From Naematelia aurantialba (Eukaryota > Basidiomycota > Tremellomycetes > Tremellales > Naemateliaceae), in NCBI GenBank assembly GCA_021527695.1, contig JAKFAO010000009.1, positions 248,001 to 312,000 of the forward strand: a stretch of DNA of 64,000 bases. Reading direction: 5' to 3'. Shown here piece after piece: positions 1 to 64,000 of this stretch. The notes beneath the pieces were generated by a model that worked only from the letters and a program-made list of their open reading frames with translations, was not told the origin of the DNA and ran no database searches. Made by a program: the position numbers and the translations under genes. Position 1 is the stretch's first letter. Every line of letters starts with the position of its first letter.

Positions 1-698
1 CAGCACGCGTAGGAAGCACTGGCGAGGAAAGCACTCGGATCGTACTGTGACCAAACACCGACGGCTAGAATGCCAGATCACACATCCACATCCACATCCA
101 CATCCACATCCACATCCACATCCACATCCACATCCACATCCACATCCACATCCACATCCACTCGCCGCACACACGACACTCGCCGCACACGACACTCACG
201 CTGTTCGACCGCATGCGGTCTGCGCCTCTCAGCATCTACTCACGCCGACCAAGCCTGGCTCACGGAGGTTTCCAGATCAACGATCCATACCCGAAGATCC
301 AGTATACCATCGACAATGCTATGTAGCTACGCGCTGTGCGCCGCTCCGATTTGCTCTGTATGTGCTCGATGTGCCGTGTACGAGGATTTGCTTGTATGCT
401 CTGTGCTTTGCGCGATTCGCGTGGCCCTACTGCGACTGGGACTTGTCCCGACCTATCGCTGACTCCAAGGCGAAGAGTTTGATAAACGTAAGGTCAGACG
501 CACATACCGAGTTACAGCAAGTGAATTTGTTCAGGTCAGCGCAGCGCAGTAAACAGCGCCGCGGTTCAAGAGACACGAATCCATCGCTTCGCATGCATAC
601 TTGACATGCATGCCCATGCAAACTGCCGCACATGCAAACTGCAGCACATGCATACAGCACCACATACATGCATATATGCGCACAATAAACAGCTTCAA
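1..698. other. Intergenic left edge
   Basis: Apart from the hexanucleotide tract at about 81-161 I see no gene here. The ORFs that cross it are His-Pro or Ser-Thr translations of the repeat. It holds the 3' flank of the minus-strand gene that ends at 699. Positions 600-675 are rich in ATGCA/TGCATG-like words. Confidence 0.6.
81..161. repeat. (CATCCA)n hexanucleotide microsatellite
   Basis: About 13 nearly perfect copies of a 6-bp unit read CATCCA on the plus strand. Translation gives alternating His-Pro or Ser-Thr in different frames, so the ORFs over it are not evidence of a gene. Confidence 0.95.
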
Positions 699-3600
699 TC
701 ACCGGCCCGCCAGCACCTCGAGCTCCCGCACCCTCTCCTCGAGGCGTCTCTTCTCCGCCGCGGTGTCGTCCAACAGACCTCTGAGCACGACGACCTCCTC
801 CCTCAGGCCGTGAGCATCGTCCGTTGCCGCGCTGAGCGCTTCTAGCAGTGCATCCACCTCGAGCTGATGTTTCGTCCGTGCGCCTGCGTCTCCGTCTTTG
901 ACGCTCGTGCTGATGCTCGTCTTTACGTTGGGAGAAAACTCGTCCGTGTTCATGGACATACGCGGCACGGCCTTGCGTCTCGACGTCCTGGGAGACGCGC
1001 AGCCTTTTGTTCTCGTCCTGGGAGACGCAGCCGATGCAGACGGCCGTCTCATTGTACTGGGAGACGCAGTAGATGCAGACGGTCGCCTGATGGTACTCGG
1101 ACTCGCAGCAGATGCAGACGGCCGCCGGACGGTACTGGGCGACGCAGCAGCCGCGGAGGGTCGCCTGATCGTACTGGGAGATCCCCTCGCCGCAGATACT
1201 CGTCTAAGAGCAGTGGGCGACGCGCATGGCAGAACCGACGCTCTACCTGATGCGGGATCTTGCGTGTGGGCCCGTTCGTGGCGATTCAAAAAACTCGCCC
1301 GCCGAGCGATATCGGGGCTGATCTTGGCGCGCCCAAATGGTCCATGACGCGTAGGCGTCTCGTCGTCCCCCTGACTACCTGACATGCTCGCGCGACCCAG
1401 ACCCAGCACAGCCCGACGACGAGGAGAGGCCGGCTCGTCCCATGGGTTGCTGATGCTCGAGTGCCGTGTTTCTCTTCCACGATAACGGCCGCCAGATCGG
1501 CACGATGCTGGCGCCACCGACGTCTTCCATTCACCCAAGCTCTGGTGGTGCCGCGTATGATGCTGATGCGGCGGCTGATGATGGTGCTGGTGTTGGTGCT
1601 GACGTTGCTGGTGCTGTTGAGCGAGACGTGGTCGAAAACAGTCCATCGACGACATGGGCCTCGCGCGTCTTTCAAGACCCTCGGCCTTGCGGCGAGACTG
1701 CGAATGCACTGCCGTAGGCGACACGGGTGAAGGCGGAGACGGCGGTCTGTCCAACTGCGACCTGGCAGGCAGAGTGGACGTCTTGGCCAGACGTTCCAGC
1801 ACGACGAGGCGCTCTTCCGCCTCGTCAGAGCGCCCGTGGACCCGCGAGCCTCGGGCGTCTGGCAGGCGGCCGAGACTCAGGCGCCGGGCGTGATGAGCCC
1901 GTTCGGCAGAGTACCATCCTGGTCCTTGGGTCTGTTCCAGCTCCTCGATCAGGTTCTTCCTGCTCGCGAGACTGGCGATATCATGTGTCGACCGACTACG
2001 AGAGTGCGCGAGTGGCCCTGCTACCGACGCTGTCTCGTCACCAGCAAACCCGTCAGTGGCGGTATGGAACGAGCGTCCCGACGGAGCGTGAGACATCTCG
2101 TCTTCGCCCGTCGGCACGGAACTTGGGCAAGTCACCATCCCCGAACTCGCGCTGCTGGATTGCGAGAACCCGTCCGTTGTGTTTGCCAAAGGCTGGACCG
2201 TAGAGCTCGAAGGGGCAGCCACCATGTGAAGCACCACGTCTTTCAATCTTCGATCAATCGGGCCGAGGTCGAGTGCTGGCCGCTGTGACTCGGCGCAGGT
2301 AGACTCTGTCTGCAGGAAAAGGGAGGCCGGGGGATCGACATGTCCTGCCTCCTCGGGAGGACGCCCCGCACTCGTCCGCCTCGAACCGGGTATCGAGCTG
2401 GCAACAGACGAAATGTCCACTCCGGAGAGATCGCGCATCCTTGAAAACGCGTCTTTCAGCTCTGAGAGCGATGTCTGCCGGTACACACTCTCGTTCTCTA
2501 CGGCAGCCGTCTGCTTGGCTGGTGACTGAGACAGGGATGGGCATGGGGACGGGGACGGGGACGGGGACGGGGTCTGTAGTGGCGAACGGCCGGGATCGAC
2601 AAAGGAGATGTCGTCGGTCGCTGGCGACAGGGCCAGGGACATGTGCGAGGTACTGGGAATCATCAGTTTGCTTGGCTGGTCACAGGGCGTCTGCTGAATC
2701 CGATGGACAAGCTCGAGGCGTTGACGGGCTGGAGACGGCGGTATTTGTAGCGGCAGACACTGGGGGTTTGCTATCTGTGTCGGCAGATCATCGGATTTCA
2801 CAGGAAGAGGCGAGTGGCGAATTCCAGCGTCCGCGGCGGGGCTCTCGGTGGGGGGAGCCGTCTTCTTGCCTCCAGACGTGAGGGCCGGATCGACCAGCGA
2901 GGGTATTGGAAGCCGTGCTACAACTCAGCCGAGCTGCAGAGAGGCGGCATCGCGGACTCACGGAGTGTCCTCCTCCCAAACATCTTCTCTACATTCACCC
3001 GCTCGTTCATGTCCCCGTCCATCACTGACGCCCCAGCCGATACCGATCCACACAGACTACCGCTGTCGAGCACGGCCTTGCTCCCCTTGTCCGTGTCATT
3101 GGCAGATTGTCTCGCTGCGTGTCTAGCAGCGATATCTGCTTTGGCACCCGCCAAGGACCCGCTCTTGTCTCTACTGTTCCCGACAACAAACTTGCTGCGC
3201 CACGTTCTGGTCCCCATATTCGGCATGGCCAGGGGATTAGGCTTGAGCACAAAGGGTGCCGGCGCCGGCGACGCATCTTCGTTAACGAGAAGTGGTTCTT
3301 CCGAGACTCCGCGCTGCGCACTGCTTTTCGAGGCGGAGAAGAGGCGCACCGAGTCGAACGAGAATCTGCGCGACATGCGGCGCGGTATCGACGCTGTCTT
3401 GCCCTTGACTGATTCCCGGGACGCCGTGCGTTTCACGGCCGACTTCTTCCCGCTCCTGAATGGTCCGCTGAGTCTGGACACATCGGACGAGTTGGACGCC
3501 GACCGCGGGATGACGGCCGTGTCCTTGTCAAACGAGAAATATATCGGTCGCGGTAGCGGCTGCGCTGGTCCGAACGTGGTGCTTGTCGGAGGCTGCGGTA

Positions 3601-4246
3601 GATGCGGTCCAATAGCGTCCAGGCGAATCGCCGAAGCGAGGGTAGGGAGCTCGCGCCACAGCGTGTGGTCGCCCACCTCCTTCCCCTGGCCGCTTCCGCT
3701 TCCACTCAAAAGGGCAGCGAGACCGCGATGCGAGCCTGGCAGCGGGAGCCCGGAGATCCCCGCGGCGCCAAGCTGGTGGTTCGACAAGGACGTCGAAGTC
3801 GTGGAAGGGAGGCCCGAGCCAGCGCCGTCAGCGATGAACACCCGAAACGGGCTGCCCTGCGATCCAGGTATGAGCATCTCAGCTTTCGGCGGATAGTACG
3901 GCATCGGTGCGGACGGTTTCCGTTGCGGATGCGGAAGTGTTTGTGTTTGTGTGTGTGTTTGTGTTGGCGGGTACGGGTGTGGATGCAGGTGTGAGTGTTG
4001 GTGCGGGTGAGGGTGTGATGGGGAAGGCGAGGCATTGGAGGGCGAGACGGTAACGCCAGCAGAGGAGAACGGGTGCGATAGGAATGCCGACAGCGTCTTG
4101 AGCCGTGAGTGAGACTCGGGAGGGGGTCGCAGCGGTGAGCCGCGGGTATTTGATGCTGGTTCCAGCGGTCGCGAGGAGAATAGGGACGGTGCCATCCTGG
4201 CGGCCAACGATAGTGTCAAACGACAGTGTCGGAGGATGGCAGCCAA
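699..4246 (-). CDS. Large disordered Ser/Pro/Arg-rich protein with tandem RRxS repeats
   Basis: The model is two exons, 4246-2962 and 2917-699, joined over a 44-nt intron with donor GTGAGT and acceptor TTGTAG. The splice keeps frame and gives 1,167 codons. I do not recognise a domain. The N-terminal half has a His/Pro/Gln/Thr-rich stretch. The middle is Ser-rich with many basic Arg-Arg-x-Ser sites. Near the C-terminus (nt about 1000-1230) a roughly 12-13-residue unit of the form SPST(I/V/M)RRPSA is repeated about four times, followed by two degenerate SPRT units. The last 55 or so residues form a short Leu/Glu-rich coiled coil (heptads in DALLEALSAATDDA and RLEERVRELEVL). It could be a kinase-regulated scaffold or cytoskeletal adaptor, but that is inference. 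The ATG at 4246 is the first of two candidates; a second in-frame Met lies 17 codons in. Confidence 0.7.
1000..1230 (-). repeat. 36-39 bp coding repeat (SPSTxRRPSA units)
   Basis: On the plus strand this reads as repeats of CTGGGAGACGCAG...GCAGACGG. On the coding strand each unit gives Ser-Pro-Ser-Thr-x-Arg-Arg-Pro-Ser-Ala. Each unit carries a proline-directed SP site and an RRxS basophilic-kinase site. Confidence 0.85.
2918..2961 (-). other. 44-nt spliceosomal intron
   Basis: On the minus strand the donor is GTGAGT, a CTGAG branch-like word follows, and the acceptor is GTTGTAG. Removing it joins the two long open exons in the same frame. Without it the upstream exon stops at once. Confidence 0.75.
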
Positions 4247-4580
4247 CGAGAATGACGGGGGATGGCCAACCAGAATGTCAGGGGATGGCGGCCAGCGACG
4301 ATGTCAGAGTTGGATCAGAGTAACAGCATAGACGGAGGCCGATCGTTACTCATGTGTCGAGTACATGACCTAAAGAACGGCAGTTCAGCATAGGCATTAA
4401 GAGGCGGTCCAGACGCTGTTCTCGAAGCACGCAACAACCACTGTCCAGCCTCAAGTCGCCAACGCTGCTGCCCGCCACTCTACATCAGTCCAGTCACTCA
4501 CCAAAAGCCAGCCGGCCAGCCCCACAGCTCCATCTCGACCCTCGTCCCGCCTCTTCACTGATCCCTCACCTCAGCTCCCT

Positions 4581-4675
4581 CCGTCGCCTTCATCCCCCTC
4601 CGTCGCCTTCATCCCCCTCCATCGCCTTCATCCCCCTCCGTCGCCTTCCTCCCCCTCCGTCGCCTTCATCCCCCT
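4581..4675. repeat. 19-bp minisatellite, five copies
   Basis: The unit CCGTCGCCTTCATCCCCCT starts at 4581, 4600, 4619, 4638 and 4657, with single-base differences between copies. It lies upstream of the disordered-protein gene. Confidence 0.9.
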
Positions 4676-4686
4676 CAGTAGCCCTC

Positions 4687-4765
4687 ACGCCCACATCTTC
4701 CACTCACGCCCACACCTTCCACTCACGCCCAGACCTTCCACTCTCGCCCAGACCTTCCAGTCACG
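4687..4765. repeat. Second 19-bp minisatellite, about four copies
   Basis: The unit reads approximately CACGCCCACACCTTCCACT and directly follows the first 19-bp array. Both arrays have the same period but different sequence. The rest of 4247-4791 holds nothing else I can call. Confidence 0.8.
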
Positions 4766-4791
4766 CTCACCACAACCCCACCACGGCCCCC

Positions 4792-5327
4792 TCATCCCTC
4801 GTCCGCAGGCGTCACCAGCGGTTTATCCAACGGCCAAGTCTGTGGAAGAGCCGCGCCAGACGCGCCAGACGCGCTCGGCGGCTTCTCCTTGCCCTTCCAA
4901 CGACGACCGTCACCGGCTTGCGGCGGCGACTGCGGTTGTTGTGGCTGCAGTTGGGATTGTGCCTGTGGTTGTTGTTGTGGTTGTGGTGGTTGTTGTGGCT
5001 GTGGCTGTGGTGATTGCTGTGGTTGTTGTTGTTGTGGTTGTGGTTGTGGTCGTTGTCGTTGGTCGTTGGATCGCGCGGCTCGGCGTTTATCGTACAACAG
5101 CGTGATGAGCCATATGAGCGGCATCGTTCGATTCCTCCCGTACAGTCGATAGGCCGAGGTCCACCGCTAGAAGACCCAAGTGTGAATGGCCAGACGAGGA
5201 CAAGCACAAGGGAGGTCATCGCACCCCGTGCCTGCCCAACCAGCACACGTCTTGCAGTGTTTTCAGGATTGACACAGCGGCCATGGACAACAGCTATCCA
5301 AGCGTGTAGCACTGTTATCCGTCTCAC
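4792..5327 (-). CDS. Doubtful gene: hydrophobic segment plus Pro/Gln-rich tail
   Basis: An open frame from 5124 to 4792 gives a short hydrophobic segment (MPLIWLITLLYDKRR) followed by a long run of Gln/Pro codons and a basic-acidic end. Upstream in the same frame lies YRLYGRNR, then a TAG that could be a splice acceptor (TCTTCTAG near 5169). That suggests an earlier exon, perhaps within 5170-5327. The YRLYGRNR plus hydrophobic pattern recalls fungal multi-pass proteins of the DUF6533 type, but only about one helix is visible. The Gln/Pro run comes from an imperfect TTG/GTG repeat, so the frame may be chance. I treat it as a weak candidate. Confidence 0.25.
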
Positions 5328-5704
5328 TCCTCTCGACCCGCGTCGGCTTGACTAACCATGATGCTGCATGCATGGTCCCCGGTCCTCGAGGGAAGATTAT
5401 GATACAATGCGATCTTGTTCTTGGATGCGCCGACGTGCAATTACCCCTCCCACATCCTCCACCCCATCACACCCCTACACCCCTATATCCTACACCCTAC
5501 ACCCCTACACATCTACACCCCTACACCCTACACCCTATACGCCTACACCAGCCCATTGCTACGTTGCTATGCGGCTATGTAGTCATGCAGTATGCAGCTG
5601 TGCAGCTGTAGCTACACAGCTCTGCAGCACTAGAAGCCATGCTAACCACGCCGACTACGCAGTATCCACATTCGCCTTTGCTTTCGCTCTCGTCTTGACT
5701 TTGC
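5328..5704. other. Intergenic, contains telomere-like CACCC(C)TA tract
   Basis: No gene is supported. Positions about 5455-5550 hold irregular repeats of CACCCTA and CACCCCTA. Positions 5560-5640 are rich in short palindromic AGCTGT/GCAGCT words. Confidence 0.5.
5455..5550. repeat. Irregular CACCC(C)TA repeat tract
   Basis: About ten units alternate between CACCCTA and CACCCCTA, with occasional CATCTA or TATATCC variants. On the other strand it reads TAGGGTG/TAGGGGTG. The resemblance to telomere repeats is visual only. Confidence 0.6.
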
Positions 5705-8676
5705 TCACTGCACGACCCGCTCAGCATTCTCACTCTGGACCAACAAAGGCAGCGTCGACTCACTCTCGCGGGAAATCTGAGTGTTATTGGTGAATCCATC
5801 AGGGAAGACCTCTGATATCCGCTTGTACAGGCGGTCACGGAGAGCGCGCTCTGTAAAGTCTTTGTCGTCCGCGTGAGAACCAGGTATCTTCCATTCACTG
5901 CACGTGTTAGTTTCGCCCCTTCTGGACTCCTCAAACCTCCAACGCATCAAACCCCTAGCGCATCATCACCCCCAGCGCATCAAACCCCCAGCGCATCATA
6001 ACGCCAACACATAATAACGCCCAACACATCAAACATCCCAAACACCAACATCTCAAACCCATCGCATCAAGCACTAAACGCAAACACCCCACTCACCGAG
6101 CCCGCCTGTTCAACTCGTTCATCTCGTTCATGTTGTCCGACAGCTGGGCGAGGATATCCCGGATCTCCTGCGTCCAAGTAAACCGCTTGACGGGCTCTTT
6201 CGGCCTCCCTTCCCCATTCGCGGCGGGTTGGTCGTCGTCGTCGTTGATTTCAATAGGAGCGTCGGGTACCGCGGACGCTGGCTGCTCGGTCGTGCTCGAG
6301 GTCGCAGGGCCGCTGATCTCCTCCGTCGATGGATGTTGGGCATCTGAACAGTCAGTTCACGCCCACGCTCCATACATACCATAAGCCGCCGCTGCCTCCT
6401 GCCAAGCTGCGAACGCTTCCTCATAGGCCTTGATCCTCTCCGGAAGGATCTTGGCCAGCACCTCTCCCATCGCTTCGATACCCGAGTCCTCGCATTCTTG
6501 CAGCCAATCCCAATAGCCACTGTAGCATAGTTTGTTGATGAGTTTCTGCGGACATCAGCGAATACGATTCCAACAGACCAAGTCAGAGACTTGCCGTAAG
6601 GGTAAAAGTATTGTACGGGAGGCAGGACGTGAGTGAGGCGTAGAAACCAGGTGAATCCTCTCTGGAGCCAAAGAGATCATTATGGTATGCTGCCTCGCCC
6701 GCTCGCCGCAGTGGAGGCTTGAGTTCGTCGGGAAACTTGTTCTTGCTGGCCAAATTCCACTCCCCTGCTTTACGTCAGCTGCGTCCCCCAGGAGATAGGA
6801 AGACATACGAGCAAGCGTCATGTTTCGCAGTTCGGCAAGTTTTGCTCGAACCTCATCGGGGAAGGTAGGCCATGGTGGTAGATACTGGCAAATTTAGCTC
6901 ATGGAACCATCGGCTAACTATCGTCGCCTACCCTTGAATCGCGACTGAGACTCTGGAACAACCGACCGTCGCTCTCCAGTGGCGTATGAGGCACTGCGAC
7001 TGCAAGTCTCAGTGCACGTCACTGTCGTAAATGCTACTCACCTGCTGTCTTTGGAGATCGTGACGGCCCAGCACCTGGATCGTCTGCATCGCTGTCTAAG
7101 AGGATTGGGCTGCCTCGAGTGCCTTCTCCAACAGGCTGCAAGACCGGGTGTTTACTTCGCACAAGGGACGACAGGCTCGGCTGGGGCTCTGATGTCGTGG
7201 AAGGGCCCGCAGTTTGAGCCTTCGGCCTCCGGGCTCCGGTTCCCGTTGTTCGAGGTCTAGCTTTCGGCGCCGTTCTGGGAACATCAGCGGCGTCCAAAAG
7301 CTACAACTCGTGACCCACTCTTCTTGCAGCTCCAGCGGTCCACTGTGAACGAAGAAGCCTTCTTTCACGGGCTTGCCAATATGAGTAGGAGCATCGATGT
7401 TCAGCTCTGAATCATCGATAAACTCGTCTTCCAGATCATACAGCTCCACAGGCTTGCGTTTTGCCTGCCATTATGAGCCTGAGTGAATTATCTGATCTTA
7501 AGCACTCACAGCTTTCTTCTTTGGCTTGTCGCCATACTTCTCTTCCAACCTCCTAGCAATCTCCTCGGCATCATCGAGGTCATCGCCAAAGACCCCGCCG
7601 AGACTCGGCCCACACCCCTCTACAGAAATCGGTAGGCCCAAGCCGATGGGTCCATCAACTTCCATCGCTGGGTGCTCGGGCTTTTCAGTTTCGGGGTTCC
7701 AGGCAGCAATCATCCCCTTTTCCTTGGCTTCGTCGTATATATCCCATAGCAAAGGCTCGTCGGCACTTGGATCCAGATTACGTTCTAGGCGGATCGTCTT
7801 CATGGGGGGAGGGGGTTTGGGCATATCATCGTCGGACGAGGCTGCTCTTCGTACTCGTTTCTTCTTCTTTGGCACAAGAATGTTTGTTCCGGTTTCGCCG
7901 TCTGGAGCGGGTGCACCCGGTGTCGTGGCAGAATCGTCGCCTGATTCTTTCTTGACGACAAACGGAGCACTGGGGCTGCCATCCGCAGGTTTCGAGCCGG
8001 TAATCTCAAAGTCCTCTCGGTCCTGTCATTGTCAAGTGCTGCCTGTACGATATGCGAGCTAGCTCACCGATCCGCCTCCGAGATTGACACTCTCCGCATC
8101 TCCATCACTCTCATCCTCTTCTTCTTCTTCCTCTTCCTCCTCCTCTTCTTCCGCTCCTTCTTCGCTTTCTGAGTCTGAAGTTTGACCTTCGTCGTCACCA
8201 TCCTCGCCTTCCCCCTCTTCCAGCCCCATTGCGTCTTCCGCCTCCTCTTCATCATCGTCATCGTCTCCTCCGAGCAATGGGGTGTTTTGTGCACTGGTGT
8301 CTACGTCATCTCCATTCATTCTCTTGCGTGCAGCAGGAGGAGCCGAAGTCGAGCTGGAGGCTTTTGAGACTGCGGTTCCCGAGTTGAGCTGGTCAGGGGG
8401 CGATGACGCTGTCTCGGCAGTCATGACGATCGCACTGACACCTCTTGAAGGTGACGAGTTCACTTGTTTGGGTGAAATCGCTTGTAGAGGTGTCGTCTGT
8501 CCGAGGGAGGAAGCTTTACGCTGGGAGAGAATGTCAGCGAAGGGGCGCAGAATGCATAGAGAGGTAGCAGGCCTACGCACTGATTGTTTGTCCGGTGTGG
8601 AGGCAGCTTGAGGCGAATTGTGGCGGGCGTGCCCAACCGAAAGATCGGAATTGAGCAACTGCGAGATGACCGACAT
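5705..8676 (-). CDS. HPC2: HPC2/ubinuclein-like histone chaperone subunit (HIRA complex)
   Basis: Subunit of the HIRA/HIR complex, which deposits H3-H4 independently of replication. The diagnostic Hpc2-related domain spans an intron: EEIARRLEEKYGDKPKKK (nt about 7500-7560) leads into YDLEDEFIDDSE and the following GFFVHSGPLEL (about 7330-7440). Downstream comes the conserved ubinuclein middle region, PTFPDEVRAKLAELRNMTLA and KFPDELKPPL (6700-6890), then WDWLQECEDS and a C-terminal helix ending at 5705. The N-terminal third is Ser-rich, then strongly acidic. About ten introns were placed by frame, including a GC-AG intron (6546-6594), a 60-nt frame-neutral intron (8521-8580) and a 199-nt repeat-rich one (5898-6096). 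I chose Met at 8676 (MSVISQLLNS); an in-frame Met at 8835 would add about 53 residues. The protein is roughly 790 aa. Confidence 0.88.
5898..6096 (-). other. Repeat-rich intron of the HPC2-like gene
   Basis: Donor ACTCAC (plus strand, 6091-6096) and acceptor CTG (5898-5900). At 199 nt it is about four times the local norm because it holds degenerate GCGCATCAAACCCCCA-type repeats. Splicing joins ...NRRAR to EWKIPGS in frame. Confidence 0.75.
6546..6594 (-). other. GC-AG intron in the HPC2-like gene
   Basis: The minus-strand donor is GCAAGT and the acceptor is CCGCAG, with a GCTGATG branch-like word near the end. It joins FTLT to KLINKLCY. The nearest GT alternative, four bases inside, would break the frame. 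Confidence 0.75.
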
Positions 8677-9333
8677 GGAAGTGGTCCGAGGAGAAGAGGT
8701 CAGGTACAGAGCCGCGTTGTTGCCTGTGATGGAAACAGAAAGCAGAGTCCCAGACCCAGCTGCGGGCCAAGTTCCACGGCTAATCAAGTGAGCAGTATCT
8801 CCCGCGCTGGGCACTGCAAGGTGAGGGTCTCCCAAGACTGTAGAGAGAGAGAGATTTCTGACACGGAAAGCCTTGCATAGCTAACCGCGCGTAGAGAACG
8901 TCGCGAGCACGCAACGGAAGCAATTTGCATCTCATGATTTCGCCACTCTGGACTGGAAACTTATCTAGAATTACTTGGATGGTCTAGCGCATCGCTGTTG
9001 TTCGAGCCATCTGCTCATCTCATGGGATCGTCTCTCCTCGTCCTCTAGCATTTCCCCTCAAGGTATCCTAGGAGAGCAATTTGGACCAAACGGAGTGAGA
9101 GATGCCAATGCTGCCATCCCATCAAGACGGAATCAATTTTTGGTCCGTGCCTGTCATTGCACCCAAGGCGATGATCCCGTCGATTCTGCTGTTTTCATTT
9201 CCTTCGCAACACAACTTGCTATAACACACCTTGCGACAGACTGCAGCCCGATCCCACTTGTCTCTTTCAGACAGGTCCCCTCACACGCAGCTCCTCACTT
9301 GGTCTTGCGGCGAGCAACTATCACAAGGAGGAT
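8677..9333. promoter_or_regulatory. Divergent intergenic region, HPC2-like / Cys-rich membrane gene
   Basis: This lies between the chosen start of the minus-strand chaperone gene and the plus-strand start at 9334, so it must hold both promoters. I see no clear TATA box. A pyrimidine-rich stretch precedes 9334. The in-frame extension of the chaperone gene to 8835 may use part of it. Confidence 0.5.
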
Positions 9334-11122
9334 CATGCGTGGCTTGACGGTTCTCGTTGCGTTTACCTTCGCGTCGTTCACTTCCGCGAAGTCAAGTTTT
9401 GGCGAAGCATGCGAGTACGTCTGGCCCCTCTTCTCTCTCATGAGTATCGGCTGTGCAGGGCGGGATTCGCACCAGGCTGAGTGACTCGTAGTACCGCAGA
9501 TAGTTATCTGGATTCGGCCACCTGGGCGTTGGTGACGGATTGTGACACGCAATATTACTGCGCAGCAAACAATACGTGTGCAAACAAGGGTTGTCGACGA
9601 GATGTTGTACGTGTCTGTCTTTCTCTCTCTCTCGCTTTTTTCCAAGCCCTCTCTCTCACACATCTCTGTTCTCCGGTTTATGTCGTGAAGAGCGCCATGA
9701 GCTGACAGTGACAGTATCCCTTTGGGTACAACGGAGTCGCGTATGACGATCTCCCGCCATTATGCCCGGAAGGCGAATTGTGCGTTGTGTTTTTCGAATG
9801 ACGGGCCTGTTCAGACTGACATGCAAATAGCTGCCCAGACGAAGGTGACCAATGCCTCACTCAAGCTCCATCTGGCGGTTCATGCCAGAAGGACCGTGAC
9901 GGTGAATGAAGATTCTTCACACCGAAATGACGCTTACTCTGCTCTAGATGAATGTCAAGCCCCGCCTGACACTAAGCTATATGCTGGATACCTGAACACA
10001 AACGGATCCATCTGCTTAAACTACACATGCTAGTGCGTCCCTACATCCGACGCCTTGCTTCATCCCTGGATGCTAATACCGACGTATATAGCTGGGCAAA
10101 CGTTACTGTTGGTCAGACTTGCGTCAACGAAAACACCGTCTACACGGCCTACACGGCTGCTGGCGGCACATACGCATTCATCATCTCCCGCGACAAGTAC
10201 GCCGTGTCACCACCCTCTGGGGTCGTGAGAGTGTGCACTGACATTGTGTAGTTGTGCAAACGGCTTGTATTGCGATGGGTCGAGCCTGCAATGTATAAAG
10301 ACGAAAGAGCTCAACGCCGCGTGCACGGGCAACAAAGAGTGCGCTCTTAGCCGGGATTAGACGGAGAGCGAGCTGATGGCGATCAGATGCTTGTCATACA
10401 ACTGCGACTCGTCTAACAAGTGCGGTCCAGCCGCAGACGAGCCGTTACATCCAGCTCCATGGGTGTACGTGGTCATCGGTGTATGTATTTTGCTTCGTGA
10501 GTTGCATTGGTTTCTCTGTGCGTGCAAGGGCCCGGAGGCTGATTCCGCCCAGTGATATTGGGTGTCATGGTGTCGTTGTGGTTCTTCCACAGACGTCATC
10601 GGAAGGAGAACCAGATCAAGCTCGAGCAATATTACCGAGAACAAGTACGTTTGTTTGATTTCGGTGCCCCCGTATCCCCATACCGCGACGCCGCTGCGCT
10701 GATTCGATTCAATCGCGTTTGCTTCGATGTGCTGACGTTGTTAGATCGCCTACCGACAATCCATTATGTCCATGTCACACGCCAAGAACTCGCTCTTATC
10801 TCTCCCTCCAAACACTGTTAGTCCTCTCCCATGATCTCACCCGCTCACCACCATGGACAATACACAACGGACACTGCCCTCCTGACCGCCCTGCTCAATG
10901 CACCGGTGACAATGCTGACGGCCGTAGCCACCTAACGTTGCGGCACAATTTGTGCTGGGAGACGACTCGGCGGGATACTCAACCGCCAACGAGAATTCAG
11001 CGCTGCCGCCCAATATGCGCCGCGACTCGAGCGCCATGTTCTCGGAATCAGACAGCGAGGTGCTGCTCATGCCGGACCAGCGACACGGGAATAGTCGTGG
11101 TCTGTGGCACCGCGGTGGTTGA
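9334..11122 (+). CDS. Secreted-then-anchored Cys-rich type I membrane protein, unknown function
   Basis: The start MRGLTVLVAFTFASFTSA is a clear signal peptide. The ectodomain is rich in Cys and potential N-glycosylation sites (NNT, NYT, NVT). Recurring patterns include CDTQYYC, NNTC, CPDEGDQC, ECQAPPDTKLYAG, LYCDGSSLQC and CNSSNKC-like words. A hydrophobic segment at about 10465-10590 (WVYVVIGV...VILGVMVSLWFF) is followed at once by the basic stop-transfer HRRHRKENQ. The short cytoplasmic tail has Ser/Asp-rich stretches and ends WHRGG at 11122. About ten short introns are needed, and those I checked keep frame; examples are the GA-T join after exon 1 at 9411 and the last acceptor near 10927. 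I do not recognise a family. The layout would fit a surface sensor or adhesin, which is inference. Confidence 0.7.
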
Positions 11123-11561
11123 GCGTCGAGACTGAGTGGAGGGCGATTCGAGAGGGTCGGAAGATGTGTTGATATGTCGGGCAGATGGCGGATAGATGGA
11201 CTTTGAGCCGAGTGCATACGACAGGCTATCTTTGACGCTGATTGTGCATGCGATGGATTGCATATGACACCTTGTTCGTCAGTTCGACGCGCGAACGACG
11301 CGTGGTTCGTGAGACGAGACTACATGGGCGACACGCGGTGCGTCGAGCTGGTGGTAATTGACTGTCATGGGAGTGCATATCACGACCTCACGAGCCATGG
11401 CACAACGGATGCTGAACTGAGATACGGACAATGCAGAGTGAAGTGCAGAGTGTGGATACAGATGTGGAAGATCACACTCGCTCAAGGTGACGCCGACTGC
11501 GAGATGCGGCAATGCGAGATGGGGCAATGCGAGATGGGGCAATGCGAAGATGCAGCAACGA
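11123..11561. other. Convergent 3' region
   Basis: This lies between the ends of the Cys-rich membrane gene (+) and ARH1 (-). It contains 2-3 copies of a 15-bp unit, GCAATGCGAGATGGG, at about 11505-11550. I see no gene. Confidence 0.6.
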
Positions 11562-14041
11562 CTAGGACAAGACGGCCAGCATATCCTGGACCGTCGTGAA
11601 CTTTTCCCGCTCCTTGCAGCCCGTCGCCCTCTCCCGCTCTGCGCGGTCGATCCGCCGCCACCCAGCGAGGTCTACCACTGTTCCCTCTTTCAGGCCGCGG
11701 CATACGGCGTCGGGCAGGCCCGGCTCGGGATCGCGATTACGCCCTATCGGTCCAGCCGCAGCCCCCGTGCTGTCACTGACGCGGGAGCCAAACCCAGACC
11801 CAGACCCAGACCCAGAGCCGGAGCTGGAGCTGGAGCTGGAGCCGGAGCTCGTAGCTGTGCCGAGGGTGGGAGCGGGAGCGGAAGTGGGAGTGGGAGCGGT
11901 GCCACTTGGACCAGAGTCAGATGGACCAAAGTGGTCCTCTAGAACAAGCGCGGCGAGCGAGTACGCGTCATGCATCGTCGACGCGATGACGCCGACGGGG
12001 CCGCGCGCCACCCATCCAGCCGCGTACATGCCGGGTATCTGGGGCTCAGCTCCCACTGGATGCAGAACGATAGCGTACAACGAGCAAGCGAAGGGATGCC
12101 TGGGTGGCAGGGGTACGTTCGCCACGGCGTGGAGGAAACACGGGAAGAAACATCCGAGAAAGCAAGGAAGCAAGGAAGCAAGGAAGCAAGGAAGCAAGGA
12201 AGCAAGAAAGCAAGAAGAGTACAGGAGAACACGAAGAGCAAGAAGACGACTCACTGCCGTGCCGTCCTCGCCCACCACCCTGCCGCCTGAATTACTGATC
12301 CGGCCCCTGGTCTGGTCAAATGGCAAGCTCCAGGCTTCACCAACGCCGAGCGGCTCGCTGCGGTACCCCACGCTCTCAATCACCAAGTCGGCTTTCGAGC
12401 GCGCCGTAGCGCCGGTCGGGCGCGCGACGACCTGCGCGCGCGGGACGATGTCGACTTGCGAGGCAGGCGGTGTGGGGGTACCCTGGGCGTCTGGCGCCGG
12501 GCTCAGGAGCTCGTTCTTTGTCCACTCCACTGCTGACACTCGGCCACGTCCACGACCACGGCCACCGCCACTCCCCTGGTCGTCCAGGAACGCTTGGGGG
12601 CTCTGGAGGAACTCGAGGCGGAATTCCTTGCCGTCCCCTCCTGCCCCCCCTGCATCGCCTGCGCCAGTGCCGGTCGTGGTAGTAGTAGAGCCTGTGCTGG
12701 TTCCCGACATGAGGCCGAGTAGGCGCGTGCGCATGCGGTCGCCCTTGACCATCCCTGCCGCCTGCTCGGCCAGCGCCTGGTCGATTCCCGCAAAGGCCAC
12801 GCCGGGGAGATGCAGCATCTCCCTAAACTCCTTGGTGGTGAACGCGACCTGGGCGGGACCGCGGCGCCCCACCGCCGTGACCCGTTTGACCGCGGAGCGC
12901 GCCAGCACGTCCAGGACACTGCTGGGCATATCGGAGGCGCGCAGCGCGTCGACGGGCTTGAGCAGGATCCTCGCCACGTCCAGCGCGACGTTGCCGTGTC
13001 CTACGATCGTGACGTCTTCCACGCCGCTGAGATCGGGCCGCAGGTCCGCGAACGCCGGATGCCCGTTGTACCAGCTCACAAACGCCAGCGCGGGGTACAC
13101 GCCGCCCAGCGGCGCAGCCGACGACGACGCGCCGGCCACGCCGGCGAGCGGCTGAGACAGCGAGGCGCCATACGTGAGCAGCACGGACGTGTAGTGCGGT
13201 AGGAGGTCGGAGAGCGGGACGTGCAACGCGTGCGGGTAGGTGTAGCCGGAAAGCGTCGTGGCAGGAGATATCTGGGATGGGTCCGATGACGCTTGGGAGC
13301 CGATCGCCGTGTTGCCTAGATATGTGAACCGCGGATCGTCGCACAGTTCGTCAAACTTGTGCTGGCAGTTCTGCCATATGCGAGATCAGCGAGGCGATAT
13401 GCGAGATCAGCGAGGCGAGCTCGGCATCCATCGCAACCTGTCCAAGAACAGGATATGGATAGAGCCATAGAGGAGAGTGATAGAGTCACAGAGCCAGAGA
13501 GAGGAGTGATACAGGGATAGAGCCATAGAGGGAGGTGATAGAAGGATAGAGAACCCACCTTGACCTCGGGGTGGTCCGGCGCCACGCCATACCTGACAAG
13601 CCCATACGGCGTCGGCAGCCGCTCGTACATGTGCACCTGGACGCTCCTGCCCCGCTCCGACTCGGGCGGGAGGAGAGAGAGGATGCGCGAGGCAGCGTAG
13701 AAGCCTGATGGGCCGGCACCGATGATTGCTAGTTTCAGCGGGGGGGTACCACCACCAACACCCCCACCACCACCCCCACCAGCACCACCCCCACCCCCTC
13801 CGACACCGACACCGACACCGACATCGCCACTAGGGAGAGTCGCAGCAGCATATCGCGAGGTCGACAGTGATCGCTGCCGCTGTTGCTGGTGTTGCTGCCG
13901 CTGCCGCTGTTGCTGCTGCTCGAAGCGTCTCCGCTGAGTCCATCCCCTGCCCCTCCTGATCTCGCACGCACACGATCCGATCGTCCGGGGTATACACCCC
14001 GCCGAACGCAGGCGCGACGGCCCGGCCAGAGCGACTGACAT
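11562..14041 (-). CDS. ARH1: NADPH:adrenodoxin oxidoreductase, mitochondrial
   Basis: This flavoenzyme passes electrons from NADPH to mitochondrial ferredoxin for Fe-S cluster, heme A and ubiquinone synthesis. Exons 14041-13559, 13370-12255 and 12038-11562 join in frame to 691 codons. Exon 1 carries an Arg/Gln-rich presequence, a poly-Gly linker, the FAD-binding [18 protein letters not shown] and the family signature [16 protein letters not shown]. Exon 2 has [11 protein letters not shown] and the NADPH-binding [16 protein letters not shown]. Exon 3 has [20 protein letters not shown] and the C-terminal helix. Length exceeds the usual 460-500 aa because of the long N-terminus, Gly/Ser-rich loops and a Ser/Gly/Thr-rich insert near the end (about 11790-11930). 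The second intron (12039-12254) is a multiple of three with no stop, so the open frame reads through it. Conserved residues on either side show it is an intron. Confidence 0.92.
12039..12254 (-). other. 216-nt stop-free intron of ARH1 with 8-bp microsatellite
   Basis: Donor GTGAGT, acceptor GCTGAGCCCCAG. It contains about seven copies of an 8-bp unit (plus strand GCAAGGAA, about 12162-12213). If retained it would add 72 residues, mostly Leu/Cys/Phe. Confidence 0.8.
12162..12213. repeat. (GCAAGGAA)n 8-bp microsatellite
   Basis: About six to seven copies lie inside the second intron of ARH1. Confidence 0.85.
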
Positions 14042-14359
14042 CTCCGCGTCTGGGTGACAAGACTGGCAGCAATGTCACAACTGGATGCAACAATGTCACA
14101 ACAGAATGCAACACTCTCAGACGTCGAGCATCGGGTGCAAACGTCGAGTCCGACATTTCAGACTTTATCTAATCTGGCATTTCGGACTCGCTAAACCAAG
14201 TCACTCGTTCAACCCAGTCACTGAACATTCGTGTACACATTCCCCCCATTGCATGTCGTGTAGATGCGAGATCATCAACGGCACATGCCCATATCTGCTG
14301 CACCACGACACAAGGTGCATCCACTTCCACTTCCAGCATTCCAACTACACATCACCGCG
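14042..14359 (-). promoter_or_regulatory. ARH1 upstream region with 21-bp direct repeat
   Basis: The gap between two tandem minus-strand genes holds the ARH1 promoter. Two adjacent 21-bp near-copies (AATGTCACAACTGGATGCAAC and a variant) sit at 14071-14112, about 30 nt before the ATG. No TATA box is obvious. Confidence 0.5.
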
Positions 14360-16771
14360 TTACGCCGCAGACGTGCCCTTGACAGCCGCGCTGCTAAAGT
14401 CGTGCCATCGCGGATTGTACTGCACGTCTGCATGCAAAGTCAGCTCTCTCACTCCCCCTCTTCCATGCAACAAAGTCCACTCACCAAGCGGTCGCCCGCC
14501 GTAGTTGTAGCCCATGAATTTCTCCCCAGCAGTCTGCGCCTCTGCCGTCTCGGTAAACTGAACAACCCCCTCGCCGCGCGATCGTTGCCCGTCAAACAGA
14601 ATCTCAGCCAGCACCACATTGCCGACAGTCTCAAACAGCTCGACAAGATCTTCGTGGGACGTCGACCACGGAAGCTGAGAATTCAGCGACATACCAATGC
14701 AGAACAGCCAGTTGACTCACGTTGCGGACAAGAATCTGCTGATTGGGCTCGGCCTGACGCGGCGCAAAGCCCGTACCAGCGCCGCCGTCCAACGCGATCC
14801 CATTGCCATTCGCACTTTCAGGCCCGTGGTAGTCAGCATATAGGTCGTTGCTAAAGTTGCGTCCGCCGCCGACACCAGCACCGGGCCCAAAGCCGCCTCG
14901 TCCCAGTCCCATTCCGCCCATCATGGCACCCCGCAGGCCGCCGCCAAAGCCACCGCGACCACCAAAGGCACCACGAGGTGCAAAGCCCCCTCGGCCGAGG
15001 CCCATACCGCCGCGCAATCCGCCTCTGAAGCCACCACGAATACCTCCAGGGCCAGCGAAGCGGTCCTACTTGGTCAGTCATGGATCGGCGGACAAGCTCT
15101 GGCAACTTACTTCGCGCACTTGCAGTATACTGCCGTACCAGTCGTAGCCGTTGAACATCTCTGTTACGTTGTCAGCCGGTTCCCATTGCCGCTTGGGCAA
15201 TTACTAACCAATTGCAGCCTTGGCACCTTCCGGATCAGCAAAGACAACGGTCCCGTTGCCCTTGGCCCGCCCATCAGGGGTCATCCCGATATCAGCTCGG
15301 ATCACATCGCCGGCTTGGCGGAAAAGATCCTTCAAATCCTGCCAAGACGCTTGGAAGGGGATCTGTGCATTTGTCAGCTTCCTCTCCACGCTCAGGTGCT
15401 GGCTTACATTGCCGACAAAAATGTTGCGGTTGTTCGGGTTGGCTGCACCGAGGTAATGGTTCGATTCGCCCATTGCCATGCCGACCTTGCCGGGAATCGG
15501 CGTGACGCCAAAGCGAGCCGCCTCCTCTCGGTCCTGGCGGTAATCAGCTGCTGACTTCACATGGGCGGAAGCCTAACCTCTCGGATGAAGACAGATCGAC
15601 CCATGAAAGGTTTGTCGGCGAGCTCAGCCTTGGCACGCTGAGCGTCCTCGGGGTTGGAGAACTCCACAATACTACAGCTATTAGCAGCAGCACACTGCGT
15701 TGAGGGAATACCCACCCGCATCCTTTTGATTGACCGGTCGGGGTGATGAGGATTTCCGTAAAGATCACTTCTCCGCCAGCTAAGCGCCATCCATCCGTCA
15801 ACATCTGCGCCATCCATAACAGCACGACAGAAAGCAATGTCGCGGCCACATATGGGTCATCGCAATGAAGAACGGAGGTTGGATGTCGCCAGTTCCACAT
15901 CCAGATCCAAAGTCAAACCCACCTCCAGACATGTATTTCTCCAGATCCTTGTAATTGCAGTCATACGCCAGATTACCAACGTAGAGCCTGTTCTCCCTCT
16001 TGCTGACTTTAGCATGCGCCTCTGCCTCCTCTACCGGGGCATTCATCGGCCCTCCGACCGACTTTTCCCATTCCTGTCGGGGCGCACCAAACTTGCCTCT
16101 GCCATGAAGAGGCGGAGGCGTCATCGGTCGGCGTCGGCGGTCGTGCCTGTCTCGAGAGCGAGACCGCGAAGCGGAACGCGAACGGTGTCGGTGTCGGTCG
16201 CGGTCGCGGTCGCGACGGTAGTTCGGAGAGCGAGAGCGGGATCGCGAGGGACTCCGACGACGGTGCTGCTGCTATCAGACCCGGGGCTATAAGAAGAAAC
16301 AAGAAAGGAGAGATGGTCGAGCTATCTCAACGAAGATATGCAAAACGATGAATAACTAAGAAGACGGTGTACAGGGAGGCAGGACAGGGAGAGAATCAGT
16401 ATCAAAGGGCTAGAATACCAGCAGAAAGGAAGCAGACCGCCGCGTAGAGTCATGAACAACCGCAAAGGTCCTCCATACCAAGGCGGAGACAGGTACTCAC
16501 GCTTCGATGCTTATCGTCATCTCTCTCGCGATGTCGTCTCTCTCTGCTCCGACTCCTGTCCCTATCTCTGTCCTTTGGCTCGCGCTCACGATCATCGTTC
16601 CTTCGCGAGACTGTTGAACATCCAGAAACAAAAACCCAATCATCAGCTCCGTAATCCCTCCATCTTTCATCCACGGCCCCGAATCGCCCTTAATCCCCGT
16701 CCAGACGTACGCCTATCTCCATTATCAGGAATCGGCGCCTCATCGACGCGCATCTCTCGGTCGTCTTCCAT
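14360..16771 (-). CDS. GBP2/HRB1-type three-RRM SR-like RNA-binding protein
   Basis: Likely a shuttling mRNA-binding protein involved in mRNA export and quality control. The start at 16771 (MEDDREMRVDEAP) leads into Arg/Asp/Glu and Arg/Ser repeats spread over three exons (16711-16771, 16501-16610, then about 16000-16270). RRM1 has RLYVGNLAYDC and, across an intron, KGCGIVEF. RRM2 has NIFVGN and KGNGTVVF. A long Arg-Gly-Gly/Met-Gly-rich linker (about 14880-15080) precedes RRM3, with ILVRNLPWSTSHEDLVELF and RGEGVVQF. The last exon starts after a 52-nt or so intron and ends DVQYNPRWHDFSSAA...TSAA at 14360. The order basic N-terminus plus three RRMs is that of yeast Gbp2/Hrb1; metazoan hnRNP M is a more distant match. 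Introns interrupt every RRM. Confidence 0.87.
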
Positions 16772-17083
16772 CTTGCTGTGATGCTTTTTTTTGGATAAAG
16801 GTCAAATGTAGACTTGATCACAGAGAGAACAATCCTTCGAGGTAAGTAGTCGGCGATACATTCGGAGATATCCTATCATTCAACTGTGGCGGTATCACGA
16901 GTGGCGTCCCCCCTCTCCATATCATACAGGCTCTGCATGGGGTACAAGGTGATGCACACGCTCATCGAGTACAAGTGGGCTAGAGTACAAGGTGGGTAGG
17001 TGATGATACTAGTGATGATGTTACAAAAGACGGTCACGCTTTACATGTTCGAGGTTCGTTGAGGTGAGGCAAGTTGGCCACTT
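16772..17083 (-). promoter_or_regulatory. Upstream region of the GBP2-like gene
   Basis: The gap between two tandem minus-strand genes. It has an A/T-rich patch (16785-16815) next to the start. Otherwise I see nothing. Confidence 0.4.
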
Positions 17084-20000
17084 CTACTTCGTATCGAGAG
17101 CATCCAACAGCCGGCGCAGCTCATCCGCGTGCTTGTCGAACGGCGATTTGTTCGATTCCAAATCAGGTGTTGGCTTTCCGGTTTCCTTTCGGCTACCTGA
17201 AGTGTATGCGTCTGCGCTGATCGGATGGCCATCGTCCAAAGCTTTCCATCTGAATTCAATCAGTAAAGGTCAAAGAGCAATGGATCAGCCCACTTATACA
17301 ACTGTTGGCGGATCCATGACGACTTCAAGCGGAAATGAGTCTTAATTTCATGCTCAACTACGAACACGTCAGATCCCTTCTCGACACGAGAACGACGAAC
17401 ATGGATAAGGGGGAGACTTGATATTGTTTGCCATGGCATCGGCAACGGTCATGCGGCGAACATTTGCCGAATAGGATTTGCTTGCTGTGGACTATTCTCT
17501 CGTTAACAGGACCCATTTTCTCAAGTCAAAAGACCAACACCACCACCGGACGCCCAGCCTACGTGCATCAGCGGATAACTAATCGCTGGGACAGTGAGAC
17601 TCACCAGGCTCGTTGCAGTAAGGCTCCTCACACAGAATCAGACTTTGAATTGAGATCAAGACCTGCAACAGGGTGGACTGTCCGGCAATCCACCCGGGAC
17701 CATTCCATGTGCCCAGAAGGGACAGGCAGACCTTCTACAAGCCTTGTTAGTAATAGTATGCACGTCTAACGTTCGAACCCACTCCATCGGCATACAGATT
17801 GGGATTGTATCGATACTTGCCGCCATATGTCGTCATCGACTTGACTGACGGACATCTAGCATTGTAATCCAAGGGGAGAAAGATATCGAAAATGAAACAA
17901 CCATTCTCGTAAGGCGTACCCTCTGGTCCGATGATCATAGCCTGTAGATACTATCAGTAAACGAGACATTTCTCAGGTCAAGAGATTCGCCTTGATGCAA
18001 TCCACTCGGTGCTCGTCAACCCTAGAAGAAGTAAGTATGGGTGGGAGTAAGCTGCAAAGCACCGACCGGAGGAAAATGGTCGAGTGCCATGCCACGGGGA
18101 GTGCTGTTGTGAGAATGGCAAGCTCTTTGGCGATGGCCAGAGAACGTTTGGGAGCATCCTACTCCGTGTCAGCTGCAGCATGCATAGGCGAACAAAGTCA
18201 AAACTGACTTGCATCTCCAAACTCCTCAACTGGGAATTGAATGCATGTCGAAAGGAAACTTCGTTGTTCGACGAACTGGAGGGCTGCGACATATCGCAGT
18301 ATTGGAAGCGCGCTCTTCCAGCCCATCTCTCGTCTCCTTTATTAGCTCACATACGGGAACGATCTCACAAATTGCGATTGCTGCTATTTCTGAAGACCCC
18401 TCGATCGACTCTTGCTGAATGGCCTCTCCAGTTTCTGGTAGTTTCGGAAGGTTATCTAGCATACGGGCGACGAAAGGCTCGCCCTTGACCTCTTTGATGG
18501 ATCGGTCAATTGCAGCAGCAGCAGCAATGATGCGCTCGCTGGGATGAGCGATAATCGACAGAGACCGCTCACCAAAAGGCTTTCAGTATGCTATTTTCAT
18601 CACTCCGCTCTACTTCTACTCGTTTCAACGCCCGATTTGCTGCCTCTTTAGCATTCAGCCGCTTTTCTTCTTCGGTAAGCGTGTCGGCTTGGGTAGCGTA
18701 GCTTGTGGCTTGCAGACCCTTGAGAGCTGCTTGTGCTTGAATCACGCAACTCTCCAGGAGTTCCCTTGGAGAGGAGGCGCCTTCATATGTGATCCTCATT
18801 GTATGTGGTTCTTCACTTGGTTCACTGGACGCCTGACGCATTTGCGGCATTGCCAGCATGCTGGCGAGAGCTTCGTGATTGGCTATGGCTTCGAGCCAGT
18901 CAAACAGTGTCCGATAGAGTTCACCTCGACTGCTCATGTCCAACAGCGAATCGTTCCGTAAGAGGTCATTGACGAAGGCACTTCGACGACGGAGATGCGC
19001 GAGTGTTGTGGGATGTATCATGTGATCAGAGGTACGTGTGCCGCTCACACGATCAAGACTAGGCAGATAGACCTTGACCTGAGCTAGTAAAGCCACTGTG
19101 CGTTTATCGGCTTCCTCCTGCACCTGCTGAGCTGCCAAATGCCACGAACGCTACTTGGCTCAGCCCTATGTGTGGCAGATTGACTCACATCCTCGTTTAC
19201 CGCGCCAGCGTAGCCCACACCTTTCGCCTGTGAGGATCGGTATGAATTGTACGGGTCATAATCGTCGTCTTCTGACTCATCGGGTTCAGGAGTGACGCCG
19301 TGTGGGGTCTTTAAGAGTCCCGGCAGATTGATTGATAACGTGCTAGTTTTCTTCTTTTTTGAGGCCGAAGCTGTCTTCCGCTTCTTGGACGGTGGATCCT
19401 TGGGTCGGGGACTACTGAGTGACAGTGATTTTCCGGCCGCAAATGCCTCCTCGATCATATGCAGACCGACACCGACCAGCACTCCCTGAGAACATCAGAA
19501 CCAACCGCGCCAATTGGCTCACCTGTAAATTCATGCAGTGGAGAAGTCTGTCATCTTCCAGCGAACGACCTTTACCCTTCGTATTCGCCGCCACGTTCCT
19601 GATATCCTTGCCGTCCACCTTTTCACCGCAAGCCAGGCAAGTACACTGCCCACAGCTTCCGCACTTTGGCCGAACGATCATTGAGAGGTGTTCTAGATAG
19701 CTGGGAAAATCAGGCTGCATTGATGTCAGACATGACGTCCGGATATAATGGCAACCTACCCAGAGACAGAAGAAGTCCTCTTTTCGTCTCCTCAATGTTT
19801 GACCACATCCATGTGCACAGGCGATATCTTCACCTAGGGTCGAGTACAGTTGAAACAGGAAGCTCTGTTCATCTATAATGGTGTCAGCCTGCCCACGCAC
19901 AGAATCCTTCAGCTTACTTCCTTCAGGGCACCCGCTCATCCATTCGCTACGATCTAAGAGGCGCACAGTGATATCTTCTCCAGCTCCGGACATCTCAATG

Positions 20001-20638
20001 TACTCATGTTCCACGACGGGTTCAAAGACATGCTCGGTTCGGTCTTTCGAGAAGAAGATTCCAGCGTAAGGATCAGACTGAATGCGCTCTCCGCCGGCAG
20101 TTTCTGGCGTCGCAATCAGCTAGCTCTCCTGATATGGTTTGGGAAATGCGTGACTTGCCAGTATCATCGTAACCTTCATACTCATACATTCCTTCTTCCG
20201 AGTCACCAGTCTCGCTGTCTTCGTCTTCAATGGTAATGCTTCGTTGCACACGTTCAACCATAGGTTGCTCTTCTGGGGTCTGAAAAGTCAGAGCGCTGTA
20301 TGTGCGTGATGATACCAAATTGCATACCCTGAGCCCAGTCGCTCTGTGACTTTGACCTTGGCTCAGGAAGTCGACCTCATCATCATCTGATGATATATCA
20401 TCAAAGTCTCCAGCGAACACTCGCTCCTGACAGTTCATCAGTATCGCCCGAAGGTAAGTATCACGCGATTCGATCTTATTCCAGCTACCTGACTCGAAAG
20501 AGAGAAGAGAAAGAGCAGCTGGCTTGTACTGACCGCTGCAGACATGGCATCCCCCTTTGTCCTCTCCAAGGCAGCTTTCGCTCTGCCAGCAGGAATGCCC
20601 ATCTCCATGAGCTGCCTGACAGCCACTTGGCGATTCAT
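17084..20638 (-). CDS. UBA / Cys-rich / E2 ubiquitin-conjugating hybrid (BIRC6-like UBC)
   Basis: A protein of about 980 residues built from some twelve exons. It opens with a UBA-like helical motif, [20 protein letters not shown] (20638), then acidic linkers. Next comes a Cys cluster, CAHGCG...FFC then [15 protein letters not shown] (about 19615-19830), possibly an IBR/zinc module. A Lys/Ser-rich stretch and a long helical region follow (18569-19138 and on to 18200). The C-terminal domain is an E2 fold of the BIRC6/UBE2O class: [50 protein letters not shown], and, after an intron, [15 protein letters not shown] with the catalytic Cys at 17726-17728, then [18 protein letters not shown]. The end [12 protein letters not shown] stops at 17084. 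Ubiquitin transfer is expected; an E2/E3 chimera is inference. One intron (20104-20158) is GC-AG. Confidence 0.8.
20104..20158 (-). other. GC-AG intron in the UBA-E2 gene
   Basis: Minus-strand donor GCAAGT, acceptor GACGCCAG, 55 nt. It joins YEGYDDTG to [12 protein letters not shown] in frame. The GT two bases into GCAAGT leads to an early stop. Confidence 0.75.
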
Positions 20639-20901
20639 TGTGAGGGACAGTGTTCACCTGTATTCTATGTGGAGAGAGTTGTTGTGAGCCCCCCTGGATG
20701 GAGAGAGGCAGAACCGAGGGAAAGAAAGAGTGAAAGGAAGTCGTTGCAGGTGAAACGGCGACGCACAGACAAGGATTCCAAGTGATCACGTGATCTGTGT
20801 TCGCTGAAACGCGTTGCCCCACCTTTACCGGTTCCAGGTTTGTTCACGTCCTTGTCCTTGTATCCATCTCTTGACCTGTGTTTGTTGGCTGAAGCAACAG
20901 A
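20639..20901. promoter_or_regulatory. Bidirectional promoter, UBA-E2 gene / carnitine acetyltransferase
   Basis: These 263 nt separate two divergent starts. CACGTGATC occurs near 20785-20800 (GATCACGTGATC), a 12-nt perfect palindrome with a central E-box CACGTG, which a bHLH factor could bind. Confidence 0.55.
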
Positions 20902-23514
20902 ATGATCCTCAGTTGTCAAAGGTCAGCGAGACTTGTACAACTGATACGTGCACCCCATACCAGCCCCCGACTCAGCGCTCGAATCCAGATCCACGCCAAG
21001 ATGTTTGCCTCCACCTCTTACGCTTCCTACCAAAGTGTTCCCAAAGCGTTTTCCAGGCAACACGAGTTGCCTCGACTTCCCGTGCCGGACCTCGAAACAA
21101 GTCTGAAAGCCTATGTAAAGAGCCTTGAGCCCCTCCTGGAGCAAAAAGTGAGCTCGCACTCGCTGACACTGTGGAGCGATTCCGGGGACTGACATAGGAC
21201 AGTACGACGGCAGCGCCTTGTCTCAAGAACTGGGGAAGAGGCGACTCTTTGCCAAAGACTTTGCCGCGCCAGGTGGTCTGGGTCGTATACTTCAGGAGAG
21301 ACTAAAAGGTCAGTATGGTCCTATGGGAAGGCTGACTCTCCCAGATCTTGATCACATTTCCCCTAATAACTGGCTGGACGACACTCTTTGGCTAGGATTG
21401 GCATATCATACATGGCGCGCACCGTTGTTGGTCAATTCCAATTGGTGGCTTCTTCTGGCGCCTGAATCAAAGGACTCGCAACCCCCAACTTACGGGGCCA
21501 CACAATCTTCCTTCAGTATCATCACCCCTGACCCTGCGCCCCCTTCGATTCAACTCGCCGGAAGCCAAGGAGGAGGTGCTGAGTGGCTCAAGTCGCATCC
21601 ACATATCGAAAAGATCATTCCGTACGAGCAAGCCGTCAAGAGTGAACCTATCACGAATTGGCAAATCAGACGGGCTAGCTGGCTGGCGAGAAGATATGCT
21701 GAATTCAGGCTCAAGCTACAGAGGTGAGACACATTCGTCCGAGTGACTCGGAGGCTGATAAACCTAGAGAGGATATTCCACCCGACTCGTCCCGAGCTGG
21801 ACCGTTCTGCATGTCACAGTATCAAAAGTGGGTGTGGGACGTGTAATAGGGCTGGACTCAGCTGAACTTCTTCGAGAATCTTCAATTTTTCTCGTATCCC
21901 ACTGCCTGGCTCCGACCACTTCTCGGTCATTGCTTCTAAGGCGACACACACAACCCTGATGGTCGATGGCTTCATCTACGCTGTCGACATATTTACTCCA
22001 GCACCATCAGCTGTTGAGTACCCCGAACCTCTTCCTGTGGCGGAGATTGAACGTCGGTTCCGGACGGCAGTGGAAGATGCAACTCTCAGGAGAGCGCATG
22101 GAGAGGGCCCGGTAGAAGTCGGTCTGCTGACAGCTGATGAACGAGATACGTGGACGAGAGTGAGTTTCGTCAGAACACCTGTCAAGCTATGGCGCTGATT
22201 CTATAGAATCGAGAACGGCTTATCCAGCTCTCACCAGCGAATCGTGCAACACTCGATTCTCTGTCCTCATCGCTCATGGTATTCTGTCTCGATCCTTATA
22301 CCCTGCCTTCAATTCCAAGCGATGACCCTCTTCGCCACCCAGCCGTAGACGCACAGGTTCGAAACTCGGCAACAGGCATCAATGGTGGCGCAAATCGTTG
22401 GTTTGACAAACCAATGTCAGTCGCGGTGGAAACGACAGGCCGAGCTAGCTACTGTGGCGAACACAGCCCGGTCGATGCTTTGATACCTAGTATCGTCATC
22501 GACTATGTCCTTGCAAAACCCGTAGACGAAGCGGCTTTTTCTGAAATTGATACGCCAGTAGTGGAAGGCAAAGGTTGGGAGAGATGTGACTGGATTGTTG
22601 ACGAGGAGCTGTCACGCGAGATTGAGGATTGTCGAGGTAGGAACCAAACTTTGATCGAGGATTCCGATGCCAGTCAACTGTGGTGGGGGGAGTTCGGTGT
22701 AGACTGGATCAAGAAGCATGGTGAGTGGCCGACTGCCAGCTTGCGCAGGTGGAGAGGCTGATGAGAGATAGGAAAGCAGTCTCCAGACGCTTTCATCCAG
22801 CAGGCCCTACAGCTCGCATGGTGGAGGGACCAAGGCTATGCGACCGCTACTTACGAGACCGCATCTACCCGGAGGTTTCTGCATGGACGGACAGACGTGA
22901 TTCGCACACTCAGCACCGATAGCCGTGCCTTTGTTAAAGGCATGCTCGATCCTACTCTCGATGTAAGCTGGATTACCGAGTTCTTCGTTATGTTTTCTGG
23001 TCTTGGATTGACGAAAGCAGGATAAGGCACGCTTCGACCTCTTGACAAAGGCATGTAGCACTCACGCCGAGCTCACGAGAATCTCATCCGCTGGACACGG
23101 CTTCGATCGACACTTGATGGGTCTCAAAGTACATCTTCGACCTGGAGAAACTCATGCCCTGTTTGAGGATGAGATGTACGCCAAGAGCCAAGAATGGAAG
23201 TTCTCGACGTCTGGACTAAGCGCTGGGCAAAAGTACATGGGGACTGGATTTGGAGCCGCTTGGCCCGACGGATACGGCATCAACTGTAGGTGCCACCTTG
23301 CGACTTTTGGTTCCCCTTGGGTGAGATCCTGACCAGGGCTGTAGATTTGCCCGGACCGAATCTCATTAAATTCGGAATCGAGAGTAAACATAGTTGCCCA
23401 TCCACGAGCACTACGCGTTTCAAGCACAACATTGTGCAGAGCCTTAGGGACATGCGGAGGGTGTGCGAGACCGCCGGTGGGGGTGATGCGACTGTGATGA
23501 AGGCGAAGTTCTGA
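20902..23514 (+). CDS. CAT2: Carnitine O-acetyltransferase
   Basis: Moves acetyl groups between CoA and carnitine so that acetyl units can leave peroxisomes or mitochondria. The N-terminal signature LPRLPVPDLETSLKAYVKSL is followed by SPNNWLDDTLWLGLAYHTWR, then RIPLPGSDHFSVIASKATHT. The catalytic His is in GEHSPVDALIP (about 22455-22490). Further on are RRFLHGRTDVIR and, at the end, GFGAAWPDGYGIN and IKFGIESKHS. About eight introns fit frame, e.g. the donor at 21148 and acceptor CAG ending 21202. Two in-frame starts exist. Met 20902 adds 33 residues, rich in Arg/Ser with no acid, that look like a mitochondrial presequence. Met 21001 gives the shorter form. The C-terminus is Ala-Lys-Phe, close to but not the same as a peroxisomal AKL signal. 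Confidence 0.93.
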
Positions 23515-23817
23515 CTGCCGTCTTGTGCTCTGCATGTGTCAGTGTCACAGTAGCGATATTTGAGCTATTGCTGCATGTATCGTATTAGGTCTCAGGGTGT
23601 TCCTCCATGCGTAGGGTATGTCGATCGACACACCTTGGTCAATTCCCTCCTTTGAGATTCGGTGGACAGGGATGATACGCGCGCACCATACAAAGGACAC
23701 TCTGGTACAAAACTCGACCGTTCAAGTCGTACATAATGTGCCATCCCAAGTCCGGTCTCGTGAGTTGGAACTGAGCACACAGGGCAGCCCAACAAAGACA
23801 ACACAAAGACGGAGACG
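23515..23817 (+). other. Short intergenic stretch
   Basis: These 303 nt follow the carnitine acetyltransferase. I see no gene or repeat. It would be the promoter of the doubtful gene at 23818. Confidence 0.4.
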
Positions 23818-24533
23818 ATGGCTCTGTTCGCAATCCGACATTTATCGCCGTTCAGCAGCTCTCTATTCGGCGCCTCACCCCCATCGTTACCTTCTGTCCC
23901 GGCTCTAGCGGAACTGCAATCGCACGCGCGGTCCATCCAAACCTCTGTTCTCGAGTCACTGCCCCCGTACACAATTCGCGGGACCGGACCTGATCGGGCC
24001 AAGCCCGTGCAGACTTGGTATACTAGTACGTCTACCACGGGCTCCCCGCCCCCGAAATATGAGCGAGACGATCCGTTCTCCCCTGTCCCCCTGGTTGGAG
24101 AGTCGTGTGGGGGAATGGGAGGGAGAGAGGGACGGGGAGAGGGAGGGGGAGGGAGAGAGGGAGGGGGAGAGGGGACAAAGCACAAGTTGAAGAAGAGTAG
24201 GTCGGGGTGGATGAGGTTGCAGGATGGTATTCCGGGTGAACGGGCGGTTCCGAAATGCGGATGGAGGAGAGCGCGTGAGTGATTCTCAAACCGCCTACTG
24301 TACCTGGTCCTCTGAGCTCCAGCTGCCATTTGAGACCGAGCCTTTCTAAGGATGCGGCGCTGATGGAGCCAGGAGGACGGCAGCCCGATATCGCAGATGC
24401 TGTGGTTGGTAAGGATGAGCAGGGGGATACGGATGAGAGCTGGTGGAAGTGGTGAGTCGCTCTCACAAGTGGCGAATTCTGGCTCATCCCACTCGTTTCT
24501 CGTAGGTTGACGTGCCAGGCGAGATGAGACATA
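23818..24533 (+). CDS. Doubtful two- or three-exon gene with mitochondrial-like N-terminus
   Basis: An open frame at 23818 starts MALFAIRHLSPFSSSLFGAS, which resembles a mitochondrial presequence. It continues SIQTSVLESLPPYTIRGTG, a Pro/Gly region and a Lys/Arg-rich end before a GTGAGT at about 24277. A later block in another frame (about 24328-24444) reads LRPSLSKDAALMEPGGRQPD...DESWWKW. It has a convincing GTGAGT...CGTAG intron that joins it to LTCQAR and a stop near 24523. I could not connect the two blocks in one frame: the obvious acceptor yields an early stop. Either an exon border is misread or there is a frameshift. I do not recognise the product. The purine-rich GGGAGAGAGGGAGG run at 24115-24175 may be a slippage site. 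Confidence 0.35.
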
Positions 24534-24736
24534 AGCCCTTTGCTATGGTTTTCGTCATTCGTACATATAACATTGGTCAAGGCCAGCTTGATCACTCCTA
24601 TTATGAATAGCAACTGTGATTACTGTACGCTCCTGTCACGAACAGCAACTGTGATTCTGCGTCGGGCTTGAATGGCAACTGCTGCGCTCCTGTCTGCAGT
24701 AGAGGTTATTGCGCTTCTGCCTGAAACGCACCATGA

Positions 24737-25524
24737 CTACGCTTCGCCAGTACTCGCCGTGGACGGGGCTATGACTTCGCCAGCGAACATGGCCTTCCCA
24801 TACACCGCGGACGCCAGTACAAAGTAGACGGCGCAGTCTACCGTCTACACCGGTGTCAGTGCTCGAGCTGGAATGCACGCCGCAGTATCCACGGCGCGGG
24901 GGTACGACCGACCTGGTAGACCATGATGCCCACACACCCGGTGAGGAAGTACAGCACCACCCTGAAGATGAAACTTCGATGAACCGCCGTGCCCTTGATC
25001 TGTGACCGCTTCAGCGGGTCGGCGGGTCTCAGCCGCACACTAACCAAGGGTAATGGGTACTCTAGCGCCGCCGCGGACAGACCGAGAAGCAGGGTGAAGA
25101 TCTGCAGCAGCGGGATCGACACCGTGATAAATACCAGGGGCTCGGTGTTCGCCCCGGGACTGGATTGCTCAGTAAACCGAGTAGAGTAGACACCCACAAC
25201 CAGTGCCACCCAGAGCAGGAGATACGTACACGATTCCATGAGGTCCTAGCGTGCCGCCTCTGATAGTCATCAGCGATCAGCCATGAGTGCAAGTTACAGT
25301 GACCATTCACATCATGTCCCAGAAGAACTTGCGGAATAGAAAAGCCCAGAAGGACGCTACGGGTTGTCGGGTGCTGTCCTCATCACGCGAGGTTAGACTC
25401 ACCCCAGACCATATCTGCGTACATCAACTGCCTATCTTTACCTGGCAAGCAAACACGGGGACTTACATGCCGCAGCAGCGAGAGTGAGGAGTCGGCCCCA
25501 TTGATGCCAGATGAGCTTGCCCAT
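24737..25524 (-). CDS. Small fungal multi-pass membrane protein (DUF7727-like)
   Basis: A protein of roughly 150 residues from about seven exons. The start MGKLIWHQWGRLLTLAAAA at 25524 and FRKFFWDMIGG in exon 3 match my memory of a small basidiomycete/ascomycete integral membrane family filed as DUF7727. The next exons give VFITVSIPLLQIFTLLLGL, LEYPLPL, then KGTAVHRSFIFRVVLYFLTG and VYFVLASAVYGKAMF. That makes about four transmembrane helices. The end is AGEVIAPSTASTGEA with the stop at 24737. All introns are 40-75 nt with GT-AG borders; one very small exon (about 12 nt, YMVW) is needed. Function is unknown. The plasma or an inner membrane is the likely place. Confidence 0.75.
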
Positions 25525-25869
25525 GGAGGTACTGGTCACTTGAGATGGCAAATCGTCCTAAAGGTCACTCGCTTCTCACCGCAGTTCAATGTCTGACAAC
25601 TTAGGACCGGTTGAATGTACACGATATGGATGTTGCTTCAGTGTCAGATGAGGTGCTTCCGTCTGCCATATCAACGGCTCCAGCCTGCCGACGGGGTTGC
25701 TTCTGAAAGTATCAAACGACTCATAGCGTCGTCAGGCCCGTTGTCAAGATAATGTCACGGTGGTTACGGAGGGTCGTCGAACAGCCAAACGCTGTCGTGA
25801 CACGAGACATACGAGCCTGGCTACAAGTAAAATTCAAAGCAGACAAGACGATGCATCAGCACACTCATG
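25525..25869. other. Intergenic gap
   Basis: Between two tandem minus-strand genes. It should contain the DUF7727-like gene promoter. No repeats or RNA features are seen. Confidence 0.45.
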
Positions 25870-27089
25870 TTACAAGATGGTCGTGAGCGTAGAGTAACTC
25901 CTATCGGTATGTCAGCGCTTGCGAGGAACATTCTGTGAACCGAAACGCACGAAATGATCAATACAATAACCTGAACCAACGCCCACAGGAAGGGCACCCA
26001 TCTATCCCTGTCAGCGGTGCTTGCCTTCACAGACGAGAAGAAAACTTACGTCGACATGCTGAAACCTCCAGCAGAGTATACCGCCGCCAAAGCGAATCCC
26101 ACGACCGTCCCGGTTACGACACTGACGACCGCTGCGATGGCGGTCATCACGACTGGCAACAGAAACACCGGCCATAGCGGAGGTCGTTTCCGCCGAGGAC
26201 GAGGCCGTTTGTGCTTGGCCGTGTGCGGTTCCGATCCAGGGACCTTGTTGCTGCCGGGCGCAGGAGTGGATGTCTCTTCGCGAGAAGGATGGGATGGTGT
26301 CGATGGTGCAGTGAGGAATGGGTCTGGGATCTCAGGTTTGACGTGGTCCGAAGATGGGGTGTCCCGGAATGCAAAGCGGGAAAGGAGGAGACTGAACGAC
26401 GCAAGAAGGGAACAGATGAGGAAGATGCCGCATAAAAGCACGATCGTCCAGTAGAACGTGAAATGCCAGATAGCTGCGAGTCGTCGACGCAACCGCGTCA
26501 GTACCCTCCATGCATGCGAAGACGAGAGACGAGCACTGTCACAGGACAGTGAGGAGGATATACTGACCCTCCGCTTCGTACAGAAAGACGCCTTGTTGGT
26601 TGATTGTAGAGCTCAGAGTCGGAATGTACAGTGACGGCCATTGGGGGGTCTTGTAATTCGCAGGGACTTGGATGCTCTATACAACAACATCAGCATACTG
26701 TCCCGGCCGGCCACAGCACTCAAAAGTCCAGCCTGTGTGAAGAGCTGGCGATAAAGCTTACACCGCGACCCCTTGTTGGGTCCAGAGCCCTGGATATCGA
26801 ATTGCCCATACCACTGGACAGCACGCCTCGGCACGCCTACTTGCCCTTGTGAGATCAGGCGGAACCCATGTGTGTCTCCCCAGTTGGATTCGGATTGGTG
26901 TGCCCGCTTGCGTCCACCGTCGTCTCCTATCGGCCCCTTCGGCACAGAGACACAGAGAACAATGACGAGGAAGAGGAGAGTTGACCCCCCCCAGTATGCT
27001 CACAGACGCACAACAAGCTCCAAGTGGAGGTAAACCGAAACTCGGCAAAAGTCTGTTACAAGTGTTGTGTCTTTCTTGCATCTTGACAT
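25870..27089 (-). CDS. Four-TM membrane protein, SUR7/PalI-like layout
   Basis: The visible parts give one N-terminal helix (LLFLVIVLCVSVP, about 26945-26985), an extracellular loop (QVPANYKTPQWPSLYIP, FLYEAE), then AIWHFTFYWTIVLLCGIFL. A Pro/Ser/Lys-rich cytoplasmic loop follows, then LWPVFLLPVVMTAIAAVVSV with FALAAVYSAGGFSM, and WVPFLWALVQVIVLIIS with the end SYSTLTTIL (stop 25870-25872). One helix, a loop, then three helices is the layout of SUR7/PalI (eisosome or pH-sensing) proteins. I base the call on layout, not on a signature motif. The first exons are uncertain: frames around 26990-27089 and the loop near 26760 need an unusual acceptor. The ATG at 27089 is provisional; another reading starts at 27093. 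Only about 57 nt separate this gene from GUF1. Confidence 0.55.
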
Positions 27090-27145
27090 TCATCTCCTAG
27101 GCGTGCTCCTGGACAGCGCTAGGAAGCGCTAGGCTCAGCGCCCGG
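27090..27145. promoter_or_regulatory. Very short divergent spacer before GUF1
   Basis: Only about 56 nt separate the presumed starts of the SUR7/PalI-like gene (-) and GUF1 (+), so the promoters must overlap the neighbouring transcripts. AGGAAGCGCTAGG-type half repeats occur at about 27098-27135. Confidence 0.4.
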
Positions 27146-30100
27146 ATGGCTAGTGTGACTACCGCGACGAGGCAGTGCGCAAGGTGCTTGCGTTGTCACC
27201 ACCTGCGCGCTGCGACCGCCGGTCCATCCCGCTATGTGTCCAGTGGCCCTAGCAGGCCACCACGCTCACAGCCGTCCACAAGACTGCCGACAGCAGCTGC
27301 GAGACGTTTGACGACTAGTACGATCCTCCGAGCCCCGAATGAGCGGTCCGTCGAACTGCCCACTAAGAAGCAGAAGATCGAAATGGACGACTTTCCCCCC
27401 GAGCGCATACGGTGCGTTCCATTTCATGGTGTCGCAGAGATGCTGATTCTGACAGGAATCTCTCAATCATAGCTCATATAGACCACGGGAAATCCACATT
27501 AGCAGATCGGCTGCTGCAAATGACCGATACATTACCTGCTTCTGCCTCGCCCCAGTTCCTGGACAAGCTCAAAGTCGAGCGAGAGCGCGGTATCACCGTC
27601 AAGGCGCAGACGGTCTCCATCATACACACACACACCGACGGACACAGGTACTTGATCAACCTCATCGACACACCTGGTCACGTCGATTTCTCATACGAGG
27701 TCAGCCGGAGCCTGGGAGCTTGTGAGGGAGCTCTCATTCTCGTGGATTCAACGCGTACGTCTCTATCCTCCAGGTAGTGTGAAAGTTGTCTTATGGCTGT
27801 CCAGAGGGCATACAAGCTCAGACGCTTTCAGTCTTCCATGTGGCGTTGGAAGCGGAATTGAAGCTTCTGCCAGTGATCAACAAGGTCGATCTGCCACATG
27901 CCATGCCAGAAGAGACTTCCGAGCAAATTGCAACTACCCTCGGCCTGCCTGTGGAGAACCATATGCGGATCTCAGCTAAGAGTGGTCTGGGGGTGGACAA
28001 GGTGCTGGCGCAGATCGTCGATGGGCTGCCACCGCCCAAACAGAGCCAAGGAGATGGGAAATTGAGGGCGTTGGTCTTTGATACACAGTCAGTCGGGCTA
28101 CAGGTATTCCCAAGCGTCACTGCTGACACTGAAGAAAGCTATGACCATTTTCGAGGCGTCGTATCGCTCGTGAGGATTTTCTCAGGCTCTGTCCGTAAAG
28201 GCGACAAAGTACGGTTTCTCCAAGCCGACCGAAAGTACGAGGTGCTGGATATTGGGGTATACAACCCAGAAGAAGTCTCAACAGATGTCCTGCACGAGGG
28301 TCAAGTCGGGTCAGTACTTCTACGTCGCTGTAGGCGGACCATAACTGACGAGACTAGCTACCTCGTAGTCAGCATGAAGAACTCGGACGATGGTGAGACT
28401 TGCACTTGGCATGATAGCTGATGCGCTAGCATTCATAGGCGACACTGTATGTCTGGAAGGGAAACCTGTGGAGCCGCTACCCGGATTCAAACCCATGAAG
28501 GCAATGGTGTTTGCCGGCGCATTTCCTGCCGACACCGCAGACTTCAACAAGCTGGAAGAAGCCATCGAAAGGGTATGCAAACGCCGTGCAAATCTGATCA
28601 ATGATACGCTGACATCACGGCAGCTCACGATCAATGACCGCTCTGGTGGGTATCGCGGCCTATGACAAACTGACGCCTGCAGTGTCTGTGCAGCGAGAAA
28701 CGTCGGCAGCACTGAGCCAAGGCTTTCGGCTTGGCTTTCTGGGAACCTTGCACATGGACGTTTTGTAAGTCCGTCCCATCGTCCATGCTGACACACCAGC
28801 CGTCAACGGCTCGAGGACGAATACTCGTCTAATATCATCATCACCGCGCCCACTGTACCGTACAAAGGCACGCTACAATTTCGATTTCACGTACAAAACT
28901 GATTGTCCCCGTTGTAGTCAACTTCTTCAATGGTCGCCAAGCCATGATCTCCAATCCCGCCGATTTCCCTGAACCAACCGATTTAAAAAATCGGATGCTC
29001 TCGGTCGAGGAACCGATGGGTCAGCATAATTTGCTCAGTCGGGATGCGTGCTAACAGTCAATGATAGTTCATGCCACTATCTTCGTGCCAAACGGTATGT
29101 CTGTTTCAGCTGCCGCGTACCTTGCTGAGAGGTCTGCTGCAGAGTACATTGGGCCGATGATGGACCTGTCTTCAAAGTATCGGGGCGTGCAGCTGGATTA
29201 CAAAGTACTTGACACCACTGGTCGCACCATGCTAAGATACTCGTTTCCCTTGTCTGGTAAGGCTTGTGCTGAAACAGAGCTGACACGATTCAGAAATTGT
29301 CTCCGACTTCTTCTCGGAGCTGAAGAGTGCTTCGTCGGGGTTCGCTTCTTTCGACTACGAAGAAGCGGGTTATGAAGTATCGGACCTGGTCAAGGTGAGT
29401 CATGAAGGCGTGCGACTCGCTGAGGATCGCTTAGCTCAACATGATGCTGAATGGCAAACCGGTCGACGCCCTGGCCATGATTGTACATCGTGACAAAGCT
29501 CAAGCTATTGGAAAGAGGTGGTGCAATAAGCTGAGTAAGTCTGTGGCGAGCGATTGTCCTGATCGAACAGAGAATGTCATTCCCAAGCAACTGTTTGAAT
29601 TAGCCATTCAGGCGTGCATAGGCAGCAAAGTGATTGCCCGGGAGAGTCTCAGCCCTATGCGTAAAGATGTCACAGCCGGATTGTATGGAGGTCAGTACGG
29701 CCTGCGTAGTTGTGGTCTTGTTGTTCATGCTGTAGGTCATTTCGAGCGGAAACTCAAACACCTCAACAAGCAGAAGGAAGGCAAGAAGAGGCTGAAAAAG
29801 CTAGCCGGGAACATCGAGGTACCTCAATCGGCTTTCTTCGACGTGCTGAGCTCTCGACCACGATCCTTTTCGACCTATTCCCGACAATGTGCGGCACCTG
29901 CAGAATTCGATGATCCGATCCTGCCCCGCTTGCCTTTGGACTTTCCAGCACCGCGATCCCTGGACATCTCACCCGATGCTCAGTCATTAGCGGAAGAGAG
30001 AATCGCGAGCCGGCCGTCGAGCGATCTTCTCCCCCGGTTATCAGAATTATTGCGCTTGTCTCAGTCGCCTCGGCATTTGATAGATTCCGAGCAACTCTTT

Positions 30101-31828
30101 CAAGCATACAAGTCGCTCGTGCGCACCGATCCGTATTCTCACCTTCTCACCCCTCCAGAGCTGGGCCGGACGACTGAAACATTGCACGCACTGCACAAAT
30201 CTGAAGGGATAGATGGCCGCATTGCGGACCGGCAAATCCGGGTTCTGCTTGACGATCTCCGACATTTACTGGATAAAGACGGGGCAATGCTGGGTTGGGA
30301 GCTTCGTCGACTTGTCTGGCTCCATCACGCTGATCGTCATCGACCGGACAAATGGGCGAGATATTTGGAACATAATATCCTGCACAGAATGCCCACTGAC
30401 GATACCAGTGATTGGGTCAAAGAGCAGCATGCTTTCGCGGTCTCCCATCTGCTCTATGTTAATGCAAAGAGGGGCGATACTCAATCATTCGAGTCGTGGT
30501 GGAGCCGGCTGTTCGAGGACACGGAAAGGCAAGCTCTCGATCGGACAAGGAGTGCGGCCTGGCTTGCCAGACTGGTCTTGTTGCAGTCAACGAGACAATG
30601 GGACGCCATTCCTACCTGCTTGTGCAATGCGTTCAGTGACGTCAAACAGGACGAGGACAGGATACTACTGCTCAACCAAGCACTTGGCGCTCTGGCCCGG
30701 GGAAGACGGTGGGATCTGGTTGGCCCCGCTTACCGCAAGTTGGTGGCGAAGACTTCAGCGACTGTAGGCTCGATGCCTTCCCCTCTAGACGCGGAGGGAC
30801 AGGACGAAGCGACAGGCGCCACACTGGATGTTCCCGAGACACTCCTTCCCTCAAGAGTGACCTTTAGTCTGATCTTTGGACATGTGTGTCGGGCGGGGCA
30901 TCTGTACACTGCATTTACAGTGCTCAAACAGATGATCAACGCGGGCCATATGCCTCAACTCGGCGAATACGTCGCACTGTTTAGCGGCTTCGCCAAGTAT
31001 GGCACAACATCGACTGATCCTCCTGGCCAGTCTCGCGTCGCCTTTGGCGCATGGCGTGATCATTTTGCTCCAGAACCGATTTTCTCCCGACTGTCAGTGA
31101 TCTGGAGTCGAGGGCGACAGAACGGCGCGTCGACACCTCCCGAATCGGATCACTATTCGTCGCACGGCGAGCAGGCTCCTTTGACAGCTTCGCAATGGAC
31201 ATACGACGCGCTCCGGGACGTATGGGCGGCTTTCCTCGCCCTGGATACCGCTGGGACACCCCATTCAGCGCGACTCACTGCGCGCCAGGCGTCGGCTATA
31301 CTGGTGACATTCGCGCGAATGACCAACGCGAATGACGAGACGCTGCGCGAGGTCTGGTTAGCGCTTGAGGAGAAATTTGGGCGATACACGCATGCGGGGT
31401 TCGACGAGGCTGGCATGTTGAGGCCACATGCGCAGGGTCGCTCGTGGGTCGATAATGCCCGGAACCAGAGGTTTGGGCGCGCGATCTTCCAGGACGAGAA
31501 TATGCAATTTGGGGCTTTTGACGCGCGGACAGCGGGTGAGGCGGACGCGGATGCCGAGGCGGGTGCAGAGGCGGAGGTGGATGCAGAGGATCTGGAGGAT
31601 CTGGAGGGGCGTGACGAGTGGCGAGCGAGTGGTGGACCGGCGAGCGAGTGGGTCGACGAGGCGGTGACCGATGACGACAGGCGAGAAGCGGGGGTAGGGG
31701 CAGACGAAGGGCGAGAGGGAGAGGAAGAAGAAGAGGACGAGGCGGAGCGAAAACTGGCCAGGCGGGATGAGAGGTTTGTAGGTGTAGGTGGGAGCGAGAG
31801 GTTCTTCGATGGCAAGGAGCGGGTGTAG
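27146..31828 (+). CDS. GUF1: GUF1 (mitochondrial LepA/EF4 GTPase) fused to a PPR-like protein
   Basis: The first half is the mitochondrial elongation factor 4 homologue that promotes back-translocation on mitoribosomes. It has an Arg/Ser-rich presequence, G1 [29 protein letters not shown]3 [24 protein letters not shown]4 [15 protein letters not shown], and the LepA-specific end [20 protein letters not shown] then [14 protein letters not shown] (to about 29850). Introns read in frame, e.g. 27412-27455. The frame then continues with no stop or visible intron into [15 protein letters not shown], which is presequence-like. About 640 residues follow, helical and PPR-like ([40 protein letters not shown]), ending with an Asp/Glu-rich tail and KERV at 31828. 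The first in-frame Met of the second half is at 30287. Total about 1,350 aa. Alternatives are two proteins by an unseen splice, or cleavage after import. Confidence 0.88.
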
Positions 31829-32273
31829 GTTTAGGTTAGGGGAGAAGGGGAAATGGGGTGTTGCATTGCATTGTTCACGAGTCAGAGTCATTATCATGCA
31901 TCGCAGCTAGGTCACGGACATGCTAGGCCGGGTGTGCCAGGCCGCGCTGAGATGCAGAGCGTGTAGCCTTGTCTCTGCTGGAGAGGGTACACTAGGTATA
32001 AAGAGTGTATGTGCCACCAAGTCGAGCCCGTGGCAACGCAGCAATGAAAACATGAAATCGCTCGACTATGAACATCTATGACCTTTTCCATTCCATCCCA
32101 CTTCACTCGTCTGTCCGTGTATCCGTCTTGTCGTCCTCTGTCCGTCTTGTCGTTGTTCGCGTCGTCGAGGCTTGTCGACCGTGGTTGATCGTGTTTGGTC
32201 GCTGGTGATTGTGCTTGATCGCTGTGATCGCTACCCGCCTGCGTCGACGCTCTCGCTGCCCTCGGACTCACTC
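31829..32273. other. Intergenic gap before the ZNF830-like gene
   Basis: 445 nt. Degenerate GTCTTGTCGT/GTCCGTCTTGTCG words at 32110-32165 lie in the presumed 5' leader of the next gene. No coding signal is seen. Confidence 0.45.
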
Positions 32274-33708
32274 ATGGACGCCAGGTCGCTCCTCCGCGCC
32301 AAAAAGGCCGAAGCGCGCATCGAACATCCTTATGCGAGTTACTCGGCTCGCGGCGACTTGCGGTGTTCAGTCTGCGCTGTGCCCGGTAGGTCTTCTGCTG
32401 GTTACGCTCCCTGTTGCGCTGCCCACTACGCTATGCTATGCTACCCGCCCTAGCCTCCTTGAGATCTGACGCTGCTACTCCCACTCCGTGCTGGTATCCT
32501 CATCCAACCTACGCTGCGTGCCTCCGTGTCCCTCGGGTCCCACTGGATCTCGTGCCAACCTACCTGACTACTCGCTCCCCGCCTGCACATCCTCTCCTTC
32601 CGCTGCGTTGGTCGCACTGCACCTAGCTCCAAGCTGACGTAGCACCTTGCGCGTCGACAGTCAAGCAATGGGACGCCCACATCTTGACCAAGCAGCACCG
32701 GACGTCTGTAGCGCGTGAACGTGCGTTGGCAGAACGAGCTACTGCCAAGCGCGCTGCTGAGGGCGAGTCTGCGGCTGGCGGAGGCAAGCGGCAGAAGGTG
32801 CAGGCGGAGGATGGTGTCGCGTCCTCTACCCGGTCAACAGGGACAAGGGTGCGGAGCGCAGGAGAAACAGCAGGAGCAGGAAGTGCCGGTGGGGTGGCTG
32901 GGCTTCCGGCGGGGTTCTTCTCGGCCGGCAACGAGCGGCGTATCTCTGCAGGCGAGGAGGAGGACGACGACGACGACGCAAACGACGACACAGAGGAAGA
33001 CAGGCTCGGTGATGGAGAACTTGGGGCAAGTGCAGACACACAGAGGGGACGAGGGAGCGCCGCACCACCGGCACCGCCAGAGCCAGAGCCGTCAAAGCCT
33101 GCTCTGCCGGCCAAGACGGGCGATGCCGACCTGGACGACTTTCTCGCGTCGCTCGCCGCGCCGGAACCCGATACACACCCCCAGTCCTCGGCGGGACCGC
33201 GTCGAGCGCCGGCGTCGGCGTACTCGACCTCGATGAGTGGGGGAGCAGGAGTGGCATCGTACGAGGCCGCGCCGGTGCTGAATATCGCGCCTCCAGCAGG
33301 CGCGGACGCAACCACAGCAGGAGCGGCGGGGCCTAGAGCAGCTGCAGGGACAGGGGCAGGGGCAGGGGCGGGGACAGAGCCGGAACCTGAGCCTGAAGAG
33401 ACAGAGGCGGAGCGCAGAGCTAGACTGGCCCGCGAAGAGCGCGAGGAGATCATGGGTCGGTTGGAAGAGGAGGAACGCGCACAGTACGTCGAAGTCTAGG
33501 CTACGTTTCATCTCCGTCTACGCCTGGTTCACGGGTCGCTGTCGGTTGGTGCTGCACATGAGGATGCTGATGCTCGATTTCCCTTAGGGAGGACGCAGAC
33601 GAGCGAGTCGCGGCGCTGAAAGCGAGGATGGAGATGATCAAGCAGCGCAGAGAAGCCAGAGGCGCCACCAAAACGAAACCAAAAACAACGGCGGCGGCCA
33701 AGACATAG
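32274..33708 (+). CDS. ZNF830/CCDC16-like zinc-finger coiled-coil protein
   Basis: Exons 32274-32385, 32661-33483 and 33588-33708 give 351 codons. The start MDARSLLRAKKAEARIEHPY is the family signature. It is followed by a C2H2 finger split by the 275-nt intron: LRCSVCAVP / VKQWDAHILTKQH. The middle is Ala/Gly/Pro-rich and acidic, with DADLDDFLASLA. The C-terminus is a charged coiled coil, EETEAERRARLAREEREEI...LEEEERAQ then REDADERVAALKARMEMIKQ. It ends Lys/Thr/Ala-rich. Mammalian ZNF830 is nuclear and associates with pre-mRNA splicing and genome stability factors; a similar nuclear role is inferred here. Skipping the second intron would end the protein at YVEV. Confidence 0.85.
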
Positions 33709-33896
33709 ACCAGGCAATGCGGGGAATGTAAATGGTACATGACGTATAACAGATGATATCGTCGTCGTCGTCCTGGCCCACCGATGACATGCTCGTCGTC
33801 CTCCTTGTGCAGACGGCATGCTCGTCGTCGTCCTCCTCGTGCCCAGACGGCATCCTCTCATCCTCGTCCTTGTCCACGTACGGAGCTGCCTCCCCC

Positions 33897-35745
33897 TTAG
33901 CGCCAGACGACGATGTCTTCGGGGTTCGGGCCAAATCTACTCTGCTTTGGCTTTGCCCCGTGACCCAGATGCTCCAGACGGCCCATGGGCACCTCGCCCA
34001 GCTCGCCGTCGAGCTCAGCCAGCCACTCATTGACGTCCTCGCCCGTGTCGCGCGCATAGCGCCTTATAGCTGCCATGGCCTCGGCGCGCTTGGCCTCTTT
34101 CTTCGCGTTGGTCATCTGGCCAATCTCGTGCAACTCGTCCCTGAGCGCCTTCTTCTCTGCTGACTCGAGTTTGTACTGCGCCCGCCTCTCCAGCTGCTGC
34201 TCCCGGGACCACTGCGCCTCGCGCTCCTTGTCGCGGTGGAACAGCTCTTCGAGCTGTGCGGCGCGTTGCCAGTCGGCCTCGCTTGGCACGGAATCCCACT
34301 CGTGCCCCATCCACTTGGTGCCCGGCGCGTCGTTCCACGCCTTTAGCGCCTGCGCCCGCATTTGCTCGTTTTCCTGATGCCACTCGCTCAGCCGCCCCTG
34401 GAAGTTCGCGTCCCCCTGCGCGCGCTCCGCACTCACGTCCCGGCCGTCCACGCCCGCGCCGTCCTCAGCTGGGTGCTTGCGTCGCGGTCGTCGCTTCTGG
34501 GCAGGGTGTCCCTGAGGTCCCAACACCCACCCCCACTCTTGCACCGTCGTGGCAGGGATCTTGGGCGGCGGCGTGGGCAGGCCCGCTATCAAGGCATTTC
34601 GTTCGCTTCGCCTCGTCTGCTTGCCGGCTTGCCACCTGGCTTCTTCGGCCTCTGCTTCGGTTCTGATTGGCCGATGACGTTGCGTCTTATGTATGAGTCT
34701 GTAGTCCTCCAGTGCAGTGAGGAGGGTTTTCTTCAAGAATCTGGGGGTCGTCAGACGTCACTCTATCTCCATCGCCCGGCTGCTCGCTCTCAAGTACTTC
34801 AAGAAGAGAAAAGGAGGAAACAGAAACCGGACAAGCAACGCATGGAGAGCAAGGAGCACAGGGACACAACGGCGTCCAGGAGAGCGATGAGAGCAATGGA
34901 GCACGGAACACAAGGTGTTCAGGATAGCGATGAGAGCAAGGGAGCAAGGGAGCCAGCGAGCAATAAAAATGAGAGAGTCTCAACGCTCGCAACACTCACG
35001 ACATGCTCCTGAATGGGTGGTCAGGCAGGCTGGCCACTGGCGGAGGCACCCAAGGCCTGCGGCCCTCGCGCATTGTAGCGACTTTTTTCATCCGTATCCT
35101 TCCGTCTGGATTGATCTCGATAGAGGGAGCGAGCGCGGGCCGGAAGCCCGCCGTGCCGAGTTTCCAAATCATCTGTGTCCGGAGAAAGCCATGCTTCTCC
35201 AGCAGGCCTTTGACGAGCAGGGTGCCGCTTGCGAACTGTCTGGCGTCGGGGGACGACTCCGGCTCGGCGGTCTTCTGCCACTGGAATTCGGGGATCGTGT
35301 CGACGGGATGTACGGGCCCTTCGTCCTCGTCGTTCCCGTCGGCGATGCTGCGGGGGATGAACTCTTGCAGCTCGGGTATGTCGGTCGGGTCGCGCAGCCG
35401 CACGGCCGACGGCGCGCGAGGCTGTGGAACCAGTGCCTCCACGGCCTCTGCGCCGAAGATCGCTGACGAGATAGGCGAGAGCTGAGACGACGGCGCAGAC
35501 AGTGTGCGGCGCGAGGAAGCGAGGGACGAGGGCGGCAGGGAGGAGGTCGATGGGGAGGAGGAGGAGGGCCGATTGGCCTCGGTCAAGTGAGACGCGAAGA
35601 AATCGTCGTCGTCTGGAGGACTCTCCTCCCTCGTACTGGCGCGACGGACGTGGCTGGCAACGACGGTACGGCATGCACAGCGAGGCAGGGATCCTGACGC
35701 CGCCCGCGCAATCGCAGGCCGTGCAGTCCCGAGAACGAAGCGCAT
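33897..35745 (-). CDS. Putative mitochondrial protein of unknown function
   Basis: Two exons, 35745-35000 and 34740-33897, join across a 259-nt intron (donor GTGAGT, acceptor CCCCCAG) to 529 codons. The junction reads HPFRSMS then FLKKTLLTALEDYRLIHKTQ. The N-terminus MRFVLGTARPAIARAASGSL is rich in Arg/Ala with no acid, as in a mitochondrial presequence, and a Ser-rich stretch follows. The most conserved-looking part is LLVKGLLEKHGFLRTQMIWKLGTAGFRPALAPSI...GRIRMKKV (about 35080-35220). The second exon has a Trp-containing motif (VQEWGWVLGP) and long Arg/Glu/Gln-rich helices. I do not recognise the family. A mitoribosome-associated or assembly role would fit but is a guess. A GTG at 35787 extends the frame but is not a likely start. 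Confidence 0.65.
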
Positions 35746-35941
35746 GGCGAGGCGTTGCGCAGCGAGGCGAGAGATGCGATTGTCCACTACAAGAGACTGA
35801 AATCGATGAACGGAAATCTACACGGCGAGTTCTTCACGAGCGACTGGGATAAATACAGAAAATATCCAAAAGAATAATCACACCCTTGTACCCATCCAGT
35901 CGATTGACTCTCGTTGGCGTCAGACTCGTACTCCACGGCAG

Positions 35942-35981
<40 letters not shown>
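35942..35981. repeat. (CGACGACGG)n 9-bp microsatellite
   Basis: About four and a half copies lie just upstream of the ATG of the V-ATPase subunit f gene, in its presumed 5' leader. Confidence 0.85.
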
Positions 35982-35992
35982 ACCCAGCTACC

Positions 35993-36692
35993 ATGGTCCT
36001 CAACATCCGGCCAGTCGTCTCAGCGCCTCTTGGTGAGCTGTGACGCTCCATCAGAGAACTGGAGCGACAGCTGACAAGCTCAGCGGCGTGTTGTACCGTT
36101 CTCTCTGTCTTTGGCGTGGTGATCCTGCTCGGTATGTCCTTCTTGGACAGACATGAGATACTTGGTGCTTGGTGCTCGATACTTCATGCTTGATGCTCGG
36201 TGCTCTGTGCCTCCTCTGTGCTCTGTGCTCGGGCGGCAGTTGTAGCGCTCTGGGCAGCTGCGACCTCGATCCAGACGTTACAAGAGCTGACAGCAGTAGC
36301 ATTCGGCTCCTTCTACGCACGGCACGTCGAGACCTTGACCGGCGCCACCACCGACGCGAGAGATCCAGACGCAGTGGCCAGGACATGTTATGCGGCTGCG
36401 ATCGTCTATGCTGCGTTTATCGCGTTTTGCGGTCTGCAGGTGCGTCGAGTTTGGGTCTGCGCCTCGCTCTCCCGTCTTTCTCTCCCGTCCCACTCTTCCA
36501 TCTTGCTCTTCCGTCTTTCTCTTCCATCTTGCTCTCATCTTGCTCTCATCTTACTGGTACAATTCCGTGTCCTTCGTCGGCCGCCTTCCGTCCATCGTCT
36601 CTTGCGTACCGTGTCCCTTCACGTGTCTCGTCCGTCATCCCATCTTGCAGGTCACGACCACAGGCGCTGATCGGGCAGTTGATGGTGCATAA
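35993..36692 (+). CDS. V-type ATPase V0 subunit f (YPR170W-B/RNasek-like)
   Basis: Small two-helix protein of the proton-pumping V0 sector. Exons 35993-36032, 36084-36131, 36240-36439 and 36651-36692 give 109 codons. The start NIRPVVSAPL leads into AACCTVLSVFGVVILL, then a lumenal loop of about 50 residues, and a second helix, DAVARTCYAAAIVYAAFIAF, followed by CGLQ. The pattern RPVVS / CCTVLS.FGVVIL / VA.T.Y.AA.VY..F..FCG matches yeast YPR170W-B, which is the fungal counterpart of metazoan ribonuclease kappa in V0. The loop is longer than in yeast. The last exon is less certain: the chosen acceptor gives VTTTGADRAVDGA, while another frame of the same exon reads RPQALIGQL, closer to the yeast tail. 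Confidence 0.78.
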
Positions 36693-36959
36693 TCGCTATC
36701 CGAGGGGTGTTCAATTATAGGTCCCATTGCGGTCGTTCATGTATCTGTACCAGCATCCAGTCAACAGAACTCTCCCTTAACTCGGACGCTCGGACTTGGC
36801 CCTGTGTTTCTGCACCGTGTCTTCATTTCCCGTCCTCGCCTCGATCCTCCTCATCGTCATAAGTGTTTGTCTCTTGCCTCCCTGCGAGAAGGCTGCTGCA
36901 AAAGACATCCACCCACGTACATACTCGGCAGCACACGTACATACTCGCTGAGCATCGCG
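36693..36959. other. Convergent 3' region
   Basis: 267 nt between V-ATPase subunit f (+) and KRI1 (-). Nothing is seen besides pyrimidine-rich sequence. Confidence 0.5.
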
Positions 36960-39515
36960 CTACTCGAACATCCGTAGCGTACCGTCCCCTGCCTTGTCCC
37001 CCTTCTTCTTCTTCCTCCGCTTCTTCTTTGCCTCCCCCTCGCCCTGCGCGCTGGCATCACCACTGCCCACTCTCTTCTCGCCCAGCGGCTCAAGGCTTGG
37101 TTTCGGCCGCTGGGACTGCCCAACTGCTCCGTGGGCCGCAGACACGCCGCTGGCCTGCCCTTCCGACTGGCGTGCTACCTCGTCCAGACCGGTCGCAATC
37201 TTCTCCTTCATCCGCTCCTTCCTCCCCTTGCGCTTCCCCTTCCTCTGTGCCCCATCAACAGCCACCGCATTCGCGCCACTAGGTCCATCGCGCCGCGTCC
37301 CGCCGGCCCCGACCTGCCAGTTCTGCGGCTGGTCCTCGCCCCATCGACGCGCTGCGAGCTGGCCTTTGAGTTCTCTCACACGCTTGCCCAGCCCCTTTCC
37401 GGCCAGGCCAAGCCCGCCATGACGGTACGGCGCAATGTGCTTGACCGAGGCGACTGCATTCAGCTCGGCATCCGTCGCCAGCAGAATCTCGACGGGCGTC
37501 AGGCCAAATGACGCAGGCGCAGATTGAGTGTACTTGAAGCGAGTAGGCAGATTGCCGATCTGCGACACGTCAGCAGAACTCCAAGACACAGGACAGCAGA
37601 GCAGAGGAGGAGGGAAGGGCTGACCATGTCTTCGTGGTCGAGCGATTTATACTCGTCCATGGCCTGTTTGACCCTGTCTGCACGTTCGGCAACGGTCAAT
37701 CCCGTCTCGTCGTCCTCTTTGATCCGATGTTTGCCATTCTTGTCTTTGCGGCGCTTCTTCTTCACCGGTTCATCGTCCATAAAGTCCGCATCCTGCTCTG
37801 CATCAGCCCGTGCTCGGTGCATCGTTACGCTAGAGCAGGGGCATACCATGTTGATCGGTCCATCGTCTTCTGCCACTTCAGCCTCCTCGACATACGGCTC
37901 CTGGAACGCCTCTTGGTCGTAATCTGCATCGCCGATATCGTCCCACTCGGGCTTGTAGTCATCGTCGTCGTCTCCATACTCCTGCTCAATAATCAGCATT
38001 CCCGCGAACACTTCGACTTGGTATCCGTAAAAATCAACGCCGTCCGACACTCACCCTATCCGCCGCCTGGCTCAACATGGTCCCCACGACTCTCTCCCAT
38101 TGCGCCTCGTCAAAGTCTCCTTCCAGAATCTTCTCGACCTCGGCCCAATCCACGCCCTCGCCCAGTTCAGCTTGAAGGACCTTGAGCTGTTTCTCCATTT
38201 CCCGCCGCTTGGACCCCTTGAGCCGGCGGGTCTCGTCCTCTTCCGCCGCGCGTTCGGCCGCTTTACGCTCGGCCCGTGCGGCGCGTTTGAGTTTGCGTGT
38301 GTCGTCGGCACGGCGCACGAGCGAAGGGATTTCACGAGGATGAGCAGGGATCGTGGAGGATCCACTAGGCGCAGAGATTAGTCAGTCCTCACGCCGGATA
38401 TGGAACGGACAGGGACGACTCACGGCTCTTCAAAACGGAAGTTGTACTGCGCTTCAAACTCTTCTGCCTTTTCGTCAAAGTCATCTTCTTCCAGAACGCC
38501 CCAAGGATGGCTGGATGGCCCGGCGGTTTCGTGCTCCTTGATTGCTCCGTCCTGCTCGTCCCCTACAATCTCATTGTACGTCGGGACATGTTGCTCTGAC
38601 CTATCGATCCATCCCCTGTTCAGTATGTAACTAAGAACACATCAGTATGGGATGACCGACAGCGAATGTGCTCACTTCATCAAGAAATCGTCGTCCGCCT
38701 TGGCCTTGCTTGCTTTCCTTGCAGCGTTTTTGCCCTTGTTCTTTGTCTTCTTCTCGACACCATCGCCCCCGCCGTCACTGACTGCGCCATTGTCTTTGGC
38801 GTATGCAAGTTCGTCCACTGATTCCCGGACATTGTTGGACGCCTGCTCCCCCAGTCCAAGGACTTTGCGAACCTCCTCCTCGCCACCTCCCATCTCGAGG
38901 AGGAACTTGCGATACTCCTCTGCTTCCATTTCGACCTCCTCGTCGTCTCTCACCCGTGGCTTCAGGTCAAACTCCTCCTCTTCCTCCTCCTCCTCTGCAA
39001 GAGCTCTGAAAGCCGAGACCGCCTCTTGTCTTAGTAGCCGTTCAGATTGGACGTTGGTCAGAGGTATCCCGGCTTCGTATGAGTTCTCCGCATCTTCCGT
39101 ATTGCCACTGTTCCGCTCGAAAAGTGCAGCACGGTGATGATCGGCTAGTAAATATGGCTGTAATCATGAGCTGCCGTCTGAGGACTCCAAGGCAAGCGAA
39201 AGTGGGTGGGGCAGGCTTGAAGCGGGAGGCTGCGAGGCATGGTGGACCAACCTTGTCCTTTGCCCGACTACCAGCTCGCTTCAGGCCCAAGGCCTGAGCC
39301 CGCTCTTCAGCAGACTTGAGCTCCGCCTCCAAGATCTGCTCCTCCCCATACACGCCTTGACCGTTCTTGATCTTCGCCAGAGTCCGCAGGATAGCGGCAT
39401 CCAGAGCCGGAGTCAGCTCGGTGCCCTCCTCGTCCTCGGTGACGCTTTCGCTTGAAGACGTGTAGTCGGACTCGCCATCGGACACATCGACGTCTACGAT
39501 CGCCCTCTTCGACAT
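36960..39515 (-). CDS. KRI1: KRI1, 40S ribosome biogenesis factor
   Basis: Nucleolar protein needed for 18S rRNA processing. The start at 39515 (MSKRAIVDVD) leads into an acidic, Ser-rich N-terminus and TPALDAAILRTLAKIKNGQG, a KRI1 hallmark. The middle is Asp/Glu- and Lys/Arg-rich. It contains KAEEFEAQYNFRFEEP (about 38405-38475), IPSLVRRADDTRKLKRAARA, GVDWAEVEKILEGDFDE and an acidic DDDDYKPEWDDIGDADYD. The C-terminal domain (37500-37560 and on) reads LPTRFKYTQSAPASFGLTPV EILLATDAELN with KHIAPYR just after, again typical. A Lys-rich tail (KKKRRKKKKGDKAGDG) ends at 36960. About seven introns are needed and exon borders between 37560 and 39250 are approximate. Divergent from COQ1. Confidence 0.9.
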
Positions 39516-39729
39516 GGTGGTCTCGGCGAGACACTGTCTGGTTCTCCACAGACCAAGTCCGCACTCTGGCTCGAATCAACAAAATAGCAACGGCAAGCGA
39601 CGACCGCCTTCAACTTTTGCTCGGCGGGTGGAGGCAAGTGACGTGGCAGTCTGTTACGCCGGCTCAGACGGAACCTTACTTATCAAGCCGTGGTTCGGAA
39701 CGGCATGTCGCCTGCAGCCGGAAATTTCA
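39516..39729. promoter_or_regulatory. Bidirectional promoter KRI1 / COQ1
   Basis: 214 nt between divergent start codons. The COQ1 frame stays open through it, but the translation lacks family features and overlaps the KRI1 5' leader, so I treat it as promoter. No clear box motifs are seen. Confidence 0.5.
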
Positions 39730-41596
39730 ATGCAGCGTCCTCTCTGCACCTCGACGAGCTACAAGGGGGGTGAGGCAGATCCCATGCTGCGATCTCGCTC
39801 GACTGCCAGCTGCACCGGGCGTGTGTGCTCGCGGCGGCGACCTGCCGTGTCGTCAGCAGCAGCAGCAGCATCAGCAGCAGCAGCGACCGCGGGAGCGTCG
39901 TTCAGCACCTCCGCCCCATGCCCCACTTCCAGTCACGGTCGCCGATCGCCTTGCGGCTCAACGGCGGAACGGCGAATACCACGTCGGAATAGCTCAGCAT
40001 GGGCGCATGCGACGGAATCCGCGCATGCGGTGCTTCCCCCGCCCCCTCCCGACGTGCACGATCCGTTATCCGCCATCAACGCCGAGATCGGCGACCTCAA
40101 ATCGTCCCTCTTCCACCTCCTCGGCTCGTCGCACCCCTCGTTGGACACGGTGGCCAAGTACTACTTCCAGGCCGAGGGGAAGCACCTCCGGCCGCTGATC
40201 GTGCTGCTCATGGCGCAGGCGACGAACGGGCTCGGCGGAACAGGGTGGGACGAAGCGCGCCTCGAAGCGCGGCGGAGCAGTGTCGACGACAGCCTGACGC
40301 GAGACAGAGGGGTCTTGAACGACTGGAATCCGGAACAGAGCGGACCCGAGCCGCCAGGCGCCATGGTCTTTGCCGAGCCATTCCAAATACCTTCCGCCCA
40401 TGCTGCCTCGTCCTCTTCGGCAGATCCCATTCCACAACGGAAACCACCGCCACCGCCACCGCCGGTCCCCCCCGCGCTTCCTCCGCTCGAGACGCTGTCG
40501 GCGCAGGAGATCCTGCCCACGCAGCGCCGACTGGCAAGCATCACTGAAATGATCCACGTCGCCTCGTTGCTGCACGACGACGTGATCGACTCGTCCCCTC
40601 TGCGGCGCGGCGCCCCGTCTGCCCCCGCGACGTTCGGCAACAAGCTCTCGATCCTCTCTGGCGACTTTCTGCTCGGGCGCGCATCGGTCGCGCTGGCCCG
40701 TCTTGGCTCGCGCGAGGTCGTCGAGCTCCTAGCGACGGTTATTGCGAACCTCGTGGAGGGTGAGGTCATGCAACTGCGCGCGACGAGTGCCCCAGAGACG
40801 ACGCCGAGCAGAAAGGGCTTTGAAGAGTACATGCGGAAAACGTACCTCAAGACGGCGAGCTTGATGGCAAAGAGCGCACGGGCCAGTGTCATTCTCGGAG
40901 GGTGCGGGACAGGCCCGGCGAGGGAGGGAGAGTGGGTCAAGGACGTTGCGTATGGCTACGGGCGGAATCTTGGCATTGCCTTCCAGGTGAGTTGTCGTTG
41001 CTTACTTGCCCGAGCGGAGCTGTGCTATGGACCTATATCTGTCCATGTCATGCTTGATGTTCTTGTCCTCTATATCCTCTATGTCCTCTATGTCCTCTAT
41101 GTCCTCTATGTCCTCTATGTCCTCTATGGCCTCGACGTCCTCTATGGCCTATATATCTTCTATGTCCTCTATGTCCTCTCCGCTGCGGCTGCTGTGCCCG
41201 CTACCCACCGTGTCTCCCGTGACACCAACCCGTCGACCACGCTAACGCAGTTAGCTGATCGACGACGCGCTGGACTACCTCCCCGACTCGTCGACGCTCG
41301 GGAAACCGTCTTCCGGCGCAGACCTGCGCCTCGGGCTCGCCACCGCGCCCGCGCTGTTCGCATGGGAGTCGAACCCCGCCATGGGCCCGCTCATCCTCCG
41401 CAAATTCTCGGACCCGGGCGACGTCGACGCGGCGCGCGCGATGGTCGCGCGCAGCAGCGGGCTGGAGCGGACGGTCGACCTGGCGCGGCAGTTTGCCGCC
41501 GAGGCGCGCCGGGCCGTCGAGCGGCTGCCACGGGAGAGCGAGGCCACGGAGCAGTTGCGCCGGCTGACGGACAAGGTCGTCGAGAGGGTCAAGTAG
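39730..41596 (+). CDS. COQ1: Trans-polyprenyl diphosphate synthase for ubiquinone side chain
   Basis: Makes the long isoprenoid tail of ubiquinone in mitochondria. Exons 39730-40986 and 41255-41596 give 532 codons. After an Arg/Ser/Ala-rich presequence come YYFQAEGKHLRPLIVLLMA, the first Asp-rich motif in LLHDDVIDSSPLRRG, GNKLSILSGDFLLGRASVAL, EGEVMQL and KTASLMAKSA. Across the intron comes the second Asp-rich motif LIDDALDYL, then GLATAPALFAW and a helical end. Both DDxxD motifs are intact, so activity is expected. A loop of about 85 residues with a poly-Pro run sits between GKHLRPL and the first Asp motif and is longer than usual. Another Met at 39784 is possible. The intron carries a 9-bp minisatellite. 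Confidence 0.93.
40987..41254 (+). other. 268-nt COQ1 intron with (GTCCTCTAT)n minisatellite
   Basis: Donor GTGAGT, acceptor CAGTTAG. About ten copies of a 9-bp unit lie at about 41065-41178. The frame happens to stay open, but both flanks are conserved enzyme sequence, so this is an intron. Confidence 0.9.
41065..41178. repeat. (GTCCTCTAT)n 9-bp minisatellite
   Basis: Perfect and near-perfect copies, some with GGC for GTC, inside the COQ1 intron. Confidence 0.9.
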
Positions 41597-42434
41597 CGGT
41601 CACGTAGCAGGTCACGTAGCAGGTCACGTAGCGGGCGCTGGGACGTGTGAGGTGTGGAAGTGTGGGGTGTGGGGTGTGGACGTCGCGGAAGGAATGCCGT
41701 GGCTGTGCGTGTGTTCCGTGTTGAGGGACGTCGCGGCAAAGCGCATGGTCGGTCGAGGGCGGTGGATGGTTGGGGACGAGAGCGATTGGTTGACATGGAG
41801 AGCTAGACTGAACAAGAGTGAAGGACGTGGATATGATGTGGATGTGGATGTAGAGAAGCGTGTACACATCGCTCATAAGCACGAGAGAGTAGACACATAC
41901 ATGATCAGCAAGATGCATCTGCATATCGGCTTGTGCTTTCGCTTGCAGTGCGTCGGACTCGATCCTCGAGCATTGGAAGTATACCAAAGCTGCCAAGGAC
42001 TACCAAAGACTAGGATAGCATGGTAAGATCCCAAGCACAACATCCCAAGGACAAGCACCCCACAGCGTTAATCACGGCAATCTGAACTGTATGACCACCC
42101 GAGGACTTCCACCCCCGGGCGAACCGCCCTTGGTAGACATGGACGCTCAAAGACACGTCAAGCACAGCCAACATCGACAGCGAAGTCTGACGGTGAACCA
42201 GTGGTGCATCACAGCCATATGGACGGAATCTCTTGCAATATTGACAAGACCCCGCCCTCATGAATTCACAATAGGACTGCCCTAGGCGATCCCACTACAT
42301 GGTCGGTCCCTCTCGCCAGCGAAAGGTTGCCGCTCTTCCTGCCCACTCCTTCACCATGAAAGAATACCTGTCGGCGACTTCTTCACAAGATCCAACGTCG
42401 ACCTTCTCGACATCGGACGCGCGCTCGGCGCCAA
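41597..42434. other. Convergent intergenic region
   Basis: 838 nt between the ends of COQ1 (+) and the PL14 gene (-). It starts with three copies of a 12-bp unit, GGTCACGTAGCA (41598-41633), the first next to the COQ1 stop codon. After that comes GTGTGG-rich sequence (41645-41680). ORFs here lack any family signal. Confidence 0.55.
41598..41633. repeat. 12-bp tandem repeat x3
   Basis: Three copies of GGTCACGTAGCA directly after the COQ1 stop codon, each with a CACGT core. Confidence 0.85.
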
Positions 42435-44118
42435 TCACGAAATGATGGCCAGCGAAAAGTCTTTGAACCAGATATCCTGGTCTTGAGGCGAGGCCCACGT
42501 GTCGTCGCTTCCTCCCTGAGCAATACATCAGCACGGCGACCTTGACGTTTCGAGCGATGCAAGAGTCCATGTGTGGCGACGGCTTCGTCAGGTGGAAGAG
42601 CCTCGTGGTGCCACAGGGAGACTCTGACACGTACAAAGAAGGTCTGACACATCATTCCCTGGAACTTGGTGTCCGCGGTTCCCAAGGTTAGACCTGTAAT
42701 GCTTATGACTGATTGGCCATTGACCCAAAGCTCCTGCTCGCCGTTGGCTTGCCCCGCATCGTTCAGCTTGATGCGCATTGCGACGGTTGTCCACTCTCCT
42801 GCTGTCCAGGTGAATGCGCCACGACCGACTGCACTGGTCAGCCTTACTGCAAAACAGAGTACAAGGCTGCACGGGGCAGACATTGAGGCATGGCAGGTGG
42901 CAGGTATCAGAGCATTGAGACATGGCAGGTGGCAGAATCACAGCATTGACTGACCGGAATCTCCGTAGTCCGAGTTGCAGTACACGCCCGCGGTTCCGTC
43001 TGTGCAGTAGGGTGGAGTGACGGTATTCGGTAGATAGTTGTAGAACTCTCCCATGCCGCTCGTCCTCCACATGAGCCTCACGCTGAAACACCCGTCGCGG
43101 TTATCCTGTCTTCCCCCCGAGCAGCTCTTGGCATCAGACAGACTGGTGCCCCCGTACAGACCGGGCATCTTGCCGCCCTTGTTGTATTCAAAGCCCGACT
43201 GGAAAAAGGCCGAGTAGGACATGATGACCTCTGTGGCGGTCGTGATATCGACGCCCGACTTGGCGCCGGAAGTGTACACGTTGAAGCCTTGCCCCGACGC
43301 CAGTTTGGCGGTCCCCTTGGGAAAGACGCCGACAAACGCAGATGTCCCGTCGGGCGCAGAATCGATCGTAGGAAGTTTGCCAAACTGGATGGGTGTGAAC
43401 GCGTCGGTTACTGTGGACCTGTCAGCGTTTGGGGATGACGCACAGTGGCAAGGCACGTACGGGACAGAGCAGAGGAAGACTCGGTACAGGTCGTCCACGA
43501 CTCTTTGGTACTGATGGGGAACAACTGGGAGAGCATGCCGGTCGAGGTCGCGTTGCCCGAGCCCCCCGATGCAGATGACGAGGCAGCCGGGGCCGACATG
43601 CTCCCAGACGTACTCAACGCGCCGGCCGAGCCACTGCTTGTCTTTGTCTTTGAAGCCTTTGCCGTGCTCGAGCTCGAGCTGCTGTCCGAGTCGGTCAGAG
43701 TAGACGCCGCGTCGGTGGTGGTGGAAGTGTTGCCAGGCACTTTGGACGCTGCCGATGAATCTGCGGACGTGGCGGTGGAAGCGGGTGAAGCGGCGAGCCC
43801 GTTCCCCGGGACAGATGACGCCGTGGACGTCGCTGATACCGCAGTAACACTGTCGCTGGCCGAGACGGCGACGGGCACCTGGCAGGTAGAGCGCTTCTTC
43901 GTGCGACGCACGAGCTTCTGACCTGGACGCGCGCGCAGGGGTCGTCGTGGGCTACGCGCCTCGACGGCGTGTCTCCTGTCGAGGACGGGAATGTCGCTGC
44001 GCTCGTGCGCAATGTGCGCTGCGGCGCGGGGATGTAATCTGGGCGGCGGGACAGCCGCCAGAGCTGGAGCGACCAGGGACGCGAGCAAGAGGACGGCAGT
44101 CGAGGGGCCGAACAGCAT
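42435..44118 (-). CDS. Secreted polysaccharide lyase (PL14-type, alginate/glucuronan lyase-like)
   Basis: The start MLFGPSTAVLLLASLVAPALA is a signal peptide. It is followed by a Pro/Arg-rich pro-region with dibasic sites and a long Ser/Thr/Ala linker that is probably O-glycosylated. The catalytic domain begins near LFPISTKESWTTC and continues DGTSAFVGVFPKGT, ATEVIMSYSAFFQSGFEYNK, GGKMPGLYGG and CFSVRLMWR. It goes on with GEFYNYLP, GRGAFTWTAGEWTTVAMRIK, NGEQELWVNGQSV, FQGMMCQTFFGG and the end SPQDQDIWFKDFSLAIIS (stop 42435-42437). The pattern FFGG...DxWFKDF is typical of fungal PL14 lyases acting on polyuronates. About four introns are present; the one near 42516-42629 splits FF from GGSDD. 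Confidence 0.85.
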
Positions 44119-44444
44119 GGTGTGTGAGTGGGGACAGCTGGATCCTAGTCTCAGCTGCGGTCGACGTGGCCTGGGTGTCGGTCCGATTCCTAGCCGTGTG
44201 ATGGCTTTGGCGTTTGATGGGTGCGACCGGCGCGTTGTGGATCCAAGATGTGGGATACAAAGGGTGAACGAATGCCAAGTGCGTCGCAGGGCGGAAACGT
44301 CCGACTCGAGTGTCGAGTGTCAGAGACGTGAGGAGACGGGGGGACGAGATGAGAGGAGGTGAGGAGATGAGAAGAGGAGAAGAGTGAGAAAGGATGAGAA
44401 AGATGAGAAGACCCAAGAGAAGACAAGCGATGAACGGGTTGAAA

Positions 44445-44525
44445 GGAAGGAAGGAAAGGGAGGCAAGGAAGGAAGGAAGGAAACGGAGGCAAGGAGGCAA
44501 GGAAGGAAGGAAGGAAAGAAAGGAA
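44445..44525. repeat. (GGAA)n-rich purine tract
   Basis: Irregular runs of GGAAGGAAGGAAA and AGGCAAGGAAGGAAGG, nearly all purine on the plus strand. Confidence 0.8.
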
Positions 44526-44932
44526 AATAAAGGTAGTGTTTCACCTCGGAAGGGAGAATGTAAACGCGAGGCCGGTGCCGTGCCTGAGGAGAAGCGAGCT
44601 GGAATTCGCCCAGACGGGTAGTTTTCAGAGATGGCGAGGGGGGCGTCCACGGCGGCGACGAGCGGGTGGCGAGCGGCGTGCAGGTCGATCATCGGGTGGA
44701 CGAGTGAACGGGACAAGTGAGCCACTGGAGAGTGGACAATGGAGAGTCTCCAGTGGAGAGTGGACCGTGACATGGGTGTAGAGAGTGGAGAGGGGCAAGT
44801 GGCAAGTCAGGGGCGAGGGACACTCAAAAGGACTATCCGTTGTTTTGTTTGAAACGCGCCGAGTTTTTGCGCCAGGGGCTGCTGCCAAAAGCTGAGAAGC
44901 AGGGGAAAGGAGGTTGGAGTGGTGTCGGCAGT

Positions 44933-44989
44933 ATCGATACGTGCTTGGTGGATCGATACGTGCTTGGTGGATCGATACGTGCTTGGTGG
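44933..44989. repeat. 19-bp tandem repeat x3
   Basis: ATCGATACGTGCTTGGTGG is present three times without mismatch. Each unit contains the palindrome ATCGAT. Confidence 0.95.
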
Positions 44990-45081
44990 ATCTACAGAGG
45001 CTCACCGCAGGTACATTGCCGCACCTACATGCAATGATGCATACACGCAATACAAAAGCCGCCTAAGCCTAGTCGCCTACG

Positions 45082-48000
45082 CTAGTCCTCGCCCTCGTTC
45101 CCAGCCTCATCAATCAGCTTGGCATAATCCTCATAACTGCCAAACACAGGCATCTCCCTCCGCTTCTTCTTCCGCTCCTTGCGCTCTGCTGCCACCCGTT
45201 TCCGCTTCTTGTCCGTCTCCAGCCGCCCTTCCCCTTCCCCTTGCTCTTGCTCTTCCTCTGCTTCCTCGTCCTCGGCAGAAGATACCGCATCGAGGGGGAT
45301 GTCCGGCATCTCGGCAAACTCGTCCAGGGGGATGAGGTCGTCGTCGTCTTCCCCTTCGACAGAGGGGAACGAGTCGTCTGAATCGACAGACGGAGCGCGT
45401 TTCCCTCGCTTGGATTTCGATTTGCTGGTGATCCCGGCGATGGAGTCAGAGTCGGAGTCTTCCACATCCACGTCCACTTCGACTCGGGTTTGGGCTTGCT
45501 CGCTTTCTTCTTCCTCCTCGTCTTCTTCCTCTTCATCGTCCTCATCATCTTCCTCGTCCTCGTCCTCTTCCTCTTCATCTTCCTCATCCTCGTCCTCATC
45601 CTCGTCGTCCAAATCATCCACCTCAACCTCGTCACTCTCATCGCTCAAGCCCAGATCGTCACCCGCATCAGGCATCGTGGCCTTCATGACCTGACGTCGT
45701 CAGCCCCTCCACAAGTCATCGACAGACGACATACCTTCCAGATCTCTGCCTCGTCGGGATCACTGTCCTCTTCATTCTCGTCAATCTCTGATCCTTCGAC
45801 GTCCGATCCCTCCGATCCATCTTCCGACGCCACCGATCCAGGCAGTTCGGCATCACTCTGGTCGTCGAGGTCCGAGTTTGCGCCTTTGGCCTTTCTTTTG
45901 TTCGACTGTTTTTGGGCGAGCTTGCTCGAGAAGAATTTGTGGAAGAACAGCTAGGATGGGTTAGCGCGACGATTCAGTTGATTCCGTCGAGCGTATAAAC
46001 TGAGCGTGTGACTAATAAGGTGACTGAATTGATGTGATTGACTTGACAGGAACAGTGGTTGGGCTGGTTGTGACAGAGTTGAGGATGGAGTCTGATCATG
46101 ATTGGCAACGAAAACCCACCTGATCAACAGGGACCTGCTCGACCTTCTTGCTCCAAAACGCCTCGCTGTTCACAAAACTCTCGTCTGCGCCGCGCGCCCC
46201 TTTCGACCGCACCACCGTCCCTGTCCTGTCGCTCGCAGCAGCAGGCTGCATGATACTCGCTCCTTTTGGCTGGACCGTCTTCTTCGGGTTCCTATACACG
46301 AACCGATCCAGGAACGCCACGAGGGTGTTGAGTGAAATGTCCGACGAGCCAGTCAACGGTTGTGAAAGAAGGAGTTGCTGCGCTTGGAGAGAGACGGAAG
46401 GGTGGAAATGGTCCAATAGAGGCACGAGTTCCCACAGACACGAAGAGTCCGCGTTGGCATATTGTGGTTCTCGTTTGCGCCCGTCGTATATCTTGGCTGT
46501 ATCTCTGGCACTTGGACGAGACGTCGAGGCGTGGCGCGAAGATCCCTGCCCTTCTCCGTCCTCCGTCGGCGCGTCCACGAAATGTTCTTCGCCGTCGTCC
46601 TCGGGCTCAATTAGCATCCGTTTCAACCCGGGCGTCGTTGAGAATAACTGCAGGTGTTAGCTCAACGCCAACGGCGCCTAGAGGGCAACAATAGAGGGAC
46701 CAACCTCTCCGAGGAGATACAGCGCGCCGCAGATGAATGGCGGTTGGTGAAGACCCAGCATCTGGAGCAATCGCTTGACAAACGCCATGACTCGTGCAAT
46801 GCTGGCATCGGCCTTGAGCGCTTTGAACAGCAGGTTGAGATACATTGCTTGCTTGCTCGATGTGATCAGGCGAGGGTCGAAGAGCGAGTCGTACAGCGTC
46901 CGGTAGAAACGGTCCGACACGGCTTGTCGAGATTGACATACTTGGTAGATGAGCTGCAAGGCCTGGATTGACGTGTTGAACGTCCCAGCGTGGGTGATCT
47001 TGAATAACGTATCCATGTATTTGTTGAACCTGTCGGCCAAGTCAGCATTGACGGCTCACCTGGTTAGGGAAAACGAAAGACTTACATGGCCGCGTCCAGT
47101 TGGGCAAAGGGCAGTGCCCGATTGATACCGGTAAGCACGGCGGCAACCAATTTCGCCTCGCTTGTATCAACCAACTCCTCATTCTCAAGCGCCGTCTTGC
47201 GACCACCCTTGGGCTTGGCTCCCTTTCGCCGTCCTCGCCACCTCTCAACTTTTCCAGCAGCCTTCTCAATCTCCCTCTGGTCAAGCTCGCCAGCTCCACC
47301 TTGTTCTTCCTCTCGGTCCTTTAGCCCGTCACCCAGAACCTCCCGAAACACCTCAAAGTACACCTCCACCATCCTTCCGGCCGTTTCCTGATCTTTCTTT
47401 GTGAGGGTGATTTGGTTCAGGGTGATCAGGCCGTAGTATCGCGCATGGTTGACGGGCTCAGCTTTCACGTCATTAGACTTCCTGTCGTCGTCGAAGCGCA
47501 TGTGGCTACTTTGAGCGGCGGGCTGCGGTGCGACTGGCTTGAGAATCAACGCAGATACCTCCCGCGCCACGACCGCCTTCATCGCAGGGTGGACAGCGAG
47601 GAGTTGGAGGATATGGTGGGAAGTTTTCGAAGCGACCGATCGATCTGCGTCTCCCTGTTATCGTCGTTAGCTAGGTATACAGTATCGTTGTCGATACGTA
47701 CCAGCTTATTGACGCCGAGTCGCAACAGGTTTTGCTCCTGCTCGGCATTACCCGAGAGGAGCTGGAAGACAATGTGCAGCGCTTGAGTGCGAACAAAAGG
47801 CAGGGTGTCGTGCGATAGTACCTGCAACATCAGCACTCACCATATCGAAAAGAGCAGGATGAGAAACTAAGCTCACTTCCAGCACCTGCAGGAGGTTGAA
47901 GAAGAAACGCTTCAAAAAGTCTTCAAAGGCGAACACCAGCAAGTGCCGGTCGGTGACTTGGGGGTGTGCCAGCAGAGGCTGGTCTGCGAAATACCGCAGT

Positions 48001-49146
48001 TTGCCTTGCTCCTTGCCTCCTCCGGAAACCCACCAGTCTGCGAGCGCCTTGACGACAGCCACGCGTTGATCTTTGTTTCCCCCACCACTGGTGGTACCAT
48101 CCTCTTTCCAGCCAGTCATGGAGCGGAGCCGGCCGAGCTCCTTGACGGCGTGGATTGGGCTTTCGCGCACGATCAACACGAGCGCAGACAGTTTGTCCTG
48201 GTGTGTACCGGAATGCAAGATCTGGGCGATGAAAGCTGCGTCCGAAGAGGACGAGGCGCGAGCGAGGGGAGGGAGGTTGTTCAGGAGGTTTTGGGCACGG
48301 GTCTTGAGCGTCGCCAACTTGGCTGCGGGAATAGGCTTCAGGGGATGGGGGGGAGTGGGCAGCTCGGGAAGCAGCGAGGTCCATACTGGAGTCGCAGGGA
48401 CAAACTGTCACAGTCAGATAGGGCTCTCTGGGGGCGCCAAAGGACTCACGGAACCGCTGGTAGAGTTTGGATCTTTCTTTGAGATGGTGGCTGGTATATC
48501 GGGATTGACGGATGTGGCCTTCGACTGGGCACCGGCGATTTTCATTGGCGGTGCGGCAATGGATGAGGTCTTTGCTGCGTGTTCTTCTTTCTCCTGCTCT
48601 TCCTCCCCCTCATCTACTGAGGTACCCTCGTCGGATGCGGAATCGTCCGAATCCTCGGTATTCTCCTCGTCCTCGTCTTCGTCCTCGCTTTCCTCGTCCT
48701 CGTCTTCGTCGTCGTCTTCTTCCTCTTCCTCCTCGCCATCATCCTCGCTTTCTTCCTCTTCCGAATCGCCGTCTTCGCCTGCTCCGCCTCGCGTGTTACT
48801 CGCCGACTCTGAAAACGCAGCGAAATCCAGTCCCTTCATAAAATCCCCCAAAGCCTTTTTCAACCCCTTCTAGGAGATATCAACAAAACATCATACCGAT
48901 ATACCAGCGACTCACATCGTCAGAGCCCTTTCCCTTGCCTTTCGCTGGCACAGACACGACATCTTCCCCTTCGTCTGAATCCACCCCGGCAATCAACGAC
49001 AAGTCCTCGTCGTCTCCGCCGAGATCCTTCACCGCCTGTCGCAAGGCGTCACTGACACCCTTCCCCTTGTCTGTCTTGGACAGAGCAGCCGACGCCTTGC
49101 TAGCCCTGCTGCCGTTGCCAGACGTCGATGCCGCAGTCTGGGCCAT
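45082..49146 (-). CDS. MAK21: MAK21/NOC1 (CEBPZ), 60S pre-ribosome export factor
   Basis: Nucleolar HEAT-like protein that works with NOC2 in 60S assembly. The start at 49146 ([13 protein letters not shown]) is followed by an acidic region (48440-48860) with long Glu/Asp runs. The family core begins [20 protein letters not shown]. It continues with [95 protein letters not shown] and [13 protein letters not shown]. Next come [31 protein letters not shown] and [13 protein letters not shown]. Nearer the end are [20 protein letters not shown] and [13 protein letters not shown] second huge acidic stretch (45480-45660) precedes a Lys-rich region and the end [19 protein letters not shown] at 45082. 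About ten introns. The N-terminal acidic region is longer than I expect. Confidence 0.93.
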
Positions 49147-49356
49147 GCTGATACGTTGAGAATGAGAGTGAGCGGTCGAGAAAGAAATCGAAAAAGCTGG
49201 TCGCCTGCAGATTCCGGCGGAAACAAAAATACTTGTCACGTGACTTGCGTGCCTGCGTCGAGCACGTCAGTCGAATTCCGATTTTGCAGCCACTGCCGCC
49301 GAAATATCTTTGTTTGCTCTTGACCTTGCTCAGCTCTCTCTCATTTGGTAGTCAGG
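49147..49356. promoter_or_regulatory. Bidirectional promoter MAK21 / cysteine synthase
   Basis: 210 nt between divergent ATGs. It contains GTCACGTGAC at about 49236-49245, a perfect 10-nt palindrome with an E-box CACGTG. In fungi such boxes can be bound by Cbf1-type regulators of sulfur genes, which would suit the cysteine synthase. Confidence 0.6.
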
Positions 49357-50858
49357 ATGAGAGCGGGCGCCTTGCTGCGAACGGCGACAGCGACTGCCAC
49401 GGTGCTGAGACCGGTGTCTCGAGGATATGCCACTTCCACGTTGGGGTATGGTCGAGAGGTGGAGGGCTTCGTCGGGGCCATAGGGAATACTCCGCTGGTA
49501 CGTTGCCGACTCCTGGTCCCACCATCTCTCAACCACATGCTGCCTAACCAGCCAAGCCCTTGTCCCGACATTCTGGACGCCTTTCTTAGAAGCCTAACGC
49601 ATGGGTAGATCCGGTTGAACCGCCTCTCCGAAGAAACAGGATGCAATATCCTCGCCAAAGCTGAATTCATGTCCCCCGGCGGATCGGTCAAAGATCGCGC
49701 AGCGCTGTACCTTGTCAAAGACGCCGAGGAGAACGACCAGATCCGGCCAGGCGGGACCGTCGTGGAGGGGACTGCGGGGAACACGGGGATCGGGCTGGCC
49801 CATGTCTGTCGGAGCAAGGGGTATAAATGTGTGATCTATATGCCCGACACGCAGAGTCAGGAGAAGATTGATCTGTTGAGGATGCTGGGAGCGGACGTCA
49901 GGCCTGTGCCCGGTGAGTGCCGTCGTGCTCTCTACACTTTTACATTTCACCGTCCTCCAATGTCATTGTTTCTTGCTCGTCCAGCCACAGTAGCCTATGA
50001 GCGGACACTTACCTAGTGACGTAGCCGTCGCATTCGACAACCCCCAAAACTACAACCACCAAGCGGCGCGATACGCTGCGTCTCTGGACAACGCAGTGTG
50101 GACCAATCAATTCGACAACCAAGCGAATCGCAACGCGCACATCCTCACCACTGGCCCGGAAATCTGGGACCAAACAGCCGGCAAGCTGGATGCGTTCATC
50201 TGCTCTACAGGCACTGGCGGGACGTTGGCCGGTGTGACGCGCTTCTTGACTGAGAAGAGCGGGGGGCGCGTACAGGGCTGGCTCGCCGATCCACCAGGGA
50301 GCGTGCTGTACAACCTCGTCGAGAACGGGCAGGCGGCCCGAGAGGGTAACGGATCCATCACCGAGGGTATCGGGCAGGGCCGGGTCACGAATAACCTCGC
50401 CCCTGATCTGAGCTTGTTGTCGGGTGCTCTGCATGTGCCGGATGCGAAATCGATCGAGATGGTTTATCGGTTGCTGGATGAGGAGGGGCTGTATCTCGGT
50501 GCTTCGAGTGCGCTCAACGTTTGGGCCGCGGGAGAGCTGGGAAGGAAGCTCGGAAAGGGGAAAACGATCGTCACGATTCTCTGTGACGGGGCATACCGGT
50601 GCGTCGAGTACCCATGTCGCATATTCCCTGTATCTCGACCGTTGCTGGTCACCGCTTGCAGACCTGCACCTCCATCGCTACCGGCCACCGCTTGCAGTCA
50701 CTGGCAATATTCACTCCCAGCTCCATCGTCGTTCAGAACATTAGCTGACAAGACATAGGTACCAGGCAAGATTATTCAGCCGAGTCTGGCTTGAAAGTAA
50801 GGGCCTCGTGCAGTCCATTCCCGAACGCCTTCAGAAGCAGTACATTGTGCTTCCATAG
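49357..50858 (+). CDS. Cysteine synthase, PLP-dependent, mitochondrial-type N-terminus
   Basis: Beta-replacement enzyme making cysteine from O-acetylserine (or a related substrate) and sulfide. The start [19 protein letters not shown] looks like a presequence. Then come VGAIGNTPL and, after an intron, [20 protein letters not shown]. The Schiff-base Lys lies in [11 protein letters not shown] (about 49675-49707). The phosphate/carboxylate loop is [11 protein letters not shown], and the glycine loop is [10 protein letters not shown]. The active-site part [14 protein letters not shown] reads [15 protein letters not shown] here. The C-terminal exon [16 protein letters not shown] ends at 50858. At least four introns, with borders near 49498, 49911 and 50598. 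Length is close to fungal cysteine synthases. Substrate choice cannot be read from sequence. The CACGTG palindrome upstream fits sulfur control. Confidence 0.9.
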
Positions 50859-51229
50859 CTCCCATAGTCATGCATGGCATTCTGCTCCACGCAGTTCAAT
50901 CCTGTGCTGTCCGACTCGTCACCTTTGATGTCTGTTGATTAGGCCATATCTGTTGATTAGTCTGTGCGTGTGATGGGACATGGTGCAAGCCCCGCAGCGC
51001 GACCCTTTGAACTCTGCCTACCTGCTCATTCTCGAACAGCAGACCATATCGTATTTCGGCATCGTACGAGACAGTACCGAGGTTCAGGCATCAGGATGTT
51101 CAGACATCAGAATGACTCAGACAGCAGCATGCGTCCCATCTATACTTGGGACTGCTGCATATCTTTCTCCTATATCCTCATCGCGCAACCATCGTACCTC
51201 CATTCCTACGCCGCCCCTTCCCCGTGAAA
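50859..51229. other. Convergent 3' region
   Basis: 371 nt between cysteine synthase (+) and MGR2 (-). Two short repeats of CTGTTGATTAG occur at about 50932-50960. No gene. Confidence 0.5.
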
Positions 51230-52035
51230 TCAAATACGCCGCACCGACGCTGGCATAATCTCCACTTGCTGTCTCCGCTGCCCGACCTTCCAAGTATTCT
51301 GCCAGCGCGAGGCGCGTAATCTGTCTTGCTGCGCTTGTTGTGCTTGCATAGCGTGCATAGTATACGGTGCGTCTGATCGAATCACCTGCGCGGTGTCAGC
51401 GGGAGTCATGGGCGTCCACCGTCGTCGCATAGTGCAGCATCATATCGCGTCTGATACGCATTACGCAATACAGATGCTATTCGTAATGCAGCCCCGAGCG
51501 TTCCGACGAGAGACGAAAGACGTACCGCGCCGATGGAGAGAAAGAAACCAAACGTAGCCGCAGAGGACAACATGTATTGAGACAGAGTGGCGACGGTCCC
51601 TCTTGGGCCTGGTCCGGCGCTGTCAAGACACAATTGGAGAACGCGGAGAAAGACAGTCGATAGCAAGCACAGACACCTCTGTCAGCACCCGGAGCGCGGG
51701 ATAGCAGGGTAGGCTGGGACGTACCGGATGACCGAAGTGAGGCCAAAGATGAGGCCGATGGTCAAGCCTACACCAGCTACGGTCGCCATCAGCAGCCGCA
51801 GCCGTCGTTGTCTCGTGAGGGAACAAAACGCTTACTGCCCATCAGCGCGCCCATCTTCACTGTTCGGCGTCAGCTTGCTCTGCATGCGCGGTAGCCCCAA
51901 AGTGCGGAAGGCGAGTGAAGGCAAGTGCGGAAGGCGAGTAAGGGAATGGGGACGGCCGCGTAGGCAAATAGCAACCCAGGACCTACTCTTGTCAAACGTA
52001 GAGCCTCCATGTGTCGTCTGCGGGGGAGGAGGCAT
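51230..52035 (-). CDS. MGR2: MGR2/ROMO1-like subunit of the TIM23 translocase
   Basis: Small inner-membrane protein that guides lateral release of preproteins from TIM23. The N-terminus MPPPPQTTHGGSTFDK (start 52035, exon 1 to 51987) is joined to the tiny exon 51836-51859 to give KMKMGALMG. Then come SLTIGLIFGLTSVIR and SAGPGPRGTVATLSQYMLSS AATFGFFLSIGA, and after another intron VIRSDAPYTMHAMQAQQAQQ. The Gly-rich first helix (MGxxMGxxxGxxxG-like), the GTVATLSQYMLSSAATFGFF core and a charged tail are the MGR2 pattern. The tail ends at 51230. Two exons are under 50 nt. About 110 aa, as in the family. Confidence 0.9.
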
Positions 52036-52843
52036 CTTGTCGCGTCGCTCCGGAGTGCTGTGGTCGTCCAGTGGTACCAAGCTGCACGCAGAATCACCCG
52101 TCGCTACTAGAGCTCAGACTTTTGCCGTGCTGTCCCAGGTCTCCCACGGTGCCCCTCCTTTCATTTGCCACCCAGATGTCGCCACCGGCGAAACGCAGAA
52201 AGCTCCGGCCGAAGCCAAGCAAGCTGCCGTCGTCACATCCTTCCCCCCTTCGTCTCCTTCCCCTTTCTCTTTTGGCTTACTCTCTCTCTCTCCCTCTCTC
52301 CCTCTCTCCCTCCATTCATCTACCCCTGCGACTCTCTACATCATCTCCTGGTAGAGAAGAGGTAGTCCGTCGTGGAGAGGCTGGACAACTGATCTCGTCG
52401 AATTCCCGAGTCGACGACTGGTACGGCGCACCGCCGCGCCCCCAGCCGCCTATCGTGATTTTGAATCCCATTCATTTCGTGCCCTGCCACATAGTCGACC
52501 CCATCTCCCTCGTACCCCCCTACGTGAGTCTTTAAAGCACTGCATCTCTCAGCGTCTTCCAGAGACCCCTCCCAGATCTTCACTTCTGGACCCTGCAACT
52601 ACGATGCTGACACTTACTCCTTCCACCCACAGCCCACACCCCACTCCTTATCTCAGCCCTGTTCCCTACGCTCCGTACTCTCCGTCCACTCCGTCCTTCA
52701 TCTACCCAGGACCTTTATACCATAGTTGTACCACCCCGACCTTTAAAAACGCTCCTGTAGAGCACACCACTCTCTACTTCCCCCGGTCCGACACGTACAA
52801 GCATTTTGCACCTATCCCCTCAGTGTTCTGCTTCGCGTGTGCG
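52036..52843. promoter_or_regulatory. Long divergent leader, MGR2 / RPN4-like gene
   Basis: A CT-rich region with a (CTCTCTCCCT)n patch at 52280-52315. It contains at least one likely 5' leader intron: a GTGAGT at 52524 and CTGACAC...CCCACAG ending at 52632. Another likely acceptor, CCACATAG, ends near 52493. I could not fix a coding start here. An ORF from 52176 (MSPPAKRRKL) does not splice in frame to the body of the next gene. Confidence 0.45.
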
Positions 52844-54903
52844 ATGACGACTTTGGCGCCGCTACCACTACAGCCGACTCACTTGTTACCGCCCTCATTC
52901 GCTGGCTACCCAACTATGTCGTACGGGCAGGCGCAGTCTCAGGCACAGGCCGACATGTTGAAGCGCGTCTTGAACCAAACATCGCAACAAACCAACGGCG
53001 CCACTAATAATGTCGCTCCCGCCGACCCTGCTGGTGCAGTCTCCCCGGTATCCGGCGGCATGACCACTCCCAAGGCGGATGTGGCTCCGCTCAAAGCCGA
53101 GGATGCACCCGTCCTCGAGATGGATGGCCTGGCCGTCAAGTCGCCTGTCCAGGAACCCGATAGCCTGCCGGGATATGCCATGAATTCGACCCACCTCAAC
53201 TTCAATCATGAGCGCTCAGCCTCGTCATCAACCGATTCGAGCGTGTCAACCTACTCCCACCCTGTGCCCCCGCCCCTTCTCGGTGCCAGCTACGGTCCAG
53301 AAGGATTCCCTATCAACGAGGCCGAGAGCACCACCCCGCCAAACGCCAAGGAGCTACAAATGTCTGCAGAGGCTGCTGCTGTCGTAGCGCAAGCCGACGC
53401 GGCGATCAGGCTCCTCAACGGAACCTCTACGGTTGTACAGGGTCCTCCAACCCCTGGGCTTCCCTCAAATCCCTACGAGTTGCCGCGAGGCTACGCCAAC
53501 TTTGTCAACTCGCAGCTGCCGTCGGCCGAGGTCCAACGCGAGCACGCTGTATCACGACAGAGCTCGACCACCAGCGAGGCGCGCACCGAGTTGTCGACAT
53601 CGTCCGAAACGTCGTCCGAGGAGTCAGATCTCTGCATCCCGTCCATCGAATGGGTCAACATTGCGTCTCCTTCAACAGCCCCATACAATCTCCAGTTCCC
53701 CGGATCGCCCGGACAAAGGAATCTCGTCAAAAGTCCGGGACGGATGCCTCCTCCGGCGCTCAAAGGGCTTGCCTCCCCGCGTCGGACTGTGCAACCCGAC
53801 TTTACCATTCCACACACTTCCGCTGTCGGTAATGTCCCACAACCCAGCGGTCTCCGGAGCGCTTTCCCCGCCAACATCTCATCCGACGCTGCCGCCGAAG
53901 AAGACGACGACGATCAGACTGTGGGGCAGCCGCGTGAGCGTAGTCCCTCGACGTCATCTCAGTCGGCGCAAAGCGGTCTCGACTTGCTGTGGCAAGCTTC
54001 TCAAAACCCACCTGCAGCTTACGAGAGCAAGGGGAAACGGAAAGCCGGTGCGGAGGCTGTGGCTCAGTGGCGCGCCAGCGGTATCCCTGTTGGTGCGGGT
54101 ACGAGTGCCCGTCCTGTCGTCAACCCAGCAGTCGATTTGCACCAGGCGATTGCCAGTCCGCCTCTGAAACGCCGTCGGCGCAGTGATCTGCAGGAGGAGA
54201 TTGACCCGGCGTTGCGCGACCCTGAGATTGAAGAGGACGCGATGGATCTCGCTGAGGAACCTCAGTCCAGTGAGCCGAGCGAGGCGGATGAGGGCGCCGA
54301 ATACGGGGACGATTCGGACTATGGGGCGAAAGGTCGCATCAAGTCTACTGGGACCAAAAAGACCGGCACTGTCAAGAAGGCTGCTGGTAGTCGTGGCCGA
54401 ACAAGCACGGGCACCACCACGGGCAAGATTAATGGCCAAGCTTCCGGCTCGGGCAGTGGTGGTAAAAAGGCGCGCAAATCCGAGGGCTCGCCCAATGGCG
54501 GTGGTCGTGGTGGTGGCGGCGGTGGATCCGGTGGAAGTGGCGGTGGTCGACGAGGAAGTACGGGTGGACCTCCACCGGGTGGAGTTCAGTGTGAATATGT
54601 CAACCCTCTCCCGGTAAGTGCTTGTTCTATGTTTTCTTTGCGATTAGTTTCATGCCGCTGACGTGTATTCAGCCATACAACCGCTGCCAGGACATCTTTA
54701 CCCGCAAGTACGATTTGCCGCGGCACATGGCCCGACATGCCCGGCGCGAAGGCGAGCTGGTGTACGAAGGCAAACTTACCGAGGACAAGGCATTGTTGTG
54801 GCGCACCATCAAGGACAAGCCCAAGGTCACGTGTGGGACTTGTGGCGAGAGCTTTACGCGGATGGATGCGCTCAAGCGGCACCAGACGAAGCAGAACCAT
54901 TAG
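52844..54903 (+). CDS. C2H2 zinc-finger transcription factor, RPN4-like
   Basis: Exons 52844-54613 and 54673-54903 give 666 codons. The body is Ser/Pro/Ala-rich and disordered, with acidic stretches and Lys/Gly-rich linkers. The C-terminus has two fingers. The first is CEYVNPLP / PYNRCQDIFTRKYDLPRHMA RH, interrupted by the 59-nt intron. The second is CGTCGESFTRMDALKRHQTK QNH. The long first Cys-Cys spacing with an Asn-Pro, the FTRKYDLPRH core and FTRMDALKRH recall yeast Rpn4, the activator of proteasome genes. That assignment is by visual similarity of the finger pair only. The ATG at 52844 is provisional. The open frame extends back to the acceptor at 52632, and the ATG at 52604 lies inside an intron branch region. 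Convergent with nothing; NDUFS8 follows in the same direction. Confidence 0.72.
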
Positions 54904-55629
54904 GGTGAAGGACCGATTGATGTCCGGGTGGTCTAGATGGTGATGTTGAAGGCTAGTCTAGAGGGGTGACGCAGAGGGATGGGCCGGAGAATGACCGGAA
55001 TCGAAGGTGGATCAGGGATGACGAACAAAGTTGTTGGAATAGAAGGAATGCCTCCTGTGGATACACGGATCGGAGGTGTGGATGGGATGGTGCTGGCGGT
55101 TTACAAGTGCAGCCCGACGTGGAAGCAGACATGGTGCGATGAAAAGGAAAAGGGATGAGGATTCGAGCTTGACGCCTGGTCTCATGATGTTTTGGGCAGA
55201 TGGATAAATGGAAGTGCTCGTACATGTCTTATGAATTGATGTCTCTGTGGCGTGTGACTGGCGTGTGGGTTATGGATCTGTGGTGTCTCTGTTGTGCGTT
55301 GTCCATCCATCTCATGTATGCAGTCTGGCCGTGTCACCCTCTGTGACTCTGGAGCGCATTACTCGAGATGCCTTGAGAGCGGAAGCAAATCCTCTTGGGA
55401 ATGGAGCGATGGTCATTGGCCACGGCTGAAAAGTGCCACACTCGGGAAATGCCGGAATTGCGACGCCGGGTTACGCTCACGGAGCATCCTGTTGGCCAGT
55501 CGATCTCGAGTTGCTCGTCGTCCTTGTCGTCTTTTGTAGCGGTCGTCTCGCAGCGCCTGCGAGGAGAGTAGCAGCTAGCAGCTCTTGACCGTCTCGGCAG
55601 AGATCGCTGGCGCCGCCTTGGCTGGCAAC
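54904..55629. other. Intergenic gap before NDUFS8
   Basis: 726 nt between two plus-strand genes. ORFs are short and without family features. It holds the 3' end of the zinc-finger gene and the NDUFS8 promoter. Confidence 0.5.
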
Positions 55630-57620
55630 ATGGTCCGCCCAACGACGCTGCTCCATACCGCCCGTACGATGCCTGTGAACCGGCTGTCCCCCGCTACGCC
55701 GCGCCTGCTCCAGCTCCACTGGCGTCTCCACCCCCACGCCCAGACCTGTGTCAGCGCCGGGGCATATGCCACCGCCCGTGGCCAGTCCAGGACCTATGTC
55801 CACGCCGTTGCCCCCTCCCATGGCCATGCACGACTGCTCCAGTCTGCACATCCACCACCTCCATCTCCCTCTGCGTCTGCGTCTGCGTCTAGAACAGCAT
55901 CGGCATCGGCATCTGCAACAGCATCGGTGTCTGCATCGGCATCTGCACCGGCGTCGGCGTTGTCATCGCCTCTGGGCCGCCAACGACGCAGCCTGCACAC
56001 CTCGGCCTTCAGGGCACTGGCAACACCCACGACCGGCCCTCAACGCGTGACGTCGGCGCCGCCGCCCAACCCGAACGCAACGACTGGCGGCGCGAAGGAC
56101 GCTGCGGACCCCGGTTCCCGGCAGCCAGGCGAGACGAGCCCGGGGTCCGGATCAGCGCTGGCAGCAGGGGTGGAGGCGGACGGGTACCCCGATTACTCGA
56201 AGGGCCCGTCGGCGCTGGATAAAGCCAGTCAACTGTTTTTCTTCACTGAAATCCTTAGAGGTGAGTGGGCTCCCGTCTGACTCTGTCCTCTCTGTGTCCC
56301 TCTGGTCTCTGCCCCCCCCCCCCTTACTCCCTGATCCACCTTCCTACAATAGCATGCCGCCAATCGTAGCTCCCACTGACCACGCAGGCATGTGGATCGT
56401 CATTGAAAACTTCTTCCGCCCACCATACACCATCATGTACCCGTTTGAAAAGGGCCCCCTGTCCCCGCGGTTCCGGGGCGAGCACGCGCTCAGGCGGTAT
56501 CCCAATGGCGAGGAGCGGTGTATCGGTGAGCGTCTTACTTGTCTGACCCTTTCTGTGGTGGCTATGGTTGCTACCCCGTCCCGATGTGTTTGTTGCGTCT
56601 CGTGTCGAAGTCTTGTGCTCGTTCTGTCGGGCCAATCTCACGCTCTGAAATCGACATGTCCCGCATGGCATTTTGCCGCCTTCTCCCGGTCTGGCGCTGT
56701 TTGAATAGTCCTCTAGCTAGCAGACTCGGGCGCAAAGCGCGAATGCAGGACGATGCTAACACCCCCAGCGTGCAAGCTCTGCGAGGCAATCTGCCCAGCA
56801 CAGGCAATCACTATCGAGTCGGAGGCGCGCGAGGACGGATCGCGGCGGACGACGAAATACGGTCAGTCTCCTTACTTGCCGTTGTCCTTACTTTGGCTGT
56901 GTCCTTGCCATGCTTTATTTTTGCCTTTCCTCTCAATTCTCGCTCGACTTTGTCCTCGCCTTGCTCTTACACTTTCTCTCCCTTGCCTTGCAGGTTACCC
57001 CGTTGCCATGCACCACCACTCAATGCCACAATGCACAATACCACGTCCTCGACGCCGTATCGAGTGCACTGACACTCGCAGACATCGATATGACAAAATG
57101 CATCTACTGCGGCTTCTGCCAAGAAGCGTGCCCGGTCGACGCGATCGTCGAGAGTGAGTCTACGTCGCTGGACTATATGTACCCTCGCAGACCCACAGAC
57201 CCGCACACCCAGACCCACAGACCCGCAGACCCGGCTGACGTCCCCACAGCCCAGAACGCAGAGTACTCGACCGAGACCCGCGAAGAGTTGTTGTACAACA
57301 AGGAAAAGCTCTTGGCGAATGGTGATCGCGCAGAGGCGGAGATCCAGGCAAACCTCCAGGCCGACCATGTACGTCGCGCGTCGCTCTTTCGCCCCTATGT
57401 CACGCACTGCATCCTCTCCCAACTCTTCCCTCTCTATACCTTCTCTCTTCTTTCCTATATTTTGAATTTCCTCGGCATCCTCTTCTCTGCCGCAATCTAT
57501 CTCTAGCTATAATTTCTTCGCTCTGCCATTTTTGTTCGCTCTGCCACTATTTATTCGTTCTACCCCTATTTCTCCGCTATGCTACTCTGCTCGAGCTGAC
57601 ATGACCAGTTCTACAGGTGA
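55630..57620 (+). CDS. NADH:ubiquinone oxidoreductase 23-kDa subunit (NDUFS8/TYKY)
   Basis: Complex I subunit of the peripheral arm carrying clusters N6a and N6b. After a long presequence come [15 protein letters not shown] and [20 protein letters not shown]. The next motif is [20 protein letters not shown]. The first ferredoxin motif is split by an intron, CI / [10 protein letters not shown]. Then come RTTKY / [18 protein letters not shown] and [20 protein letters not shown]. The last exon is just FYR plus TGA (57618-57620), after GTACGT...GACATGACCAG. All eight cluster cysteines are present. Six or so introns. The presequence and linker (about 200 residues before the conserved core) are much longer than usual and contain a Ser-Ala dipeptide repeat region. 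Met 55630 is the first in frame. Confidence 0.95.
55858..55970 (+). repeat. Ser-Ala coding microsatellite in NDUFS8 presequence
   Basis: Repeats of GCGTCTGC/GCATCGGC-type hexamers encode runs of Ser-Ala in the N-terminal region ahead of the conserved core. Confidence 0.8.
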
Positions 57621-57906
57621 TCTACCACGGAGGACACGACGCAGGAGCAGGAAAGCAAGGCGCAAGGACGCGTAATGAGCATCACGCAGCATGGTATTTG
57701 CATAGGCAAAAGAGGGGTACGATGCATGCGATTTCTGTAACCGATAGTCTACGACACTGTGTATCATGTGTACACTGTCTTCACTGTTGCGTGTGATTTG
57801 TGGTGGTTGCGTTTTTTTGGTGATAGAAGTGGGTTTTGATCGTCTGTACGTCTGTCGATCGCTACGTCTGTCGCCGCACTAGGCACTTCACAGCTTGGCC
57901 GGCACT
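57621..57906. other. Convergent 3' region
   Basis: 286 nt between NDUFS8 (+) and the insulysin gene (-). No gene. A T-rich run at 57808-57815 could be part of a terminator on the plus strand. Confidence 0.5.
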
Positions 57907-60900
57907 TTACAGCTTGGCAGCCAGTCTGAGCGGCTCGAGCGGGCGCGCGGCTTTGCTTGGCGTCAGACTGGCCTTGAAGGCGTTGATGTCGTCGATCCAC
58001 ACATTGCTCTCTCTGACCTTGACGTCTGGCGTGGGCCCGTTGCCCTCCTTGTCGCCCCCCGCCTCGCCGTTGGCAACGTTCCCCGTGTGCACCCCCTCGA
58101 GGCCGTCAATCACCGTGCCCAACTGCGCCTTGGTATCGTCCGCAAGGTCCTGTGCGCCCGCCACCGCCGCCCTCGCGAATTCCTTGACTGTATCCAAGTC
58201 CGGCTGACCCGCAAGCAGCGCCGCCAACGCCTCGTCGTCCAGTGGCACGGCGTGTGTCGTGAATGCCTCGACGAGCGACTGCGCCGCAGAAGCATCGAAT
58301 TTGATGCCTTTGTATTGCGATTTCATGTGGACCGAGAACTTGGTACGTGACGATGAAGACGTGTGGATCGACGTGTTGATCAGGTCGATAACGTCGGGTT
58401 TCTGAAGCTGGCGAAGATTGGCAATGTCCGTTGCACCTGAGTGGCTGTTAGCCCCTGCTTCACCCGCCGCTGTGTCCTGTCTTCACCAGGACGGGTGCGC
58501 GGCTACAAGCCGGCGTGTAAAGACCGTGTTGTGGCCGACGAGGAGACGGAGATGTAGAGACAGTGGAGGCGGTGGAGACGGCGGAGATGTCGAGAGTAAA
58601 GACAGTGGAGACAGTGGAGACAGTGGAGGTAATGGAAACAGTGGAAACAGTGAGACGATGTAACAAGACGACGACGGCCCCGCCTCGACTCACGCTTGCC
58701 AAACTCGTAGTATCGGCTCGAGATACTGCCCCAGAACCGCGTCGTCTCCTCGTACAGGTTCTTTGGCTTCTCCTCCTTCTTCGCAATCAAGCTCATCTTG
58801 TGCCTCTCAAAGTCCTCCTCGCTCATCGCCTCTACGTACGCCCTCATCCCGTCCAAAAACGCCTCGACCCGCCTCTCGACGTACACCGGCTCCCGCTCCG
58901 ACTGGATGTACATTCGCAACCCTATACTTCCCGTCCGCGACGTCGAACCCGAGCCGACAATATACCCCAGCTGCTCTTTCGTGCGCAATGTGTTGAATGC
59001 CGGCTCGTGGAGTATCTGCTCCAGCAGTTGTAGTTTGGCACGCAGGACCAGATCGTCCGGCGGACCAATGTAGAGGTGGTAAATCAGCGCAGAGTTGACT
59101 TCCGCAGCATTGGGCACTGGCATCGACCAAATGTGTTCAGAGCCTGCAGCCGTCAGTACCGCCTGGCTGCAGCTGGACAGCAGGAAGAGGCGGAGTAGAG
59201 TTGAAACTAAAATAAGGAAACATGAAGAGAGAGAGAGTTCGAAGAGAGAGTCCGAAGAATTCAAAAGTGCAGAGTAGAGTTCAAAGAACTTGAGGAAGAG
59301 GGTCAAGCACAAAGACTTACCAGGAGGCAGCAGTAGAGATCTAACAGTGTTCTTCTCCGCTTCGGCCAAAGGCCTTGGCTTGAGCACTCGCTCGACCATG
59401 TCTTGGACCTCTTTCGCACCCTGAGCCCCGTTAGTCACCGTTGAGAAAGTCTATCGCGCATCTCACCTCGGCACTCGTGTTGCCATGGATCAAGGTCTCG
59501 ATCCACAGTCGCTGCAACACCTCCTTGCCAAATGCCTCGACGTCTGCTGGCTTGATGACTGAGGATCGTCAGCGCAGGCTCCGCACCGCGTACAACACAG
59601 CGCGCCACCATCTTAAGCTGTCACAATACTCTGCGTGTCCTGTAGTGATGCCCGTGACTCACATTCAAGTTCCGCCAGCTTCTCGTCCTGCGTCCAGGAC
59701 ACTTGCGACACGGCATACCCATCCCAGTGCGCTGCCTGGTGGAACGGATCGACCAATTTGAAGTTTTTCCAATTCTGTCGCACATCCTCGACGATATCCC
59801 CAAATCGTCCAGCGTCAACTTGGAACGCCACAAGTTTCGTCAACATCGTCTCTACCAACACTGCTAGCTTGTCGCTGAATCCCGCGGCGCCAACTTGGAT
59901 AGCGTCGGCACCGTACGACAGGTGGAAGGACAACTCGGCGAGATCGGCGTCGTAAATGTCCTCTGTAATAGAGTCGGCGAACAGCTCGCAGAACAGTCGG
60001 CCGAGGACGGCGTGCCGGGGCGACGCGTTCAGCAAGGGACTTGACGGTCGTAAGTGCGGATCACAAAACCGCAGAGGGCTTACGAGTGGAGCGCCATCTG
60101 GAAAGTGGCTTTGGGCAGCCAGAATCGGTCATCTTGCTTGTACCATACTCTCGACAGCGAGGTATCCCTCAACAATTGCGGGCGTGGCGCCGGCTACCAA
60201 CGTCAGATACGACTCCCTGGTGTCTAAGATTCTGAAGGACTTACCTCGTCGACATCAAATTTGTTCACATCTAGGCGCTCGGGGATGAACTTGTTGTCTC
60301 CCGGAAGATGGAGTTCAGGTATCGGTTTTCCAGAGAGAGCCTGCTCCGATCAGTAACCACACGCATAATAACCGTGAAATCTCACCTCCTTCAGCAGCTC
60401 TTCGGGAAACGGCATCTGCTTGTACTCGGTGCCGTATATTGGCTCTTTCTGATCAAATGTCCCCTGCACATCCTTTGGCAGTTCCTTTGCCGTCACGCCG
60501 ATGACAGCTCGCCTAGGATCCAGCAACTTCAATGCTTGCGAAAGATCCTCGGAATTGAACTCGCCAAGCAACGATTTGGCCGAAACAATCTGGTCCCGCG
60601 GGACCGGCTTCTGCATGTAATTTGACAGTGCGGTGGCGTAGTGCTGATTCTTGCCCTTGTCGGCGAATTTGAACGAGATCTCTGCGATCCGTTTGATCTC
60701 GTTGAACGCAGCAGACGAGGGAGGCTCGGAACGGAGAAGAGCGATGTACTTGAAGATGGCGACGGCGACATCCTGGTAATGTTCCAGACCAGCAGGCGTG
60801 AGATCCACAGTGACCTTGACAAAGTCGAAACCTGCAGCGCCGTGCATCATGCCTGCACGAATAATATTTATCCAGCCCTTGCCCTTGAGGTACGACAAAA

Positions 60901-62332
60901 GCGATCCGCGACCTTCGTGGCCGAGGAAGTGAGCGATGTATTGTCCAGGCTGAGCTGGATTAGTAATCAAGATTCACGTTGCCGGAAACACTTACCTTTG
61001 TGCCGTACAGATGGTCGACATCAGGGAAGGGAAAGGTCACCTCGAGACCTCGCGCATCTCTGACTGGTTTTGTGAACGTGAACGTCTGTCCATTTAGCGT
61101 CCTTCCGAGGATATTGCAGAGGTCCGACCTACCGCCATCTGCTTGGGACCTATTGGGCTGTCGACAATGGCCAGCCTGACACCATCTGGGCCGACAGCCT
61201 CTCGTCCCTCAGTCTTGACCGGCACCTTTTCAAACCGCTCCCGCACCCATCGTTCAAGGGTATCCAGGTCCTCCTTGCCGATGACGGCAAGCTTCATCCG
61301 CCGAGCGCAGTAGTGGTGGGACCACCAATCGATCAGCTGCTGCCGGGGGTCTCTGCCGGCCTCCTTAGGCTTTGACCATAATGACTCGTAGTTTCCCGTA
61401 CCAAATTTGTGGTACGGATGGTCTTCGCGGGAGACGTACTTTTCCAACTGGAAGAATCGCTGTAGACCCGGCTTCAGTATTTGCTGGCAGCGAGAGGTGG
61501 AATGAACTTGCCCACATGTCGTTTTGAAGGTTCTTCTTGTGTTCAGAATCAACCGCTTTGATCTCCCGCTCAGTGCAATCCTGCACATGTCAGCTAATGC
61601 CCGAAAACAGCCAGTGGACGTGCCTCGTTGAACAGAGGCTCGGTGAAGAAGCCTGAAAAGCGGTCCAAAGCCCCCTCGAGGGCATCTGCAGCGACGTCAA
61701 AGTGGTAGACTGTGGACGTCATGGCGGTGTATGCGTTCGAGTGTCCGCTGTGCGCAGAGAGATACGACGAGTACTCGTTCTCCTTTGGATACTAGAGGTG
61801 CATCAGTTGTCTGTCAACAGCTCTGCTTTCATGTGAGGCGACTGCGGACTCACAGTCTTCGTCCCCATGAAGAGCAGATGTTCGCTGTTGGGTGCCTGTG
61901 TCAGCTGGAGTCAAGCATGATCCGAGGCCGGTGAGGTGTGGCCAAGGTGGTATGATGCCACGCAGGGGAGGGCACTGACCAGAAGTGTGCGCATCCTGGG
62001 AGGTCGTCTGGATCGCTCAAATGTCCCACGCCGACGTCCATGCTTGCCGCGCTCTTGTCGGCCTTTTCGTCGCTGACCAGGACCACTTCCAGCCCGTTCG
62101 GGAGCACGAGGTACCTGTGTGGCCTGTCCTCCGTTGGGGGGAGGACGAGGTCGACCGGGCCGTCTGCCCTGGGCAGCGGCGGCGGCGGGGGGAACGGGCT
62201 GTCCAGCATGGGTGACGGGGGGAGCGGGATAGCTGCGGGAGGCAACGAGGGACTGTGCAGGTAGAGCGTGAGCAGAGGGATGACGAGAAGCGACACGAAA
62301 GGGAGCGTAAAGCGGCGAGGAAGAGCGGGCAT
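57907..62332 (-). CDS. STE23: Insulin-degrading enzyme (insulysin, M16 metallopeptidase)
   Basis: Zinc peptidase that degrades short peptides and presequences. The N-terminus [20 protein letters not shown] contains a hydrophobic stretch like a signal anchor, then a Pro-rich linker. The catalytic core opens [20 protein letters not shown] and [19 protein letters not shown]. The inverted zinc motif HFCEH is created across an intron (CAHF / [10 protein letters not shown]). Next are [31 protein letters not shown] and [31 protein letters not shown] and [15 protein letters not shown] follow, then [34 protein letters not shown] lies near 58990. The end is [10 protein letters not shown] with stop 57907-57909. 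The C-terminal Ala-Lys-Leu is a peroxisomal signal also present on human IDE. About 15 introns. An ATG at 62332 is directly preceded by an in-frame TAG. Expected length is about 1,020 aa or somewhat more. Confidence 0.92.
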
Positions 62333-63070
62333 CTATCGCGCCTGCGCTTCGCTTTAAGTGCCGGCGACTTGAGAAGGGAGCTGGAGAATTTGGGGGGTGG
62401 GCGGGGGTCGAGGGGGACTGGACCTAGGAGTCGGTCGACCGCTCTGACAAAGGGAAGGCGGCAGGACAAGGGGTGTAGGACTCACTTGGGCGTTTCGCCG
62501 ATGTGGGCGATACTGGCAAACGACCGGGAGGACAGAGGAACCGTAAAGTTACTCGATGGGGAATGGGGAGAGCGAGAAGGGGAGCGGGGAGAGGAAGAGA
62601 GAGCGCGAGCAGGAGAAAGGAGCGACGATAGTTGGTGCTGACGATGGCGATACCGACTGGGATAGCTGCGACGCGTTGCACTCAGAACCTGGTGGGTGAA
62701 CGTAGCGGTCCGAAAGGATGTCGACGCAGAGCCCACCCCAGATCGGCTGTGGATCGGTGATGCTGTCGCTCTGAGGCTGCTGGTGAGGGAGATGGGAGAT
62801 TGTGAGCGTGCGCGAAACAAGGCCGACATGCGTCTCTGTGTCTTGTGTCTCTATCACAGCTGCGAATGGGCGTCGGTGAGGGGGTGGACAGAACACCAAG
62901 CAGGACAATAGGAGTGACAAAAAGGAAACTTGGGCGACGAGCAATCGTTCCTGCGTTTCAAAAGGGCTGGGTTTGCCACCGATAATTTTATCTACAGCAC
63001 ACGGTGGGGACACTGGCAGTGAGCAAAGTACAGCAGCAGCAGCTAAGATGCATGCAGATCGCTAGAGCAG
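62333..63070 (-). other. Upstream region with a presequence-like ORF (62482-62829)
   Basis: An open frame on the minus strand from 62829 starts MSALFRARSQSPISLTSSLR. It is Ser/Arg-rich with almost no acid until the end SFASIAHIGETPK, where GTGAGT follows as a donor. It has no stop of its own before that donor. It could be an alternative first exon giving the insulysin a mitochondrial presequence: splicing to CGGAGGACAG near 62130 keeps frame and gives [14 protein letters not shown]. It could also be a chance ORF. Confidence 0.35.
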
Positions 63071-64000
63071 TCAACCAGGATCCCCTTCGGACCCCGCAGT
63101 CACTCTTCGACACCTACAACCACATCCAGACGGACAGACATTATACCCACTGACCCGGCCTCCGCCTCCGTCTGCTTCAGCCTCTCCAGCCGCTTCCCCT
63201 GACATGCGCGCACGATCGACGAAGCCAGACGAATCGTGCGAGGTACCCTCTGTGCTCGCCGCTGCTGATGGTATAGGCTCGAATAGCGGGCGTAGCGCGT
63301 TAGAGCGCCGGTCGTGCTCTTGTTCTATCGGAACGACTGATGCCTCTTCTGCAAACTCGTCATCAGCTTCTCTGCGTAACCCTCACCAGCATGCAACGCA
63401 CGGTAATACAGACGCATACATTGCTGAACGTGTCAGCGTCAATTACAGAGGCTGACGCCAAAGACTCACCCGATGCCCGCCATGCTTACATCGCGAACAG
63501 CCGACCCAAATGCCTTTGACGCCTTGATGACTGAACGTCGTCAGCTCTTGACGAGGAATGCCCCGAAACAGTATCGAGGATAAGCGGGACACGAGTGAAA
63601 CGATTATGACCTTAAATACGGCGATTGCAGAGAGAAGTTTTTGCGAGGGGCTTGGAGGCGGATGCGGAGGAAATAGGATGTGGGAAATAGCGAGAGGAGG
63701 GGAGGAAGATGTTCCCGCATGAACCCACCAAATAGCACATCTCTTCGCTGACAGCGCACACCGCCTACACCAGCAGAACCGTTTCCCCTGGTCGCCTATA
63801 TCTTCCAGACCCGCAGTGGCCTTACCGCACTGCCCACAATGCACAATGTGCGTCACGCCCTCATCGTTGCTTTGCGTTTGGAGCGAGTCGATCCGGGCGT
63901 GTTTGCGGATATACGCAGCTGCTGCCATTGAGCGGCGTCGCTCGAGGAGGTCTTCAGTCGTCAGCACCCTGCACAAGTTGGTAACCTTGGCCGCTATCCC
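63071..64000 (-). CDS. WDR24/RTC1-like SEACAT (GATOR2) subunit, C-terminal part
   Basis: Partial: the gene runs off the right edge, and the frame is open at 64000. GATOR2/SEACAT subunits control TORC1 in response to amino acids. Visible from the right are VTNLCRVLTTEDLLERRRSM and a zinc-ribbon-like CGQCGKATAG...FCWCRRCAL. Then comes a RING-like end: KRCAI / CHQGVKGIWVGCSRCKHGGH across an intron. An insert of roughly 80 residues, Asp/Glu/Ser/Gly-rich, follows, then VCPSGCGCRC and the stop at 63071-63073. The motif CxxC...CxxCxHGGH...CPxGCGxxC is typical of WDR24/WDR59-type subunits. The CGxCGK ribbon before it fits WDR24 (yeast Rtc1/Sea2) best. The last intron (donor GTGAGT near 63468, acceptor GTTACGCAG near 63380) was chosen because it is the acceptor that reaches the CPSGCGC frame. 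The WD40 part lies outside. Confidence 0.75.

Follow-up and report, generated by a model that had tools for sequence, protein, structure and literature searches.

In the available text of two studies (PMC7560712, PMC8893259), Atp25 is described as a ribosome factor and an mRNA-stabilising domain that are encoded by one nuclear gene and cut during import in yeast, and the fusion is suggested to keep the ribosome factor off cytosolic ribosomes. Rsm22-Cox11 of fission yeast and some other fungi is an in-frame fusion cut after import, as described in the available part of PMC12375894, and the corresponding part of PMC8847149 presents Arg5,6 of Saccharomyces as a tandem precursor from which internal cleavage by MPP yields two functional enzymes. 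LepA/EF4, to which GUF1 corresponds, is present in all bacteria, with a physiological role that is called unknown in the accessible text of PMC4245954.

Here, we describe a gene of Naematelia aurantialba, located in a 64,000-nucleotide stretch of DNA (the window), in which a complete GUF1 continues in frame into a second half that is probably a helical, PPR-like protein. Atp25 of Saccharomyces and Neurospora shows a comparable order, a ribosome-binding factor followed by a mitochondrial mRNA-metabolism protein, although its first part is RsfS/MALSU1-like and not EF4, and its second part is the M-domain. Rsm22-Cox11, which the preliminary description had already named as a precedent cut after import, also joins a mitochondrial translation-related protein in frame to another mitochondrial protein; its partners differ, however, and its second part is an inner-membrane copper protein. 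On the available text of these sources, Atp25 is a closer precedent than Rsm22-Cox11. Arg5,6 is composed of metabolic enzymes and includes no translation factor. LepA is matched over its whole length by the first half of the fusion, but ends where the fusion runs 657 residues further, whereas PPR proteins have one PPR_2-like helical pair in common with the second half, whose match remains below the Pfam cut-off and in which no tandem array is apparent.

PF13929, which we take to be the model of the Atp25 M-domain, had no match in the genome at E 0.1 and did not appear when the second half was compared with Pfam at E 1. Similarly, an Atp25-type fusion was not seen in this genome by an exon-by-exon search, which may miss one. 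The sole RsfS match in the genome was a short exon in a 93-residue open frame (E 0.0013; G000:C9:215517-215621). As to the placement of the genome, a 128-residue segment of its IMP dehydrogenase had PDB chain 4af0, from Cryptococcus neoformans, as its top match (247 bits; 115 of 128 residues identical, counted from the alignment), ahead of another chain at 193 bits, and a Tremellomycete-like basidiomycete is accordingly likely.

The fusion gene lies on the + strand of the window (27146-31828) and contains 16 exons with 1341 codons (27146-27411, 27456-27754, 27805-28087, 28139-28309, 28358-28392, 28430-28572, 28624-28645, 28683-28764, 28800-28867, 28918-29019, 29068-29094, 29143-29256, 29294-29394, 29435-29534, 29571-29690, and 29736-31828). 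Its spliced translation has no internal stop, in agreement with the in-frame fusion proposed in the preliminary description. The 15 introns, which were placed using LepA homology together with GT-AG (once GC-AG) ends, are 35-51 bases each (14 GT-AG and one GC-AG), and all of them are found in the GUF1 part, with none in the second half. One 51-base intron (28088-28138, + strand; GTCAGT...AAAG) is in frame, stop-free, and was detected as an insertion relative to LepA; the domain, LepA-alignment, and composition analyses used a translation that retains it (1358 aa; numbering +17 past residue 282). The LepA alignment requires removal of the GC-AG intron (28868-28917, + strand; AAAG/GCACGC...TTGTAG) and is ungapped across the resulting junction. 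Three introns (28088-28138, 29535-29570, and 29691-29735) have lengths that are multiples of three and no in-frame stop, such that their retention keeps the frame, and a mechanically called ORF of 795 residues starting at 29441 reads through the last two.

The last exon comprises 696 sense codons after a split codon. Beyond RPRSF, no stop interrupts the next 657 codons of this exon before TAG at 31826-31828, in line with the approximately 650 codons, free of stops and introns, that had been noted initially. Simulation of 300 sequences of 6 kb (first-order Markov, window frequencies, three frames) gave stop-free runs of at most 294 codons, and a chance open frame is therefore excluded. A pseudogene was also rejected, given that the 16 exons share one frame and the lepA match is full-length.

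The GUF1/EF4 half (27146-29854, + strand) is complete to its C-terminal sub-domain. The lepA equivalog model was matched at 760.3 bits (cut-off 533.9) from profile position 2 to 593 of 595, and this coverage (592 of the 595 positions) confirms the earlier view that GUF1 is complete. GTP_EFTU, GTP_EFTU_D2, EFG_C, and LepA_C were all above their Pfam cut-offs (LepA_C: 150.2 bits, cut-off 29.7). In the alignment to LepA, inspected by eye, this half has the catalytic histidine, within a 10-residue motif, and the Gly-Gly (LYGGHFERK) preceding the C-terminal sub-domain, both of which are EF4 features according to the available text of PMC4339808. Residues 1-65 (27146-27340, + strand) lack both D and E, with a net charge of +11; this composition is as expected of a mitochondrial presequence and suggests mitochondrial targeting. 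A search of the 21-Mb genome revealed no further copy of either half. LepA_C matches in this genome were limited to two exons of the fusion gene, which therefore probably carries the cell's only GUF1; a second intact GUF1 elsewhere in the genome was rejected, there being no other LepA_C locus.

To delimit the two halves, we compared the end of the GUF1 homology with the beginning of the sequence that follows. The C-terminal 14-residue motif of GUF1 is encoded at 29807-29848, the homology ends at 29848-29854, and the second half, which begins at 29855, opens with a presequence-like stretch. The lepA match stops at the first serine after FFDVL, two residues before the start of an 18-residue stretch of the second half. 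Four of the five PDB LepA/EF4 chains align up to the leucine or to the first or second serine before RPRSF, and the fifth (3deg_C) is shorter, with an alignment that ends earlier.

The resulting seam (29843-29902, + strand; 20 residues) is presequence-like, contains one R-x-F-S-T motif, and is the proposed region of internal cleavage. It lacks D, E, and K and includes three R and six S or T, a composition that was reached by none of 2630 windows from four background stretches (the core of GUF1, residues 57 onwards of the second half, and two other PPR genes), under criteria set after the seam had been inspected. Under the same post hoc criteria, the motif R-x-[FYL]-[AS]-[ST] occurs once in the fusion and is absent from all four background stretches. 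This motif conforms to R-3 processing sites. The presequence-like look that had been noted at this position thus reflects motif and composition, not net charge or helical moment, neither of which is distinctive for this protein: 10 of the 13 acid-free runs in the fusion carry a net charge of at least +3, and the helical moment of the seam is 0.39 at best, lower than that of the N-terminus (0.47) and of the region immediately preceding the seam (0.42).

The second half (29855-31825, + strand; 657 residues) has no intron and is helical and PPR-like. A single-sequence fold gave 24 helices and no strands over residues 41-537, with long unstructured ends, at low confidence (pLDDT 40). An acidic low-complexity tail is present at the end of the spliced translation (31500-31825, + strand). 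GC skew is strong, 0.44-0.46, across 31400-31999 (0.45 at 31400-31799), an interval that includes the acidic tail and the bases just past the stop. The PPR-like helical pairs reported in the preliminary description were reduced to a single pair (about 30848-30997, + strand; residues 332-381 of the second half), which matched PPR_2 with E 0.02 and 15.4 bits, below the curated cut-off of 30; PPR_1 was also below its threshold (E 0.07; 13.3 bits, cut-off 23.8). When PPR_2 was searched against the genome, this pair ranked 15th (E 0.0126) of 18 matches at E ≤0.1, which were grouped by eye into eight places. Designer PPR chains matched the second half at 6.7e-20 and natural PPR10 at 2.7e-4, the former score being inflated because such chains repeat one consensus and thus multiply a single match. 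A home-made PPR model with just two seeds, both taken from one PPR gene of this genome, found nothing in the second half above shuffled sequences and also missed the repeats of a second PPR gene. No relative was encoded in the stretches matching the search patterns from GTDB genomes (17 stretches) or viral contigs (three stretches), as expected for a fungal protein. We therefore regard the second half as a helical, PPR-like protein, probably of mitochondrial gene expression, rather than as an established PPR family member. It probably binds RNA, although with a PPR match below the cut-off this role is a guess.

We propose, with a probability of about 0.55, that the gene encodes a composite mitochondrial precursor, produced by in-frame gene fusion and cut internally to yield GUF1 plus an independent helical protein that probably binds RNA. 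A single mRNA would be translated into a 1341-residue chain, which the N-terminal GUF1 presequence would deliver to the matrix. There, a processing peptidase would remove this presequence and also cut the internal presequence-like stretch, near RSF↓ST. Cleavage would leave GUF1 with an almost native C-terminus and release a second protein of about 650 residues, with helical repeats, that may act in mitochondrial gene expression. In the available text of PMC4339808, the C-terminal 44 residues of EF4 are described as a functional sub-domain, folded back onto the protein, and a free GUF1 end is thus likely to matter. An internal cut is favoured because of the missing linker at the seam, this C-terminal sub-domain, and the fungal precedents. 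The fusion probably arose through loss of the stop codon of GUF1, of the spacer, and of the start of an adjacent gene that encoded a mitochondrial protein, in which case the seam would carry the leftover presequence of that neighbour. One point against the precursor reading is the poor score of the GC donor that one intron needs: it scores 1.4, whereas all 13 GT donors scored in this gene reach at least 6.1.

Instead of being cut, the product might persist as a single chain, with EF4 permanently tethered to a helical, possibly RNA-binding module that would direct it, and with it ribosome remodelling by EF4, to certain mitochondrial mRNAs or to the mitoribosome. We regard this as possible but unlikely. 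The single frame and the one PPR-like pair agree with it, as do the charge and helical moment of the seam, which do not stand out; however, the end of GUF1 and the next protein meet without a linker, and the presequence-like seam would be left without purpose. In addition, 657 residues attached to the fold-back C-terminal sub-domain, which is needed for ribosome-dependent activity in the available text of PMC4339808, would probably hinder GUF1. By analogy with what has been suggested for Atp25, a variant may be considered in which the bulky second half, uncut in the cytosol, blocks GUF1 from cytosolic ribosomes and import-coupled cleavage activates it.

The two halves could also be separate genes that only seem to be fused, with the second protein made from its own transcript, starting in an unseen first exon or at an ATG at 30287, and with GUF1 transcripts that end early. 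The difference in intron content (15 vs none) and the presence of this in-frame ATG are in line with this explanation, which we nevertheless consider improbable. The ATG at 30287 is in frame and is the first in the last exon, consistent with the initial observation that none lies between the end of GUF1 and this position. A start at 30287 would, however, cost the second half 144 residues, for which this frame has a coding score (best of six frames). With a codon score that had the GUF1 half as its training set, the fused frame was the best of six at 29849-30286, 30827-31499, and 31500-31825, whereas a minus-strand frame with five stops was slightly higher at 30287-30826 (-0.003 vs -0.021), with small differences in all segments. 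Early ends of GUF1 transcripts would leave GUF1 without a stop, given that none precedes the second half, and four AATAAA-like hexamers were absent from the + strand at 29849-30286.

An intron with its own ATG exon feeding the second half, which the preliminary description had named as a refuting result, was sought with splice matrices built from the 14 GT-AG introns of the gene. No GT in 29736-30286 reached the score of the weakest known GT donor of this gene. None of 507 combinations with an upstream ATG exon passed the known minima at intron lengths of ≤120 bases, and a hidden intron of this type was rejected; the gene's own introns are 35-51 bases. With introns of up to 400 bases allowed, 27 of the 507 combinations passed, a result in favour of separate genes, and the 12 of these that were listed all begin at ATGs inside GUF1, in the GUF1 frame. 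A stop near the GUF1 end could still be hidden by a base error in the one assembly examined, but the presequence-like stretch lies within two codons of this end and leaves no room for a separate start.

It is very improbable that two genes were joined by an error of assembly or sequencing, or by a deletion private to this strain: even though the fusion is known from one assembly, the 21.0-Mb genome is assembled in 15 contigs and the gene sits on a contig of 1.47 Mb, the 301-base segment spanning the seam is unique in the genome, none of the 12-mers that start at 29820-29899 is repeated on the + strand of the window, and a complete GUF1 followed by a second half exactly in phase would be an odd result for an error.

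Read as a composite mitochondrial precursor, the gene may represent a new pair of a known kind. Among the listed titles and abstract starts of open-licence PMC papers, no report of GUF1 paired with a PPR-like protein was found. By joining a helical protein of mitochondrial appearance to the sole GUF1 located in the genome, the fusion names a candidate partner for GUF1. If correct, it would be a further case, beside Atp25, of a ribosome factor and a gene-expression protein in one precursor, and would bear on the setting of stoichiometry in organelles and on the mechanisms that keep their translation factors away from cytosolic ribosomes.

A single parallel to the seam motif was observed elsewhere in the window. 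The ORF at 39514-41607 matches the Pfam polyprenyl synthetase model (E 6e-45) and has ASFSTSAP upstream of the enzyme domain; its later part contains the repetitive LYVLYVLYV, which resembles a translated tandem repeat and is perhaps an intron.
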